Below, one piece after another: positions 1 through 64,000 of a stretch of DNA of 64,000 bases. A program made the position numbers and the translations under genes. Source of the DNA: Variovorax sp. V93 (GTDB lineage: Bacteria; Pseudomonadota; Gammaproteobacteria; Burkholderiales; Burkholderiaceae_C); the NCBI RefSeq assembly GCF_041154485.1, contig NZ_AP028669.1, positions 3,348,001-3,412,000 on the forward strand, written 5' to 3'. Position 1 is the stretch's first letter, and every line of letters begins with the position of its first letter. Below the pieces are notes generated by a model. The model was not told the origin of the DNA. It saw only the letters and a list, made by a program, of their open reading frames with translations, and did not search any database.

Positions 1-132
1 CTCTACAGCGACAGCAGCGACGTGCGCTGGTACTACCTGGGCTGCCGCTGCACCGCGTGCAATCTCGTGGGCGTATTTGCCGACTGGAAGTGCGAAGCCG
101 GCGACGCCGAGGCCTTTCTTGCCGCGGTCTGA
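1..132 (+). CDS. C-terminal end of an uncharacterised protein (partial)
   Basis: The frame is open from the first base of the window and ends with TGA at 130-132, giving 43 residues of a longer protein. The visible end has a Cys-rich stretch (LGCRCTACNLVG) followed by an Asp-Trp-Lys, which suggests a small Cys motif, but I do not recognise the family. It converges on, and overlaps by about 100 bp, the tail of the LysR gene on the other strand. Normal codon use here and a LysR tail longer than usual suggest this frame is real, but with only 43 residues the call is tentative. Confidence 0.5.
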   Translation, partial: LYSDSSDVRWYYLGCRCTACNLVGVFADWKCEAGDAEAFLAAV

Positions 133-1016
133 CCGGCACCCGCGGCGCCGAGCATCCACGCCCTGAAGGCGGCCACCTTCGGCCTGTGGCGGCTGTCTTC
201 GGGGTACACGAGGTAGTAGGCAAAGTCTTCGAGCCACGCGGCTTCCAACAGCTGGACCAGCCGGCCTTCGGCCATCTCGTCCGCCACCAGCGCCGCCGGC
301 AGCAAGCCCGCGCCCTGCCCCGCAAGCACCGCCTTCAGCAACAGGCCCGAATCATCGAAGGACGGGCCGCGCACCGGCGCGGCCTGATCGATGCCCTGCG
401 CCTCGAACCACATGGCCCAGCCCTTGCGCTCGGCATCGTTCACGCGCGGCCAGCACATGAGATCGGCCGGTGCCGCGGGCGGCCCGAGGCTGCGAACCAG
501 CGCGGGCGCGGCAACCGGAACGATCTCCACCGTGAGCACGCGGTGGCTGATCAGGCCGGGATAGCGGCCGAGCCCATGGCGGATCGCCACGTCCACACCG
601 TCGCGCGAAAAATCGGCCAGCGCGGTGCTGCTCACCACCTGCAGATCGATGTCCGGATGCGCATCGTGAAAGCTCTTGAGCCGCGGCACCAGCCACATGG
701 ACGCGAAGAACGGCGTGGTGCTCACCGTGAGGATGCCGGTTTCCGCAGGCATGGCGATGCGGCGCGTCGCGTCGCTGATCTGCCGGAAGGCATTGCGCAC
801 CGGCGGCAGGTAGGCCTGGCCCGCATCGGTCAGAAAGATGCCGCGGTTCGCGCGCCGGAACAGCGCAATGCCCAGGTGCAGCTCCAGCGACTTGATCAGC
901 TGGCTCACGGCGCCGGCGGTCACGCACAGCTCGTCGGCCGCGTTCTTCACCGAGAGATGGCGGGCGGTCGCCTCGAAGGCGCGGAGCGCGTTGAGCGGCG
1001 GCAGCTGGTGTTCCAT
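33..1016 (-). CDS. LysR-family transcriptional regulator, GcvA-like
   Basis: A 327-residue LysR-type regulator. The N-terminal winged helix-turn-helix spans roughly residues 7-66 (LNALRAFEATARHLSVKNAA, then VSQLIKSLE), and the effector-binding domain follows from about 95 to 295. The sequence style is that of the GcvA/AmpR branch. The last ~30 residues extend beyond the usual LysR end and overlap the open frame at 1-132, so the tail is probably disordered. It is transcribed away from the MFS gene that starts at 1177, a usual arrangement for a LysR regulator and its target. Regulation of that carrier is inference; the ligand is unknown. Confidence 0.88.
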   Translation of the reverse strand: MEHQLPPLNALRAFEATARHLSVKNAADELCVTAGAVSQLIKSLELHLGIALFRRANRGIFLTDAGQAYLPPVRNAFRQISDATRRIAMPAETGILTVSTTPFFASMWLVPRLKSFHDAHPDIDLQVVSSTALADFSRDGVDVAIRHGLGRYPGLISHRVLTVEIVPVAAPALVRSLGPPAAPADLMCWPRVNDAERKGWAMWFEAQGIDQAAPVRGPSFDDSGLLLKAVLAGQGAGLLPAALVADEMAEGRLVQLLEAAWLEDFAYYLVYPEDSRHRPKVAAFRAWMLGAAGAGQTAARKASASPASHFQSANTPTRLHAVQRQPR

Positions 1017-1176
1017 GGTTTAGTTGATCTGATCCGATCGCCTCAGAAAATCTGGTTTGCGAGGCTGTACGGGAACGAGGAGGATCCGCACACTGGCGCA
1101 TGAAGAAGAAGCACTCTTGCGCGCCGGATCCCATTCTCCAACCAATAGATATTCTGAGCAAACCCGGAGACCCGCA

Positions 1177-2472
1177 TTGACCTCCTTCTCCTCCCGTTCA
1201 GCGCCACGCACACGCCTTTTCCGCGGCTGGTTCGTAGTGGCCGGCGCCTTCGCCGTCACGCTCGTGGGCTTCGGCAGCGCCTACACCTTCAGCGCCTTCC
1301 TCGAATCGCTGCAGCGCGACTTCGGCGCCTCGCGCGGATCGGCCTCGCTGGTGTTCTCGCTCGCGGGCTTCCTCTACTTCGGCCTGGGTGTGGTCAGTGG
1401 CCCGCTCGCGGACCGGTGGGGTGCGCGGCGGCTGGCGGTCGCGGGCATGGTGCTGGTCGGCCTGGGCCTGGCCGCCGCGGGACAGGCGCGCAGCCTGACC
1501 GAGGCTTGCCTGGCCTACGGCCTGGGCGTCGGGCTCGGCGTCGGCGCCTCCTATGTGCCGGTGCTGGGCGCGGTGCAGCGCTGGTTTGTCAGGCGGCGCG
1601 GATTCGCCTCGGGGCTGGCGGTGAGCGGCATCGGCGTGGGCACGCTGGTGATGCCGCCGCTGGCCTCGCTTCTCATCGAGGCGCTGGGATGGCGCCACGC
1701 CTACCTGGCGCTGGGCGCAATGGCCGTGGTGGTGGGCGCCGGCATGGCGCTGCTGATCGAGGACGATCCGCGCCACCGCGGGCTCGGGCCCGACGGCGAT
1801 CCACCGCAGCCGCAAGCACCGTCGGCCTTGCCCGCAGGCTCCACGTTGCGCGACGCGATCAGGTCGCGCCGCTTCGCCGGGCTCTATGCGGCCTGCCTGA
1901 TCAGCTCGTTCGGGCTGTTCGTTCCCTTCGTCCACCTCGTGCCCTACGCGCTCGACCACGGCCAGTCGGCCAGCGCAGCCGTGCTGCTGCTCGGCGCCAT
2001 CGGCGTCGGCAGCACGGCGGGGCGATTTTTTCTTGGCGGGCTGGCCGATCGGCTGGGCCGGCAGCTGGCGCTGCCGCTGATGTCGGGCGGCATGGCGCTT
2101 TCGCTGGTGGTGTGGGCGGTGTCCGGCGGGTTCTGGGGGCTGGCCGCGTTCGCGTTTGCCTACGGCGTTTTCTACGGCGGCTTCGTTGCGCTGCTGCCTG
2201 CCCTCGTCATGGATTACTTCGGCGGCTGCAGCATCGGCGCGATCCTGGGCGTGCTGTACACCAGCGTGGCCTTCGGCACCCTGGTCGGCCCGAGCGCGGC
2301 GGGCTTCGCATTCGACATCAGCCGCAGCTACCTGCTGCCGATCCTCGCCAGCATCGGCGCCAACCTGGTCGCGGCCGGGGTGCTGCTGGCCATGTCGAAG
2401 ACGCGCACGGCGGCAAAACCGGGCGCGCGGGGTACAGTCGGGAATGAACCCACAAACGCCCAGCGCTCCTAA
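1177..2472 (+). CDS. MFS transporter, OFA/monocarboxylate-porter type
   Basis: An inner-membrane major facilitator carrier of 431 residues with about 12 hydrophobic segments. The loop between helices 2 and 3 carries a typical MFS motif (GPLADRWGARR), repeated in degenerate form in the second half (GGLADRLGRQ). The style resembles oxalate/formate and monocarboxylate porters, so an organic anion is the likely substrate, but it cannot be read from sequence. The start is set at TTG 1177, preceded by a GGAG-containing Shine-Dalgarno at 1166-1170; there is no nearby in-frame ATG, and the longer frame from 1057 has no comparable signal. It is divergent from the LysR gene and overlaps the small downstream gene by 29 bp. 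Confidence 0.85.
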   Translation: MTSFSSRSAPRTRLFRGWFVVAGAFAVTLVGFGSAYTFSAFLESLQRDFGASRGSASLVFSLAGFLYFGLGVVSGPLADRWGARRLAVAGMVLVGLGLAAAGQARSLTEACLAYGLGVGLGVGASYVPVLGAVQRWFVRRRGFASGLAVSGIGVGTLVMPPLASLLIEALGWRHAYLALGAMAVVVGAGMALLIEDDPRHRGLGPDGDPPQPQAPSALPAGSTLRDAIRSRRFAGLYAACLISSFGLFVPFVHLVPYALDHGQSASAAVLLLGAIGVGSTAGRFFLGGLADRLGRQLALPLMSGGMALSLVVWAVSGGFWGLAAFAFAYGVFYGGFVALLPALVMDYFGGCSIGAILGVLYTSVAFGTLVGPSAAGFAFDISRSYLLPILASIGANLVAAGVLLAMSKTRTAAKPGARGTVGNEPTNAQRS

Positions 2473-2599
2473 GCCGCCCGAAACGGCTCCCGCCGAGATC
2501 ACGGAGACGCAGGCGTTCACGCGCGCATGGGCCGTGTTCCTGCTGCTGTTCGTGGGTGTGCTGGGCCTTCTGTGGGCCAGCGACGCCCTGTTCGGCTAG
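2444..2599 (+). CDS. Small single-pass membrane protein (51 aa)
   Basis: A 51-residue frame that begins inside the 3' end of the MFS gene (29-bp overlap) in a different frame. It has a Pro/Glu-rich hydrophilic N-terminus (1-25) and one hydrophobic helix (about 29-46, AWAVFLLLFVGVLGLLW). The overlap suggests translational coupling to the carrier. Small one-helix proteins of this kind can be transporter accessory subunits, but nothing in the sequence proves that here. I do not recognise a family. Confidence 0.55.
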   Translation: MNPQTPSAPKPPETAPAEITETQAFTRAWAVFLLLFVGVLGLLWASDALFG

Positions 2600-2611
2600 A
2601 AGCGGGGACGC

Positions 2612-3514
2612 CTAGGACGAAGCCTTCTGCAGCAGCTTCAGCACGCTCGAGAAATCGAGCGCGCCATGGCCCGCCAGGCTGTGCGCCGCATAAAGGCTGC
2701 GTGCGAGCCCGCCCAGCGGCGTGGCAGCGCGAACGGCGGTGGCGTTTTCCTGCGCGAGGCCCAGATCCTTGAGCATCAGGTCGGTGCCGAAGCCGCCCGC
2801 GTAGTTCTTCGATGCGGGCGCAGCTTCCATCACGCCGGGCATCGGGTTGTACTTTTCGAGCGCCCAGTTGCCGCCCGAGCTGCGCCGCATGATTTCGGAC
2901 AGCACCTTGGGATCGAGCCCGTTGGCCACGCCCAGCGCCAGCGCCTCCGAGGTGCCGATCATCAGGATGCCGAGCAGCATGTTGTTGCAGATCTTGGCGG
3001 TCTGGCCCGCGCCGATGCCGCCCGCATGGAAGATGTTGGCGCCCATCTTCTCGAGCACGGGGCGCGCACGTTCGAGGTCGTCGGCCTCGCCGCCGACCAT
3101 GAAGGTCAACGTGCCGGCAATCGCGCCGCCGGTGCCGCCGGAAACCGGCGCATCGATCATCGCGATGCCCTTGGCCGCAGCCGCCTCCGCCACCTTGCGC
3201 GAGGTGGCGGCGGCAATGGTGCTGCTGTCGATCACGAGCGTGCCGGCACGGATGCTGTCGAGCAGGCCGGGCTTGCTGCCGCCGCTGCCCAGGAACAGGC
3301 CCTCCACGTGCGCGCTGGCCGGCAGCATGCTGATGACCACGTCGGCATCGGTCACCGATTCGGCGGCCGATGCGGCAATGGCCAGGCCTTCGGCCGCGTA
3401 TTTCTTGCAGGCCTCGTCCGACAGGTCGAAGGCCTTGACCGCAAAGCCCGCCTTGCGCAGGTTCAGGGCCATGGGTCCGCCCATGTGGCCAAGGCCGATG
3501 AATGCGATTTTCAT
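2612..3514 (-). CDS. mmsB: 3-hydroxyisobutyrate dehydrogenase
   Basis: Oxidises 3-hydroxyisobutyrate to methylmalonate semialdehyde with NAD+ in valine degradation (cytoplasmic). The 300-residue length is normal for the beta-hydroxyacid dehydrogenase family. The N-terminus shows the Rossmann dinucleotide motif GLGHMG (residues 7-12), the substrate loop DAPVSGGTGGA (121-131) and the catalytic lysine K174 in GAGQTAKICNN. It is the last gene of a minus-strand operon whose other members supply the preceding and following steps, which makes the valine assignment stronger than for a lone family member (glyoxylate/tartronate semialdehyde reductases look similar). Confidence 0.93.
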   Translation of the reverse strand: MKIAFIGLGHMGGPMALNLRKAGFAVKAFDLSDEACKKYAAEGLAIAASAAESVTDADVVISMLPASAHVEGLFLGSGGSKPGLLDSIRAGTLVIDSSTIAAATSRKVAEAAAAKGIAMIDAPVSGGTGGAIAGTLTFMVGGEADDLERARPVLEKMGANIFHAGGIGAGQTAKICNNMLLGILMIGTSEALALGVANGLDPKVLSEIMRRSSGGNWALEKYNPMPGVMEAAPASKNYAGGFGTDLMLKDLGLAQENATAVRAATPLGGLARSLYAAHSLAGHGALDFSSVLKLLQKASS

Positions 3515-3545
3515 TTGATGTCTCCGTTGTATTCGTGAAAGAGGC

Positions 3546-4661
3546 TCAGGCCAGCGCGGCCAGCTCCGCGGGCATCTGGCCGCGCGGGCGCAGGTGGTCC
3601 TCGATGAAGGCGGGCGTGATCTCTTCGAGGGCGGCGGGGTTCCAGCGCGGATTGCGGTCCTTGTCGATCAGCACCGCGCGGATGCCCTCGGCAAAGTCCT
3701 TGTGCGCGCAGAAGCCGAGCGAGGCCCAGTATTCGAGCCGGAACACCTCGGCCAGCGACATGTGGTGCACGCGCTGCCAGAGCTCGAAGCTCAGCGCCGC
3801 AGAGCTGGGTGCGCCCTTGGCGAAGGTCTTGGCGGCGGACTGCAGCCAGGCATCGTCGCTCTGCAGGCTGCGCAGGCGCCCGGCGATGTCGAGCAGGTCG
3901 TCGCCGGCCATCAGCGCGTTGATGGTGTCGTAGTGTTCGCGCACCTTGGAGGGCGGCATCTCGGCGCCCTCGCCGGCGCGCGCGAGGATGCGCGAAAGCT
4001 CGGCGCGGTCGGCCTTTTGCTCGCCGCGCCAGTGCGCGGCGGCAATCGCTTCGAACACCTGGCCCTTGCGCTCATGCGGCACCAGCACGTCGGCCAGGCC
4101 GCAGAAGATCGCATCGGCCGCATTGAGGTTGGCGGCCGTGAGCGCCAGGAACAGGCCCGTGCGGCCCGGCGTGCGGCGCAGGAACCAGCTGCCGCCCACG
4201 TCGGGGTACAGGCCGATGCTGATCTCGGGCATGGCAACGCGGCTCTGCGCGGTGACCACGCGGTGCGAGCAGCCCGCCATCAGCCCGACGCCGCCGCCCA
4301 TCACGATGCCGTGGCCCCAGCAGAGGAAGGGCTTGGGAAAGGTGTGGATCAGGTAGTCGAGCTCGTATTCCTCGCGGAAGAATTCTTCGGCGTAGGTGTT
4401 GCGCGCGGGGCCGCACTCGAGCAGCGTCTGGTACAGCTGGCGCAGGTCGCCGCCGGCGCAGAAGGCCTTCTCGCCGTCGGCCTGCAGCAGCACGCCGACG
4501 ATGCCGTCGTCCTTCGCCCATTCGCGCAGCTTGGGCGTGAGCAGGCGCACCATGTCCACCGACAGCGCGTTGAGCGAGGCCGGTGCGTTGAGCGTGGCGG
4601 TGGCAAAGCGCTTGCCGCCGGCGGTCTTGATTTCGTCGAAGAGAACTACGGAGTCGGTCAT
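3546..4661 (-). CDS. 3-hydroxyisobutyryl-CoA hydrolase (crotonase family)
   Basis: Hydrolyses 3-hydroxyisobutyryl-CoA to the free acid, the step before MmsB. At 371 residues it matches HIBCH-type hydrolases rather than the ~260-residue enoyl-CoA hydratases. Visible crotonase features are the oxyanion-hole loop FCAGGDLRQLY near residues 64-74 and GGGVGLMAG about 50 residues later. The C-terminal ~110 residues (including FELWQR, then VFRLEYW) are the HIBCH-specific extension. The start is ATG 4661 (MTDSVVLFDE); the open frame runs further upstream, but those residues have no family similarity. It lies 28 bp after the acyl-CoA dehydrogenase and 31 bp before mmsB. Confidence 0.9.
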   Translation of the reverse strand: MTDSVVLFDEIKTAGGKRFATATLNAPASLNALSVDMVRLLTPKLREWAKDDGIVGVLLQADGEKAFCAGGDLRQLYQTLLECGPARNTYAEEFFREEYELDYLIHTFPKPFLCWGHGIVMGGGVGLMAGCSHRVVTAQSRVAMPEISIGLYPDVGGSWFLRRTPGRTGLFLALTAANLNAADAIFCGLADVLVPHERKGQVFEAIAAAHWRGEQKADRAELSRILARAGEGAEMPPSKVREHYDTINALMAGDDLLDIAGRLRSLQSDDAWLQSAAKTFAKGAPSSAALSFELWQRVHHMSLAEVFRLEYWASLGFCAHKDFAEGIRAVLIDKDRNPRWNPAALEEITPAFIEDHLRPRGQMPAELAALA

Positions 4662-4689
4662 TGTCTTGAGAGGTTCTGGATGCGGGGCT

Positions 4690-5844
4690 TCAGCGGATAT
4701 CGCTGTCCCCTTCCAGCAATTTTCGCGCAACGATCACGCGCATGATCTCGTTGGTGCCTTCGAGGATCTGGTGCACGCGGGTATCGCGCACCAGCCGCTC
4801 GAGCGGGAACTCGCTCAGGTAGCCGTAGCCGCCGTGCAATTGCAGCGCGTCGTTGCAGACGTTGAAGCCCGCATCGGTCGCAAAGCGCTTGGCCATCGCG
4901 CAGTAGGTGCTGGCATCCGCATGGCCCGCATCGAGCTTGCTTGCCGCGAGCCTCACCATCTGCCGCGCGGCGACCAGTTCCGTCGCCATGTCGGCCAGCT
5001 TGAACTGCAGGGCCTGGAAGCTCGCGATCGGCTTGCCGAACTGCTGGCGCTCGTGCAGGTAGCGGCGCGCCGCATCGAGCGCGCCCTGCGCCGCGCCCAC
5101 CGAGCAGGTCGCGATGTTGATGCGCCCGCCATCGAGCCCCTTCATCGCAATGCGAAAGCCCTCGCCTTCCTTGCCCAGCAGGTTCTCGGCCGGCACGCGC
5201 ACGTTGTCGAAGCTGATGGTGCGCGTGGGCTGGCTGTTCCAGCCCATCTTGTGCTCCTTCTTGCCGTAGCTCACGCCCGGCGCATCGGCCGGCACCGCAA
5301 AGGCCGAGATGCCGCTGGCGCCCGCGCCGCCCGTGCGCGCCATGAGCACCAGCACGTCGGTCGACCCGGCACCGGAGATGAAAGCCTTGCCGCCGTTGAT
5401 CACGTACTCGGCGCCCTGCAGCTCGGCGCGCGTCTTGAGCGAGCCCGCGTCCGACCCGGCACCCGGCTCGGTGAGGCAGTAGGAAGCCAGCTTGCGCCCG
5501 CTCGTGAGGTCTTCGCCCCACTGCTGCGCCACCGCGTCGGTCGCCCAGGTGCCGAGCATCCAGGTCGCCATGTTGTGGATCGTGATGAAGGCCGTGGTCG
5601 AGGGGTCGACCGCGGCCATCTCCTCGAACACCAGCGCCGAATCGAGCCGCGGCAGGCCGAGGCCGCCGATGCGCTCGGGCGCATAGAGCCCGCAGAAGCC
5701 CAGCTCGCCGGCCTTGGCGATGGCCTCCTTCGGGAAGATGGCCTCGGCGTCCCACCGTGCCGCATGGGGCGCGAACTCGGCCTGTGCGAAATCGCGCGCG
5801 GTCTGCGCAAAGGCGTTCTGCTCTTCGGACAATTCGAAGTTCAT
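4690..5844 (-). CDS. Acyl-CoA dehydrogenase, probably isobutyryl-CoA dehydrogenase
   Basis: FAD enzyme of 384 residues that would oxidise isobutyryl-CoA to methacrylyl-CoA and pass electrons to ETF. Family landmarks are CLTEPGAGSDAGSLKT (FAD/substrate motif, about residue 132), the flavin-binding region with RINIATCSVG, and the C-terminal LHGGYGYLSEFPLERLVRD followed by LEGTNEIMR, which holds the usual catalytic glutamate. The start ATG 5842-5844 overlaps the stop of the upstream LprI-like gene by 4 bp (ATGA). Substrate is inferred from the mmsA / hydrolase / mmsB neighbours. An enoyl-CoA hydratase for methacrylyl-CoA is not in the cluster and must be supplied from elsewhere. Confidence 0.9.
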   Translation of the reverse strand: MNFELSEEQNAFAQTARDFAQAEFAPHAARWDAEAIFPKEAIAKAGELGFCGLYAPERIGGLGLPRLDSALVFEEMAAVDPSTTAFITIHNMATWMLGTWATDAVAQQWGEDLTSGRKLASYCLTEPGAGSDAGSLKTRAELQGAEYVINGGKAFISGAGSTDVLVLMARTGGAGASGISAFAVPADAPGVSYGKKEHKMGWNSQPTRTISFDNVRVPAENLLGKEGEGFRIAMKGLDGGRINIATCSVGAAQGALDAARRYLHERQQFGKPIASFQALQFKLADMATELVAARQMVRLAASKLDAGHADASTYCAMAKRFATDAGFNVCNDALQLHGGYGYLSEFPLERLVRDTRVHQILEGTNEIMRVIVARKLLEGDSDIR

Positions 5845-6226
5845 TGTTCGCGACCCTTCCAGTGGTCCAGCTCGGCCGTCCGTTTCAGGGTCGATTCCTC
5901 CAGACATGAATTGAACACCAGCGGCCAGATGGAGCCGCCTTCGCTCGCTTTCGAGGCCCGCTTGCAAGAGGGGTCGCGGCCCTTGAGCCAGGCGCGCTGC
6001 TCGGTGCGCAGCGCGACGCGCATCTGCGGCGAGAGCGTCTTCATCACCTCGCCGTAGCGGATGTTGAGCGCGGCGTCGGCGGCGCGAAAGTCGCGCACCG
6101 CGCAGGCGTTCATCTGCTGCTGGTTGCCGTCGGGCCTGCAGTCCAGCGGGTTTGCATCATCGGCCGCATGCACGCCGGCGGCGAGCAGCAGCACGGCCGA
6201 TGACGCGACAGCGCGGAACGCGCGGC

Positions 6227-6230
<4 letters not shown>
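5841..6230 (-). CDS. Periplasmic lysozyme-inhibitor-LprI-like (DUF1311) protein
   Basis: A 129-residue protein with a signal peptide (about 1-22, ending VHAAD) and four conserved-looking cysteines (in [21 protein letters not shown] and FNSCLEE), with a WLKGRD-type helix typical of DUF1311/LprI proteins. Such proteins are periplasmic; a few inhibit lysozyme, most are untested. It is wedged into the valine operon: its start overlaps the mmsA stop by 4 bp and its stop overlaps the acyl-CoA dehydrogenase start by 4 bp, so it is almost certainly co-translated with cytoplasmic enzymes. A role in valine metabolism is not evident from sequence. Confidence 0.82.
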
Positions 6231-7750
<1,520 letters not shown>

Positions 7751-7805
7751 GGGGTTTTGTCTCCTGTGAATACGGGGCCTGCATGCAGGTTCAACACGCA
7801 TCCTA

Positions 7806-7862
7806 GCTTTGCAGATTTGCCATGACAATAGACAAATATGCGCCATTGCTTTGCAAAAATGC
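7806..7862. promoter_or_regulatory. Divergent mmsA/LysR control region with direct and inverted repeats
   Basis: The 139-bp gap between mmsA and its LysR gene is locally AT-rich. It holds an 8-bp direct repeat GCTTTGCA at 7806-7813 and 7848-7855 (42 bp apart, close to four helical turns), and between them an inverted repeat ATTTG-N13-CAAAT at 7815-7837. Repeats of this sort are where LysR proteins usually bind to control both divergent promoters. Binding is inferred only from sequence and position. Confidence 0.45.
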
Positions 7863-7889
7863 AGAGCCCACCCAAGAACACGCGAACAC

Positions 7890-8786
7890 ATGGACTGGGA
7901 CAACCTCCGCTACTTTCTGGAACTGGCCCGCTCGGGCACGCTGATGAGCGCCGCGCGCCGGCTCGAGGTGGACCACACCACGGTGGCGCGGCGCATCCAG
8001 GCGCTCGAAAAGGAAGTGGGCGCGCCGCTCTTCTCGCGCGAGTCGGGTGGCCACCGGCTCACCGAGGCGGGCCGCAAGCTGCAGCCGCAGGTCGAGGCCA
8101 TGGAAAGCGCGTTCCAGGCGGTGGAGAGCACCGCGCCGGCCTCGCAGGAGGGCCTGTCGGGGCTGATCCGCATCGGCGCGACCGAGGGCTTCGGCACCGT
8201 GGTGCTGGCACCGCAGCTGGCGCTTTTCGCGCAGCAGCACCCCAGGCTCACCATCGACCTGCTCGCGATGCCGCGGCTGGTGCACCTGTCGCGGCGCGAG
8301 GCCGACATCGTGATCTCGCTCGAGCGCCCGGCGCGCGGGCCGGTGGTTGTGACCAAGCTCACCGACTACACGCTCAGGCTCTATGCATCGAAGAAGTACC
8401 TGGCCGCCCACAAGCCGATCAAGACGCGCGAAGACCTGCGCGGCCACACCTTCATCAGCTACGTGGACGACCTGCTCTTCAGCAAGGAGCTGCAGTACCT
8501 GGACGAACTGCACCGCCCCGACGCCTTCGCGCTGCGCAGCACCAGCGTGCTCGCGCAGCACCGCGCGGTGCTGGCGGGCGCGGGCATCGCGGTGCTGCCG
8601 GCCTTCATCGCGGAGAACGACGGCGCGCTCAAGCCCGTGCTGCCAGGGCAGGCGAACTTCACGCGCACGTTCTGGATGTCGATGCCGGCGGAGACCAAGC
8701 ACCTGGTGCGGATGCAGGCGGTGTGGGAGTTCCTGCGCGAGACGGTGCAGGCGCAGCGGCAACTGCTGCTGCCCGCACCCGCATGA
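7890..8786 (+). CDS. LysR-family regulator, probable activator of the mmsA operon
   Basis: A 298-residue LysR protein. The N-terminal helix-turn-helix occupies about residues 2-60 ([19 protein letters not shown], then [11 protein letters not shown]); the inducer-binding half starts near 88. It is of the short-linker type that begins MDWDNLRYF, common in proteobacterial LysR proteins next to aldehyde dehydrogenase genes. Start ATG 7890 is chosen because upstream codons run through the operator region. Divergence from mmsA makes the valine operon its likely target, with a pathway intermediate as probable inducer (inference). Confidence 0.9.
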
Positions 8787-8796
8787 TGCCGAAGGC

Positions 8797-9129
8797 TCAG
8801 CGCCGCGGCGGCGCGAGGTCCGGAAAGTTCAGCGCCACGAACTCGATCACGAACTCCTGCGGATCCGCGCGCAGCTGCTGCTCCTCTGCCCGGTCGAGGT
8901 AGCTGCGCCAGAACTGCCGGATCTGGTCCTGCACGTCATCGGCAAAGCCCATCTGGGTGCCGACCATCTCCTGCCAGGTGCCGCTCGCATTGAAGGTCTG
9001 GGCGAGCGTGGGCTCCAGCGCCTCGAGCTTGGCGCGCTTGGCGTCGTCGAGCTGGTCGATGGCGTCCAGCACCAGGCAATCCACCAGCCGCAGCAACGGC
9101 CTTCCTTCGTATCTGTTCGTCGTCTGCAT
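8797..9129 (-). CDS. Conserved hypothetical protein (110 aa)
   Basis: A soluble, mostly helical 110-residue protein with no signal peptide or membrane segment. It is rich in charged residues, with LVLDAIDQLDDAKRAKLEAL near 20-39 and QIRQFWRSYLDRAEEQQ near 69-85. I do not recognise a named domain. It follows the CoA-transferase gene by 28 bp on the same strand, so the two are probably co-transcribed, and it converges with the mmsA-linked LysR gene, the two stops lying 10 bp apart. Confidence 0.7.
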   Translation of the reverse strand: MQTTNRYEGRPLLRLVDCLVLDAIDQLDDAKRAKLEALEPTLAQTFNASGTWQEMVGTQMGFADDVQDQIRQFWRSYLDRAEEQQLRADPQEFVIEFVALNFPDLAPPRR

Positions 9130-9157
9130 GCGCCAAGTTTCTCATTGCCCGGGGCCG

Positions 9158-10543
9158 CTAGGACGTCGGCCAGGCCGGCGCATGGCTGCCCGGCGGCATC
9201 GACGGACGCGGCCATGTGGCCGGCGTACGCGACAGCTGCGCGCCGTGGCGCAGCGCGGTCAGTTCGCCGAAGCCTGAGGCCGAGGTCTCCAGATAGGGCT
9301 TCAGGTCGGGCCGGGCGATCGACAGGCCGCCAGCCACGCGACCGAGCCCGCGCAGCCATTGCCCCGTCTGCGCCAGCGACACCTGCACATGCCAGCTGCC
9401 ACCCTCCTGCTGCTGCCGCCAGAGCGCCGCGGCGGCGCCGAAGGCGATGAGGTAGCCCGTGGCCTCGTCGAGGATCTGCATCGGCAGCGGCCTGGGCTTG
9501 CCGTCGCCGGCCGCTTCGCCTTCGGCATGGTTGAAACCCATGGCGGTCTGCACCAGTGAATCGAAGCCGCGGCGATGCGCCCACGGGCCTTGCGTGCCAT
9601 AGGCCGTGAGCGACACGCACACGATGCCGGGCGCGAGCCGCGCGAGTTCCGTCGGCCCGAAGCCCAGTGCCGCGATGCCGCCGGGCCGGTAGCCCTGCAC
9701 GAAGACATGGGCCTGCGCGGCGAGCTGCCGCAGCACGGCGCGGCCCGCCTCGGTGCGCAGGTCCACGTGCGCCGACAGCTTGCCGCGGCTGGTGTCGGCG
9801 ATCGATTCGATGTTGGGCAGGTGCGGCGAATTGACGAGCATCACGTCGGCGCCATAGGCCGCCAGCGCGCGGCCTCCCACGGGGCCCGCGAGGATGCGCG
9901 TCAGGTCGAGCGAGCGCAGGCCCTCGAGCGGCCGCTGGTCTTCGCGCAGCGGCGGCAGCACGCGCGGCGGTGCATCGCTGATGCGCTCGATCGTGAAGAG
10001 CGGCTGTGCCGCAATGGCCCGGCCCTGCGGCGTGGCGTCCCATTCGTCGAAGCGGCGCAGCGCGGTCGCCACCAGGCCTTGCGCGGCGGCGGCGTCCTCG
10101 AAGTCGAGCGCGCGCCACGTCGCCATGGCCGCCTCGGCCTCGGCGCGCGTGGCGGTGGCCGGATCCAGCTTCATCAGGCGCAGCGCGCCGTCGCGGTGGT
10201 GCGCGAAGTTGGCATGGATGCGCACCCAGCCGTCGGCGCAGCGGTACAGCCCGGAGAAGGTGTCCCACAACTCGGGCACGCGGCCGTCGAGGCTGAACCA
10301 GCCGGTGCAGTCGAGCGCCGCGTGCCGCATGTCGACCGCCACCTCCTGCCGCCCGGCGCCGCGCAAGTGGCCCAGTTCACAGGCCGCGAGTGCCGCCGCC
10401 GCGATGGTGCTCTGCGCGGCCGCACCCACCGCGAAGGACGACGGCAGCACCGGGTCTTCGCCCGTAAGCCGCGCGTGTCGCAAGGCATCTGGCGGCAGGC
10501 CCGCCTGCCGCCAGATGTTGTCCAGGGCGTCGCTCGCATTCAT
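9158..10543 (-). CDS. Family III CoA-transferase (CaiB/BaiF), long two-half form
   Basis: A 461-residue cytosolic protein of the CaiB/BaiF class, which moves CoA between carboxylic acids. It is longer than the usual ~400 residues: the first ~200 residues resemble a degenerate half, and the recognisable core begins at LEGLRSLDLTRILAGPVGGRALAAYGADV. The DEATGYLIAFGAA stretch after PMQIL probably includes the catalytic Asp by analogy with formyl-CoA transferase. Start is ATG 10543 with GGAGA 8 bp upstream; nine extra upstream codons are rejected. The gene sits just past the scoAB terminator, so it is probably expressed separately. Acid substrate unknown. Confidence 0.82.
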   Translation of the reverse strand: MNASDALDNIWRQAGLPPDALRHARLTGEDPVLPSSFAVGAAAQSTIAAAALAACELGHLRGAGRQEVAVDMRHAALDCTGWFSLDGRVPELWDTFSGLYRCADGWVRIHANFAHHRDGALRLMKLDPATATRAEAEAAMATWRALDFEDAAAAQGLVATALRRFDEWDATPQGRAIAAQPLFTIERISDAPPRVLPPLREDQRPLEGLRSLDLTRILAGPVGGRALAAYGADVMLVNSPHLPNIESIADTSRGKLSAHVDLRTEAGRAVLRQLAAQAHVFVQGYRPGGIAALGFGPTELARLAPGIVCVSLTAYGTQGPWAHRRGFDSLVQTAMGFNHAEGEAAGDGKPRPLPMQILDEATGYLIAFGAAAALWRQQQEGGSWHVQVSLAQTGQWLRGLGRVAGGLSIARPDLKPYLETSASGFGELTALRHGAQLSRTPATWPRPSMPPGSHAPAWPTS

Positions 10544-10568
10544 TTCATTTCTCCGGAACGTCCAAAGC

Positions 10569-10600
10569 AAAAAGGCAGGGCCCGCTATCGCGGCCCTGCC
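10569..10600 (-). terminator. Rho-independent terminator after scoB
   Basis: Read on the minus strand, a 9-bp perfect stem GGCAGGGCC / GGCCCTGCC with a 9-base loop is followed directly by TTTTT (complement of 10569-10573). It begins 25 bp after the scoB stop and ends the ketone-body transferase operon before the downstream CoA-transferase gene. Confidence 0.8.
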
Positions 10601-10624
10601 CTTCGTCGCCGTTGCGCCGCCGCC

Positions 10625-11263
10625 CTACTGGATCAGCTTGGCGCCGGTCTTGGCCTGCAGCGTATCGAAGCTCACGCCTGGCGCGAGTTCGACCACCTTG
10701 AGGCCTTCGGGCACCACGTCCATCACGGCCAGGTCGGTGATGATGCGGTCGACCACGCCCACACCGGTCAATGGCAGCGTGCACTTCTCGAGGATCTTGA
10801 GGTCCTCGGTGCCGTCCTTCTTCCTGGCGACGTGCTCCATCAGCACGATCACGCGCTTCACGCCGGCCACCAGGTCCATGGCGCCGCCCATGCCCTTGAC
10901 CATCTTGCCCGGGATCATCCAGTTGGCGAGGTCGCCCTTCACGCTGACCTGCATGGCGCCGAGAATCGACAGGTTGATCTTGCCGCCGCGAATCATCGCG
11001 AAGCTGTCATGGCTGCCGAAGATGGCCGAGCCGGGGATGGTGGTCACGGTCTGCTTGCCGGCGTTGATCAGGTCGGCGTCGACCTGGTCTTCGGTCGGGA
11101 ACGGGCCGATGCCGAGCATGCCGTTCTCGCTTTGCAGCCACACTTCCTTGTCGCCGACGAAGTTGGCCACCAGCGTGGGAATGCCGATGCCCAGGTTCAC
11201 GTAGAAGCCGTCTTCGAGCTCTTGCGCCGCACGCGCGGCCATTTGGTCTTGGGTCCAGGGCAT
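10625..11263 (-). CDS. scoB: Succinyl-CoA:3-ketoacid CoA-transferase, subunit B
   Basis: Beta subunit of the enzyme that activates acetoacetate with succinyl-CoA, opening ketone-body and some branched-chain amino acid catabolism. At 212 residues it is the normal size. The catalytic glutamate is E46 in [12 protein letters not shown], and [11 protein letters not shown] (25-35) and [15 protein letters not shown] are classical subunit B motifs. Start is ATG 11261-11263, with the Shine-Dalgarno GGGAGG 6-10 bp upstream; that site lies inside one arm of an inverted repeat that could sequester it. It is the second gene of the scoAB operon and is followed by a strong terminator. Confidence 0.95.
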
Positions 11264-11265
11264 AT

Positions 11266-11316
11266 CAAGCCTCCCGCCGGGCCGCCCCAAGGGAGGCTTG
11301 CGCCCCCCTGGGGGGC
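11266..11316. repeat. Intergenic double-hairpin repeat between scoA and scoB
   Basis: Two back-to-back palindromes. The first is CAAGCCTCCC (11266-11275) against GGGAGGCTTG (11291-11300) with a 15-base loop; the second is GCCCCCC-T-GGGGGGC (11302-11316). The unit followed by the GACACGCAGTGC text looks like a dispersed intergenic element I associate with Comamonadaceae genomes (from memory, not searched). In the scoAB mRNA the first arm contains the scoB Shine-Dalgarno, so the structure could tune the A:B subunit ratio. Confidence 0.6.
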
Positions 11317-11355
11317 AGTGAGGACACGCAGTGCCGAACGTGGGGGTGGTTCATT

Positions 11356-12159
11356 TCAGGCTCCTTTGTTGTTCTTGACGGGGGCAGGCACTTCGCTGCC
11401 GGCGGCGGCCTGCGCAATGGCGGCCTGGGCTTCGACCTTGGCGGCCGCGGCGTCGGCCGGCGCGGCGGCGCTCACGGTGCGCTTCTCGATGCGCTTCTCG
11501 GGGTTGGCGTTGAGCACGATGCGGTGCACGTAGATGCCCGGCAGGTGGATGTCGTCAGGGGCCAGTTCGCCCACCTCGACGATCTTCTCGACCTCGACGA
11601 TGCAGATCTTGCCGGCCATGGCGGCGGCTGGGTTGAAGTTGCGCGCCGTGAGTCGGAATCGCAGGTTGCCCGACTTGTCGGCCACGTCGGCCTTGACCAG
11701 CGCCACGTCGGGCACCAGCGAGCGCTCCATGACGTAGGTTTCACCGTCGAACTCGCGCAGTTCCTTGCCTTCGGCCACCTGCGTGCCGACACCGGTCTTG
11801 GTGAAGAAGGCCGGAATGCCCGCGCCGCCCGCGCGCAGCTTCTCGGCCAGCGTGCCCTGGGGCGTGAATTCGAGCTGCAGCTCGCCCGCGAGGTACTGGC
11901 GCTCGAACTCCTTGTTCTCGCCCACGTAGGACGCGATCATCTTCTTGATCTGGCGCGTCTCGAGCAGCTTGCCGAGGCCGAAGCCGTCGACACCCGCGTT
12001 GTTGGAGATGCAGGTGAGATCCTTGACGCCCGAGTCGTGCAGCGCGTCGATCAGCGCCTCGGGAATGCCGCACAGGCCGAAGCCGCCGACCGCGAGCGTC
12101 TGCCCGTCGGCCACGACCCCCTTGAGTGCCGCGTCTGCGGAGGGATAAATCTTGTTCAC
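11356..12159 (-). CDS. scoA: Succinyl-CoA:3-ketoacid CoA-transferase, subunit A
   Basis: Alpha subunit of the acetoacetate-activating CoA-transferase, pairing with ScoB. The CoA-binding glycine loop VGGFGLCGIPEALI (24-37) is clear, and NFNPAAAMAGKICIVEVE with GIYVHRIVLN are typical of subunit A. Its 267 residues exceed the usual ~235 because of an Ala/Val-rich tail after KRIEKRTV; this is probably a flexible, lineage-specific extension. It is the first gene of the operon, divergent from a PAS-LuxR regulator across a strong palindrome, which suggests regulated expression on a ketone body or a related acid. Confidence 0.95.
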   Translation of the reverse strand: MNKIYPSADAALKGVVADGQTLAVGGFGLCGIPEALIDALHDSGVKDLTCISNNAGVDGFGLGKLLETRQIKKMIASYVGENKEFERQYLAGELQLEFTPQGTLAEKLRAGGAGIPAFFTKTGVGTQVAEGKELREFDGETYVMERSLVPDVALVKADVADKSGNLRFRLTARNFNPAAAMAGKICIVEVEKIVEVGELAPDDIHLPGIYVHRIVLNANPEKRIEKRTVSAAAPADAAAAKVEAQAAIAQAAAGSEVPAPVKNNKGA

Positions 12160-12216
12160 TCGGGCTCCTTGATGGATGGTGGAGAGTTGGCGAAAGCCTT
12201 TTGCAAGCCTTGAACG

Positions 12217-12242
12217 ATACTACGTAGTCGCATACGTAGTAT
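12217..12242. promoter_or_regulatory. Operator palindrome between scoA and the PAS-LuxR gene
   Basis: A perfect inverted repeat ATACTACG-N10-CGTAGTAT. It contains two TACGTA cores (12221-12226 and 12233-12238) with a 12-bp centre-to-centre distance. It lies 58 bp from the scoA start and 20 bp from the regulator start. Dyads of this size fit dimeric binding by a LuxR/FixJ-type helix-turn-helix, and the only such protein here is the divergent neighbour. Confidence 0.65.
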
Positions 12243-12261
12243 TTCGTAATGGTGACCCCCG

Positions 12262-12828
12262 ATGCCCGAGATCGACTACCGGCTGGCTTTTGAACATGCG
12301 CCCGTCGGCATGGTGGTGTCGAGCAACCGCACCATCGTGGCCTGCAACGAGCGTGTATGCGAGATTTTCGGTGCAACGCCCTCCGCCCTGGTCGGGCATT
12401 CGTTCAGCATCCTGTACCCGAGCGTGGCCGAGTTCGAGCGCATCGGCAAGCGCATGGAACCGTTCCTGAACGCCAGCGGCCGCTATGCCGACAACCGCAT
12501 GATGAAGCGCCTGGGCGGCCTGCACGGCGCCATTGCCGGCGAGACCTTCTGGTGCCACGTCACGGGCCATGCCATGAACCGCGCCGCGCCGCACGAGGCC
12601 GGCATCTGGACCTTCGAGGACCTGGGCTCGCGCCGCGCCGTGAAGGCCGAGCTCACGCCGCGCGAGCGCGAGGTGGCGGCGCAGGTGATGCGCGGGCTGA
12701 CCTCGAAGGAAATCGGCAAGGCGCTGGGCATCAGCCATCGCACGGTGGAACTGCACCGGGCGCGGCTGATGCGCAAGTACGCGGCGGCGACCACGGCGGA
12801 GCTGGTGCAGAAGCTCATCGCGGGCTGA
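12262..12828 (+). CDS. PAS domain / LuxR-type transcriptional regulator
   Basis: A 188-residue two-domain regulator. Residues ~5-110 form a PAS domain (DYRLAFEHAPVGMVVSSNRT at the start), a likely sensor of a small molecule or redox state. Residues ~125-185 are a LuxR/GerE helix-turn-helix (LTPREREVAAQVMRGLTSKE, then ALGISHRTVELHRARLMRK). There is no receiver domain, so it senses directly rather than through phosphorylation. Its divergence from scoA across a perfect TACGTA dyad makes it the probable regulator of scoAB and of itself. Confidence 0.9.
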   Translation: MPEIDYRLAFEHAPVGMVVSSNRTIVACNERVCEIFGATPSALVGHSFSILYPSVAEFERIGKRMEPFLNASGRYADNRMMKRLGGLHGAIAGETFWCHVTGHAMNRAAPHEAGIWTFEDLGSRRAVKAELTPREREVAAQVMRGLTSKEIGKALGISHRTVELHRARLMRKYAAATTAELVQKLIAG

Positions 12829-12939
12829 TCGTTGCAGAAACGGAAACGCGGTGTCGGCGAAAGGCCTGCGCCACGGGGCTCGCCGATGGCTATCTTGGAG
12901 GCATGCGAGCACTCCGCCCGCAGCCACTCAGGAGCCGTT

Positions 12940-13086
12940 ATGACCACACCCCTTCATTCCGAGAAGAACCTGCTGCTGTCGTCCAAGCTGTCGGTTGCAC
13001 GCGTGCATGCGCTCGCCGCCCACCGGCTGCCCGTGACGCTCACGCTGGCAGCCATCATCCTGTCGGTGCTCGGCGTCAAGCCGTAG
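12940..13086 (+). CDS. Small membrane protein (48 aa)
   Basis: A 48-residue frame with a clear AGGAG Shine-Dalgarno at 12930-12934, 5 bp before ATG 12940. The N-terminal half is basic and hydrophilic; the C-terminal half is a single hydrophobic helix (LPVTLTLAAIILSVLGVKP). No family recognised. The strong ribosome-binding site is the main reason to call it a gene. It converges with the Bug gene, the two stops lying only 4 bp apart. Confidence 0.6.
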   Translation: MTTPLHSEKNLLLSSKLSVARVHALAAHRLPVTLTLAAIILSVLGVKP

Positions 13087-13090
13087 CCCG

Positions 13091-14065
13091 TCAGTCGGGC
13101 TTGATGTCCGCCGCCTTGATCACCTTCGCCCAGGCCGCGAGTTCCTGGTCGACGAACTTGCCGAGCGCCGCCGGGTCCATGTAGGTGGCGAAGGCGCCCT
13201 GCTCGTCCACTTTCTTGCGGAACGACTCGCTCTCGACGATCTTCTTGATCTCCGCACTGAGCTTGTTGACGACCTCGGGCGGCGTCCGGGCCGGTGCGAA
13301 CACCGCGAACCACGACTCCACCTCGTAGCCCGGCAACCCCGCTTCGGCCGAGGTCGGCACGTCGGGCATCGACGGATGGCGCTTGCTGCCCGTGTAGGCC
13401 AGCGGCTTGATGCGGCCGCCCGCGAAATGGCCGATGACCGAGGGCGGCGTGGTGATGAACATGTCGACGTTGCCCGCGATCAGGTCGTTGATGGCCGGGC
13501 CCGAGCCCTTGTAGGGCACGTGCGTCATCGGCTGCCTGGCCTGCCGCGACAACAGCTCGCCCGCGATGTGCTGGATGGAGCCGTTGCCCGACGAGGCGTA
13601 GAACAGGCCGCCCTCCTTCTTCTTCTTGCCGTACTCGATCAGCTCCTTCATCGAGTTCACGGGCAGCTTGCCGCTCACCGCGACCACGTGCGGCGCGCGC
13701 ATCACCAGCGCCACCGGCACGAAGTCCTTGGTGGGGCTCCACTTGATCTGCGGAAAGAGCGCGGGGTTGCCGACGTGGTAGCCCGAGTACTGCATCAGCA
13801 GCGTGTAGCCATCGGGCGCGGCGCGCGCCACCGCCTCGGTGCCGATGTTGCCGCTGGCGCCGGGCTTGTTGTCCACCACGATGGGCTGGCCCAGTGCGCG
13901 CTGCAGCGGCTCGGCCACCATGCGCGCCATGATGTCGGTGGACCCGGCAGGCGCGGTGGGCACGATGAAGGTGATTGGTTTCGAGGGCCAGGTGTCGGCG
14001 CTGGCCGCGGTGGCCGCCATTGCAAGGCCGAGGCCTGCCGCCAGAAGGCGATGAGTGGGTTTCAT
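13091..14065 (-). CDS. Bug-family (TctC) periplasmic solute-binding protein
   Basis: A 324-residue tripartite-tricarboxylate-type receptor. The signal peptide is about 1-23 (cut near ASADTWP). The Bug landmarks are WPSKPITFIVPTAPAGSTDI (N-lobe carboxylate loop), IVVDNKPGASGNIGTEAVAR, and VPYKGSGPAINDLIAGNVDM. Bug proteins bind carboxylic acids in the periplasm; here no TctA/TctB membrane genes are adjacent, which is common for the many orphan Bug genes of Burkholderiales. It is the last gene of the CoA-transferase / lyase / VOC operon, so its ligand may be the acid that operon degrades. Confidence 0.92.
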   Translation of the reverse strand: MKPTHRLLAAGLGLAMAATAASADTWPSKPITFIVPTAPAGSTDIMARMVAEPLQRALGQPIVVDNKPGASGNIGTEAVARAAPDGYTLLMQYSGYHVGNPALFPQIKWSPTKDFVPVALVMRAPHVVAVSGKLPVNSMKELIEYGKKKKEGGLFYASSGNGSIQHIAGELLSRQARQPMTHVPYKGSGPAINDLIAGNVDMFITTPPSVIGHFAGGRIKPLAYTGSKRHPSMPDVPTSAEAGLPGYEVESWFAVFAPARTPPEVVNKLSAEIKKIVESESFRKKVDEQGAFATYMDPAALGKFVDQELAAWAKVIKAADIKPD

Positions 14066-14113
14066 GGTTTGTCTGTCTCCGGTGTTTTTAGGGTTGCATT
14101 CGAAGCCGGCGCG

Positions 14114-14494
14114 TCAGGGCGCCAGCTCGGATATCTCGATGAGATTCAGGTCGGGATCGCGCACGTAGACCGATCGGATGCGCGAGGTGGCGCCGGTCCG
14201 CATCACCGGGCCTTCGAGGATCGGAACGCCATTGTTCTTCAGCCGCGCGATCACGTCCTCGAGCGGCACGCTCGCGATGAAGCACAGGTCCAGCGAGCCC
14301 GGCGTCGGCACCTGCGCCTTGGGCTCGAACTCATGGCCCTTCACATGCAGGTTGATCTTCTGGTTGCCGAAGCGGAAGGCCTTGCGGTTCGCGCCGAAAG
14401 TCTCCAGCGCCATGCCCATCACGTCGACATAGAAGCGGGTACAGGCCTCCTCGTGAGCGGTGGTGAGCACCAGGTGGTCCAGATGGTCGATCAT
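14114..14494 (-). CDS. VOC (glyoxalase/dioxygenase superfamily) protein
   Basis: A 126-residue protein with the paired beta-alpha-beta-beta-beta fold typical of VOC enzymes. It begins MIDHLDHLVLTTAHEEACTR and has the metal-type positions H7 in the first half and E120 in DPDLNLIEIS near the end. Similar small VOC proteins act as glyoxalases, epimerases or resistance proteins, so function is not assignable. The ATG at 14492-14494 overlaps the stop of the upstream lyase by 4 bp (ATGA), so the two are translationally coupled and probably share a pathway. Confidence 0.85.
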   Translation of the reverse strand: MIDHLDHLVLTTAHEEACTRFYVDVMGMALETFGANRKAFRFGNQKINLHVKGHEFEPKAQVPTPGSLDLCFIASVPLEDVIARLKNNGVPILEGPVMRTGATSRIRSVYVRDPDLNLIEISELAP

Positions 14495-15474
14495 GCGTGC
14501 AGCTCCTTGGCCCGGCGCGCATGCGCGCGCGCCGCGATGTCGTTGAAATCCGCCGGCGGCGCATGCCGCGTGAGCCGGTGGCCGGCGCGGGAAACCTGGC
14601 TCGGCAATTCGTGCTGCACCAGCGCTTCGAGTTCCGAGGCGGCATCGATCAGGCCGTCCAGATCCATGCCGGTGTCGTAGCCCATGCATTGCAGCATGTG
14701 CACCACGTCCTCGGTGGCGACGTTGCCGGTCGCGCCGGGTGCATACGGGCAGCCGCCGATGCCGCCCAGCGACATGTCGAGCCGCTCGATGCCCGCCTCG
14801 ACTGCCGCCACCGTGTTCGCGAGCCCCATGCCGCGCGTGTTGTGGAAGTGCGCCGTCCACTGCAGGCCAAGGTGCCGCGCCATCGCGGCCTCGCAGACGG
14901 CCTGCACCTGCGTGGGAAAAGCCATGCCCGTGGTGTCGCACAGCGTGATGCCCTGCACCTGCAGCGCCGCGAAGCGGTCGATCCATTCCAGCACGGCGGC
15001 CAGCGGCACCTCGCCCTCCATCGGGCAGCCGAACACGCAGGAGAGCGACACGTTCACCGGCACGCCGGCCTGCCCGGCCAGCGCAATGACCTCGGCCAGC
15101 TGCGCGAAGGACTGCTCGCGCGTCATGCGCAGGTTGCTGAGGTTGTGGGTCTCGCTGACCGACATGACGATGTTGAATTCGCCGATCCGGCTCTCCAATG
15201 CACGCTCGGCGCCGCGCAGGTTCGGCACCAGCGCGGTGTAGACCACGCCGGGGCGGCGCACGATGCGCTGCATCACCTCCTCGCCATCGCGCAGCGCCGG
15301 AATCGCCTTGGCGGAGGTGAACGAGGTCACCTCGATCTTGGCGTAGCCCAGCGTGCCCAGCCGATCGATGAGCGCGATCTTGTCGTCGGTGGGAATGAAG
15401 CGGCTCTCCATCTGGACGCCGTCGCGCGTGGCCACTTCGTTGATGAAGAGCCGCTTGCCCTTGCCTTCCTTCAT
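14491..15474 (-). CDS. Hydroxymethylglutaryl-CoA lyase-family enzyme
   Basis: A 327-residue HMGL/DRE-TIM metallolyase. The N-terminal NEVATRDGVQME carries the catalytic Arg-Asp, the metal-binding HFHNTRG is present, and the signature GGIGGCPYAPGATGN holds the catalytic cysteine. True HMG-CoA lyase makes acetyl-CoA and acetoacetate from leucine catabolism, but several relatives split other 3-hydroxy-3-methylacyl-CoA esters. Its operon partner, a family III CoA-transferase whose stop overlaps this start by 4 bp, suggests the pair activates a free hydroxy-acid and then cleaves it. Exact substrate uncertain. Confidence 0.88.
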   Translation of the reverse strand: MKEGKGKRLFINEVATRDGVQMESRFIPTDDKIALIDRLGTLGYAKIEVTSFTSAKAIPALRDGEEVMQRIVRRPGVVYTALVPNLRGAERALESRIGEFNIVMSVSETHNLSNLRMTREQSFAQLAEVIALAGQAGVPVNVSLSCVFGCPMEGEVPLAAVLEWIDRFAALQVQGITLCDTTGMAFPTQVQAVCEAAMARHLGLQWTAHFHNTRGMGLANTVAAVEAGIERLDMSLGGIGGCPYAPGATGNVATEDVVHMLQCMGYDTGMDLDGLIDAASELEALVQHELPSQVSRAGHRLTRHAPPADFNDIAARAHARRAKELHA

Positions 15475-16646
15475 ACGGCCTCGCTTTCTTCGGTGCGGCG
15501 CGCCGGCCAGCCCGCGCCCTGCAGCTCATCGGTGTGTTCGCCGAGCCGCGGCGCGGGATGCGCGATGCGCCCCGGCGTGGCGCTGAGCTTGGGCACCACG
15601 CCCGGCACCTTGAGCATGTCGCCGTCGGCGGTGGCCGTCTCGACGATCATCTGGCGCGCCAGGTACTGCGGATCGGTGGCGATGTCGGCCACCGTGTAGA
15701 TGCGCCCGACCGGCACGCCGGCCGCATCGAGCACCGCGAGCACCTCGTCGCGGCTGCGCTGCAGCGTCCAGGCCTCGATGGCGGCGTCGATCTCTTCCAC
15801 CCGCTGCACGCGGCCGTCGTTGTGCACGAGCTGCGGATCGTTTTCCAGGTCCGCGCGGCCGATGGCGCGCATCAGCCGCCTGAAGATGCTGTCGCCGTTG
15901 CCTGCCACCAGCACATAGTGGCCGTCGCTGCACTTGTAGGCATTGGTCGGCGCAATACCCGGCAGGGCGCTGCCGGCGCGCTCGCGCACCGCGCCGAACG
16001 CGTCGTATTCGGGCAGCAGGCTTTCCATCACGTTGAAGACCGACTCGTAGAGCGCCACGTCGATGAATTGCCCCTCGCCGCCGTGGGCCGTGCGGTGGTG
16101 CAGCGCCGTGAGCACGCCGATCACGCCGTGCAGCGCCGCCAGCGTGTCGCCGAGCGAGACGCCCACGCGCACCGGCACCCGGCCCGGCTCGCCGCTCAGG
16201 TAGCGCAGCCCGCCCATCGATTCGCCGAGCACGCCGAAGCCCGGCTTGTCGCGGTACGGCCCGGTCTGCCCGTAGCCCGAGATGCGCAGCATGATGAGCC
16301 GCGGGTTGAGCGCATGCAGCTGCTCCCAGCCCAGGCCCCAGCCTTCGAGCGTGCCGGGCTTGAAGTTCTCGATCAGCACGTCGGCCTCCAGCGCCAGCGC
16401 GCGCACGGCCTGCTGGCCTTCGGCGCTGCGCAGGTCGAGGCACACCGAGCGCTTGTTGCGCGACTGCACCTCCCACCAGACCGAGGTGCCTTCGCGCAGC
16501 AGCCGCCACTTGCGCAGCGGATCGCCGACGCCGGCCGGCTCGACCTTGATCACGTCGGCGCCGAATTCCGCGAGCGTCTTGCCCGCGAACGGGCCGGCGA
16601 TGAGCTGGCCGAGCTCCAGCACCTTGAGGCCTTCGAGTGCATTCAT
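15471..16646 (-). CDS. Family III CoA-transferase (CaiB/BaiF)
   Basis: A 391-residue cytosolic CoA-transferase of standard family length. It starts with LEGLKVLELGQLIAGPFAG and FGADVIKVEP; the catalytic Asp is probably D167 in SLGDTLAALHG, and the LIENFKPGTLEGWGLG block is present. It is the first gene of a four-gene operon followed by an HMGL-type lyase, a VOC protein and a Bug receptor, which implies activation of an imported acid to its CoA ester followed by retro-aldol cleavage. A LysR gene is divergent, with a perfect LysR-type palindrome between. Confidence 0.9.
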   Translation of the reverse strand: MNALEGLKVLELGQLIAGPFAGKTLAEFGADVIKVEPAGVGDPLRKWRLLREGTSVWWEVQSRNKRSVCLDLRSAEGQQAVRALALEADVLIENFKPGTLEGWGLGWEQLHALNPRLIMLRISGYGQTGPYRDKPGFGVLGESMGGLRYLSGEPGRVPVRVGVSLGDTLAALHGVIGVLTALHHRTAHGGEGQFIDVALYESVFNVMESLLPEYDAFGAVRERAGSALPGIAPTNAYKCSDGHYVLVAGNGDSIFRRLMRAIGRADLENDPQLVHNDGRVQRVEEIDAAIEAWTLQRSRDEVLAVLDAAGVPVGRIYTVADIATDPQYLARQMIVETATADGDMLKVPGVVPKLSATPGRIAHPAPRLGEHTDELQGAGWPARRTEESEAV

Positions 16647-16723
16647 CTTGCGTCTGTCTCCTGGTTGGTTGCCCCAACTCTAGGAACAGATCGCGGCGAG
16701 CGGAATTGCTTTGATGGCAGGAG

Positions 16724-16744
16724 GCCTTCGCAAAATGCGAAGGC
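16724..16744. promoter_or_regulatory. LysR-type operator, perfect 21-bp palindrome
   Basis: GCCTTCGCA-N3-TGCGAAGGC, which contains a T-N11-A LysR box. It ends 16 bp before the LysR start codon at 16761 and lies about 80 bp upstream of the divergent CoA-transferase gene. The position fits autorepression combined with activation of the operon. Confidence 0.65.
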
Positions 16745-16760
16745 TTTCTAGAATGGACGG

Positions 16761-17672
16761 ATGGCCGTCCCCATCAACCCTGCCCGCGTCGACTTCGTCA
16801 CGCTGCGCCTGTTCTGTGCGGTAGCCCAATCGGGCAGCATCACCAAGGGCGCCGAGGCCTGCCACCTGGCGCTCTCGGCGGCCAGCCGGCGGCTTTCGGA
16901 CTTCGAGGCGGCCACGGGATCGAAACTGCTGGAGCGCAGCTCGCAAGGCATTGCGCTGACCCCGGCCGGCCACGTGGCCATGCAGCATGCGATGCGGCTG
17001 TTCCAGGGCTTCGAGCAGTTCAGCAACGAGCTCGGCGACTACTCGAGCGGAGTGCGCGGCCATGTGCGGCTGTGGGCCAACATGTCGGCGCTCACCGAGT
17101 TCCTGCCGGCCACGCTCGCCGCCTTCCTGGGCCAGCACCCGGACATCCGTGTCGAGGTCGAGGAACAGCTGAGCGGCGACATCGTGCGCGCGCTGGTCGA
17201 CGGCCTGGCCGACGTGGGCGTGTTCGCCGAGAACACGCCGGCCTACGGGCTCGACGTGGCGCCGTTCCAGACCGACGAGCTGGTGGTGCTGTGCGCCCGG
17301 CAGCATCCGCTCGCGCGCACCCGCCGGACCGACTTCAAGACCTGCCTCGCGCACGAGTTCGTGGGCCTGAACCGCAGCAGCTCGCTGCTCGAACTCACCT
17401 CGCGCGCGGCCGAGCAGGCCGGCATTCCGATGCGCCTGCGCGTGCAGGTGCGCAGCTTCGATGCGATGTGCCACATGATCGCGGCCAACCTCGGCATCGG
17501 CGTGGTGCCGCTCGCGGCCTGCAAGGCGCAGGTGAGCGCGCTCGGCCTCAAGGTGGTGCGGCTCAGCGACGCCTGGGCCGTGCGCCGACTGCTGATGGCG
17601 ACCAAGACGGGCGAGACCTTGTCGCCGGCGGCGCAGCTGCTGGTTCGGCAGCTGCTTGCGTCGTCCACCTGA
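16761..17672 (+). CDS. LysR-family regulator of the CoA-transferase/lyase operon
   Basis: A 303-residue LysR protein: helix-turn-helix about residues 12-70 (TLRLFCAVAQSGSITKGAEA, then SAASRRLSDFE) and effector-binding domain from ~98. The start ATG 16761 lies 16 bp after a perfect palindrome that is its likely operator. It is divergent from the CoA-transferase/HMGL/VOC/Bug operon and probably controls it in response to the imported acid. It converges with another LysR gene, the two stops 29 bp apart with a GAGGCC/GGCCTC hairpin between. Confidence 0.9.
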   Translation: MAVPINPARVDFVTLRLFCAVAQSGSITKGAEACHLALSAASRRLSDFEAATGSKLLERSSQGIALTPAGHVAMQHAMRLFQGFEQFSNELGDYSSGVRGHVRLWANMSALTEFLPATLAAFLGQHPDIRVEVEEQLSGDIVRALVDGLADVGVFAENTPAYGLDVAPFQTDELVVLCARQHPLARTRRTDFKTCLAHEFVGLNRSSSLLELTSRAAEQAGIPMRLRVQVRSFDAMCHMIAANLGIGVVPLAACKAQVSALGLKVVRLSDAWAVRRLLMATKTGETLSPAAQLLVRQLLASST

Positions 17673-17675
17673 GAC

Positions 17676-17692
17676 GAGGCCTGAATGGCCTC
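17676..17692. terminator. Possible hairpin between convergent LysR genes
   Basis: GAGGCC-TGAAT-GGCCTC, a 6-bp stem with a 5-base loop in the 29-bp gap between two convergent LysR genes. There is no T-run on either side, so it is at best a weak or Rho-assisted end of transcription. Confidence 0.3.
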
Positions 17693-17701
17693 CCTGAAAC
17701 A

Positions 17702-18652
17702 TCACGCCTGGGGCAGCTGGAATCCGGCCTTGAGCGTCTCGCGCAGATGGCTCACGAACAGGTTGACCGCGCGCGGAATGTGCAGCGAATAAGGCCGTAT
17801 GGCGTAGATCTGGTCGGCAAAGGCGCCCGTGGGCTGCCAGTCGGGGAGCACCTCGACCAGCTTGCCCGCCTGCAGGCCCGATTGCGCGCTGAAGTCGGGC
17901 AAGAGCGCAATGCCCAGCCCCGCCTGGGCCGCGTCGCGCAGCGCCTCGCTGTTGTTGGCCGCCAGCGGCCCGGCAATGGGCACGGTCACGCGCTCGGCCT
18001 GGCGCGCGCGGCCGCCGCGCCGCTCGAACGACCACACGTTGGTTTCCTGCCCCCGGGGATAGTGCAGGCAGTCGTGCTCCGTCAGCATGGGCGGTGCCAG
18101 CGGGGTTCCCCGGCGGCGCAGGTAGGCCCGGCTGGCCACCAGCACCGAGCGCGTGTCGCACAGCCGCCAGGCCACGTGCGTGTCGGGCGGCGATGCGGCA
18201 TGCCGCACCGCCAGGTCGAAGCCTTCCGTGGCCAGCGAGCTCAGCCGGTCGGAAAGCTCCATCTCGATGCGGATCGACGGATGCGCCAGCAGGAAGTCGG
18301 CGAGCCTGGGCAGCAATTGCTGCCGCCCCAGCGCCACCGGCGCGGTGACCCGGACCAGGCCGCGCGGTTCGCCCGCATGGTCCCGCGCTTCCAGGAAGCT
18401 GTGGGCGATCTGCTCGAAGGGCTCCCGGGTCTGGTCGACGAGCTGCTGCCCGGCCTCGGTCAGCCGCATGCTGCGGGTGGTCCGGCGCACGAGGGTAACG
18501 CCCACGGCCCGCTCCAGTTCGGCAATGCGCTGGCTCATGGCCGCCTTGCTCACGCCCAGGCGCGCCGCGGCGGCGGTATAGCTGCCCTGCTGGCCGAGCA
18601 CGATCAGCCAGTGAAGGTGCATCCAGAGCGATTCGGCTTTTTGCAGATCCAT
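17702..18652 (-). CDS. LysR-family regulator divergent from the second mmsA
   Basis: A 316-residue LysR regulator of the CrgA/PA0477-like style: LHWLIVLGQQGSYTAAAARL and SKAAMSQRIAELERAVGVTL form the winged helix (about 10-68), with the effector domain from ~97. The start ATG 18650-18652 is chosen over a longer frame because the upstream codons run through an AT-rich operator with the dyad TTGTTC-N8-GAACAA. It is divergent from the semialdehyde dehydrogenase at 18757, its likely target. Confidence 0.9.
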   Translation of the reverse strand: MDLQKAESLWMHLHWLIVLGQQGSYTAAAARLGVSKAAMSQRIAELERAVGVTLVRRTTRSMRLTEAGQQLVDQTREPFEQIAHSFLEARDHAGEPRGLVRVTAPVALGRQQLLPRLADFLLAHPSIRIEMELSDRLSSLATEGFDLAVRHAASPPDTHVAWRLCDTRSVLVASRAYLRRRGTPLAPPMLTEHDCLHYPRGQETNVWSFERRGGRARQAERVTVPIAGPLAANNSEALRDAAQAGLGIALLPDFSAQSGLQAGKLVEVLPDWQPTGAFADQIYAIRPYSLHIPRAVNLFVSHLRETLKAGFQLPQA

Positions 18653-18659
18653 GATGAGA

Positions 18660-18679
18660 TTGTTCACTATAGCGAACAA
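18660..18679. promoter_or_regulatory. LysR-type operator, TTGTTC-N8-GAACAA
   Basis: A perfect 6+6 dyad with an 8-bp centre that satisfies the T-N11-A rule. It lies 8 bp upstream of the LysR start and about 78 bp upstream of the divergent mmsA-type gene, where LysR recognition sites usually sit. Confidence 0.6.
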
Positions 18680-18756
18680 ACAGTTCAACTTTCGAGTATA
18701 GGCAGGCGCCCTTCCCTCTCCTAGACTGGCACACCATTTCACCCTTGGCGGTACCC

Positions 18757-20265
<1,509 letters not shown>

Positions 20266-20278
20266 AAGATGCAGCGGC

Positions 20279-20301
20279 GGCCGGCACGGGGCATGCCGGC
20301 C
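20279..20301 (+). terminator. Possible terminator hairpin after second mmsA
   Basis: GGCCGGCA-N7-TGCCGGCC, an 8-bp GC-rich perfect stem 13 bp after the stop codon. It has no downstream T-run, so it is a weak candidate for transcript ending or mRNA 3' protection. Confidence 0.3.
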
Positions 20302-20381
20302 TGCCCGCGGGCTAACGAAAGGCTGACTTGCTCCGCGGCGTGGGAGCGGCCAGACTTGCGCATGAACCGGTGCCTGCGCCC

Positions 20382-21227
20382 ATGACAGCAAGCAAGAGAG
20401 CCGCGCGAAGCCTGTCGGCCGTGCCGTCGACCTTGCGGATCCCGCTCGCCGCACGCGCTTCGGGCGACGCGATGTTTCCGCAGATGGCCGTGCGCGACGC
20501 CTACGCCGCCTCGATCCTCGAGAAGATCCGCGACGAAGGCCATCCGCTGCCCGAGGACCGGACCACCATCTACAGCATCCTGAGCCGCACGCGGCGCTTT
20601 CGCAGCCTCGCGCAGGAGTTCCTCAAGCAGCATCCGGGCGGCCGCGTGGTGAACATGGGCTGCGGCCTGAGCCACTACTTCCAGTGGCTGGACGACGGAA
20701 GGTCGCGCATGACGGATGCCGACCTGCCCGAGGTGATGGCGCTGCGCCGCGAGCTGATTCCCGAGACCCACCCGCGCCACGATGCGCGCGAGCTCGACCT
20801 CACATCGCCGCGCTGGTGGGACGCGCTCGAACTGCCGCGCAAGCGCCAGGCGCAGCCGGTCTTCCTCTTCACCGAAGGCGTCCTGATGTACCTTCAGCCG
20901 CAGCAGGCGCAGGCCGTGCTTGCGACCTTCGGCGAACGCGCGCCCGCGGGCTCGGTGCTGGCCTTCGATGCGGTCTGCTGGCTTGCCGTGGGCCGCGCCG
21001 CGCAGCATCCCTCGCTGCGCGCCACCGGGGCGGAGTTCCACTGGGGGCTGCGCAAGACCGCCGAGCTGACTCAGCCCCATCCGCGCCTGCGGCTCGATGC
21101 CACCTACCGGGTGCTCGAAGGCAGCGGCCTGGCCTACACCCTGTTCGCGCCACTGGTGCTGATGCTGCTCGGCCTGCCGCTCTATGCCGTCTACGCACTG
21201 GGCGTGGCCGACCGCGCCGATACATAA
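20382..21227 (+). CDS. SAM-dependent methyltransferase, LCMT/Tcmp-like
   Basis: A 281-residue class I methyltransferase. The SAM-binding glycine motif is VVNMGCGLSHYFQWL (about residues 91-105), followed by the acidic DADLPEVMALRREL; FTEGVLMYLQPQQAQ is the typical 'EGVxMYL' block of the leucine-carboxyl-methyltransferase/TcmP-like family. The C-terminus has one strongly hydrophobic stretch (LFAPLVLMLLGLPLYAVYAL), so it may be membrane-associated. The start ATG 20382 has a poor Shine-Dalgarno. Methyl acceptor unknown; it stands alone between mmsA and opgD. Confidence 0.82.
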   Translation: MTASKRAARSLSAVPSTLRIPLAARASGDAMFPQMAVRDAYAASILEKIRDEGHPLPEDRTTIYSILSRTRRFRSLAQEFLKQHPGGRVVNMGCGLSHYFQWLDDGRSRMTDADLPEVMALRRELIPETHPRHDARELDLTSPRWWDALELPRKRQAQPVFLFTEGVLMYLQPQQAQAVLATFGERAPAGSVLAFDAVCWLAVGRAAQHPSLRATGAEFHWGLRKTAELTQPHPRLRLDATYRVLEGSGLAYTLFAPLVLMLLGLPLYAVYALGVADRADT

Positions 21228-21443
21228 ACGCACAAATTTCTCAAATCCCGGCCTTGTCCGGCTCGCGCTGCGCAGCTTGGCTGACGCGCCAAACCCCGCG
21301 GCCGCGGCATGCTCGCCGCTCCTGTGCGCGGAAAATCCAGGGCGCCGGCTGCATTAGGATGGTTTCTCCGGCCGCATCGGCTTCCGCTCATTCCTTTTCG
21401 TACTCCACGACGTACTCCCAAGACCGCAACCCTCAAGAAACAC

Positions 21444-23042
21444 ATGCTTGATCGCCGATCCTTCCTTGCCGCAGGTGGTGCCGCCGCCGCACTCGCCGCC
21501 CTTGGACTGCCCGAAGAGGCACTGGCCGCCAACGGCCTGAAGCTGAGCCAGCCTTCGCCCTTCTCGTTCGACCGCCTCGTGGCGCAGGCCAGGCGCCTGG
21601 CCGGGCAGCCCTATGCCGCGGCCGCGCCGCTCGCACCCGAGGTGCTCGAGAAGATCGACTACGACGCGCACGGCAAGATCAAGTTCGACCCGGCCAACGC
21701 CCTCTTCCGCGACGGCCCGGGGGCCTTTCCCGTCACCTTCTTCCACCTCGGCCGCTTCTTCCAGACACCCGTGCGCATGCACGTGCTAGAGAATTCCGAT
21801 GGTGATGCCTTCGCACGCGAGGTGCTCTACAGCCCTTCGTACTTCTCGATGCCGCCCGACAGCCCGGCGCGCGCGCTGCCGGCCGGCGCTGGCTTTGCGG
21901 GCTTCCGGCTGCAGGAAAGCCGCCTGGGCGACCAGAGCAAGCTCGACTGGCAGAAGAACGACTGGGTGGCCTTCCTGGGCGCCTCCTACTTCCGCGCGAT
22001 CGGCGAGCTCTACCAGTACGGCCTGTCGGCGCGCGGCCTTGCGCTCGACGTGGCGGTGCCCGACAAGCCCGAGGAATTCCCCACCTTCACGCGCTTCTAC
22101 TTCGAGACGCCGGCCGCGAACAACACCACATCGATGACCGTCTACGCGCTGCTCGAAGGGCCGAGCGTCACGGGCGTGTTCAAGTTCGTGATGCAGCGCG
22201 GCAAGGCCGTGATCATGGACATCGACGCACGCGTTTTCCTGCGCCGCGACGTGTCGCGCCTGGGCCTGGTGCCGCTCACCTCGATGTACTGGTACTCGGA
22301 GACCATCAAGCCCACCGCCATCGACTGGCGCCCCGAGGTGCACGACTCCGACGGCCTGGCCATCTGGAACGGTGCGGGCGAGCGCATCTGGCGCCCGCTC
22401 AACAACCCGACGCAGACGCGCGCCTCGGCCTTTGCGGACACCCGGCCGCGCGGTTTCGGGCTGCTGCAGCGCGACCGTGCGTTCGACAACTACCAGGACG
22501 GCGTCAACTACGAGAAGCGCCCGAGCCTCTGGATCGAGCCGCTGGGCGACTGGGGCGAAGGCTCGGTGCAGCTGATCGAGATCCCGACCGACGACGAGAT
22601 CCACGACAACATCGTCGCCTTCTGGGTGCCCAAGGCCGAGGCCAAGGCGGGTGCGAGCTACAGCCTGCAGTACCGGCTGCACTGGACCGATCAGGAGCCC
22701 TTTCCCTCGCCGCTCGCGCGCTGCGTGGCCACGCGCATCGGACGCGGCGGACAGCCCGGCCAGCCGCGCCCGCCGGGCGTGCGCAAGTTCATGGTCGAAT
22801 TCGTGGGCCAGCCGCTCACCACCGTGCCCTTCGGCGTGAAGCCCGAGCTGGTGCTGACGGCGCCGCGCGGCAAGTTCTCCTACGTCTTTGCCGAGGCCGT
22901 GCCCAACGGTGTGCCGGGCCACTGGCGCGCCCAGTTCGACTTCACGCCCGAAGGCAACGAGCCGATCGACATGCGGCTCTACCTGAAGACCGGCGACAAG
23001 ACGCTGACCGAAACCTGGCTGTTCCAGTACCAGCCAGCCTGA
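21444..23042 (+). CDS. opgD: Periplasmic glucan biosynthesis protein, OpgD/MdoD-like
   Basis: A 532-residue MdoG/OpgD-family protein that helps shape the backbone of osmoregulated periplasmic glucans. The N-terminus is a Tat signal (DRRSFLAAGGAAAAL, then cleavage after ALA near residue 28), which is the mark of OpgD rather than Sec-exported OpgG. Family blocks include FHLGRFFQTPVRMHVLENS, YFRAIGELYQYGLSARGLAL and LDWQKNDWVAFLGASYF. The start ATG 21444 is chosen because it begins the Tat signal; the 216-bp upstream gap has no other gene. No glucosyltransferase opgH lies beside it, so its partner is elsewhere. Confidence 0.92.
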   Translation: MLDRRSFLAAGGAAAALAALGLPEEALAANGLKLSQPSPFSFDRLVAQARRLAGQPYAAAAPLAPEVLEKIDYDAHGKIKFDPANALFRDGPGAFPVTFFHLGRFFQTPVRMHVLENSDGDAFAREVLYSPSYFSMPPDSPARALPAGAGFAGFRLQESRLGDQSKLDWQKNDWVAFLGASYFRAIGELYQYGLSARGLALDVAVPDKPEEFPTFTRFYFETPAANNTTSMTVYALLEGPSVTGVFKFVMQRGKAVIMDIDARVFLRRDVSRLGLVPLTSMYWYSETIKPTAIDWRPEVHDSDGLAIWNGAGERIWRPLNNPTQTRASAFADTRPRGFGLLQRDRAFDNYQDGVNYEKRPSLWIEPLGDWGEGSVQLIEIPTDDEIHDNIVAFWVPKAEAKAGASYSLQYRLHWTDQEPFPSPLARCVATRIGRGGQPGQPRPPGVRKFMVEFVGQPLTTVPFGVKPELVLTAPRGKFSYVFAEAVPNGVPGHWRAQFDFTPEGNEPIDMRLYLKTGDKTLTETWLFQYQPA

Positions 23043-23055
23043 GGCCGCCGATACT

Positions 23056-23973
23056 TCAGCGCCTGCCCGGCTGGTTGTAGGGCGCGAAGAGCTCCACCGC
23101 CCAGTCGACGAACACCCGCAGCTTCGCGCTCAGGTGCCGGTTGGTGGGGTACACCACGTGCAGCGGATACGGCGGCGGCGCCCAGCCCTGCAACATCTCG
23201 ACGAGTGCGCCGCTCGCGAGGTACGGAGCAGCCATCACGTCGAAGGTCTGCGCCACGCCCATGCCGGTGAGCATGGCCGTCAGGTGCGCGGTGCTCTCGT
23301 TCACGCCCACCACGGTGTGGCCATGGATCTCGATGCGCTCGTCGCCACGCACATAGCGCAGCGGAATCGGTCGGTTGCTCAGCGAGGAGAAGTAGCCCAC
23401 CACGCAGTGCGTGCCGTCGCCGAGGTTCGCCGGCGTCTTCGGCATGCCGTGGCGCTCCAGATAGGCCGGCGTCGCGCAGGTCACGAAGCGCAAGGTCGCG
23501 ATGCGGCGCGCCACGAGCGACTGGTCGCTCAGTTCGCCCGCACGGATCACGCAGTCGACCGCATCGCCGATCAGGTTCACGGGCCGGTCGCTCACGCCGA
23601 TCTCGAGCTCGATCTCCGGATACCGCGCATGAAACGCCGGCAGTTGTGGAATCAGGATCATGTTGGCAAAGGAGGACCCGACGTCCACCCTCAGCCGCCC
23701 GCGCGGATTGGCTTGCGCGTTGGTGAGGTCCGATTCGATGCCTTCGAGCTCCGCCAGCACGCGCGCGGTGCGCTCGTAGTACGCCGCGCCCTCGGGCGTG
23801 ACCGTCACGCGCCGCGTCGTGCGCTGCAGCAGCTTCACGCGCAGATGCGTCTCGAGCTGCTGCACCATTTTTGTCACGGTGGGCTTGGGCATCTGCAGCG
23901 AGTCGGCCGCGCGGGTGAAGGTGCCCGCCTCGACCACCCTGGCGAAGACGCGCATGGCGGTGATCTGGTCCAT
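23056..23973 (-). CDS. LysR-family regulator divergent from an SDR gene
   Basis: A 305-residue LysR protein of the DmlR/YafC type: ITAMRVFARVVEAGTFTRAA then KPTVTKMVQQLE gives the helix-turn-helix (residues 4-62), and the effector domain follows from ~90. Such regulators usually control a divergent oxidoreductase. The divergent gene here is a short-chain dehydrogenase, and the intervening DNA holds a perfect TTATT-N11-AATAA site. It converges with opgD, the two stops separated by 13 bp. Confidence 0.9.
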   Translation of the reverse strand: MDQITAMRVFARVVEAGTFTRAADSLQMPKPTVTKMVQQLETHLRVKLLQRTTRRVTVTPEGAAYYERTARVLAELEGIESDLTNAQANPRGRLRVDVGSSFANMILIPQLPAFHARYPEIELEIGVSDRPVNLIGDAVDCVIRAGELSDQSLVARRIATLRFVTCATPAYLERHGMPKTPANLGDGTHCVVGYFSSLSNRPIPLRYVRGDERIEIHGHTVVGVNESTAHLTAMLTGMGVAQTFDVMAAPYLASGALVEMLQGWAPPPYPLHVVYPTNRHLSAKLRVFVDWAVELFAPYNQPGRR

Positions 23974-23980
23974 CGCTGGA

Positions 23981-24001
23981 TTATTAGTGATTCGTGAATA
24001 A
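23981..24001. promoter_or_regulatory. LysR-type operator, TTATT-N11-AATAA
   Basis: A perfect 5+5 dyad with exactly the T-N11-A geometry of LysR recognition sites, 7 bp from the LysR start codon. It lies in the only AT-rich part of the 125-bp gap before the divergent SDR gene. Confidence 0.65.
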
Positions 24002-24098
24002 ACATATCCTTCGAGGCGTCTTGGTCCGCGAGCGGGTCGCGCCCAAACTTCGTTCCGTCGTCAACGCTGCATTGCAGCCATCAAGGAAGAAGGAAACC

Positions 24099-24851
24099 AT
24101 GACCCTCAAGCTCAGCGACAAGATCGCCCTCGTCACCGGCGGCACCAGCGGCATCGGCCTTGCCACCGCGCAACGCTTCGTGGCCGAAGGCGCCCACGTG
24201 TTCATCACCGGCCGCCGCCAGGCCGAGCTCGACGCAGCCGTCAAAGCCATCGGCCGCAACGTGACCGGCGTGCTCGGCGACGTGTCGAAGACCGCCGATC
24301 TCGATCGGCTCTATGCCGCCATCAAGGAACAAAAGGGCCGACTCGACGTGCTCTTCGCGAACGCAGGCGGCGGCAGCCTGCTGCCGCTGGGCCAGATCAC
24401 CGAAGAGCATTTCGACAAGATCTTTGGCACCAACGTGCGCGGCCTGCTCTTTACCGTGCAGAAGGCGTTGCCGCTGATGCCGAAGGGCGCGTCGATCGTC
24501 CTCAACGCATCGATCACCAGCATCAAGGGCACGCCCGCCTTCAGCGTCTACAGTGCGACCAAGGCGGCGGTGCGCAGCTTCGCGCGCAGCTGGGCGGTGG
24601 ACCTGAAGGATGCCGGCATCCGAGTCAACGCGGTCAGTCCCGGCGTGGTGCCGACCCCGGCCTACGACCTGCTGGGCCTCACGGCGGAACAGGTGAAAGG
24701 CTTCATCGAGGGACAGGCGCAGAACATTCCACTTGGCCGGGTAGGCACGCCCGACGAAATCGCCAAGGCCGTGGTGTTCCTGGCCTCCGACGACAGCAGC
24801 TTCGTGCACGGAGCGGAGCTCTTCGTCGACGGAGGCATGGCGCAAATATAG
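24099..24851 (+). CDS. Short-chain dehydrogenase/reductase
   Basis: A 250-residue classical SDR: NAD(P)-binding TGGTSGIG (residues 13-20), the NAG-type block ANAGGGS, catalytic Ser in NASITS and the YSATKAA (YxxxK) motif, and a normal C-terminal VDGG. The sequence after the first strand ([10 protein letters not shown]) suggests an NADP preference. Start ATG 24099 follows a good AAGGAAGAAGGA purine stretch; the longer open frame covers the operator and is rejected. It is probably controlled by the divergent LysR protein. Substrate unknown; this DmlR-type LysR/SDR pairing is very common. Confidence 0.9.
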
Positions 24852-24890
24852 GCACGCCCCGCCCCAGGCTCACGAACCGAGCACTCCGGT

Positions 24891-25319
24891 TCAGCGCTTC
24901 TTGACGGAAACCAGCTCGACCTCGAAGTTGAGCGTGGCATTCGGCGGAATCACGCCGCCTGCGCCGCGCGAGCCATAGGCGATGGCCGGCGGGCAGGTCA
25001 GCTTGGCCTTGCCGCCCGGCTTCATCTTCTGCACGCCTTCGGTCCAGCAGGGGATCACGCCGTTGAGCGGAAACTCGGTCGGCTCGCCGCGGCTGTAGGA
25101 GCTGTCGAATTCCTTGCCGCTGTCGGGGAAGGTGCCGCGGTAGTGCACCTTGACCACGTCGGTGGCGGCGGGCGATGCACCGGTGCCTTCCTTCAGCGAC
25201 TGGTAGACCAGGCCGCTCGGCGTGGTGACGGGTGCCGACTGCGCCCAGGCGGAGGACACCGCGCACAGAGAAACCAGGACGGCACAGAAGACAGACAAGG
25301 AAGAAGAGGAAGACTTCAC
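24891..25319 (-). CDS. Periplasmic FKBP-type peptidyl-prolyl isomerase
   Basis: A 142-residue FKBP with a Sec signal peptide (about 1-26, ending SAWAQS). The single FKBP domain covers residues ~30-142: VKVHYRGTFPDSGKEFDSSY, the FPLNGVIPCWTEGVQKM hinge, and PPAIAYGSRGAGGVIPPNATLNFEVEL. It would assist folding of exported proteins. The family usually has Val/Ile-Ile-Pro-Gly-Trp at the active-site loop; here Cys replaces the Gly (VIPCWTE), as in several proteobacterial small FKBPs. It is divergent from the ethanolamine permease. Confidence 0.92.
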   Translation of the reverse strand: MKSSSSSLSVFCAVLVSLCAVSSAWAQSAPVTTPSGLVYQSLKEGTGASPAATDVVKVHYRGTFPDSGKEFDSSYSRGEPTEFPLNGVIPCWTEGVQKMKPGGKAKLTCPPAIAYGSRGAGGVIPPNATLNFEVELVSVKKR

Positions 25320-25362
25320 TGAACACCTCGGGAGATTGGAAAGGCACGATTATGGCCAGCGG

Positions 25363-25378
25363 TGGAACGGGCCTTGCT
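25363..25378 (+). promoter_or_regulatory. Sigma-54 (-24/-12) promoter of the ethanolamine operon
   Basis: TGGAAC-N5-TTGCT matches the RpoN consensus TGGCAC-N5-TTGCW at all but one position. The invariant GG (25364-25365) and GC (25376-25377) have exactly the required 12-bp offset. The expected start site is near 25389, about 34 bp before the permease ATG. In Pseudomonas, ethanolamine genes are activated by the RpoN-dependent activator EatR, which agrees with this reading; no such activator gene is in the window. Confidence 0.65.
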
Positions 25379-25422
25379 TTGCCGGATACGCACTGTCAAC
25401 ATCCGCAAAAGGAGGAAGCCCC

Positions 25423-26844
25423 ATGCAGTCCACCGCAGTCACGCCGGCCGCAGCCGCTGTTCCCGCAGGTACCGGCCACCTGAAGAAGGTCCTCGGCCCC
25501 GTCCAGCTCTGGGGCATCGCCGTGGGCCTGGTCATTTCGGGCGAGTACTTTGGCTGGAGCTATGGCTGGAACACCGCCGGCACGCTCGGCTTCCTGGTGG
25601 CCACGGTGCTGGTGGCCACGATGTACACCACCTTCATCTTCAGCTTCACCGAGCTCTCCACCGCCATCCCGCATGCGGGCGGCCCCTTTGCCTATGCGCG
25701 GCGCGCCTTCGGTCCGACCGGCGGCTTCGTGGCGGGCTTTGCCACGCTGATCGAATTCGTCTTTGCGCCGCCGGCCATCGCGCTGGCCATCGGCGCCTAC
25801 CTCAACGTGCAGTTCCCGGGCATCAACCCCAAGTGGTTCGCGCTGGGCGCGTACGTGATCTTCATCGCGCTCAACTGGATCGGCATCGGCATTGCGGCGG
25901 CCTTCGAGCTGTTCGTGACGGTGCTCGCGATCGTCGAGCTGCTGGTGTTCATGGGCGTGGTCACGCCGGGCTGGACCATGGCCAACTTCGTTGCCAACGG
26001 CTGGGCCGGCGGCAGCGTGCTCAACGGCGCGGCCATCTCGGGCATCTTCGCGTCCATTCCGTTCGCGATCTGGTTCTTCCTGGCCATCGAGGGCGCGGCC
26101 ATGGCGGCCGAAGAGGCGCGCGATCCGCACCGCACCATTCCCATCGCCTACACCACGGGCATCGTCACGCTGGTGGTGCTGGCCTTCGGCGTGATGATCT
26201 TCGCCGGCGGCGTGGGCGACTGGCGCAAGCTCGCCAACATCAACGACCCACTGCCGCAAGCCATGAAGGCGGTGGTGGGCGACAACAGCGGCTGGCTGCA
26301 CATGCTGGTGTGGATCGGCCTCTTCGGCCTGATCGCCTCGTTCCACGGAATCATCATGGGCTATTCGCGCCAGATCTTCGCGCTGGCGCGCGCGGGCTAC
26401 CTGCCGCGCTACTTCGCCGGCCTGAGCCCGCGCTTCGACACGCCGCACCGCGCATTGCTGGCCGGCGGCGTGATCGGCGTGGTGGCCATCTTCAGCGACG
26501 AGTGGGTGCAGTTCGGCGGCCAGACGCTCACCGCCAACATCGTGACCATGGCGGTGCTCGGCGCCATCGTGATGTACCTGATCTCGATGGCTGCGCTCTT
26601 CAGGCTGCGCAGGAGCGAGCCCGACCTGCTGCGCACCTACCGAGCGCCCTTCTATCCCGTGTTCCCGGCCATCGCGCTCGGGCTCGGCGTGGTCTGCCTC
26701 GGCGCCATGGTCTGGTTCAACGCCATGCTCACGCTGCTGTTCGTGGTGCTGATGGCCCTGGCCTACGGCTACTTCCTGCTGACCTCGGCGCAGCGCAAGG
26801 CGGCGGCGCCCGACGAGATGCTTTCCTCGACGCGCACTCTGTGA
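25423..26844 (+). CDS. eat: Ethanolamine permease (APC superfamily)
   Basis: A 473-residue amino acid/polyamine/organocation permease with about 12 hydrophobic helices. The first helix has GIAVGLVISGEYFGWSYGWN, characteristic of Eat-type ethanolamine permeases, and EGAAMAAEEARDPHRTIP is the conserved APC loop. A strong Shine-Dalgarno GGAGG at 25411-25415 precedes ATG 25423, so the longer frame overlapping the FKBP gene is rejected. It begins the eat-eutB-eutC operon (13 bp to eutB) under a likely sigma-54 promoter, bringing ethanolamine into the cytoplasm for the ammonia-lyase. Confidence 0.93.
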   Translation: MQSTAVTPAAAAVPAGTGHLKKVLGPVQLWGIAVGLVISGEYFGWSYGWNTAGTLGFLVATVLVATMYTTFIFSFTELSTAIPHAGGPFAYARRAFGPTGGFVAGFATLIEFVFAPPAIALAIGAYLNVQFPGINPKWFALGAYVIFIALNWIGIGIAAAFELFVTVLAIVELLVFMGVVTPGWTMANFVANGWAGGSVLNGAAISGIFASIPFAIWFFLAIEGAAMAAEEARDPHRTIPIAYTTGIVTLVVLAFGVMIFAGGVGDWRKLANINDPLPQAMKAVVGDNSGWLHMLVWIGLFGLIASFHGIIMGYSRQIFALARAGYLPRYFAGLSPRFDTPHRALLAGGVIGVVAIFSDEWVQFGGQTLTANIVTMAVLGAIVMYLISMAALFRLRRSEPDLLRTYRAPFYPVFPAIALGLGVVCLGAMVWFNAMLTLLFVVLMALAYGYFLLTSAQRKAAAPDEMLSSTRTL

Positions 26845-26857
26845 AGAGGAAGGAAAG

Positions 26858-28252
26858 ATGCGCTACCGCACCACCATCGCCGGCCAGGTCTTCGCCTTCG
26901 ACGACCTGAAGCAGGTCATGGCCGTGGCCAGCCCGGCGCGCTCGGGCGACTACCTGGCGGAAATCGGCGCGGCCACCGCGCAGCAGCGCATGGCGGCGCG
27001 CCACGTGCTGGCCGAAACGCCGCTCAGGCAGTTCCTGAGCGAAGCGCTGATTCCCTACGAGAGCGACAACATCACGCGTCTCATCATCGACACCCATGAT
27101 GCGCAGGCCTTTGCGCCGGTGGCCCACCTCACGATCGGCGACTTCCGCAACTGGCTGCTTTCGGAACAGGCCACCACCGAAGCGCTGACGGCGCTGGCAC
27201 CAGGCCTCACGCCCGAGATGGTGGCAGCCGTGTCCAAGCTCATGCGCAACCAGGACCTGGTGTCGGTCGCCAAAAAATGCAGCGTGGTCACGCGCTTTCG
27301 CGACACCATCGGCCTGCCCGGCCACCTGGCCGTGCGCCTGCAGCCCAACCACCCGACCGACGACCTGCGCGGCGTGGCGGCCTCCACGCTCGACGGGCTG
27401 CTCTACGGCGCGGGCGACGCGGTGATCGGCCTCAACCCGGTGTCCGACAGCATGCAGGTGCTCGGCCGCCTGCTGCACATGCTCGACGAGGTGATCCAGC
27501 GCTTCGAGATCCCCACCCAGAGCTGTGTGCTCACGCACGTGACCAACACGCTCAAGCTCGCGGAGGCCGGCGCGCCGGTGGACCTGGTGTTCCAGTCGAT
27601 CGCGGGCACCGAGAAGGCGAACCTGTCCTTCGGCGTGACGCCCGAGCTGCTGGACGAAGCCTATGCCGCGGCACTGGCACTGAACCGGGGCACGGTCGGC
27701 AACAACGTGATGTATTTCGAGACCGGCCAGGGCAGCGCGCTGTCGGCCAATGCCAACTTCGGCGTCGACCAGCAGACCTGCGAGGTGCGCGCCTATGCGC
27801 TGGCGCGGCGCTACAAGCCGCTGCTCATCAACACAGTGGTCGGCTTCATCGGGCCTGAATACCTGTACGACGGCAAGCAGATCATCCGCGCCGGCCTCGA
27901 AGACCATTGCTGCGGCAAGCTGCTGGGCCTGCCCATCGGCTGCGACATCTGCTACACCAACCATGCCGAGGCCGACCAGGACGACATGGACAACCTGCTG
28001 GTGCTGCTGGGCACCGCGGGCATCAACTTCATCATGGGCATTCCGGGCGCCGACGACGTGATGCTCAACTACCAGAGCACCTCGTTCCACGACGCGCTGT
28101 TCCTGCGCCAGACGCTGGGCCTGAAGCGTGCCCCTGAGTTCGAGGCCTGGCTGCAGCGCATGCAGATCACCGATGCCGCGGGACAACTCGCGCCGCCTTC
28201 GGCCAACCGCCTGCTGGCGGACATGAGCGGGCTCGCCGCGCTCGCGCCATGA
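26858..28252 (+). CDS. eutB: Ethanolamine ammonia-lyase, large subunit
   Basis: Adenosylcobalamin-dependent lyase subunit that splits ethanolamine to acetaldehyde and ammonia. The 464 residues match EutB. Recognisable blocks are RLQPNHPTDDLRGVAASTLD, GDAVIGLNPVSDS, FQSIAGTEKANLSFGV, and the substrate-site strands MYFETGQGSALSANAN and NHAEADQDDMDNLLVLLG. It is co-transcribed with the permease and overlaps eutC by 4 bp. No microcompartment shell genes are nearby, so this is the simple, cytosolic pathway; acetaldehyde dehydrogenase and EutA reactivase are not in the window. Confidence 0.96.
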   Translation: MRYRTTIAGQVFAFDDLKQVMAVASPARSGDYLAEIGAATAQQRMAARHVLAETPLRQFLSEALIPYESDNITRLIIDTHDAQAFAPVAHLTIGDFRNWLLSEQATTEALTALAPGLTPEMVAAVSKLMRNQDLVSVAKKCSVVTRFRDTIGLPGHLAVRLQPNHPTDDLRGVAASTLDGLLYGAGDAVIGLNPVSDSMQVLGRLLHMLDEVIQRFEIPTQSCVLTHVTNTLKLAEAGAPVDLVFQSIAGTEKANLSFGVTPELLDEAYAAALALNRGTVGNNVMYFETGQGSALSANANFGVDQQTCEVRAYALARRYKPLLINTVVGFIGPEYLYDGKQIIRAGLEDHCCGKLLGLPIGCDICYTNHAEADQDDMDNLLVLLGTAGINFIMGIPGADDVMLNYQSTSFHDALFLRQTLGLKRAPEFEAWLQRMQITDAAGQLAPPSANRLLADMSGLAALAP

Positions 28253-29031
28253 GCAAGGACGCCGTCACGCCGAATCCCTGGGCGCAATGGCGTTCGGCCA
28301 CCCCCGCGCGCCTCGCGCTGGGCCGCGCCGGCGCCGGCATGCCGACCGACGAGACGCTGCGCTTCGGCTGGGCCCATGCGATGGCGCGCGATGCGATCCA
28401 TGCGGCGCTCGACGTCGATGCACTCGAAGCCACGCTGCAACAACAGCATTGGCAGGTGATGCGGGCGCGCAGCCGCGCCGAAGACCGCACCACCTACCTG
28501 CGCCGCCCCGACCTCGGCCGCCAGCTCGACCCCGCGGATGCGCAGCGCCTGCGGACCGCCGCGAAAGGCGGTTGCGATGTGTGCCTTGTCATCGGCGACG
28601 GCCTTTCCTCGCTCGCCGTGGCGCGCCATGCCGCGCCGCTGCTGGCCGCGCTGCGCGCGCAGCTGCCGCCCGAGACGCGCTTCTCTCCCGTGGTCATCGC
28701 CACCCAGGCGCGCGTGGCGCTGGCCGACGAGGTCGGCGAGCTGTTCGGCGCCGCGCTCTCGGTGATGCTGATCGGCGAGCGCCCGGGGCTCAGCTCGCCG
28801 GACAGCCTCGGCATCTACCTGACCCATTCGCCCAAGCGCGGCCGCCACGACGCCGAGCGCAACTGCATCTCGAACGTGCGCCCCGAAGGCCTGCCCTGCG
28901 AAGCCGCCGCGTTCAAGCTGGCATGGCTGATGCGTGAGGCGTTACGCCGGGGGCTGACCGGCGTCGGGCTCAAGGACGAGAGCGATCTCGCGGTGCTCGA
29001 ATCACGCCAGGCGACACCGCTGCCGCGCTGA
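28249..29031 (+). CDS. eutC: Ethanolamine ammonia-lyase, small subunit
   Basis: Small subunit (260 residues) of the B12-dependent ethanolamine ammonia-lyase. Family landmarks are ARIGxGRAG-like LALGRAGAGMPTDETLRFGWAH at the N-terminus (in pieces), VCLVIGDGLSSLAV, VMLIGERPGLSSPDSLGIYL and the C-terminal RNCISNVRPEGL. Start ATG overlaps the eutB stop (ATGA), typical of the strict 1:1 subunit coupling. Confidence 0.96.
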   Translation: MSKDAVTPNPWAQWRSATPARLALGRAGAGMPTDETLRFGWAHAMARDAIHAALDVDALEATLQQQHWQVMRARSRAEDRTTYLRRPDLGRQLDPADAQRLRTAAKGGCDVCLVIGDGLSSLAVARHAAPLLAALRAQLPPETRFSPVVIATQARVALADEVGELFGAALSVMLIGERPGLSSPDSLGIYLTHSPKRGRHDAERNCISNVRPEGLPCEAAAFKLAWLMREALRRGLTGVGLKDESDLAVLESRQATPLPR

Positions 29032-29116
29032 GCGCCAAGCCCCTTGCCAAATTGTCACGAGCGTTCCGTACGCTCGCGGCCTGGTTCATCCCTGCACAAG
29101 TACAAGGTCAAAAACA

Positions 29117-30376
29117 ATGCAACGCCGACTCGTCCTTCTCACCCCCCTGGCCGCGGCGCTCGTCGCCACCGGCTGCGCCAGCGTGCCTTCCCAGCGCCTG
29201 AACACCGGCCACTGGGACGCCTTCAACCGGGCGCAGATCGAAGGCCTGATCGCCAGCCTCGGCAAGGGAAGCCCGGGCTACAACGCGGCCAGGCCGCCCT
29301 ATGTGGTTTTCGACTGGGACAACACCAGCGTGTTCCTCGACATCGAGGAAGCCTCGCTGATCTACCAGCTCGAGAACCTGGTATTCGGCGCCACGCCCGC
29401 GCAGCTCGAAGTGGCGCTGCGCAAGAACATTCCGAAGAAGGACTTTCTTCCCGCCTACAACAACGCGGCCGGCCAGAGCGTGAACATCGACCGCGTGGTG
29501 CCCGACATCGTGGCCAGCTACACTTGGCTCTACCAGAACTACAGCGGTCTCAAGGGCAGCCAGCCGCTGGCCGCGGTGAAGCTGAGCCCGCACTACATCG
29601 CCTTCACCACCAAGGTGCGCTTTCTCTACGAAGCCATCGGCGACACCTTCGACCACGACACCGCCTACCCCTGGGTCACCTACCTCTTCGCCGGCATGAC
29701 CGAAGCCCAGGTGCGCAAGCTCACGGCCGCCACCGTGGCCTGGCAGCTGAAGGAGCCCGTGGCCAAGGTGAAATGGACCTCGCCGGCCGCGCTGCCGGGC
29801 CAGGCCGGCGTGGTCTCGGTCAGCTGGAAGAACGGCCTGCGGCTGCAGCCCGAGATGCAGGAGCTGTATGCCGCGTTCCGCAACGCAGGCTTCGACGTGT
29901 GGGTGTGCTCGGCCTCCTTCGTCGACGTGATCAAGGAGATTTCCTCGAACCCCGCCTTCGGCTACAACAACCCGCCCGAGCGCGTGCTGGCAATGGAGCT
30001 GGAGCGCGACGCCAACGGCGTGATCCAGCCCGAGTACCGCCACGGCTACGACCAGACCCAGGGCCCCGGCAAGACCAAGAACATCCAGCGCTTCCTGGTC
30101 AGCAAGTACGGCTACGGCCCGAGCTTCATTGCCGGCGACAGCGAGGGCGACCAGAACATGATGGCCGACTTCGCCGACACGAAGAAGGTGCTGATCGTGA
30201 ACCGCCTGCGCGACCCCAAGACCGACATCGGCAAGTTCTCGGCCATGGCGGTGCAGAACTACGGCAAGCCCGACACGCGCTACCTGCTGCAGGGCCGCGA
30301 CGACAACACCGGCCAGTGGGTGGCTTCGCAGCTGCACACGTCGCTGGGCGCAACCCAGGGCAAGGCACTGAAGTAG
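29117..30376 (+). CDS. HAD-family phosphatase lipoprotein, phosphorylcholine-phosphatase-like
   Basis: A 419-residue exported protein: signal peptide with lipobox LVATGC (Cys at 20), then a haloacid-dehalogenase core. Motif I is VVFDWDNTSVF (about 63-73); SASFVDVI carries motif II Ser, and GDSEGDQNMMADF is motif IV. The large insert between motifs I and II resembles Pseudomonas PchP, which removes phosphate from phosphorylcholine and phosphoethanolamine. It lies 85 bp after eutC on the same strand, so it could make ethanolamine in the periplasm for the adjacent permease; that link is inference from position and motif. Confidence 0.75.
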   Translation: MQRRLVLLTPLAAALVATGCASVPSQRLNTGHWDAFNRAQIEGLIASLGKGSPGYNAARPPYVVFDWDNTSVFLDIEEASLIYQLENLVFGATPAQLEVALRKNIPKKDFLPAYNNAAGQSVNIDRVVPDIVASYTWLYQNYSGLKGSQPLAAVKLSPHYIAFTTKVRFLYEAIGDTFDHDTAYPWVTYLFAGMTEAQVRKLTAATVAWQLKEPVAKVKWTSPAALPGQAGVVSVSWKNGLRLQPEMQELYAAFRNAGFDVWVCSASFVDVIKEISSNPAFGYNNPPERVLAMELERDANGVIQPEYRHGYDQTQGPGKTKNIQRFLVSKYGYGPSFIAGDSEGDQNMMADFADTKKVLIVNRLRDPKTDIGKFSAMAVQNYGKPDTRYLLQGRDDNTGQWVASQLHTSLGATQGKALK

Positions 30377-30438
30377 GCGGCAGGCCCGGCGGCGGGCAGT
30401 TGCCTATGATCCTGGCATTGCCACCCAGGAGACAGAAC

Positions 30439-31017
30439 ATGGCCGACCGCTACCCCCTCGCCGAGCTGAAAGACCTGCCGGAAGACATCCGCACCGCGAT
30501 CCTCGCGGTGCAGGAAAAGGCCGGCTTCGTGCCCAACGTGTTCCTCGCGCTGGCGCGCCGCCCGGCCGAGTGGCGCGCCTTCTTCGCCTACCACGACGCG
30601 CTGATGCTGAAGGAGGAAGGTTCGCTCACCAAGGGCGACCGCGAGATGATCGTCACCACCACCAGCGCGGCCAACCGGTGCCTCTACTGCGTGGTGGCGC
30701 ACGGCGCGCTGCTGCGCATCTACGAGAAGAAGCCGCTGGTGGCCGACCAGGTGGCGGTGAACTACCGCAAGGCCGACATCACGCCGCGCCAGCGCGCCAT
30801 GCTCGACTTTGCGATGAAGGTCTGCGAACGCTCGCACGAAGTCGAGGACGCGGATTTCACCGCGCTGCACGCCCACGGCTTCGACGACGAGGACATCTGG
30901 GACATCGCCGCCATCACCGCCTTCTTCGGCCTGAGCAACCGCCTCGCGAGCTTCAGCGGCATGCAGCCGAACACCGAGTTCTTCCTGATGGGGCGGCTGC
31001 CGCGCGAGAAGAAATAG
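30439..31017 (+). CDS. AhpD-like peroxidase-related protein (carboxymuconolactone decarboxylase family)
   Basis: A 192-residue all-helical AhpD/CMD-family protein. The redox centre is RCLYCVVAHGALL (CxxC with following His). It corresponds to the widespread 'peroxidase-related enzyme' group; substrates are undefined. Start ATG 30439 has AGGAGA 9-14 bp upstream. It is 62 bp after the HAD lipoprotein on the same strand and converges with eptA at a 12-bp gap. Confidence 0.85.
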   Translation: MADRYPLAELKDLPEDIRTAILAVQEKAGFVPNVFLALARRPAEWRAFFAYHDALMLKEEGSLTKGDREMIVTTTSAANRCLYCVVAHGALLRIYEKKPLVADQVAVNYRKADITPRQRAMLDFAMKVCERSHEVEDADFTALHAHGFDDEDIWDIAAITAFFGLSNRLASFSGMQPNTEFFLMGRLPREKK

Positions 31018-31029
31018 ACCGCGCGGGGG

Positions 31030-32781
31030 TCAGGCCTTGCCCCGGCAGGACGCGAGCGCGTCCAGCGCGGGCTTGTAGGTGGGGTTGCTCACGTCCATCA
31101 GCCCCAGCACCGTGTGGTAAAGGTTGTCGTGCGTGAGCGGCGTGTCGAGCCCCGCCTCCATGCACGCGCGCGACAGCTTGCGGCGCTCGCTCATGCCGGC
31201 ACCGAACCAGGTGACCATCGGCACGTGCTTCTGCGCCTCGGGTGCGAAGCTGTAGGGCACGCCATGCAGGAACAGGCCGTATTCGCCGAGCGACTCGCCA
31301 TGGTCGCTCAGGTAGAGCAAGGCCGGGTCGTACTGGCTCGACTGCGCCTTGAGCCAGTCGATGGTCTGGCCCAGGAAATGGTCGGTCTGCGCGATCGAGT
31401 TGTCGTAGACGTTCTGCAGCTCCGCGTGGCCGCACTCGGCCAGCGCATTGGTCTTGCACTCGGGCAGGTAGCGCTTGACCTCCGGCGCCGAGCGCTTGTA
31501 GTAGGCCGGCCCGTGGCTGCCCATCTGGTGCATGACCAGCACCACGCCCTTCGCGCGGCGCTCGGCGGGCAGCGCGGCAATGCGCGCGTCCAGGCCTTTG
31601 AGCATGACGTCGTCCAGGCATTCCTCGCCGTCGCACAGCGCGCTCTTCTGCGCGGGCGAGAGGCTGTCGAAAGCCGAGGCATTGGGAATGCGCGTGCACA
31701 CGTCCTTGCAGCCGGCCTGGTTGTCCAGCCACAGCACCGCCAGTCCGGCCGCCTGCAGCACGTCGACCAGGTTCTCGTAGTCGTCGCTGCGCGACTCGTA
31801 GCCCTGCTTGCCAAGCGGCGAGAACATGCACGGCACCGAGGCGAGCGTGTTGGTGCCGCACGAATGCACGTCGCGATAGCTCAGCACGCCGCGCGCCGCC
31901 AGCTCGGGCGTGGTGTTGCGTGCATAGCCGTTGAGGCCGAAGTGGTCGGCCCGCGCCGTCTCGCCCACCACCAGCACGAACATCGGCGGCCGCGCCTGGC
32001 CCGCGTAGCTCGCGCCCAGCGCCGTTCCGGCCGTGATGGGAATCAGCTTGCGGCTGCGCTTGAACATCGGCCTGATGACCACCGAGCCGGCCGAGTAGAG
32101 GCTCGCGACCGGGTTCATCATGTAGCGCAGGTGGACGTTGTTGCGCATCAGCGGCGCGAGCTGCCGGTTCATCGAGACCGCAGCCACCAGCGCCACGGCC
32201 ACCGCAAGCAGCAGCAGCGCCGCGTTGCGCCAGAGCTTGGAGACGAAGCGCATCGGCACGATGCGCGCGCGCCAGAGCGCCAGCGCCGGCAGCAGCGCCA
32301 CCAGCAGCACGTGGTAGGCCATGCGCCAGCTCATGAGGTCGCGCGCCTCGTTCGGGTCGGTCTGCAGCACGTTGGCGATCATGGTCGGGTCCATCACCAC
32401 GCGGTACTCGAGCATGTAGTGCTGCACGAACGCGGCCAGCAGCACCACCGCGAACCACAAGGGCTTCATCCAGCGCGACCAGGCCGTGAAGGACAGCAGC
32501 GCGACCGTGGCGCACACCATGAGCACCGCCATGGCGGCGCTCGTGGGCAGGTAGGTGCTGGGTGCGCCGCCGATGCGCGCCAGTTCGTTCCAGAGCGGCC
32601 AGTTGGCGGCCACGGCAAGGTAGATGGCGAGCCAGACGACCACGCTCTGCGCCGAGCGTGGCCGCGCCAGCCAGAGGTCGATGTGCGCCCAGAGCGCACG
32701 TGCGGGCGCCAGGAAGGAAGCGCCGGACGCCGGCACGCCCACGTCCCGCCCCGGCGCGGGCTCGATTCTTGAAAATGACAT
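31030..32781 (-). CDS. eptA: Phosphoethanolamine transferase, EptA/PmrC/MCR family
   Basis: A 583-residue inner-membrane enzyme that transfers phosphoethanolamine from phosphatidylethanolamine to lipid A or another envelope glycan. Five hydrophobic helices lie within residues ~45-205, followed by a periplasmic sulfatase-fold domain. Catalytic features: metal Glu in VGETARADHFG (273-280), nucleophile T312 in SCGTNTLASVPCMFS, and SDHGESLGE. Paired cysteines in the C-terminal domain match the MCR/EptA disulfides. It has its own upstream region with four CTGAA half-sites, shared with the divergent two-component system. Relatives confer polymyxin resistance; target lipid here is inferred. Confidence 0.93.
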   Translation of the reverse strand: MSFSRIEPAPGRDVGVPASGASFLAPARALWAHIDLWLARPRSAQSVVVWLAIYLAVAANWPLWNELARIGGAPSTYLPTSAAMAVLMVCATVALLSFTAWSRWMKPLWFAVVLLAAFVQHYMLEYRVVMDPTMIANVLQTDPNEARDLMSWRMAYHVLLVALLPALALWRARIVPMRFVSKLWRNAALLLLAVAVALVAAVSMNRQLAPLMRNNVHLRYMMNPVASLYSAGSVVIRPMFKRSRKLIPITAGTALGASYAGQARPPMFVLVVGETARADHFGLNGYARNTTPELAARGVLSYRDVHSCGTNTLASVPCMFSPLGKQGYESRSDDYENLVDVLQAAGLAVLWLDNQAGCKDVCTRIPNASAFDSLSPAQKSALCDGEECLDDVMLKGLDARIAALPAERRAKGVVLVMHQMGSHGPAYYKRSAPEVKRYLPECKTNALAECGHAELQNVYDNSIAQTDHFLGQTIDWLKAQSSQYDPALLYLSDHGESLGEYGLFLHGVPYSFAPEAQKHVPMVTWFGAGMSERRKLSRACMEAGLDTPLTHDNLYHTVLGLMDVSNPTYKPALDALASCRGKA

Positions 32782-32802
32782 CTACCGACTGTAAGAAGCG
32801 CA

Positions 32803-32843
32803 ACTGAAGCCAGCCTGAATTGCGCGTTCAGCCGGCGTTCAGG
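32803..32843. promoter_or_regulatory. CTGAA half-sites upstream of eptA
   Basis: Two CTGAA motifs on the plus strand at 32804-32808 and 32815-32819, exactly 11 bp apart, and two on the minus strand (read as TTCAG at 32827-32831 and 32838-32842), again 11 bp apart. They fill the 57-bp gap between the PAP2 gene and eptA. The 11-bp hexamer-N5-hexamer pattern is how OmpR/PmrA-type response regulators contact DNA. Confidence 0.65.
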
Positions 32844-33408
32844 TTCGCGCCCGCCTCGCCCTCAAGCGGGGCCGCATGAAGGCCCTGAGCGCCAGGTTGA
32901 GCGGCCGGCTCAGGCCGCGCTCCACCACGATCGACATCAGGGCGGCGAGCATCGCCCCCACGACCACGTCGAGCGGAAAGTGCAGTCCGAGGAACACGCG
33001 GCTCCACCCGACCACCGCGGCCACCGCCAGCGCGGCCAGCATGGGCGCGCGCCACGGCAGGCACCACAGCGAAAACGCCGCAGCGAAGGTGCAGGCGGCA
33101 TGCAGGCTCGGAAAGCCCGGCCGCGCGCCCTGCGGCGCCCACTGGATTCCCAGGCCGTAGAAGGCGGGCCGCTGGAACGGCATGGCCGAGCGGAACACGT
33201 TCACGAAGAGCCAGACCGCCAGCACGCTGACCAGCGCGGTGAAGCAGGCATAGCGCAGGCGGCGGTCGAGCACCGCCGCGCCGATGATCGCGGTGGCCAG
33301 CAAGGCCGGCAGCACGTCGGAGGCAAAGCGCGCGAAATGGATGCTCCACGCCGGTGCCGCGGCACTGGCGTTGATCAGCGCGAACAGGGCGGCATCAAGG
33401 GCCTGCAT
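32839..33408 (-). CDS. PAP2-family phosphatase, undecaprenyl-diphosphatase-like
   Basis: A 189-residue membrane PAP2 protein with about five helices. Motif C1 is present as RSAMPFQRP (Arg replacing the usual first Lys), C2 as GFPSLHAACTFA and C3 as SRVFLGLHFPLDVVVGA, so the catalytic His residues are intact. It resembles BcrC/YbjG or lipid phosphatases. Start ATG 33406-33408 overlaps the end of the other PAP2 gene by 14 bp and has a poor Shine-Dalgarno, so it is probably translated by coupling. Lipid target (undecaprenyl-PP, lipid A phosphate or phosphatidylglycerol phosphate) is open. Confidence 0.85.
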   Translation of the reverse strand: MQALDAALFALINASAAAPAWSIHFARFASDVLPALLATAIIGAAVLDRRLRYACFTALVSVLAVWLFVNVFRSAMPFQRPAFYGLGIQWAPQGARPGFPSLHAACTFAAAFSLWCLPWRAPMLAALAVAAVVGWSRVFLGLHFPLDVVVGAMLAALMSIVVERGLSRPLNLALRAFMRPRLRARRART

Positions 33409-34120
33409 GCAGCACAGCAGGTTCGGCTGCGGCCAACCGCAAAGCGCGAGGTGCGGCGGCCAGGTCGATGGCAAAGCCCACCACCCAGCAGATCCAGGCG
33501 GTCCAGAGCGTGTGGCTCATGTAGTGGGCCCCCCGCAGTTGCTGCGACAGGCCGAGCAGCAGCCCCGCGGCCAGCGACGCGCAGAGCCAGAGGATGGCCA
33601 CGCGCGGCGATACCCGGCGCAGCACGAAATAGCCGCCCACATAGGCGAAGGCCGCTGAAGCGTGGCCCGCCGGGAAGCACCCGCCCGCGCCGCCGTCATA
33701 GACCTTCCATGCCCAGTGCGACACATGGCTGGCCGCGCCGCCGAATTCCTTCAGGTCCCAGGGGCAGCTCGTGTGGCTCGCATGCTTGAGCAGGCTGATG
33801 GCCACAACCGAGAGCAGCACGGTGAATGCCAGCTGCGCCCGGGCGCGAACCGGCAGCTGCCGCAGGACGCCGAGCGGCCAGCGGATGGCGGCGAACAGCG
33901 CGATCACGAACAGCCAGCTCAGGTCCTTCGCGCCCTCGTGCATCACATGCACCAGGAAGGCGTTGTCGCGCCACGGAAAGCCCACGGGGGTGCCCGCCAG
34001 GCGGGCCAGCGCGAGATCGCCTCCGGTGGCGTCCCACGCCAGCAGCAGGACCAATGCAAGGAAGGTCAGTGCTCCCAGGCGGAGATTCGAGGGATTTGGA
34101 TGATTGGGGACACGCGTCAT
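33395..34120 (-). CDS. PAP2-family membrane phosphatase (241 aa)
   Basis: A 241-residue integral membrane PAP2 protein with about six helices. The phosphatase motifs are variant: C1 KHASHTSCPWDL (Cys-Pro in place of Arg-Pro), C2 CFPAGHASAAFA, and C3 RGAHYMSHTLWT. This CPWDL subgroup is often found next to phosphoethanolamine transferases. It heads the PAP2-PAP2-eptA gene set and is divergent from a two-component system; its gene start is 50 bp from tandem CTGAA repeats that may recruit the response regulator. Confidence 0.87.
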   Translation of the reverse strand: MTRVPNHPNPSNLRLGALTFLALVLLLAWDATGGDLALARLAGTPVGFPWRDNAFLVHVMHEGAKDLSWLFVIALFAAIRWPLGVLRQLPVRARAQLAFTVLLSVVAISLLKHASHTSCPWDLKEFGGAASHVSHWAWKVYDGGAGGCFPAGHASAAFAYVGGYFVLRRVSPRVAILWLCASLAAGLLLGLSQQLRGAHYMSHTLWTAWICWVVGFAIDLAAAPRALRLAAAEPAVLHAGP

Positions 34121-34171
34121 GAGAACAGAGAAACCAGCAAGCCTGAAAACCCCCAGAGCCTACGTTCGTGG

Positions 34172-34209
34172 CCTGAACCGAGCCTGAAGCGGCCCTGAAC
34201 GGAAACTGA
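34172..34209. promoter_or_regulatory. Tandem 11-bp CTGAA iterons between PAP2 operon and two-component genes
   Basis: CCTGAA occurs at 34172, 34183 and 34194, each exactly 11 bp after the last, and a fourth CTGA follows in phase at 34206. An isolated extra copy lies at 34142. They sit in the 149-bp divergent gap between the PAP2 gene and the response regulator. One-turn spacing of direct hexamers is the hallmark of OmpR/PhoB-type binding arrays. Confidence 0.7.
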
Positions 34210-34269
34210 CGCCGCCCGGCCCCGCGACAGTCGGCGCTAGACTGCGTTTTTTTTGAAAGACCCCATCGC

Positions 34270-34944
34270 GTGCGCATATTGCTCGTCGAAGATGACAGTG
34301 CGTTGGCAGACGCCGTCTGCAGCTACCTGGTTGCGAAGGCATTCGTGGTCGACGTGGCGTCCAGCCTCGCCGAGGCACGCGGTGCCCTGCTCTCGGTGCA
34401 GTACGCCGCCGTGCTGCTCGACCTGCACCTGGGCGACGGCGACGGCCTGTCGCTGCTGCCCCAGGTGCGCGCGCTGCGCGAGCCGCCCATCGTCATCGTG
34501 CTGACGGCGCGCGACCAGGTCACCGACCGCATCCGCGGGCTCGACGCCGGCGCCGACGACTACCTCATCAAGCCCTACGACCCGGCCGAACTGCTGGCCC
34601 GGCTGCGCGCGGTGGAGCGGCGGCGCAGCGCCGGCAGCTCGCCAGTGCTGCGCCTGGGAACACTGGAGATCGACCTGGCGCAGGACAGGGTCCGCAAGGA
34701 CGGCAACCCGGTCGTCCTCACGCAGAAGGAATGGGCCCTGCTGCGCGTGATGGCCACACGGCCCGAGCGCATCCACACGCGCGAGAACCTGGCCGACGCG
34801 CTCTACGGCTTCGGCGACGAGGCCGACAGCAACACGCTCGAAGTGTTCATCAGCCGCCTGCGGCGCAAGCTGGGCAAGAACCACATCCAGACGCTGCGCG
34901 GCCTGGGCTACCGGCTGTCGACCTCGTCGGGCGACGACGAATGA
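34270..34944 (+). CDS. OmpR/PmrA-type response regulator
   Basis: A 224-residue response regulator beginning with GTG. The receiver domain (1-~115) has acidic E7-D8-D9, phosphoacceptor D51 in LDLHLGDGDG, T79 and K101 (DYLIKPY). The C-terminal winged helix (about 130-222, with VVLTQKEWALLRVMATR and FISRLRRKLG) is of the OmpR/PhoB class, close to PmrA/QseB. It overlaps the kinase gene by 4 bp and faces an envelope-modification operon across CTGAA iterons; together these suggest control of lipid A modification, as with PmrAB elsewhere. The signal is unknown. Confidence 0.93.
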   Translation: MRILLVEDDSALADAVCSYLVAKAFVVDVASSLAEARGALLSVQYAAVLLDLHLGDGDGLSLLPQVRALREPPIVIVLTARDQVTDRIRGLDAGADDYLIKPYDPAELLARLRAVERRRSAGSSPVLRLGTLEIDLAQDRVRKDGNPVVLTQKEWALLRVMATRPERIHTRENLADALYGFGDEADSNTLEVFISRLRRKLGKNHIQTLRGLGYRLSTSSGDDE

Positions 34945-36293
34945 CCGCGGCACGCCCGAAGGACGACCGCGACACGCTGGCCGGCCGCCTGACGCGCACA
35001 CTGATCCTCTGGGTCGGCGGCGTGTGGATGCTCTGCGTGCTGGCCGTGGTCTGGTACGTGGACCGCGAGATCAACCACAACTTCGACAACGAACTGGTCG
35101 AGGTCTCGCACCGCATGTTCGACATGGCGCTGCAAGAGCTCGGCAAGCTGCAGCATTCGGGCGCCACGCCGGACGCGCCGATGATCGCGCCCAAGCAATT
35201 GTTCTCGGAAGACGCTGTGATGTACCAGGTGGTGGACATCCACGAGCACGTGCTGCTGCGCTCGGCCGAGGCGCCCACCGATGCCTTCGACGTGCCGCTG
35301 GCCGCGGGCTTCGCCAACAACCAGACCTGGCGCATCTATACGGTGCGGCATCCCACGCTGGGCCTTTACTTCCAGGTGGCCGATCCGCTTGACGAGCGGC
35401 GCTCGGCGCTGAACCGCACGCTGTTCGGGCTGATCATTCCGCTGGGTGCCGTGCTGCCGCTGCTGGCGCTGGTGCTGCGCAGGGTGGCCCGCAACGAGCT
35501 GCGCGTGCTGCAGCAGCTCGCAGGCGAGATCGAGAAGCGCAGCGGCTCCGACCTGCGCCCCATCACGCTGCCCGGCCTGCCGTACGAACTGCGCGCGGTC
35601 GGCGACCACGTCAACAGCCTGCTGGAACGCCTGTCGCACTCGCTGGACGTCGAGCGCGCGCTGGCCGCCAACGCGGCGCACGAGTTGCGAACACCGCTGG
35701 CCGCCGCACGGCTGCGGCTGCAGACCGCGCTCGAGCACGACCTGCAGCGCAACGACGTGCAGGCGGCGCTCGATGCGCTGCAGATGCTCAGCCACCGCAC
35801 CGAGAAGCTGCTGCAGCTCTCGCGCGCGGAATCGGCCGCCTCGCTCGCTCGCGCACGGGTCGACCTGGTGCAGCTGGCCGGTGCCGTGGCGCAGGACTTC
35901 TGGAACGACCCGCAGATCAGCGAGCGGCTCGCGCTCAAGGTGCCCGACGACGCCGCGCCGGTTGCCTCGGGCGACGTCGACGCGCTGGCGATCGCGCTGC
36001 GCAACCTGGTGGAAAACGCGCTGCGCTACGGCGGCAGCGGCCGCGTGGTGATCGAGGTGATGGCGCCCTGCACGCTCGCGGTGCGCGACTTCGGCGCGGG
36101 CGTCAGCGCCGCGCAGCTCGCCACGCTGCAGCAGCGCCATGTACGCCACAGCTCCGATCGCGCGGGCTACGGACTGGGGCTGTCGATCGTGGGCACGATC
36201 GTCGAGAAGCACGGCGCCAGGCTCGAACTGGCATCGCCCCCGCCCGGCGCCGCCCACGGCTTCGAGGCGCGCATCGTGCTGCGGCCGGCCTAG
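34941..36293 (+). CDS. Sensor histidine kinase, PmrB/QseC-like
   Basis: A 450-residue membrane kinase paired with the preceding response regulator (ATGA overlap). Two transmembrane helices (about 19-38 and 152-172) bracket a ~110-residue periplasmic sensor region; a short HAMP-like linker precedes the dimerisation helix with H247 in NAAHELRTPLAAARL. The ATPase domain shows N-box NLVENALRYGG, the DFGAGVS G1 box and GYGLGLSIV. Context points to sensing of an envelope stress that leads to phosphoethanolamine addition. Confidence 0.93.
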   Translation: MTAARPKDDRDTLAGRLTRTLILWVGGVWMLCVLAVVWYVDREINHNFDNELVEVSHRMFDMALQELGKLQHSGATPDAPMIAPKQLFSEDAVMYQVVDIHEHVLLRSAEAPTDAFDVPLAAGFANNQTWRIYTVRHPTLGLYFQVADPLDERRSALNRTLFGLIIPLGAVLPLLALVLRRVARNELRVLQQLAGEIEKRSGSDLRPITLPGLPYELRAVGDHVNSLLERLSHSLDVERALAANAAHELRTPLAAARLRLQTALEHDLQRNDVQAALDALQMLSHRTEKLLQLSRAESAASLARARVDLVQLAGAVAQDFWNDPQISERLALKVPDDAAPVASGDVDALAIALRNLVENALRYGGSGRVVIEVMAPCTLAVRDFGAGVSAAQLATLQQRHVRHSSDRAGYGLGLSIVGTIVEKHGARLELASPPPGAAHGFEARIVLRPA

Positions 36294-36302
36294 CGGCCAG
36301 GC

Positions 36303-36725
36303 CTACTCGCTCACCACCGCGCGCAGCCAGTCGGGCAAGGGCAGCGCCTTCTGCTTCGGAAAGTCGACCCAGATCGTGGTGGCCCCGCCGGCCGCGCAGA
36401 TCACCTCGGGCGCCTCGGCGCGCGCCATGGTGGCCCAGCTCTCGAAGGTGGTGCGTGCCGGATCGCTCACGTACATCTTGAGCAGCACGTCGCCGGGATA
36501 TTCGATCTGGCGGTAGAAATTGCAGAAGGCGTTGACGATCACCATGCCTTCGCCGCCCGGCGCGGGCTCGATGCCGAGCGAGCGGATCCAGTCGATGCGC
36601 GCAGTTTCGAGGTAGCGGAAGTAGGTGCCGTTGTTGAGGTGGCCCATGGCGTCCATGTCGCCCCAGCGGATGGGGATGGACATCTCGAACACGAACTTTT
36701 TCTTCTCGGGGATTTCGATTCTCAT
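36303..36725 (-). CDS. Hotdog-fold acyl-CoA thioesterase
   Basis: A 140-residue 4-hydroxybenzoyl-CoA-thioesterase-type hotdog protein. The active-site region IRWGDMDAMGHLNNGTYFRY (about 17-36) has the expected Asp and the HxNN turn. It would hydrolyse an acyl-CoA, but the chain cannot be told from sequence. Start ATG 36723-36725; upstream extension rejected. It follows the SDR gene by 22 bp on the minus strand and converges with the kinase at a 9-bp gap. Confidence 0.87.
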   Translation of the reverse strand: MRIEIPEKKKFVFEMSIPIRWGDMDAMGHLNNGTYFRYLETARIDWIRSLGIEPAPGGEGMVIVNAFCNFYRQIEYPGDVLLKMYVSDPARTTFESWATMARAEAPEVICAAGGATTIWVDFPKQKALPLPDWLRAVVSE

Positions 36726-36747
36726 CGGTGGGCTTTGATGGAAAGGA

Positions 36748-37530
36748 TCAGAGCGCGAACCCGTCGTCGGCCGCAATGACCGCGCCGTTCACGAAATGGC
36801 TCTGGCCGCTGGCCAGCAGCACGATCAGGCCGTCGAGATCTTCGGGCTTGCCCACGCGCTTGCGCGGCAGCATGTTCACGAGCTTGGCGCCGCCCTCGGA
36901 GGCCCAGTGGTCCTCGTTGAGCTCGGTCGTGATGTAGCCGGGGCACAGCGCATTCACGTTGATGCCGAAGCGGCCCCATTCGAGCGCCATGGCCTTGGTC
37001 ATCTGAACCACCGCGGCCTTGCTCATGCAGTAGGTGCCGATCTGCGGCAGCACCTTGAGCGCCGCCACCGAGGCGATGTTGATGATGCGCCCGCCGATGT
37101 AGGTGCCGGGCGCCGAACCGTCGGCGCGTGCCAGCATGCGCTTGCCCACTTCCTGCGCGACGAAGAAGGAGCCCTTCACGTTGGTGTCGAAGATGTAGTC
37201 GTAGTCGTCCGGCGTAACGTCCGAAAGGCGCTGGGTGGTACTCACGCCCGAGTTGTTGACCAGGATGTCGATGGGTCCCACCTCGGTTTCGGCGCGCGCC
37301 ACCGCGGCCTTGATGCTGCCGATGTCGGTGACGTCGAGCTCGACGGCGTGCGCGTCGCCGCCCTCACCCTCGATGCGGGCGCGCAGCTCCTTCAGTTTCT
37401 CGAGCCGGCGGCTCGCGAGCACCACTGCGGCGCCGGCGCGCGCCAGCGTCTTGGCAAACTGTGCGCCCAGTCCGCTGGAAGCGCCGGTGACGAAGGCCAC
37501 GCGGCCCGAAAGATCGATGCTGTAAGCCAT
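36748..37530 (-). CDS. Short-chain dehydrogenase/reductase, 260 aa
   Basis: Classical SDR with TGASSGLG (15-22), NNSG (NNAG variant) near residue 90, a serine in NIASVAAL, YCMSKAA (YxxxK) and a C-terminal acidic loop ending DDGFAL. Length and style match 3-hydroxyacyl-CoA/ketoacyl-reductase-like members of fatty-acid metabolism. It is followed by a thioesterase and is divergent from an ETF-ubiquinone oxidoreductase, so a role in acyl-CoA turnover is reasonable but not proven. Confidence 0.9.
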   Translation of the reverse strand: MAYSIDLSGRVAFVTGASSGLGAQFAKTLARAGAAVVLASRRLEKLKELRARIEGEGGDAHAVELDVTDIGSIKAAVARAETEVGPIDILVNNSGVSTTQRLSDVTPDDYDYIFDTNVKGSFFVAQEVGKRMLARADGSAPGTYIGGRIINIASVAALKVLPQIGTYCMSKAAVVQMTKAMALEWGRFGINVNALCPGYITTELNEDHWASEGGAKLVNMLPRKRVGKPEDLDGLIVLLASGQSHFVNGAVIAADDGFAL

Positions 37531-37646
37531 GAAAGGGGGTCCTGTTGAGCCGTTGCCGAGTCGCCGAGGCGACGCCCGGCACTCCACATAAAATGTTTCG
37601 CGCCCTCGAGGCGTCCGAGCCTCAAATCATTATCGACGAGACCCAC

Positions 37647-39350
37647 ATGACCCACGACGAAATCCTCGCCCAGTTCGGCCCCCGCGAATCCATGGAATAC
37701 GACGTGGTCGTCGTCGGCGGCGGCCCGGCCGGCCTCTCGACCGCCATCCGGCTCAAGCAGTTGGCCGCCCACCATGAAAAGGAAATCTCGGTGGTGGTGC
37801 TCGAAAAGGGCTCCGAGCCCGGCGCGCACATCCTCTCGGGCGCCATCATGGACCCGCGCGCGCTCAACGAGCTGCTGCCCGACTGGAAGGAACTGGGCGC
37901 CCCGCTCAACCAGCCCGTCACCGACGACGCCATGGTGTTCCTCGGCGAGAAATCGGGCCTGCGCACGCCCAACCTCTTCCTGCCGGCCTGCTTCCAGAAC
38001 CACGGCAACTACATCATCAGCCTGGGCGCCTTCACCAAGTGGCTCGCGCAGCAGGCCGAGAACATGGGGGTGGAGATCTTCCCGGGCTTCCCGGCGGCCG
38101 AGGTGCTCTACAACGAAAACGGCTCGGTGCGCGGCGTGGCCACCGGCAACATGGGCGTGGGCAAGGACGGCGAACCCACCGAGAACTTCCAGCTCGGCAT
38201 GGAGCTGCTGGGCAAGTACACGGTGTTTGCCGAAGGCGCGCGCGGCCACCTGGGCCGCCAGCTGATCGCCAGATTCAAGCTCGACGAGGGCAAGGATCCG
38301 CAGACCTACGGCCTGGGCGTGAAGGAAGTGTGGGAGATCGACCCCAAGCGCCACCAGCCCGGCTTCGTGCTGCACACCGCCGGCTGGCCGATGAAGAGCG
38401 ACACCTACGGCGGCGCCTTCCTCTACCACATGGAAGACAACAAGGTCACCATGGGCTTCATCACCGGCCTGGACTACAGCAACCCCTACCTGAGCCCGTT
38501 CGAGGAAATGCAGCGCTGGAAGCTGCACCCCAACATCCGCTGGTACCTCGAAGGCGACGAGGCCCAGGGCATCAAGCCCGCCAAGCGCATCGGCTACGGC
38601 GCGCGCGCCATCACGGCCGGCGGCCTGATGTCGCTGCCCAAGACGGTGTTCCCGGGCGGCGCGCTGGTCGGCTGCGAGGCCGGCTACCTCAACGTGAGCC
38701 GCATCAAGGGCAGCCACGCCGCCATCAAGACCGGCATGCTGGCCGCCGAAGCCGCCTTCGACGCGGTGCAGGCCGGCCGCCAGCACGACGAGCTCACGGC
38801 CTACCCGGCCGCCTTCGAGAAGAGCTGGCTCTACACCGAGCTGAACAAGGCGCGCAACTTCAAGGCCTGGTTCAAGAAGGGGCTGGGCATTGCCACCTTC
38901 ATGAACGGCATCGAGCAGTGGCTGTTGAAGGGCCATATCCCATGGACGCTGCACCGCCACAAGCCCGACCACCTGTACCTCAAGCCCGCGGCGGAGTGCA
39001 AGCCCATCGCCTATCCGAAGCCGGACGGCAAGCTGACCTTCGACCGCCTCTCGAGCGTGTTCATCAGCAACACCAACCACGAGGAGCAGCAGCCGGCGCA
39101 CCTGACGCTCAAGGACGCGTCGGTGCCGGTGAACATCAACCTCTCGAAGTTCGCGGGCCCCGAAAGCCGCTACTGCCCGGCCGGCGTGTACGAGTTCGTG
39201 CCCGACGAGGCCAGCGCGGGCAAGCAGCGCCTGCAGATCAACGCGCAGAACTGCGTGCACTGCAAGACCTGCGACATCAAGGACCCGACGCAGAACATCG
39301 TGTGGGTCACGCCTGAAGGGGGCGGCGGGCCGAATTACGTGGGGATGTGA
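37647..39350 (+). CDS. Electron-transfer flavoprotein-ubiquinone oxidoreductase
   Basis: Membrane-attached FAD/4Fe-4S enzyme (567 residues) that passes electrons from acyl-CoA dehydrogenases, via ETF, to ubiquinone. The N-terminal FAD motif is VVVGGGPAGLSTAIRLKQL, and GSEPGAHILSGAIMDP is family-specific. The C-terminal iron-sulfur cluster ligands are C-P-A-G-V-Y-E-F and CVHCKTCDIKDP. ATG 37647 is preferred to upstream Met codons because the family alignment begins here. It would serve, among others, the isobutyryl-CoA dehydrogenase at 4690-5844. A clean terminator follows 20 bp after the stop. Confidence 0.96.
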   Translation: MTHDEILAQFGPRESMEYDVVVVGGGPAGLSTAIRLKQLAAHHEKEISVVVLEKGSEPGAHILSGAIMDPRALNELLPDWKELGAPLNQPVTDDAMVFLGEKSGLRTPNLFLPACFQNHGNYIISLGAFTKWLAQQAENMGVEIFPGFPAAEVLYNENGSVRGVATGNMGVGKDGEPTENFQLGMELLGKYTVFAEGARGHLGRQLIARFKLDEGKDPQTYGLGVKEVWEIDPKRHQPGFVLHTAGWPMKSDTYGGAFLYHMEDNKVTMGFITGLDYSNPYLSPFEEMQRWKLHPNIRWYLEGDEAQGIKPAKRIGYGARAITAGGLMSLPKTVFPGGALVGCEAGYLNVSRIKGSHAAIKTGMLAAEAAFDAVQAGRQHDELTAYPAAFEKSWLYTELNKARNFKAWFKKGLGIATFMNGIEQWLLKGHIPWTLHRHKPDHLYLKPAAECKPIAYPKPDGKLTFDRLSSVFISNTNHEEQQPAHLTLKDASVPVNINLSKFAGPESRYCPAGVYEFVPDEASAGKQRLQINAQNCVHCKTCDIKDPTQNIVWVTPEGGGGPNYVGM

Positions 39351-39370
39351 GGCTTCTCTACCTTCTTGGA

Positions 39371-39392
39371 AGCCCTCTTCGGAGGGCTTTTT
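39371..39392 (+). terminator. Rho-independent terminator after ETF-ubiquinone oxidoreductase
   Basis: AGCCCTC-TTCG-GAGGGCT with a stable UUCG tetraloop, followed by four more T residues and a second T-run. It starts 21 bp past the stop codon. Confidence 0.88.
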
Positions 39393-39482
39393 GCTTTTTG
39401 TTGGTTGTTGTGCGCTCTTGTTCGGGGTGCGTGCACAGGCCACGGCGCCGGTGTACCGCTGATCAACGACCGCTGCGCATAA

Positions 39483-39578
39483 CGCTCCCGTCGGTGGGGT
39501 GCCTTGCGCAGCGAAATCAAGGAGGAGGCCGCAGGCCGGAGGACATTCGCGGAGCAAGGTACCCCGTCGGCGGGAGCG
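39483..39578. repeat. Large imperfect inverted repeat (96 bp)
   Basis: The left arm CGCTCCCGTCGGTGGGGT, continuing GCCTTGC, matches in reverse complement the right arm GCAAGG-TACCCC-GTCGGCGGGAGCG; about 27 of the outer 32 positions pair. The centre is a purine-rich GGAGGAGGCC-GCA-GGCCGGAGGAC with its own small dyad. It lies in the 253-bp gap between two convergent genes, with nothing else there except the terminator at 39371. It looks like a palindromic intergenic element, possibly dispersed; copy number cannot be seen here. Confidence 0.6.
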
Positions 39579-39603
39579 CACCCCCGCCGACAGAACGCAC
39601 AGT

Positions 39604-43269
<3,666 letters not shown>

Positions 43270-43311
43270 GGGAAAGGAAGAGTCTTCGCAAAAAAGGAAT
43301 GGCGGTCCGGA

Positions 43312-44604
43312 TCAGTTCTGCCGCAGGTCGCGTCCGCGCGTCTCGGGCAGGCACAGCGCCACGATCACCACCATGGCGTAGGCCACAGCGGCGCACACGC
43401 CGATGGCCGTGCCCAGCGAAAGATGCATGCGGTCGCTCAGCACGCCGACCAGCGCCGGAAAGGTGGCGCCGATGCCGCGGCCGAAGTTGTAGCAAAAGCC
43501 TTGCCCGGATCCGCGCAGCTCATTGGGGAAGAGCTCGGCCAGGAAGGCGCCTGCGCCGCTGAAGATGCCCGACATGAAGAAGCCGAGCGGAAAGCCGAGC
43601 AGCAGCATCAGGCCGTCGGTGATGGGCAGCAGCGTGTAGGCATAGACCAGCGATCCGGCGCCCACCGCGAACAGGATGAAGGCGCGGCGGCGCCCGAGCC
43701 GGTCCGACAGGTAGGCGCCGCACAGGTAGCCGATGAAGGCGCCGATGATGAACATGAACTGGTAGCCGCCCGAACCCAGCACTGTGAGATGGCGCTCGTT
43801 CTTGAGGAAGGTGGGCAGCCAGACGCCGATCGCGTAATAGCCGCCCTGCATGCCGGTGAACAGCAGGCTCGCGAGCACCGTGGTGCCCAGCATGCCGGGC
43901 TTGAAGATCGCGAGGAAATTGCCGCTGCGCTCGCCGCGCGCCACCGCGGCGCGGCTCTGCACGTAGATTTCCGGGTCGCGGATCGAACGACGGATGAACA
44001 CGATCAAAAGCGCCGGCAGCAGGCCCAGCATGAACATCGCGCGCCACGAATACTCCGGCGGCAGGAACGAGAACAGCGCCATCGACACCAGCACCGCCGC
44101 GCCCCAGCCCACGGCCCAGCTGCTCTGCACCAACCCCACCGCCTTGCCCCGGTAGGCAGGCCGGATCATCTCGGCGATGAGCACCGAGCCCACCGCCCAT
44201 TCGCCGCCGAAACCCAGGCCCTGCAGCGTGCGGGCGACCAGCAACTGCTCGGGTGTCTGCGCGAGGCCGCAGGCAAAGGTGAAGATCGCGAACACCAGGA
44301 TGGTGAGCTGCAGGATGCGCACGCGGCCATACCTGTCGGCCAGGATGCCGGCCACCCAGCCGCCGATGGCCGAGGCCACCAGCGTGGCGGTACCGATCAG
44401 GCCCACCTCGGTCTTGCTCATGCCCCACAGCGACAGCAGGATGGGCGTGACCAGCGGCAGCGTGTAGTAGTCGAAGGCATCGACCGCGTAGCCGCTGAAG
44501 GATGCGGCGAGCGTGCGTTTCTCGTTGGGGTTGAGCGTGCGCAGCCAGCTGCCTTCGGCTTGGGTGGCGTCACCCGCCTGGGCGGCGTCGAGGGTGGTTT
44601 TCAT
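43312..44604 (-). CDS. MFS transporter, sialic-acid/lactate/AAHS-type
   Basis: A 430-residue major facilitator of the metabolite:H+ symporter branch with about 12 helices. Diagnostic loops are GWVAGILADRYGRVRIL after helix 2, FGGEWAVGSVLIAEMIRP in the fourth helix, and AYLSDRLGRRRAF in the second half. The N-terminal FSGYAVDAFDYYTLPLVTP resembles JEN/LctP-like members of the SHS group. It sits 39 bp after the D-Glu-cyclase-like gene and 42 bp before the 5-oxoprolinase, so pyroglutamate, glutamate or a related acid is the probable substrate (inference). Confidence 0.9.
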   Translation of the reverse strand: MKTTLDAAQAGDATQAEGSWLRTLNPNEKRTLAASFSGYAVDAFDYYTLPLVTPILLSLWGMSKTEVGLIGTATLVASAIGGWVAGILADRYGRVRILQLTILVFAIFTFACGLAQTPEQLLVARTLQGLGFGGEWAVGSVLIAEMIRPAYRGKAVGLVQSSWAVGWGAAVLVSMALFSFLPPEYSWRAMFMLGLLPALLIVFIRRSIRDPEIYVQSRAAVARGERSGNFLAIFKPGMLGTTVLASLLFTGMQGGYYAIGVWLPTFLKNERHLTVLGSGGYQFMFIIGAFIGYLCGAYLSDRLGRRRAFILFAVGAGSLVYAYTLLPITDGLMLLLGFPLGFFMSGIFSGAGAFLAELFPNELRGSGQGFCYNFGRGIGATFPALVGVLSDRMHLSLGTAIGVCAAVAYAMVVIVALCLPETRGRDLRQN

Positions 44605-44643
44605 GGTTTTGTCTCCAGGTATGAATGGGTGAAAACGGCGGAG

Positions 44644-45459
44644 CTAGAACGCGGCCAGGCTGTGATGCAGCAGATCGGTCACCAACATCGAGCCCGGCGC
44701 GTGCGTGATGGCGAACGGCAGGCGGGCGGCGGCCAGCGCGGCCTGGGGCGTGACGCCGCAGGCCCAGAACACGGGCAGCTCATCGGGCATCACCTCGACC
44801 GCGTCGCCGTAGTCGGGATCGCCGATCGAGCGGATGCCGATCAGCGCCGGGTTGCCGATGTGCACCGGCGCGCCGTGCACGGCCGGAAAGCGCGAGGTGA
44901 TCTGCACCGCGCGAATGGCATCGGCCGCGCGCAGCGGGCGCATCGACACCACCATCGGCCCATGGAAGGCACCGGCCGGCGTGGTGGCCACCGAGGTGCG
45001 GTACATCGCCACGTTGCGGCCCTGCGCCACGTGACGAAGCACGATGCCTTCGGCCATCAGCGCATGCTCGAAGGTGAAGGAGCAGCCGATGACGAAGCTC
45101 ACCAGGTCGTCGCTCCAGAGCGCGCGCACGTCGGTGGGTTCGTCCGCCAGGATGCCGTCACGCCACACGCGGTAGCGCGGCAGGTCGGTGCGGATGTCGA
45201 TGTCCTCGCCGAGCGCCGGCAGCGCCGGGTCACCGGCTTCCGAGACGCCGAGCAAGGGGCACGGCTTGGGGTTGGCCTGGCAGAAGCGCAGGAAGTCGGC
45301 CGCATGTGCCCGCGGCAGGATCACGAGGTTGCCCTGCACATGGGCGCTCGCGAGCCCGCTGGTGTGGGAGCTCAGCGCGCCGCTGCGGCAGGCTTGGCGC
45401 ACGGCCAGCGCGCTGCTGCCTGCGCCGGGCTGTTCTGCGAAGGATGGACGGTTCGACAT
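44644..45459 (-). CDS. D-glutamate cyclase-like / DUF1445 hydro-lyase
   Basis: A 271-residue protein of the YcsI/DUF1445 family (Pfam D-Glu_cyclase). Clear family blocks are [19 protein letters not shown] at the N-terminus, [13 protein letters not shown] (with central Cys) and [23 protein letters not shown]. The mammalian family member, DGLUCY, turns D-glutamate into 5-oxo-D-proline. Bacterial copies are usually listed only as 'putative hydro-lyase'. Its placement with a 5-oxoprolinase and an MFS carrier is a strong independent hint that the activity is D-glutamate cyclisation or the reverse. Confidence 0.88.
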
Positions 45460-45469
45460 TTGGCGTTCT

Positions 45470-45519
45470 CGATGCCCGAGGCATCGCTGTGGTGTGATGC
45501 GCCGGATTGTGGGAATCCG
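45470..45519. promoter_or_regulatory. Twin palindromes upstream of the D-Glu-cyclase-like gene
   Basis: Two perfect dyads lie in the 91-bp gap: CGATGCC-N3-GGCATCG (45470-45486) and CGGATT-N5-AATCCG (45503-45519). They begin 10 bp upstream of the DUF1445 start and follow the LysR stop by about 30 bp. They could be operators (for the LysR protein or another regulator) or a read-through hairpin; no T-run accompanies either. Confidence 0.5.
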
Positions 45520-45550
45520 CGCTCACGAACGCCAACGCAAAGTTTCTTTC

Positions 45551-46456
45551 TCAACTCATCGATTTTTTCGATGACCCCATGCGGTGCGAGGCATGCACCA
45601 CGGCGGAGCCCAGCGCGGCCTCCGGCAGCGGAGACGAGGGGTCGTCGCGGTAGCTCGCGTAGATGGGCAGCGGCTCCAGCGTCACGTCACAAGGCAGCAC
45701 GCGCAGCGGCAGGCGCCGCGCCAGCGGCTCGACCACCGCGCGCGGCAGCGCGGCCACGCCGAAGCCCGCCTCCACCAGCTGCGCCATCGCCGAGATCGAC
45801 GAGATCGCATGCACGCGCGGCGGCGGGCTGCCGGCTTCGCGGAACAGCTCGAGCAGCGCCACGTGCGGCTGCGATCCGCGCTGGAAGGTCAGCAGGTCGA
45901 GCGACAGCAGGTCCGGCAGGCGGTAGCGCCGCTTCAGGTGCAGCTCGCGGTGGCCGACGAAGCACATGGGCATCGGCGGCACGGCGCGGGTGCGCACGCC
46001 GTCCCCGGCGGCCGGCAGCGCGGCAAACACCAGGTCCTGCTTGCCGCGCTGCAACTGGTCGACCAGCACCGGCGTGGTTTCGACGGTGAGCTCCAGCTCG
46101 AAGTCCGGATGCGTCGCCTGCATGTGCTTGAGCCAGCCGGTCAGCCAACTGTGCACCACCGATTCGATGGCGCCCACGCGCAGCACGGCCTCGCGCACCG
46201 TGCCCGAGCCCATCTCGGCCTTGATGTGCATCTGCATCTCGAGCAGCTTCTGCGCGAAGGCATGGAAGCGCTGCCCCGCCACCGTGAGGCGGAACTGCTT
46301 GTCGCGCCGGTCGAGCAGCAGCACGCCCAGCTCGCGTTCGAGCGCGGCGATGCGGCTGGACAGCGCCGACTGCGTGAGGTGCAGCTTCTCGGCCGCACGG
46401 GTGACACTCTTGAGCGCCACGGCCCAATGGAAGGCTTCGACGAATCGCAGGTTCAT
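45551..46456 (-). CDS. LysR-family regulator upstream of the 5-oxoproline operon
   Basis: A 301-residue LysR protein: RFVEAFHWAVALKSVTRAAE and TQSALSSRIAALERELGV form the winged helix (residues 3-62), with an effector-binding domain from ~90. It is the nearest upstream gene to the DUF1445 / MFS / 5-oxoprolinase set on the same strand, but is also divergent from the DenD-TRAP genes at 68 bp, so either operon, or both, could be its target. The start ATG 46454-46456 is clear. Confidence 0.9.
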   Translation of the reverse strand: MNLRFVEAFHWAVALKSVTRAAEKLHLTQSALSSRIAALERELGVLLLDRRDKQFRLTVAGQRFHAFAQKLLEMQMHIKAEMGSGTVREAVLRVGAIESVVHSWLTGWLKHMQATHPDFELELTVETTPVLVDQLQRGKQDLVFAALPAAGDGVRTRAVPPMPMCFVGHRELHLKRRYRLPDLLSLDLLTFQRGSQPHVALLELFREAGSPPPRVHAISSISAMAQLVEAGFGVAALPRAVVEPLARRLPLRVLPCDVTLEPLPIYASYRDDPSSPLPEAALGSAVVHASHRMGSSKKSMS

Positions 46457-46481
46457 GGTGCAAGTGTCGCCTGAGCCGCGC

Positions 46482-46514
46482 CCTTCGCTGCGCTATGCTC
46501 GTTGGCGAAGGAGA
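46482..46514 (+). promoter_or_regulatory. Dyad overlapping the denD Shine-Dalgarno
   Basis: CCTTCGC (46482-46488) and GCGAAGG (46505-46511) are perfect complements with a 16-base loop. The second arm overlaps the GAAGGAG ribosome-binding site of the DenD-like gene (46508-46514). It could be a DNA operator or an RNA hairpin that masks initiation. Confidence 0.4.
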
Positions 46515-46524
46515 CAAGACCACC

Positions 46525-47541
46525 ATGCAGATCGTCATCACGGGCGGCGCCGGCTTCCTGGGCGCACGCCTTGCCCGCACCCTGCTGAAGCAGGGCGAGC
46601 TTTCGCTGGCGGGTGCGCCGGCACGCACCATTTCCCGCATCACGCTGGTCGACCGCGCCGCGCCGCCGGCCGACCTGGCGGCCGAGCCGCGCATCGCCAC
46701 CGCGCTCGGCGACCTGAACGAACAGCTGGCCTCGTCCGATGCGGCGCCCTGGCGCGAGGCCGACGCCATCTTTCACCTGGCCGCAGCCGTCAGCGGCGAA
46801 TGCGAGGCCGACTTCGACCTGGGCATGCGCAGCAACTTCGCCGCTACGCATGCGCTGCTCGAGAAGGCGCGCGCCGTGGGCACCCGGCCGCTGCTGGTGT
46901 TTGCCAGCTCGCTCGCAGTGTTCGGCGACTCGCCCGAGCAGCCGCTGCCGCCGGTGATCGAGGACCACACGCTGCCGACGCCGCAGACCAGCTACGGCAT
47001 CCAGAAATTCATCGGCGAGCAGCTGGTGGCCGACTACACGCGCAAGGGCTTCATCCGCGGGCGCAGCGTGCGGCTGATGACGGTGAGCGTGCGCCCCGGC
47101 CGGCCCAACGGCGCGGCCTCGGGCTTTTTCAGCGGCATGATCCGCGAGCCGCTCGCGGGCATCCGCGCCGCCTGCCCGGTGCCCGACGAGACGCCGGTGG
47201 CCATCGCGTCGCCGGCGCGCACCGTCGAAGGCATCCTGCGCGCCGCGCAGGCCAGCGACGCCCAATGGGGACCGCGCACCGCGCTCAACCTGCCCTCGCT
47301 TTCCACCACGGTGGGCGAAATGGCCGCCGCGCTCGAACGCGTGGCCGGCAAGGCGGCCACCGATCTGCTCGACCGCACGCCCGATCCGGCCATCCAGCGC
47401 ATCGTGAAGACCTGGCCCGGGCGCATCGAAACCGCGCGCGCCGGCAAGCTCGGGCTCGTGCCCGACGCCAGCTTCGAGGCGGTCATTCGCGATTACGTCC
47501 GTGAAAATCCCGACGCAGTCAAACTGGTTATTGCGGCATAG
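46525..47541 (+). CDS. denD: NAD-dependent epimerase/dehydratase, D-erythronate dehydrogenase-like
   Basis: A 338-residue extended-SDR with GGAGFLGARLA (7-17) for NAD and the YxxxK pair in TSYGIQKFIGE (about 157-167). The family closest in style is DenD, which oxidises D-erythronate at C2; RPGRPNGAASGFFSGMIREP is characteristic. It has a good GAAGGAGAC site before ATG 46525. The 63-bp gap to a complete TRAP system supports uptake-linked acid oxidation. Other erythronate/threonate pathway genes (kinase, PdxA2, OtnC/OtnI) are absent from the window, so the substrate remains provisional. Confidence 0.78.
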   Translation: MQIVITGGAGFLGARLARTLLKQGELSLAGAPARTISRITLVDRAAPPADLAAEPRIATALGDLNEQLASSDAAPWREADAIFHLAAAVSGECEADFDLGMRSNFAATHALLEKARAVGTRPLLVFASSLAVFGDSPEQPLPPVIEDHTLPTPQTSYGIQKFIGEQLVADYTRKGFIRGRSVRLMTVSVRPGRPNGAASGFFSGMIREPLAGIRAACPVPDETPVAIASPARTVEGILRAAQASDAQWGPRTALNLPSLSTTVGEMAAALERVAGKAATDLLDRTPDPAIQRIVKTWPGRIETARAGKLGLVPDASFEAVIRDYVRENPDAVKLVIAA

Positions 47542-47604
47542 TCATCGGTTGCGCGCGAAGCCGACGCTTTGCGACACCCCCTTTCCATCTCAGGAGACAG
47601 AAGA

Positions 47605-48576
47605 ATGAAATTGACCCGACTGGCCGCTGGCCTGGTTCTGGGCATGGGCATGGCCTGCGCGGCCTTTGCGCAGACGACCATGAAGATCAGCATCTCGACC
47701 GCGCAGAACTCGCACCAGGGCGTGGCCATCGACACCTTCGCCAAGGAAGTCGAAAAGCGCACGGGCGGCCGCTACAAGGTCCAGACCTTCTACAACGGCT
47801 CACTCGGCGGCGAGCGCGAATCGATCGAGGCGGTGCAGCTGGGCACGCAGGAACTCGCGTTCTCCTCGACCGGCCCGGTGCCCAATTTCGTGCCCGAGAC
47901 CAAGATCCTCGACGTGCCCTTCCTGTTCCGCGACAAGGCCCATGCGCGCGCCGTGCTCGACGGCCCGATCGGCCAGGACCTGCTCACCAAGTTCGACGCC
48001 AAGGGCTTCAAGGCGCTGGCCTGGGCCGAGAACGGCTTCCGCCACATGACCAACAGCAAGCGCGACGTGAAGGCGCCCGAAGACCTCAAGGGCCTGAAGA
48101 TGCGCACCATGGAGAACCCGGTGCACATCGCCGCCTACAAGGGTTTCGGCATCATCACCACGCCCATGGCCTTCCCCGAGGTGTTCACCGCGCTGCAGCA
48201 GGGCACGGTCGACGGCCAGGAGAACCCGCTGCCGGTGATCATCTCCGCCAAGTTCGACCAGGTTCAAAAACACCTGTCGCTCACGGGCCACGTCTATTCG
48301 CCCTGCATCTTCCTGATGAACAAGGCTTCGTTCGACAAGCTCAGCGCGGCCGACAAGCAGGCCTTCCTCGACGCCGCCAAGGAAGGCACCAAGGCCAACC
48401 GCGCCCGCGTGGACGAGGACGACGCCAAGGGCGTGGCCGACCTGCGCGCCAAGGGCATGACCGTGATCGAGAATGTCGACAAGGCCAAGTTCGTGGCCGC
48501 GCTCGCTCCGGTGAATGCGCAGTTCGAGAAGGACTTCGGCAAGGCCAATCTCGACAAGATCCGCGACTACAAGTAA
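47605..48576 (+). CDS. dctP: TRAP transporter solute-binding protein
   Basis: A 323-residue periplasmic receptor with a signal peptide (1-22, AAFAQ). DctP-family blocks include FYNGSLGGERESIEAVQLGT, the carboxylate-binding Arg region LKGLKMRTMENPVH, and FPEVFTALQQGTVDGQENP. It captures a sugar acid or related carboxylate for DctQM. Strong AGGAGA precedes ATG 47605. An intrinsic terminator-like hairpin lies between it and dctQ, as expected when the receptor is needed in excess. Confidence 0.93.
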   Translation: MKLTRLAAGLVLGMGMACAAFAQTTMKISISTAQNSHQGVAIDTFAKEVEKRTGGRYKVQTFYNGSLGGERESIEAVQLGTQELAFSSTGPVPNFVPETKILDVPFLFRDKAHARAVLDGPIGQDLLTKFDAKGFKALAWAENGFRHMTNSKRDVKAPEDLKGLKMRTMENPVHIAAYKGFGIITTPMAFPEVFTALQQGTVDGQENPLPVIISAKFDQVQKHLSLTGHVYSPCIFLMNKASFDKLSAADKQAFLDAAKEGTKANRARVDEDDAKGVADLRAKGMTVIENVDKAKFVAALAPVNAQFEKDFGKANLDKIRDYK

Positions 48577-48608
48577 CCCCGGCTGCCGCCGCCCGGCGGC
48601 ATGCCCCC

Positions 48609-48639
48609 GCCCGCCCAGACCGGTCTGGCGGGCTTTTTT
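48609..48639 (+). terminator. Intrinsic terminator/attenuator between dctP and dctQ
   Basis: A stem built from GCCCGCCCAGACC against GGTCTGGCGGGC (one bulged C) is followed at once by TTTTTTG. It lies 33 bp after dctP and 20 bp before dctQ. Partial read-through would give more receptor than membrane subunits. Confidence 0.82.
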
Positions 48640-48658
48640 GTTTTGAACGCGAGTGCAG

Positions 48659-49153
48659 ATGAAAGAAAAATTCCTCGGCATCGAACGCTGGACCACCGGC
48701 GCCTCGATGCTTGCCGCCTGCCTGATGCTGGTCATTGCATCGGCCCTGGGCGTGTTCCAGATCGTGACCCGCTTCGTGCTCGAGCAGCCCGCCGAGTGGA
48801 GCGAGATCCTGATCCGCGTGAGCCTGATCTGGATGGTGTTTTTGGGCATACCGATGGCGTTTCGCCAGGGTGCCATGGTCAGCGTGGACGTGCTCTACCG
48901 CTGGAGCCCGCCGCGCATCAAGCGCGTGCTCGACGCGGTGGTGAGCATTGCCGCCCTCATCCTGATGCTGGTCATTCTCTGGTGGGGCTGGGACTACGCG
49001 ATGCGCGGCCGCGTGCAGTCGATGGCCGGGCTCGAAAGCCTGTCGATGGTGTGGGCATACCTGGCGCTGCCGGTGGGCTCCGTTTTCTGCCTGTTCGGCA
49101 TCGTCGGTAATTTTCTCGATCCCAAGCGGCTCGAACTGGAGACCGCGCAATGA
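48659..49153 (+). CDS. dctQ: TRAP transporter small permease subunit
   Basis: A 164-residue protein with four hydrophobic helices, typical of DctQ. Blocks include VIASALGVFQIVTRFVLEQP and EWSEILIRVSLIWMVFLGIP. ATG 48659 is preferred to GTG 48653. Its stop overlaps the dctM start by 4 bp. It complements DctM as the membrane complex of this TRAP transporter. Confidence 0.9.
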   Translation: MKEKFLGIERWTTGASMLAACLMLVIASALGVFQIVTRFVLEQPAEWSEILIRVSLIWMVFLGIPMAFRQGAMVSVDVLYRWSPPRIKRVLDAVVSIAALILMLVILWWGWDYAMRGRVQSMAGLESLSMVWAYLALPVGSVFCLFGIVGNFLDPKRLELETAQ

Positions 49154-50427
49154 CGCCCGTGATGGTTGCAACGATGGTGCTGTGTTTCGCACTGTCGGTT
49201 TCGGTGGCGGTGTCGATCGGCCTGGCCTCGATCATGGGCATTCAGATGGCCAACGCCAACATGCTGATCTCCGTGAAGGAGATGTTCAACTCCATCAACA
49301 AGTTTCCGCTGGCGGCCATTCCGTTCTTCATCCTGGCCGGCAACCTGATGGAAACCGGCGGCATCTCGCGGCGGCTGGTCGAGTTTGCCAAGAGCATCGT
49401 GGGCGGCGTGCAGGGCGGCCTGCCGATGACCTGCGTGCTCACCTGCATGATCTTCGCGGCGGTGTCGGGCTCGTCGGTGGCCACCACCTTCGCCATCGGC
49501 GCGATCCTGATCCCGGCGCTCATCAAGCACGGCTACCCCACCGCCTACGCGGCCGCGCTGCAGGCCACCAGCGCCGAACTGGGCGTGATCATCCCGCCCT
49601 CGATCCCGATGATCCTCTACGGCGTGAGCGCCGAGGTGTCCATCGGCGAGTTGTTCATCGCGGGTTTCGGCCCGGGCATTCTCATCAGCCTGGCCCTGAT
49701 GCTGTTCGTCTGGATCTACTGCAAGTGGAAGGGCTGGGGCAAGAACGACGGCGACGGCCGCATGCCTTTCGGCAAGGCGCTGTGGCAGGCCGGCTGGGCG
49801 CTGCTGATGCCCGTCATCATCCTGGGCGGCATCTACGGCGGCATCTTCACGCCCACCGAAGCCTCGGCCGTGGCGGTGTTCTATGCGCTGGTGGTGGGCG
49901 TCGTGATCTACCGCGAGATCAAGCCCGCGGACCTGTACGTGATCCTGCGCAAGTCGGTGCTGTCGTCGGCGGTGATCATGTTCATCATCGCCAACGCGGG
50001 CCTGTTCGCGTTCCTGATCACGCGCGCGGGCGTGCCCGATGCCATCGGCCACTGGCTGCAGGAAGTGCTGAAGTCGCCCGCGATGTTCCTCCTGGGCGTG
50101 AACGCGGCGCTGTTCGTCATCGGCATGTTCATCGAGACCAGCGCGGCCATCATCGTGCTCGCGCCGATTCTCGCGCCGGTGGCGGTGCACTTCGGCATCG
50201 ACCCGGTGCACTTCGGGCTCGTCATGGTGGTGAACCTTGCGCTCGGCATGATCACCCCGCCTTTCGGCGTGAACCTGTTCGCCGCCTGCACGGTGGCGCG
50301 CATCTCGCTCGACCGGATCGTGAAGTACCTGGTGCCCTTCGTGCTCGTGATCCTGGCCTGCCTGATGGTGATCACTTACGTGCCATGGATATCGCTGGCG
50401 CTGCGCGACCTGGTGTACGCCAAGTAG
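49150..50427 (+). CDS. dctM: TRAP transporter large permease subunit
   Basis: A 425-residue protein with about 12 hydrophobic segments, the sodium-coupled translocating subunit. Family blocks: PFFILAGNLMETGGISRRLV, AAVSGSSVATTFAIG, ATSAELGVIIPPSIPMILYG, PTEASAVAVFYALV and LALGMITPPFGVNLFA. ATGA overlap with dctQ. A clean terminator follows. Confidence 0.95.
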   Translation: MTPVMVATMVLCFALSVSVAVSIGLASIMGIQMANANMLISVKEMFNSINKFPLAAIPFFILAGNLMETGGISRRLVEFAKSIVGGVQGGLPMTCVLTCMIFAAVSGSSVATTFAIGAILIPALIKHGYPTAYAAALQATSAELGVIIPPSIPMILYGVSAEVSIGELFIAGFGPGILISLALMLFVWIYCKWKGWGKNDGDGRMPFGKALWQAGWALLMPVIILGGIYGGIFTPTEASAVAVFYALVVGVVIYREIKPADLYVILRKSVLSSAVIMFIIANAGLFAFLITRAGVPDAIGHWLQEVLKSPAMFLLGVNAALFVIGMFIETSAAIIVLAPILAPVAVHFGIDPVHFGLVMVVNLALGMITPPFGVNLFAACTVARISLDRIVKYLVPFVLVILACLMVITYVPWISLALRDLVYAK

Positions 50428-50457
50428 CGGAACGGCGCGAAAAACAAGGAAGAAACG

Positions 50458-50484
50458 GCAGCCTGTTCGCAGGCTGCTTTTTTT
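50458..50484 (+). terminator. Rho-independent terminator after dctM
   Basis: Perfect 8-bp stem GCAGCCTG / CAGGCTGC with a TTCG tetraloop and seven T residues, 30 bp past the stop. It closes the denD-dctPQM operon. Confidence 0.93.
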
Positions 50485-50576
50485 GTGCGGCGGCGCCGCT
50501 GTAAGGCAAACGTTTCACGAAGATGTCACCGCTTGCAACGATGCTGCAGCCCTCGATTCCCGAAAGCTGTGGCGCC

Positions 50577-51125
50577 ATGTTTCCCACCAAGACCGACAAG
50601 GCACGCGACGAACTCCAGGGCCGCCAGCGCACGCTGAGCCAGCGCGAACGCGCCTTGCTGCTGATGGCCGACGGCCGGCGTTCGCTGACCGATTTCAGCC
50701 CGCTGTTCGCAAGCCGGACCGAAGCCGAGCAGGCGATCCAGGCGCTGATGCGCCAGGGCTACCTGCAGGACGCGCAGGCGGTGGCTGCCGCGGCAGCGCA
50801 GGCCGTGGCCCCGCCGCCCGCCCCGGTGCCCGCAGCCGACCCGATACGGCTCGCCACCTCGGCCGACAACTTCGACGGCAAGCGATCCCTGGCCACGACG
50901 CGCATGTTCCTGTTCGACATCTGCGAGCGCATGTTCGTGCGCCGCGACCCCAGGTTCGCGCTGCAGATGCGCGACGCCCTGCGCGAGGCGCGCGACCGCG
51001 GCGCGATGCTGAGCATTGCCGCGCTGATGCTCACCGAGGTCGAGAAAGCCGCGGGCGCCGAGCGGGCCGAATCGCTGCGCGAGCGCATCGACCGGCTGTT
51101 GCCGCCGGCCGAGACCGTGCACTGA
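50577..51125 (+). CDS. Uncharacterised protein with a winged-helix-like N-terminus
   Basis: A soluble protein of 182 residues from ATG 50577, or 200 from ATG 50523 (neither has a strong ribosome-binding site). Residues ~18-65 (TLSQRERALLLMADGRRS, then TEAEQAIQALMRQGYL) look like a small winged helix. A Pro/Ala-rich linker follows, then a ~90-residue helical domain (including RMFLFDICERMFVRRDPRF). No family recognised. It lies between the TRAP terminator and the glycine riboswitch and seems to be a single-gene unit. Confidence 0.72.
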   Translation: MFPTKTDKARDELQGRQRTLSQRERALLLMADGRRSLTDFSPLFASRTEAEQAIQALMRQGYLQDAQAVAAAAAQAVAPPPAPVPAADPIRLATSADNFDGKRSLATTRMFLFDICERMFVRRDPRFALQMRDALREARDRGAMLSIAALMLTEVEKAAGAERAESLRERIDRLLPPAETVH

Positions 51126-51164
51126 GCCGCAGACCGGACGGCCGCGATCCACTACACTCCCATG

Positions 51165-51367
51165 GTCAGGAGAGAGCCCCGCCAGCCGGGGCCGCCGAAG
51201 GCGCAGGGGTTTCCCGAACGCTCAGGCAAAAGGACTGACACAGCGCTGGCGCATGCCGGCGTTTCCTTGCTGGAGAGAGGCTGTTGCTTGCATCAATGCG
51301 ATGCACCAGCCCACCGAAGGAGCAAACCCCGATCGTGGGGCGAATCTCTCAGGTAAAGCGGACAGCA
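51165..51367 (+). promoter_or_regulatory. Tandem glycine riboswitch upstream of gcvT
   Basis: Two consecutive glycine aptamers. Aptamer 1 is closed by GTCAG (51165-51169) and CTGAC (51235-51239), with the typical GGAGAGAGCCCC entry and CTCAGGCAAAAGGAC exit. Aptamer 2 is closed by TGCTG (51268-51272) and CAGCA (51363-51367), with GGAGAGAGGC and the CTCTCAGGTAAAGCGGAC exit. No separate terminator is visible, so control is probably at translation of gcvT, whose GTG start lies 53 bases further on. A TACACT -10-like box at 51153-51158 is suitably placed. Confidence 0.95.
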
Positions 51368-51420
51368 GGGGTGGCCCATGGCTCGCGCCATGGAATTCGT
51401 CTGCCCCTTTGGAGTGCCCC

Positions 51421-52599
51421 GTGGCCGCATCCTCCGACGCCTCTTCCGCCGAACAACTCCTGAAGACCCCGCTGTACGGCCTGCACGTGGAGCTCGGCGC
51501 CCGCATGGTGCCGTTTGCCGGCTATTCGATGCCGGTGCAGTACCCCGCCGGCCTCATGGCCGAGCACAGGCACACGCGCGATGCGGCCGGCCTGTTCGAC
51601 ATCTCGCACATGGGCCAGCTGCGCCTGGTCGGTCCGGACGCGGCGGCCGCCTTCGAAACCCTGATGCCGGTCGACGTGATCGACCTCGCCGCCGGCAAGC
51701 AGCGCTATGGCCTGCTGCTGAACGACGAGGGCGGCATCCTCGACGACCTGATGTTCTTCAACGAAGGCCACGGCTCGATCTTCGTGATCGTCAACGGCGC
51801 CTGCAAGGTGGCGGACATCGCCCACATCCAGCAGCAGATCGGCGCACGCTGCGAGGTGCAGCCCATGCCCGACCACGCGCTGCTCGCGCTGCAGGGGCCG
51901 CAGGCAGCCACGGTGCTGGCGCGGCTGTCGCCCGGCATCGAGCGCTTCGTGTTCATGACGGGCGGCGCGGTGCAGATCGGCGGCATTCCGGCCTTCGCCA
52001 CGCGCAGCGGCTACACCGGCGAGGACGGCTTCGAGATCTCGGTGGCCGGCCAGAATGCAGAGGCGCTGGCCCGCCTGCTGCTGGCGCAGCCCGAGGTCAA
52101 GCCCATCGGCCTGGGCGCACGCAATTCGCTGCGGCTGGAAGCGGGGCTGTGCCTCTACGGCAACGACATCGACACCGCCACCACGCCGGTCGAGGCCTCG
52201 CTGAACTGGGCGATCCAGAAGGTGCGCCGCACGGGCGGCGCGCGCGAAGGCGGCTTCCCCGGCGCGGCCAAAGTCCTGGCCCAGCTCGCCGCCGCCACGG
52301 CCGGCGCCGCGGGCCACACCGACCATGACACGCTGAAGCGCAAGCGCGTCGGCCTCGTGGCGCTGGAACGCATTCCGGTGCGCGACGGCACCGTGCTGCA
52401 ATCCTTCGAAGGCCACGACATCGGCTTTGTCACGAGCGGCCTGCTCGGCCCGACGGCCGACCGCCCGATTGCCATGGGCTACGTGGCCACCGCGTTTTCC
52501 GAGCCCGGCACGCGCGTTCAGGCCATCGTGCGCGGCAAGCCGGTGCCGATGGAAGTCTCGACCCTGCCTTTCGTGCCCACGCGCTACTACCGCGGCTAG
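51421..52599 (+). CDS. gcvT: Glycine cleavage system T protein (aminomethyltransferase)
   Basis: A 392-residue folate-dependent T protein that releases ammonia from the H-protein intermediate and makes 5,10-methylene-THF. Family blocks: PFAGYSMPVQYPAGLMAEH, GLFDISHMGQLRL, and RSGYTGEDGFEIS with the catalytic Asp region; GLGARNSLRLEAGLCLYGND binds folate. Start is GTG 51421 with GGAG 7-10 bases upstream, just after the riboswitch; the long in-frame upstream stretch is riboswitch sequence, not coding. Two further genes, gcvH and gcvP, complete the operon (the L protein is elsewhere). Confidence 0.95.
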   Translation: MAASSDASSAEQLLKTPLYGLHVELGARMVPFAGYSMPVQYPAGLMAEHRHTRDAAGLFDISHMGQLRLVGPDAAAAFETLMPVDVIDLAAGKQRYGLLLNDEGGILDDLMFFNEGHGSIFVIVNGACKVADIAHIQQQIGARCEVQPMPDHALLALQGPQAATVLARLSPGIERFVFMTGGAVQIGGIPAFATRSGYTGEDGFEISVAGQNAEALARLLLAQPEVKPIGLGARNSLRLEAGLCLYGNDIDTATTPVEASLNWAIQKVRRTGGAREGGFPGAAKVLAQLAAATAGAAGHTDHDTLKRKRVGLVALERIPVRDGTVLQSFEGHDIGFVTSGLLGPTADRPIAMGYVATAFSEPGTRVQAIVRGKPVPMEVSTLPFVPTRYYRG

Positions 52600-52644
52600 G
52601 CGCTGCGCCCCAACCATCATTTTTTCCACGAGGAGTTTTCCACC

Positions 52645-53016
52645 ATGAGCATCAAGTACACCAAGGACCATGAATGGGTCTCGGCCGAAGGCAGCGCAGC
52701 CACCGTCGGCATCACCGTGCATGCGCAGGACGCGCTCGGCGACGTGGTCTTTGTCGACCTGCCTGAAGTCGGCAAGACCTTTGCACAGGGCGAGGTTGCC
52801 GGTGTCGTCGAATCGGTCAAGGCCGCGGCCGATGTGTTCATGCCCGTGTCGGGCGAGATCACCGAAGTGAACGAAGCCCTGCGCGCCGATCCCTCGCTCG
52901 CCAACACCGACCCGCTGGCCGCGGGCTGGTTCTTCAAGGTCAAGCTCAGCGAGCCGGCGCAGCTCGACGCGCTGCTCGACGCTGCCAGCTACGACAAGTT
53001 CGCTGCCGAGTCCTGA
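52645..53016 (+). CDS. gcvH: Glycine cleavage system H protein
   Basis: A 123-residue lipoyl carrier that shuttles the aminomethyl group between P, T and L proteins. The lipoyl-lysine is K59 in [12 protein letters not shown], and the N-terminal [12 protein letters not shown] is typical. Start ATG 52645 follows GAGGAG. It lies 45 bp after gcvT and 50 bp before gcvP, under the glycine riboswitch. Confidence 0.97.
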
Positions 53017-53066
53017 TCCGCCGAGTTCGCAAGCCGCTTTTTCCTCATCCCCGAGCCTTCACCGCC

Positions 53067-55973
<2,907 letters not shown>

Positions 55974-55983
55974 AAAAGGCCGC

Positions 55984-56232
55984 TCAGGCTTCGCGGCGGT
56001 ACATCGCCCATTTCACGGTGAGGATGTCCGCCGCGATCTTCGCGGCGTTGACGCCCGCGTAGCTTTGGGACGGATCGAATTCGAAGCCTTCCTTGTAGCA
56101 CCTGACATGCGCGAAGTCGCGGTCGAAGGTCATCGGACCCATGAGCTCGGCGGGGTCGGTGCCCGCGGGAAGCGCCAGGAATTTCTCGGGATCGGTGGCA
56201 CTCTGGTAGAGGTCGACGCTCATCAGGTTCAT
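55984..56232 (-). CDS. Conserved hypothetical protein (82 aa)
   Basis: An 82-residue soluble protein with no signal or membrane segment. It has an aromatic-rich middle (FDRDFAHVRCYKEGFEFDPS) and a C-terminal helix AAKIAADILTVKWAMYRRE. I do not recognise a family. It is a single gene convergent with gcvP. Codon use and a clear ATG (56230-56232) support it. An alternative start is Met4. Confidence 0.65.
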   Translation of the reverse strand: MNLMSVDLYQSATDPEKFLALPAGTDPAELMGPMTFDRDFAHVRCYKEGFEFDPSQSYAGVNAAKIAADILTVKWAMYRREA

Positions 56233-56321
56233 ATGGGTGTCCTCGAAATCTGGGGATCCGGCGAATCATCCCCGGCATCCGCGCCGCATGCAATCGGCCC
56301 GCGCCTACACGGCGCGCCCGT

Positions 56322-57260
56322 TCAGCGCTGCTGCTGCTTCTTCTTCGCCAGCTCGCCCGTGGCGATCTGGTCGCGGAAGCCGCGCAGGCTGGCCTTGAGC
56401 TTGCGCTCGTTCTCCAGTCCCACGCGCACCATGATCTTCTGGCCCGACGAGAGCGACTCGAGCTGCGGATCGGCGTACTCGTAGCGCACCCAGGGCCGCT
56501 GCGACGGCACCTTGCCCTTCACCTCGACCAGGCGCACCGGCACCGGCCCGGCGGGTTCAGGCGCCTGCAGCAGATGGTCGATCACGGCAACGAGCCGGTC
56601 GTTGAAGTAGCGCCCCGGATAGCCGAGCTCCTCGTAGGCCTGCTGGAACAGCGGATAGAGCCGCGCATACACCTTGGCCGCCTTGGCCGGATCGATCGAC
56701 TCGACCAGCATCACGATGGGGCTGTAGCGCGCGGCATTGGTGGGTGCGATGGTTTCCTTCTCGCCCTTGCCCTGGGTGGTGAAGCGCTGCTTCGTCGGCT
56801 GCACGGGCCAGGTGCTCGCGGGCGACTGCTCGCGCGCGAGGTTGTCGACCGTGGCCACGAAGCGGCGCACGATGCCTTCGAACTGCAGGAAGTCCGCCAC
56901 GTTCTTGCTGCCCATCAGGTCGACGAGCGCCTTCATCACACGCGCATCGGAATCGGCGACCTTGGGCAGCCCCGATTCGGGCAGCGCGATCGCGTCGATG
57001 GGGTTCTGCGGCTCGGGGGATTCGGGCAGGGACGGGGGCGGCGCAGGTGCAAGCCCGTCGTTCGGGGCGGCGGCCACCGGCGGTTCGACCGGCAGCGGCT
57101 GTTGCTGCTGGTACCAGCGCCAGCCCAGGAATCCGGCCGCGATCGCCAGCAGCACGATCACGATGATGGTTCCGGTCGATGTTTCGCGCCGCGGCCTGTA
57201 CGCAGGCGCATCGCGCGGATCGCGCGCGTCGGGAATTTCGGGGATGTCTCGGTCGGACAT
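56322..57260 (-). CDS. DUF3014 membrane-anchored protein
   Basis: A 312-residue protein with a short cytoplasmic N-terminus, one transmembrane helix (TIIVIVLLAIAAGFLGWRWY, about 30-49), a Gln/Pro-rich linker and a folded periplasmic domain with VDLMGSKNVADFLQFEGIVRRFVATVDN, here split across 112-140. This matches DUF3014, whose function is unknown. Start ATG 57258-57260 follows AAGGAAAC; the longer open frame is rejected. It stands alone with 90-120 bp gaps on both sides. Confidence 0.85.
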   Translation of the reverse strand: MSDRDIPEIPDARDPRDAPAYRPRRETSTGTIIVIVLLAIAAGFLGWRWYQQQQPLPVEPPVAAAPNDGLAPAPPPSLPESPEPQNPIDAIALPESGLPKVADSDARVMKALVDLMGSKNVADFLQFEGIVRRFVATVDNLAREQSPASTWPVQPTKQRFTTQGKGEKETIAPTNAARYSPIVMLVESIDPAKAAKVYARLYPLFQQAYEELGYPGRYFNDRLVAVIDHLLQAPEPAGPVPVRLVEVKGKVPSQRPWVRYEYADPQLESLSSGQKIMVRVGLENERKLKASLRGFRDQIATGELAKKKQQQR

Positions 57261-57386
57261 GTCTGCGGTTTCCTTTTTGGAGGATTGCAATGGGAGACGA
57301 GCGGCTATGGTGCACCAGATCGGCGCCCGGCCGCGGCTTGGTCCCGTAACGCCCTGTGACGCGCCGATCGCCCGAAAGTTCGACCG

Positions 57387-58052
57387 CTAGGACGCGCCGA
57401 GCGCCTGCAGCCACGCCAGCGTGCCTTGCAGTTCGGCCGGACGGATCTCGTGGCCGCCCGGAAAATCGGCGCCCGACAGCGCCAGCGGCAGGCCGCGCGC
57501 GAGTTCGCGCGTGGCCTGCGCGGCGCTTGGCGGAATCACGTTGTCGCCGCTGCCGTGGCTCACCCACAGCGCCTTGCCTTCGAAAGCCTCGGGCGGCGCG
57601 ACGTGCGCCGCCACTTGCGACAGCAGCCGGCCGTGCCACACCATCGCCGCGCGCACCTTGGTGGGCTGGGTCAGCAGCAGCGACAGCGCCATGATGCCGC
57701 CCTGGCTGAAACCGCCGACCACCACGCGCTCGGGCGGCACGCCGAGCTGCTGCGACGCCGAGGCCACCATCTCGCCCACCAGGAAGCGGCTTTCGCGCTC
57801 CTGCTCCTCGTTGATGCGCCGCTCGCCATCGGCCAGCACCTCGAACTCGAACCACGCATAGGCATCGGGCGACAGCACATAGGGCGCGCGCAGGCTCAGC
57901 ACGTGGAACTGCGTCGGCATGAGCCGCGCGAGGCCGAACAGGTCCTGCTCGTTGCTGCCAACGCCGTGCATCAGCACCAGCAGCCAGGGCTCGCGCACGT
58001 TCGGCCCCGCGGCCTGCTCGAGGAACTTGAAAGGCAGGTGGAGTTGCGTCAT
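57387..58052 (-). CDS. Alpha/beta-hydrolase, carboxylesterase/phospholipase-like
   Basis: A 221-residue serine hydrolase of the phospholipase/carboxylesterase (AB_hydrolase_2) family. LMHGVGSNEQDLFGLA (oxyanion loop), nucleophile Ser in VVGGFSQGGIMALS, Asp in GSGDNVIPP and His in FPGGHEIRP form the triad. Probably acts on small esters or thioesters. The ATG is 5 bp downstream of the nitronate monooxygenase stop, so the two are co-transcribed. Confidence 0.92.
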   Translation of the reverse strand: MTQLHLPFKFLEQAAGPNVREPWLLVLMHGVGSNEQDLFGLARLMPTQFHVLSLRAPYVLSPDAYAWFEFEVLADGERRINEEQERESRFLVGEMVASASQQLGVPPERVVVGGFSQGGIMALSLLLTQPTKVRAAMVWHGRLLSQVAAHVAPPEAFEGKALWVSHGSGDNVIPPSAAQATRELARGLPLALSGADFPGGHEIRPAELQGTLAWLQALGAS

Positions 58053-58056
58053 GGCG

Positions 58057-59115
58057 TCAGGCCGTAAGAGATTGAAAACCTTGCGCCAATGCGCGCGTGA
58101 TCTCGGCGGCCGGCAGCTCGCGGCAGCCGGTGGCGTTCTGCCCCGACCACAGCGGAGAAAAATCGCCGCTGCCCTGCGCCTCGGCCTTGGCGCGCAGTGG
58201 CGCAATGCCCGACGTGGCCAGCGGAAACTCGGGCGCCGCGGCACCGATCGGGCCCAGCTCGCGCATCACGCGGTTCACGATGCCGCGCGCGGGGCGGCCC
58301 GTGAAGAGATTAGTGAGCGCCGTGTGGCGCGCGGCCTGGCTCTTCAGCGCCGCGCGGTGCACGGCGCTGGTGGTCGCCTCCGGCGCCAGCAGATAGGCGG
58401 TGCCGACCTGCACGCCCGCCGCGCCCAGCGCCATGGCCGCGGCCACGCCCGCCGCATCGGCAATGCCGCCGGCCGCGATCACCGGCAGCTTCACGGCATG
58501 CACCAGCTGCGGCAGCAGCGCAAAGGTGCCGAGCTGCCTCGTCAGGTCATGCGACAGGAAATGGCCGCGGTGCCCGCCGGCCTCCAGCCCTTGCGCGATG
58601 ACCGCATCCACACCACGCGCTTCGAGCCACCGCGCCTCCTCGACCGTGGTGGCCGAAGCCAGCACCTTCGCGCCCCAGCCGTGCACCTGCGCCATCAGCG
58701 CCTCCGAAGGCAGCCCGAAATGAAAGCTCACCACCGCCGGGCGGAACTCGGCCAGCACCTTGGCCACGTCGGCGCTGAACGGATTGCGCCCGGGACCGGT
58801 GGGGATGCTCGCGGCATCGATGCCGAATTCGGCGTAGTACGGCGCCAGCGCGCTGCGCCATGCCGCCTCGCGCTCGGCGCTCGGCTCCGGCGGCGTGTGG
58901 CAGAAGAAGTTGACGTTGCAGGGCTTGCCGGTGCCGGCCCGGATCGCGGCGAGTTCGCTGCGCATGGCATCGGGGGCCAGCATGGCGCAGGGCAGCGAGC
59001 CGAGCCCGCCCGCGTTGCTGACCGCAATGGCCATGGCGCTGCCTTGGACGCCGGCCATCGGGGCCTGGATCAGCGGCAGATCGGTGCCGAGGAGTTGCTG
59101 TAAGGGCGTAGTCAT
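58057..59115 (-). CDS. Nitronate monooxygenase
   Basis: A 352-residue FMN TIM-barrel enzyme that oxidises toxic nitronates (for instance 3-nitropropionate). Family blocks: LPLIQAPMAGVQGSAMAIAV, GGLGSLPCAML, VIAQGLEAGGHRGHF (catalytic His) and VIAAGGIADAAGVAAAMALGA with phosphate-binding glycines. Class I NMO-like length. It precedes the esterase by 4 bp, suggesting a two-gene unit of detoxification enzymes. Confidence 0.93.
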   Translation of the reverse strand: MTTPLQQLLGTDLPLIQAPMAGVQGSAMAIAVSNAGGLGSLPCAMLAPDAMRSELAAIRAGTGKPCNVNFFCHTPPEPSAEREAAWRSALAPYYAEFGIDAASIPTGPGRNPFSADVAKVLAEFRPAVVSFHFGLPSEALMAQVHGWGAKVLASATTVEEARWLEARGVDAVIAQGLEAGGHRGHFLSHDLTRQLGTFALLPQLVHAVKLPVIAAGGIADAAGVAAAMALGAAGVQVGTAYLLAPEATTSAVHRAALKSQAARHTALTNLFTGRPARGIVNRVMRELGPIGAAAPEFPLATSGIAPLRAKAEAQGSGDFSPLWSGQNATGCRELPAAEITRALAQGFQSLTA

Positions 59116-59257
59116 GTCGGATGTTCCTTCTGGATGCGCCGTGCGCGCCGGCGCCTATTCTGCGGCGAAGCCCAAAGCCCTGGCGCCGAGCAGGCAGGCG
59201 ATGCGGGAAGTGCCGCAAGCCGAGGCCTGACGATGATCGCTGGCAAGTTCGGCGACA

Positions 59258-60004
59258 TTACGCCGGCGGTCGAATGGACACTTCGCGCAGCCGCCGATGC
59301 GCTGCACCGTCCCAGGCAACGGGCTGCTGGTTCTTCGCATGCAGATAGTGGTGCGTGAACACCGCGAGGTAGGCATCCAGCGTCTGTTCGGCGACGCTTT
59401 CGCCCGCCAGGCTCATGCACATCGCGGCCACCTCGCTGGTGCAGAAGTGGTCGTCGCGGCCGGAATTGCGCAGCTTGTACTGCGTGATCCGCTCCGGCTG
59501 CAGGCTCAGCACCGGCAGCCGGTCGAGGTAAGGGCTTCTGCGGAACATCTTGCGTGCCTCGGCCCATGTCGCGTCGAACAGGATGAAGAGCGGCCGTTTC
59601 GAAGTGCCGCTGCCGTCCGTTCCAGGCGCCGGAACGGCCAGGACCACGCGCTCGGGTGCCGCGTATTGCCCCGGGAACACCACGTAGGGCTGCCATTGCG
59701 GATCGTTCAGCAGCGCCAGCAGCGCGGGATCGGTCTCGGTGCGGGCCCAGCCGAAGGCAAAGGTATCGGCCACCACGTCGGCGACCAGCCATCCGGTGTT
59801 GGTGGGCTTGAGCGGTTCGATGTCGGCCATGAGCAGGCACATTCCCGCGCGCGTTGCCACCGAAGGGCGCACGGCGCACATGCAATGGCTGGGCACCAGG
59901 CGGCAGCCCGCGCAGCGCTCGCGCTTGAAGCCGCCGCGGGCGAGAAAGGGTTTGGCGCTTCGCGCCAGGCGTGCGGCGCGAAGGAAGGAGACGGCATGAG
60001 GCAT
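59258..60004 (-). CDS. DTW-domain protein, probable tRNA-uridine aminocarboxypropyltransferase
   Basis: A 248-residue DTW-family protein, related to TapT/YfiP, which puts the acp3 group on a tRNA uridine. Zn-type cysteines are CAGCRLVPSHCMC (about 32-44), and the DTW motif appears as DATWAEARKMFRRSP. RITQYKLRNSG is also typical. Some relatives are TDD (Tsr3-like) or unassigned, so the exact RNA position is not certain. It is separated by 142 bp from the nitronate monooxygenase and by 54 bp from DUF1501. Confidence 0.88.
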   Translation of the reverse strand: MPHAVSFLRAARLARSAKPFLARGGFKRERCAGCRLVPSHCMCAVRPSVATRAGMCLLMADIEPLKPTNTGWLVADVVADTFAFGWARTETDPALLALLNDPQWQPYVVFPGQYAAPERVVLAVPAPGTDGSGTSKRPLFILFDATWAEARKMFRRSPYLDRLPVLSLQPERITQYKLRNSGRDDHFCTSEVAAMCMSLAGESVAEQTLDAYLAVFTHHYLHAKNQQPVAWDGAAHRRLREVSIRPPA

Positions 60005-60058
60005 GCACCGATTCTCGGCGGCTCCTGGACGCCCGGTCCGCAGGAATGCGCCGGGCAG

Positions 60059-61270
60059 CTAAACCAGCTGCAGATCCTTCGGCGCCACCCCCTCGAACAC
60101 CCGCGCGAGCTGGGCCGGCGAAAGGCCGTACATCCGCTTGAACAGCCCGCCGAACACCGCGCGGTATTCGTTGAGCACCGGGTAGTCGCGGTTCTGGAAC
60201 AGCGTGGCCTGCGCCACTTCCTGCTGCTCGCCCACGATGCGCCCGCCGGCCTGCGCCGAGAGGCCGCCGCCGAGCACCCAGTACACGGTGCCGTGCCCGT
60301 GATCGGTGCCGCGGTTGCCGTTCTCGCGGAAGGTACGGCCGAATTCGCTGATGACCACCACCACGGTCTGGCGCCAGGCGTCGTCGCCCATCTCCTGTGC
60401 GAAGCCGGCCACGCCACGGCCCAGTTCCTCGAATCGGTTGGCGAGGTAGCCGGTGGCGCCGCCCTGCCCCACGTGCGTGTCCCAGCCGCCGACGTCGACG
60501 AAGCCGAGGTCGAAGCGGTCCCGCATCAGCAGCGCCATGCGGCGCGCCACCAGTTCGAAGCCCTTGGCGCTCATGGCGTTGCGGCTGGCGGCGTCCATCT
60601 CGGCCTGCACTGCGCGCGCCACCTCGTCGCGCAGCTCGAAGCCTTCGGCCACCGGCCCGGCCAGCGGGGTGTTGCGGTACATGGCCGCGATGACCTGGCT
60701 CTGCCGTGCATCGATGCCGGCACGCGCATTGCCCGCGAGCGCCATGTTCGCGGCCTTGGCACCGCCACGCAGCGAAAGGGGCAGCTGCTCGGTGAAGGCA
60801 ATGGGCGACACGCGGCCCAGCGGCCCGGCACCGAGCACGGAGGCCAGGCGGTTGAGAAAGCCGGAGCCATAGTCGCGGCGCTTGTCGAGCGCCTGGCCCA
60901 GTTCGATGGAGTCCTGCGTCTCGAAGTGGCTGCGCGTGAGGTCGTCGGTGCCGGCGAAGGCGATGAAGGACGCCTGCTTCTGCTCGAACATCGGCATCAC
61001 GCTCTGCGCCAGCGCGGGGTGCAGGCCCCAGTCGGCGTCCAGCGGCAGCGCGCCGTTGGGCGAGCCGGGCCGGGCGATGGCGATGTTGGGGCGCGATGCG
61101 TAGTAGAAGTCGCTGCCGGTGGGCACGAGCAGGTTGCTGCAGTCGTAGGCGCCGCGCAGGAAAACGACCAGCAGCTTGGTGCCTTCGGCCGCGGGCGCGG
61201 CCACCAGCCGGCCGGCGGCGCCCGCGAGTGGCGCGCCGGCCAGGAGCTTCAAGAGTTCTCGACGTTGCAT
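60059..61270 (-). CDS. DUF1501 Tat-exported protein
   Basis: A 403-residue protein in the DUF1501 family of the alkaline-phosphatase/sulfatase fold. The N-terminus QRRELLKLLAGAPLAGAAGR is a Tat signal. Core blocks are KLLVVFLRGAYDCSNLLVP, GGWDTHVGQGG, EFGRTFRENGNRGTDHGHG, which look like metal-binding Asp/His. DUF1501 genes almost always accompany DUF1800, as here (150 bp upstream). Biochemical function is unknown; periplasmic location is predicted. Confidence 0.92.
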   Translation of the reverse strand: MQRRELLKLLAGAPLAGAAGRLVAAPAAEGTKLLVVFLRGAYDCSNLLVPTGSDFYYASRPNIAIARPGSPNGALPLDADWGLHPALAQSVMPMFEQKQASFIAFAGTDDLTRSHFETQDSIELGQALDKRRDYGSGFLNRLASVLGAGPLGRVSPIAFTEQLPLSLRGGAKAANMALAGNARAGIDARQSQVIAAMYRNTPLAGPVAEGFELRDEVARAVQAEMDAASRNAMSAKGFELVARRMALLMRDRFDLGFVDVGGWDTHVGQGGATGYLANRFEELGRGVAGFAQEMGDDAWRQTVVVVISEFGRTFRENGNRGTDHGHGTVYWVLGGGLSAQAGGRIVGEQQEVAQATLFQNRDYPVLNEYRAVFGGLFKRMYGLSPAQLARVFEGVAPKDLQLV

Positions 61271-61297
61271 GAGACATGTCCTTTCTTCTGCCTTGCC

Positions 61298-61407
61298 CCT
61301 TCCCCTTCCGGGGGAAGGTTGGGATGGGGGCCCGGCGGCGCTTGTCTCGCCTTGTGCGTCATCGAACGCCGCTGGCCCCCACCCCTGCCCTCCCCCGGAG
61401 GGGAGGG
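61298..61407. repeat. BIME-like composite palindrome between DUF1800 and DUF1501 genes
   Basis: Two outer hairpins, CCTTCCCC-N5-GGGGAAGG (61298-61318) and CCCTCCCC-N4-GGGGAGGG (61388-61407), enclose a large dyad GGGATGGGGGCC (61321-61332) with GGCCCCCACCCC (61374-61385). Such paired G/C-tract palindromes are familiar intergenic elements in beta- and gammaproteobacteria. It separates two genes of the same operon. Confidence 0.65.
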
Positions 61408-61420
61408 AGAAAAACCTCGA

Positions 61421-62986
<1,566 letters not shown>

Positions 62987-63024
62987 GGAGAACAACCACT
63001 GCGAAGCGCCGGCTGCCACCGCAT

Positions 63025-63495
63025 TCACTCCGTGCGCAGGTCGTGGCGGCGCACGTCGCCGATGGCGTGCTGCGCGGTTCCAAGCGCCGCGTCGACATGC
63101 GCGAGGCCGCGCTGCTGGAACGGCCGCGAGCGCGGGTCGTCTTCTTCGCGCGCCACGTCGGAGCGCACCTTGCGCAGCAGGTCGACCGCTGCATGCAGGC
63201 GGCCCTCGCGCGGCAGCCACGCATCGGTGGGCTCGCGCCATTCGACGGGCTTGCCATCGAGCCACGCCGCGTGCTGCAGGTCGCCAATGGCGGCATGGAT
63301 CTCGTCGAGCACCACCTGCTCGTCGCGCGAGACCTGCCCGTCTTCGGGGCGGCGGTGCTCCACCTTCCAGGCGGCCGTGCGCAGGTCCGACAGGGCGTGC
63401 AGGTAGAACGGGTGCCTGCCGTATTCGTCGGCCAACGCGGGCAGCGAGGCCGCGGCCATGAGAACGAGTGCGGCGATGAGGCTTTTCTTCTTCAT
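63025..63495 (-). CDS. Small exported protein (156 aa) upstream of DUF1800
   Basis: A 156-residue protein with a Sec signal (KKKSLIAALVLMAAASLPALA, cut near 22). The mature part is Arg/Asp/His-rich and mostly helical: YLHALSDLRTAAWKVEHR, HAAIGDLQHAAWLDGKP, AAVDLLRKVRSDVAREEDDP. The repeated Asp-Leu-Arg/Gln-x-Ala-Ala-Trp text at about 36-43 and 72-78 hints at an internal helical repeat. No named family. It is immediately upstream of DUF1800 (stop and start 38 bp apart, or 4-bp overlap if GTG 63028 is used), so it belongs to that exported operon. Confidence 0.75.
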   Translation of the reverse strand: MKKKSLIAALVLMAAASLPALADEYGRHPFYLHALSDLRTAAWKVEHRRPEDGQVSRDEQVVLDEIHAAIGDLQHAAWLDGKPVEWREPTDAWLPREGRLHAAVDLLRKVRSDVAREEDDPRSRPFQQRGLAHVDAALGTAQHAIGDVRRHDLRTE

Positions 63496-63607
63496 CTTCG
63501 GAGCTCCTGCGGGTAACGGCGGTTCAAGGACGCTTCCTCAACCGCCGTGCCCCGCTCCGCGTTGACGCTCTTTACCTTCGCAGCGCCGCGCCTAAGCCCC
63601 GGCTAAG

Positions 63608-64000
63608 TCAGGCAACTGCCACGCTGGCAGGTGCAGCGCCGGCAATCTGGCGCAAGGCGCGCTCGAACACCTCGACCGGCTGGCCGCCCGAGATCAGGTG
63701 GTGGTCGTTGATGATGATCGCGGGCACCGAATGGATGCCGGCATCGGTGTACATGCGTTCGCGCTCTCGGGTTTCGCGCGCAAACTCGTCGCTGGCCAGA
63801 ATCTCGCGGGCCCGTGCCGCATCGAGCCCGGCCTCGGCGGCCAGGCGCACCAGCACCTCGTGGTCGGAGGGGTTCTGGCGGTCGGTGAAGTAGGCCTTCA
63901 GCAGCAGCTTCTTGAGCGCTGCCTGCCTGGCCGGGCTTTCGAGCTCGGCCCAGTGCAGCAGGCGGTGGGCGTCGAAGGTGTTGTAGATGCGCGGCCGGCC
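63608..64000 (-). CDS. DsbA-family/FrnE-like oxidoreductase, C-terminal part
   Basis: The frame is open to the window edge and encodes the last 130 residues of a DsbA-superfamily protein. Landmarks are FDAHRLLHWA, KKLLLKAYFTDRQNPSDHEVL and the cis-Pro strand GIHSVPAIIINDHHLISGGQP, which match FrnE/2-hydroxychromene-isomerase-like proteins (without seeing the N-terminal CxxC or its absence, redox activity is not settled). The gene starts beyond position 64000. Confidence 0.88.
   Translation of the reverse strand, partial: GRPRIYNTFDAHRLLHWAELESPARQAALKKLLLKAYFTDRQNPSDHEVLVRLAAEAGLDAARAREILASDEFARETRERERMYTDAGIHSVPAIIINDHHLISGGQPVEVFERALRQIAGAAPASVAVA

Follow-up and report, generated by a model that had tools for sequence, protein, structure and literature searches.

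Phased TTCAG repeats as probable regulator-binding sites at an eptA/PAP2/two-component locus of Variovorax, with a predicted leaderless eptA mRNA

A lipid A modification locus with phased repeats

The 64,000-nucleotide stretch of DNA analyzed here (the window), whose nearest named relatives are Variovorax, belongs to a genome of 6.74 Mb. In the locus studied, three minus-strand genes, eptA, PAP2-b and PAP2-a in order of rising coordinate, precede a divergent response regulator and histidine kinase (Table 1). EptA-type lipid A modification is a basis of tolerance to polymyxins and other cationic peptides. The window eptA scores 512.3 bits against its NCBIfam model, above the cut-off of 500, while PAP2-a, at 61.1 bits, falls below the cut-off of 275 for the lipid A phosphatase model that matches it best. 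A PAP2/lpxE-type gene diverges from the regulator in the window and in 74 of the 79 loci with eptA. PAP2-b, whose start codon is a choice made in this analysis, lies between eptA and PAP2-a in 28 of the 79. The kinase has an E-L-x-E stretch directly after its first membrane helix, both glutamates being present in at least 95% of 80 aligned rows; this is perhaps a metal-binding ExxE like that described for ColS in the available text of PMC8306577.

Table 1. Genes, repeats and candidate promoter elements of the locus (window coordinates)
Feature	Positions	Strand	Remarks
eptA, lipid A phosphoethanolamine transferase	31030..32781	-	ATG 32779-32781; Pfam EptA_B_N + Sulfatase; NCBIfam NF028537
Predicted -10 of eptA, TACAGT	32788..32793	-	6 nt before ATG; fixed spacing
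Proximal pair TTCAG-N6-TTCAG (CTGAA-N6-CTGAA on +)	32804..32819	-	upstream of eptA
Inverted second pair TTCAG-N6-TTCAG	32827..32842	+	23 bp from first pair
PAP2-b, membrane phosphatase related to undecaprenyl-diphosphate phosphatases	32839..33408	-	Pfam PAP2; NCBIfam below cut-offs
PAP2-a, PAP2 family	33395..34120	-	Pfam PAP2; best NCBIfam model lipid A phosphatase NF028538
Predicted -10 of PAP2-a, TAGGCT	34157..34162	-	fixed spacing
Array of four half-sites in 11-bp register (CTGAA 34173, 34184, 34195, CTGAC 34206 on +)	34173..34210	-	
TAGACT, probable -10 of regulator operon	34238..34243	+	distance to repeats varies among relatives
Response regulator, REC + winged-helix	34270..34944	+	PmrA-like but under PmrA cut-off (Pfam, NCBIfam, tree)
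Histidine kinase, 2CSK_N + HisKA + HATPase_c	34941..36293	+	Pfam, NCBIfam

The first-pass annotation had described CTGAA words in 11-bp phase in the gap before eptA and in the divergent gap, and the words lie where it placed them, starting on the plus strand at 32804, 32815, 34173, 34184 and 34195; CTGAC completes the divergent array, and the reversed form, TTCAG, starts at 32827 and 32838. The length given for the first gap, 57 bp, is likewise correct (between the eptA start at 32781 and the PAP2-b stop at 32839), as is the phasing: steps inside each pair or array are 11 bp, and that from 32815 to 32827 is 12 bp. An extra CTGAA at 34143 is off register, 30 bp from 34173. The outermost half-site of the eptA-gap repeats overlaps the stop codon of PAP2-b.

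CTGAA is a common word, and repeats of it might reflect chance or composition; we give this reading practically no weight. The window holds six pairs with at most one mismatch against 1.67 expected, a count of six being reached in 1 of 100 shuffles. This locus has 4 of the 10 exact CTGAA-N6-CTGAA pairs in the whole genome, and the reversed-pattern control finds one. Of the other six, four lie inside open reading frames of at least 120 codons and two outside, and none has a TANNNT at the spacing found at eptA and PAP2-a. Upstream of orthologous regulators, a stricter form of the repeat occurs in 67 of 86 dissimilar regions; 200 dinucleotide shuffles averaged 0.05 such regions and never gave more than 1. 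Together, the window and upstream-region shuffles rule out chance repeats.

The full upstream set comprised 110 regions, 80 from named genomes (L041-L120, the best 80 of 383) and 30 (L011-L040) drawn from a sample of 200 family genomes, with some genomes in both sets and many loci from close relatives. [AC]TGAA-N6-CTGAA is present in 84 of these and TGAA-N7-TGAA in 99; among the 11 without the latter, L105 is no true upstream region, because its contig begins at the gene. Removal of L105 and of similar sequences left the 86 regions counted above. Distances between CTGAA pairs peak at 11 bp (34 times), followed by 10 bp (9 times), with no more than five at any other distance up to 45. Lack of conservation in orthologous loci, which the first-pass annotation had named as fatal to its proposal, is thus excluded: the repeats are strongly kept.

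Promoter geometry and the predicted start of eptA

On the strand that would be activated, eptA and PAP2-a share one element, in which TTCAG-N6-TTCAG is separated by exactly 10 bp from a -10-like hexamer downstream; the pair at PAP2-a is 34173/34184. Across eptA loci, 54 of 73 pairs have TANNNT at spacer 10, and no other spacer between 3 and 29 shows it; the PAP2-a figures are 69 of 77 pairs at spacer 10 and five more at 21, one repeat further. The four-half-site pattern recurs in 69 of 79 eptA gaps and is missing in 10. Where the first pair is present, the inverted second pair follows in the same register in 68 of 72 loci, and its 23-bp offset is seen again in six more distant loci with two-way boxes. 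The element is nearly unique in this genome: a whole-genome scan for TTCA-N7-TTCA-N11-TANNNT gives two exact matches, both these promoters, and one in the control. Allowing one mismatch adds six (eight in total) against 12 in the control, so no further target is claimed in this genome, none rising above control beyond the two local promoters.

Given these fixed spacings and the conservation beside the regulator, it is very probable that the adjacent OmpR-type response regulator binds the repeats, and quite probable that they drive eptA and PAP2-a and that eptA is leaderless. On a signal presumably relayed by the neighboring kinase, phosphorylated dimers would bind TTCAG-N6-TTCAG head to tail and bring RNA polymerase to the -10 hexamer exactly 10 bp on. 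Such recruitment would activate eptA and, from the divergent gap, PAP2-a, giving a small dedicated lipid A remodelling regulon; the opposite-orientation pair at eptA, 23 bp off, probably holds a second dimer. In PhoB-type activation (the pho box), a tandem repeat near the -10 replaces the -35. The arrangement proposed here is similar, with a tandem repeat close upstream of the -10 (PhoB-type activation is cited in the available text of PMC4660055), but has another half-site and an opposite-orientation second pair at eptA.

The first-pass annotation had the adjacent regulator controlling both phosphoethanolamine transfer and its own operon. The first part stands, with the neighboring PAP2 gene added: co-conservation and the fixed -10 distance suggest that the regulator probably activates eptA and PAP2-a. 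The second part fared poorly. The TA[GC]ACT element of the regulator operon lies anywhere from 5 to 83 bp from the repeats across loci; set against the fixed spacer of 10, this indicates that the conserved design aims at eptA and PAP2-a, not at the regulator. The kept orientation of the repeats also faces PAP2-a, and Pseudomonas putida ColR, with the same kind of gap, does not regulate itself according to the available text of PMC2689224. Control of the regulator's own operon is accordingly doubtful in this lineage. That the divergent array also regulates that operon, either activating it or, where sites crowd TAGACT, repressing it, is nevertheless a tentative possibility, if a somewhat unlikely one, with four half-sites between PAP2-a and the regulator. 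In an eptA-less sister subgroup (L255, L256, L257, L259, L260, L261, L262, L266 and others), several boxes face the regulator, so self-control may exist there.

The eptA gene shows a further regularity, and this fixed link between box and start codon is the new part of the finding. An in-frame ATG stands exactly 22 nt past the proximal half-site in 69 of 72 loci (70 if any pair is allowed), whereas the next commonest in-frame start occurs six times; some of these loci are from close relatives, but hexamer and spacer come in 54 different combinations. A hexamer at -12 to -7 would put the A of the eptA ATG on +1, and this -10-to-ATG spacing leads us to predict that the transcript starts at its ATG and that the mRNA is leaderless. 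In a second copy of the locus, on plasmid 2 of Variovorax sp. RA8, the annotated eptA start coincides with the predicted ATG. Leaders of PAP2-a vary in length.

The eptA mRNA could instead have an ordinary leader, through a promoter further upstream or a start codon further on, the fixed ATG distance then having some other cause. Several observations lean that way: the hexamer is other than TANNNT at 18 of the 72 eptA sites, and in a second, less related set (L013-L040 and L255-L290, sharing genomes with the first set), offset 22 is found in 9 of 23 and offsets 22 to 24 in 18 of 23, others occurring as well. At a distal eptA site (L137), moreover, the ATG at +1 opens just 38 codons, and EptA begins 110 nt downstream. 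Against this stand the single exact ATG position in the main set and the annotated plasmid start, and we regard an ordinary leader as unlikely, though a rival of some substance.

Relation to PmrA and ColR

The regulator is a member of the OmpR/PhoB class (Response_reg 76.0 bits and Trans_reg_C 76.4 bits, both over cut-off), and among solved structures BasR/PmrA are nearest to it in sequence. Its best NCBIfam model is likewise PmrA (NF007928), at 207.9 bits under a cut-off of 330. It is not a mutual best match of Escherichia coli BasR, lying outside the six best BasR hits in this genome. The published PmrA boxes are repeats of YTTAAK or TTTAAG (available text of PMC10927774); the window half-site, TTCAG, differs from both, as the first-pass annotation had held, while the 11-bp spacing agrees. 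Relatives of the regulator (E <= 1e-68) occur in 65 family genomes out of 399; among 399 genomes of the order there are five with such relatives, all from the same family, and the sister subgroup was not found outside the family in this order-wide set.

Orthology with ColR, which the literature suggests, was considered and rejected. A Pseudomonas protein that we take to be ColR shares 36% identity with the regulator, which ranks 14 of 22 against it in this genome. In a tree of 47 rows, a single clade (100/100) unites the window regulator with its orthologs, ColR (89/81) standing apart; two rows read on the wrong strand (L188 and L191) have long branches and were kept in. Gene neighborhoods did not confirm that this Pseudomonas protein is ColR: among 30 class-sample loci, none had either a full ColR box or a PAP2-a match, and an EptA match was present at one (L189); strand was guessed there by stop counts, wrongly in five (L188, L191, L196, L215, L216), and the order of the best hit was represented by two genomes only.

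The resemblance in arrangement is nonetheless close. As far as the available texts describe them, Pseudomonas ColRS and Xanthomonas RaxRH adjoin lpxE and are linked to eptA (PMC8306577), and P. putida ColR activates the divergent PAP2 gene PP0900 through the box (T/C)(T/C)NA(C/G)NN(T/C)TTTTT(C/G)AC, again without self-regulation (PMC2689224). The window locus shares the divergent PAP2/lpxE gene, the eptA target and an 11-bp direct repeat with a TTCA core. Tested against YYNAS-NNY-TTTTT-SAC, TTCAGGCTGGCTTCAG and TTCAGGCTCGGTTCAG agree in core and step but lack the T-tract. A TTCA core in 11-bp repeats is the published ColR box type, which makes the element less novel than first supposed. The inverted second pair at eptA and the predicted leaderless eptA also set it apart, as does a regulator that is no ortholog by the tests made with the presumed ColR.

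PmrAB/BasRS of enterobacteria and Acinetobacter fall in the same broad cluster, with half-sites 11 bp apart and an eptA (pmrC) target (available text of PMC10927774 and PMC4660055); the latter describes head-to-tail binding of PmrA to tandem half-sites, one of which is at the -35 region. Here, unlike there, the half-site is TTCAG and not TTAAG, the family score is below cut-off, and eptA lies in the divergent-side operon instead of an eptA-basR-basS order. The system could still be simply ColRS or PmrAB in another genus, as its ColR-like gene arrangement and repeat and its best NCBIfam model would allow. The distance from the presumed ColR in identity, rank and tree position, the place outside E. 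coli BasR's best hits and the low PmrA score make this improbable. The available text of PMC10285318 describes eptA beside two-component systems and pap2 as generally known, and Variovorax does not occur in that text. Open-access listings yielded no description of a TTCAG box, of a leaderless eptA or of eptA control in this soil- and plant-associated family.

The recognition helix may bear on the change of half-site. In Klebsiella pneumoniae PmrA, base contacts are made by Asn188 and Asn196, against which His195 packs (available text of PMC4660055); the aligned residues of the window regulator are Asn, Arg (196) and Ser (195), and the combination Ser195-Arg196 occurs in 101 of 110 loci. Where sister proteins combine His or Tyr195 with Asn196, four of five genomes have TTAAG-N6-TTCA hybrids alongside. 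A one-residue switch from Asn196 to Arg is weakened as an explanation because proteins with Ser195 and Asn196 also have TTCAG boxes; two Ser195-Arg196 loci of one genus, in turn, have one TTAAG half-site. The association between residues 195/196 and the half-site is thus a lead, not a rule.

Sites across the genus and implications

Among 100 genus genomes, the promoter pattern is matched in 93 and the regulator is found in 95, with 190 matches in total against 28 in the control. Seven genomes lack a match, four without the regulator (G211, G248, G254, G267; three of them under 90% complete) and three with it (G238, G245, G276), while G209 has a match and no regulator found. These counts bear on whether another OmpR-family regulator of the cell, and not the adjacent one, binds the repeats. 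Repeats of 11 bp are common among OmpR-family regulators, and the family search gives 29 winged-helix matches in the genome. Box and adjacent regulator nevertheless travel together, on a plasmid as well, and four of the five genus genomes without the regulator also lack a match, which makes another binder very unlikely.

The 150 listed matches come from 73 genomes; for 118 of them the regulator is no more than 4 kb away, and 49 genomes have two such sites. The remaining 32 compare with 21 control matches in the same 73 genomes, so that distal sites as a whole are barely above chance. Twenty of the 32 were fetched, picked by eye with some favor to recurring sequences, and neighboring proteins were scanned at 17 (all but L134, L135 and L148). 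Five of these 17 boxes stand before PAP2 proteins (L132, L139, L141, L145 and L150, the last a marginal match at 27.3 bits for a cut-off of 27.2), one before EptA (L137) and one before PMT_2, an ArnT-like protein (L140). An ATG follows the hexamer by exactly 6 nt in 10 of the 20 sites, against about 0.3 expected from local ATG frequency, and by 5 to 8 nt in 12. This spacing and the lipid A-type neighbors make part of the distal sites look real. The clustering before envelope genes that the first-pass annotation proposed as a check is hence seen at the locus and, in part, at distal sites in the genus, and not as further targets in this genome.

Plasmid 2 of strain RA8 (NZ_LR594663.1; L291 and L292), with its own eptA, PAP2 and regulator genes, has four boxes in the 20 kb around them. 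Two precede eptA and the divergent PAP2 gene. The third stands before a glycosyltransferase-39 gene heading an arn-type operon, with the hexamer CAACGT and not TANNNT; the fourth is upstream of an annotated 100-aa PAP2 gene, the annotated start lying about 340 nt further. The gene table of this plasmid, which is incomplete, lists no kinase beside the regulator.

In its widest form, the proposal is of a family-restricted two-component system that drives lipid A remodelling genes through a rigid TTCAG-N6-TTCAG-N10-[-10]-N6-ATG, with the main and several distal targets leaderless, and whose DNA target has shifted from PmrA-like TTAAG to ColR-like TTCAG without ColR orthology; we are evenly divided on whether all of this is correct. 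If it were, an envelope-stress response would be coupled to the distinctive way in which leaderless mRNAs are translated. Should the leaderless prediction in particular hold, the chief message of a stress regulon would bypass Shine-Dalgarno initiation, which would be surprising in a proteobacterium. The locus offers a complete, testable promoter grammar and, among its relatives, a natural series of half-sites (TTAAG, hybrid and TTCAG) alongside recognition-helix changes.

Two minor observations concern the distal sites. At L134, L136, L138 and L145, boxes precede proteins of about 150 aa that look similar by eye, with an ATG 6 nt past the hexamer; those of L136 and L138 have no Pfam match. At L139 and L141, an ATG 7 nt past the hexamer opens 12 and 11 codons, respectively, before the PAP2 gene, perhaps a short leader peptide.
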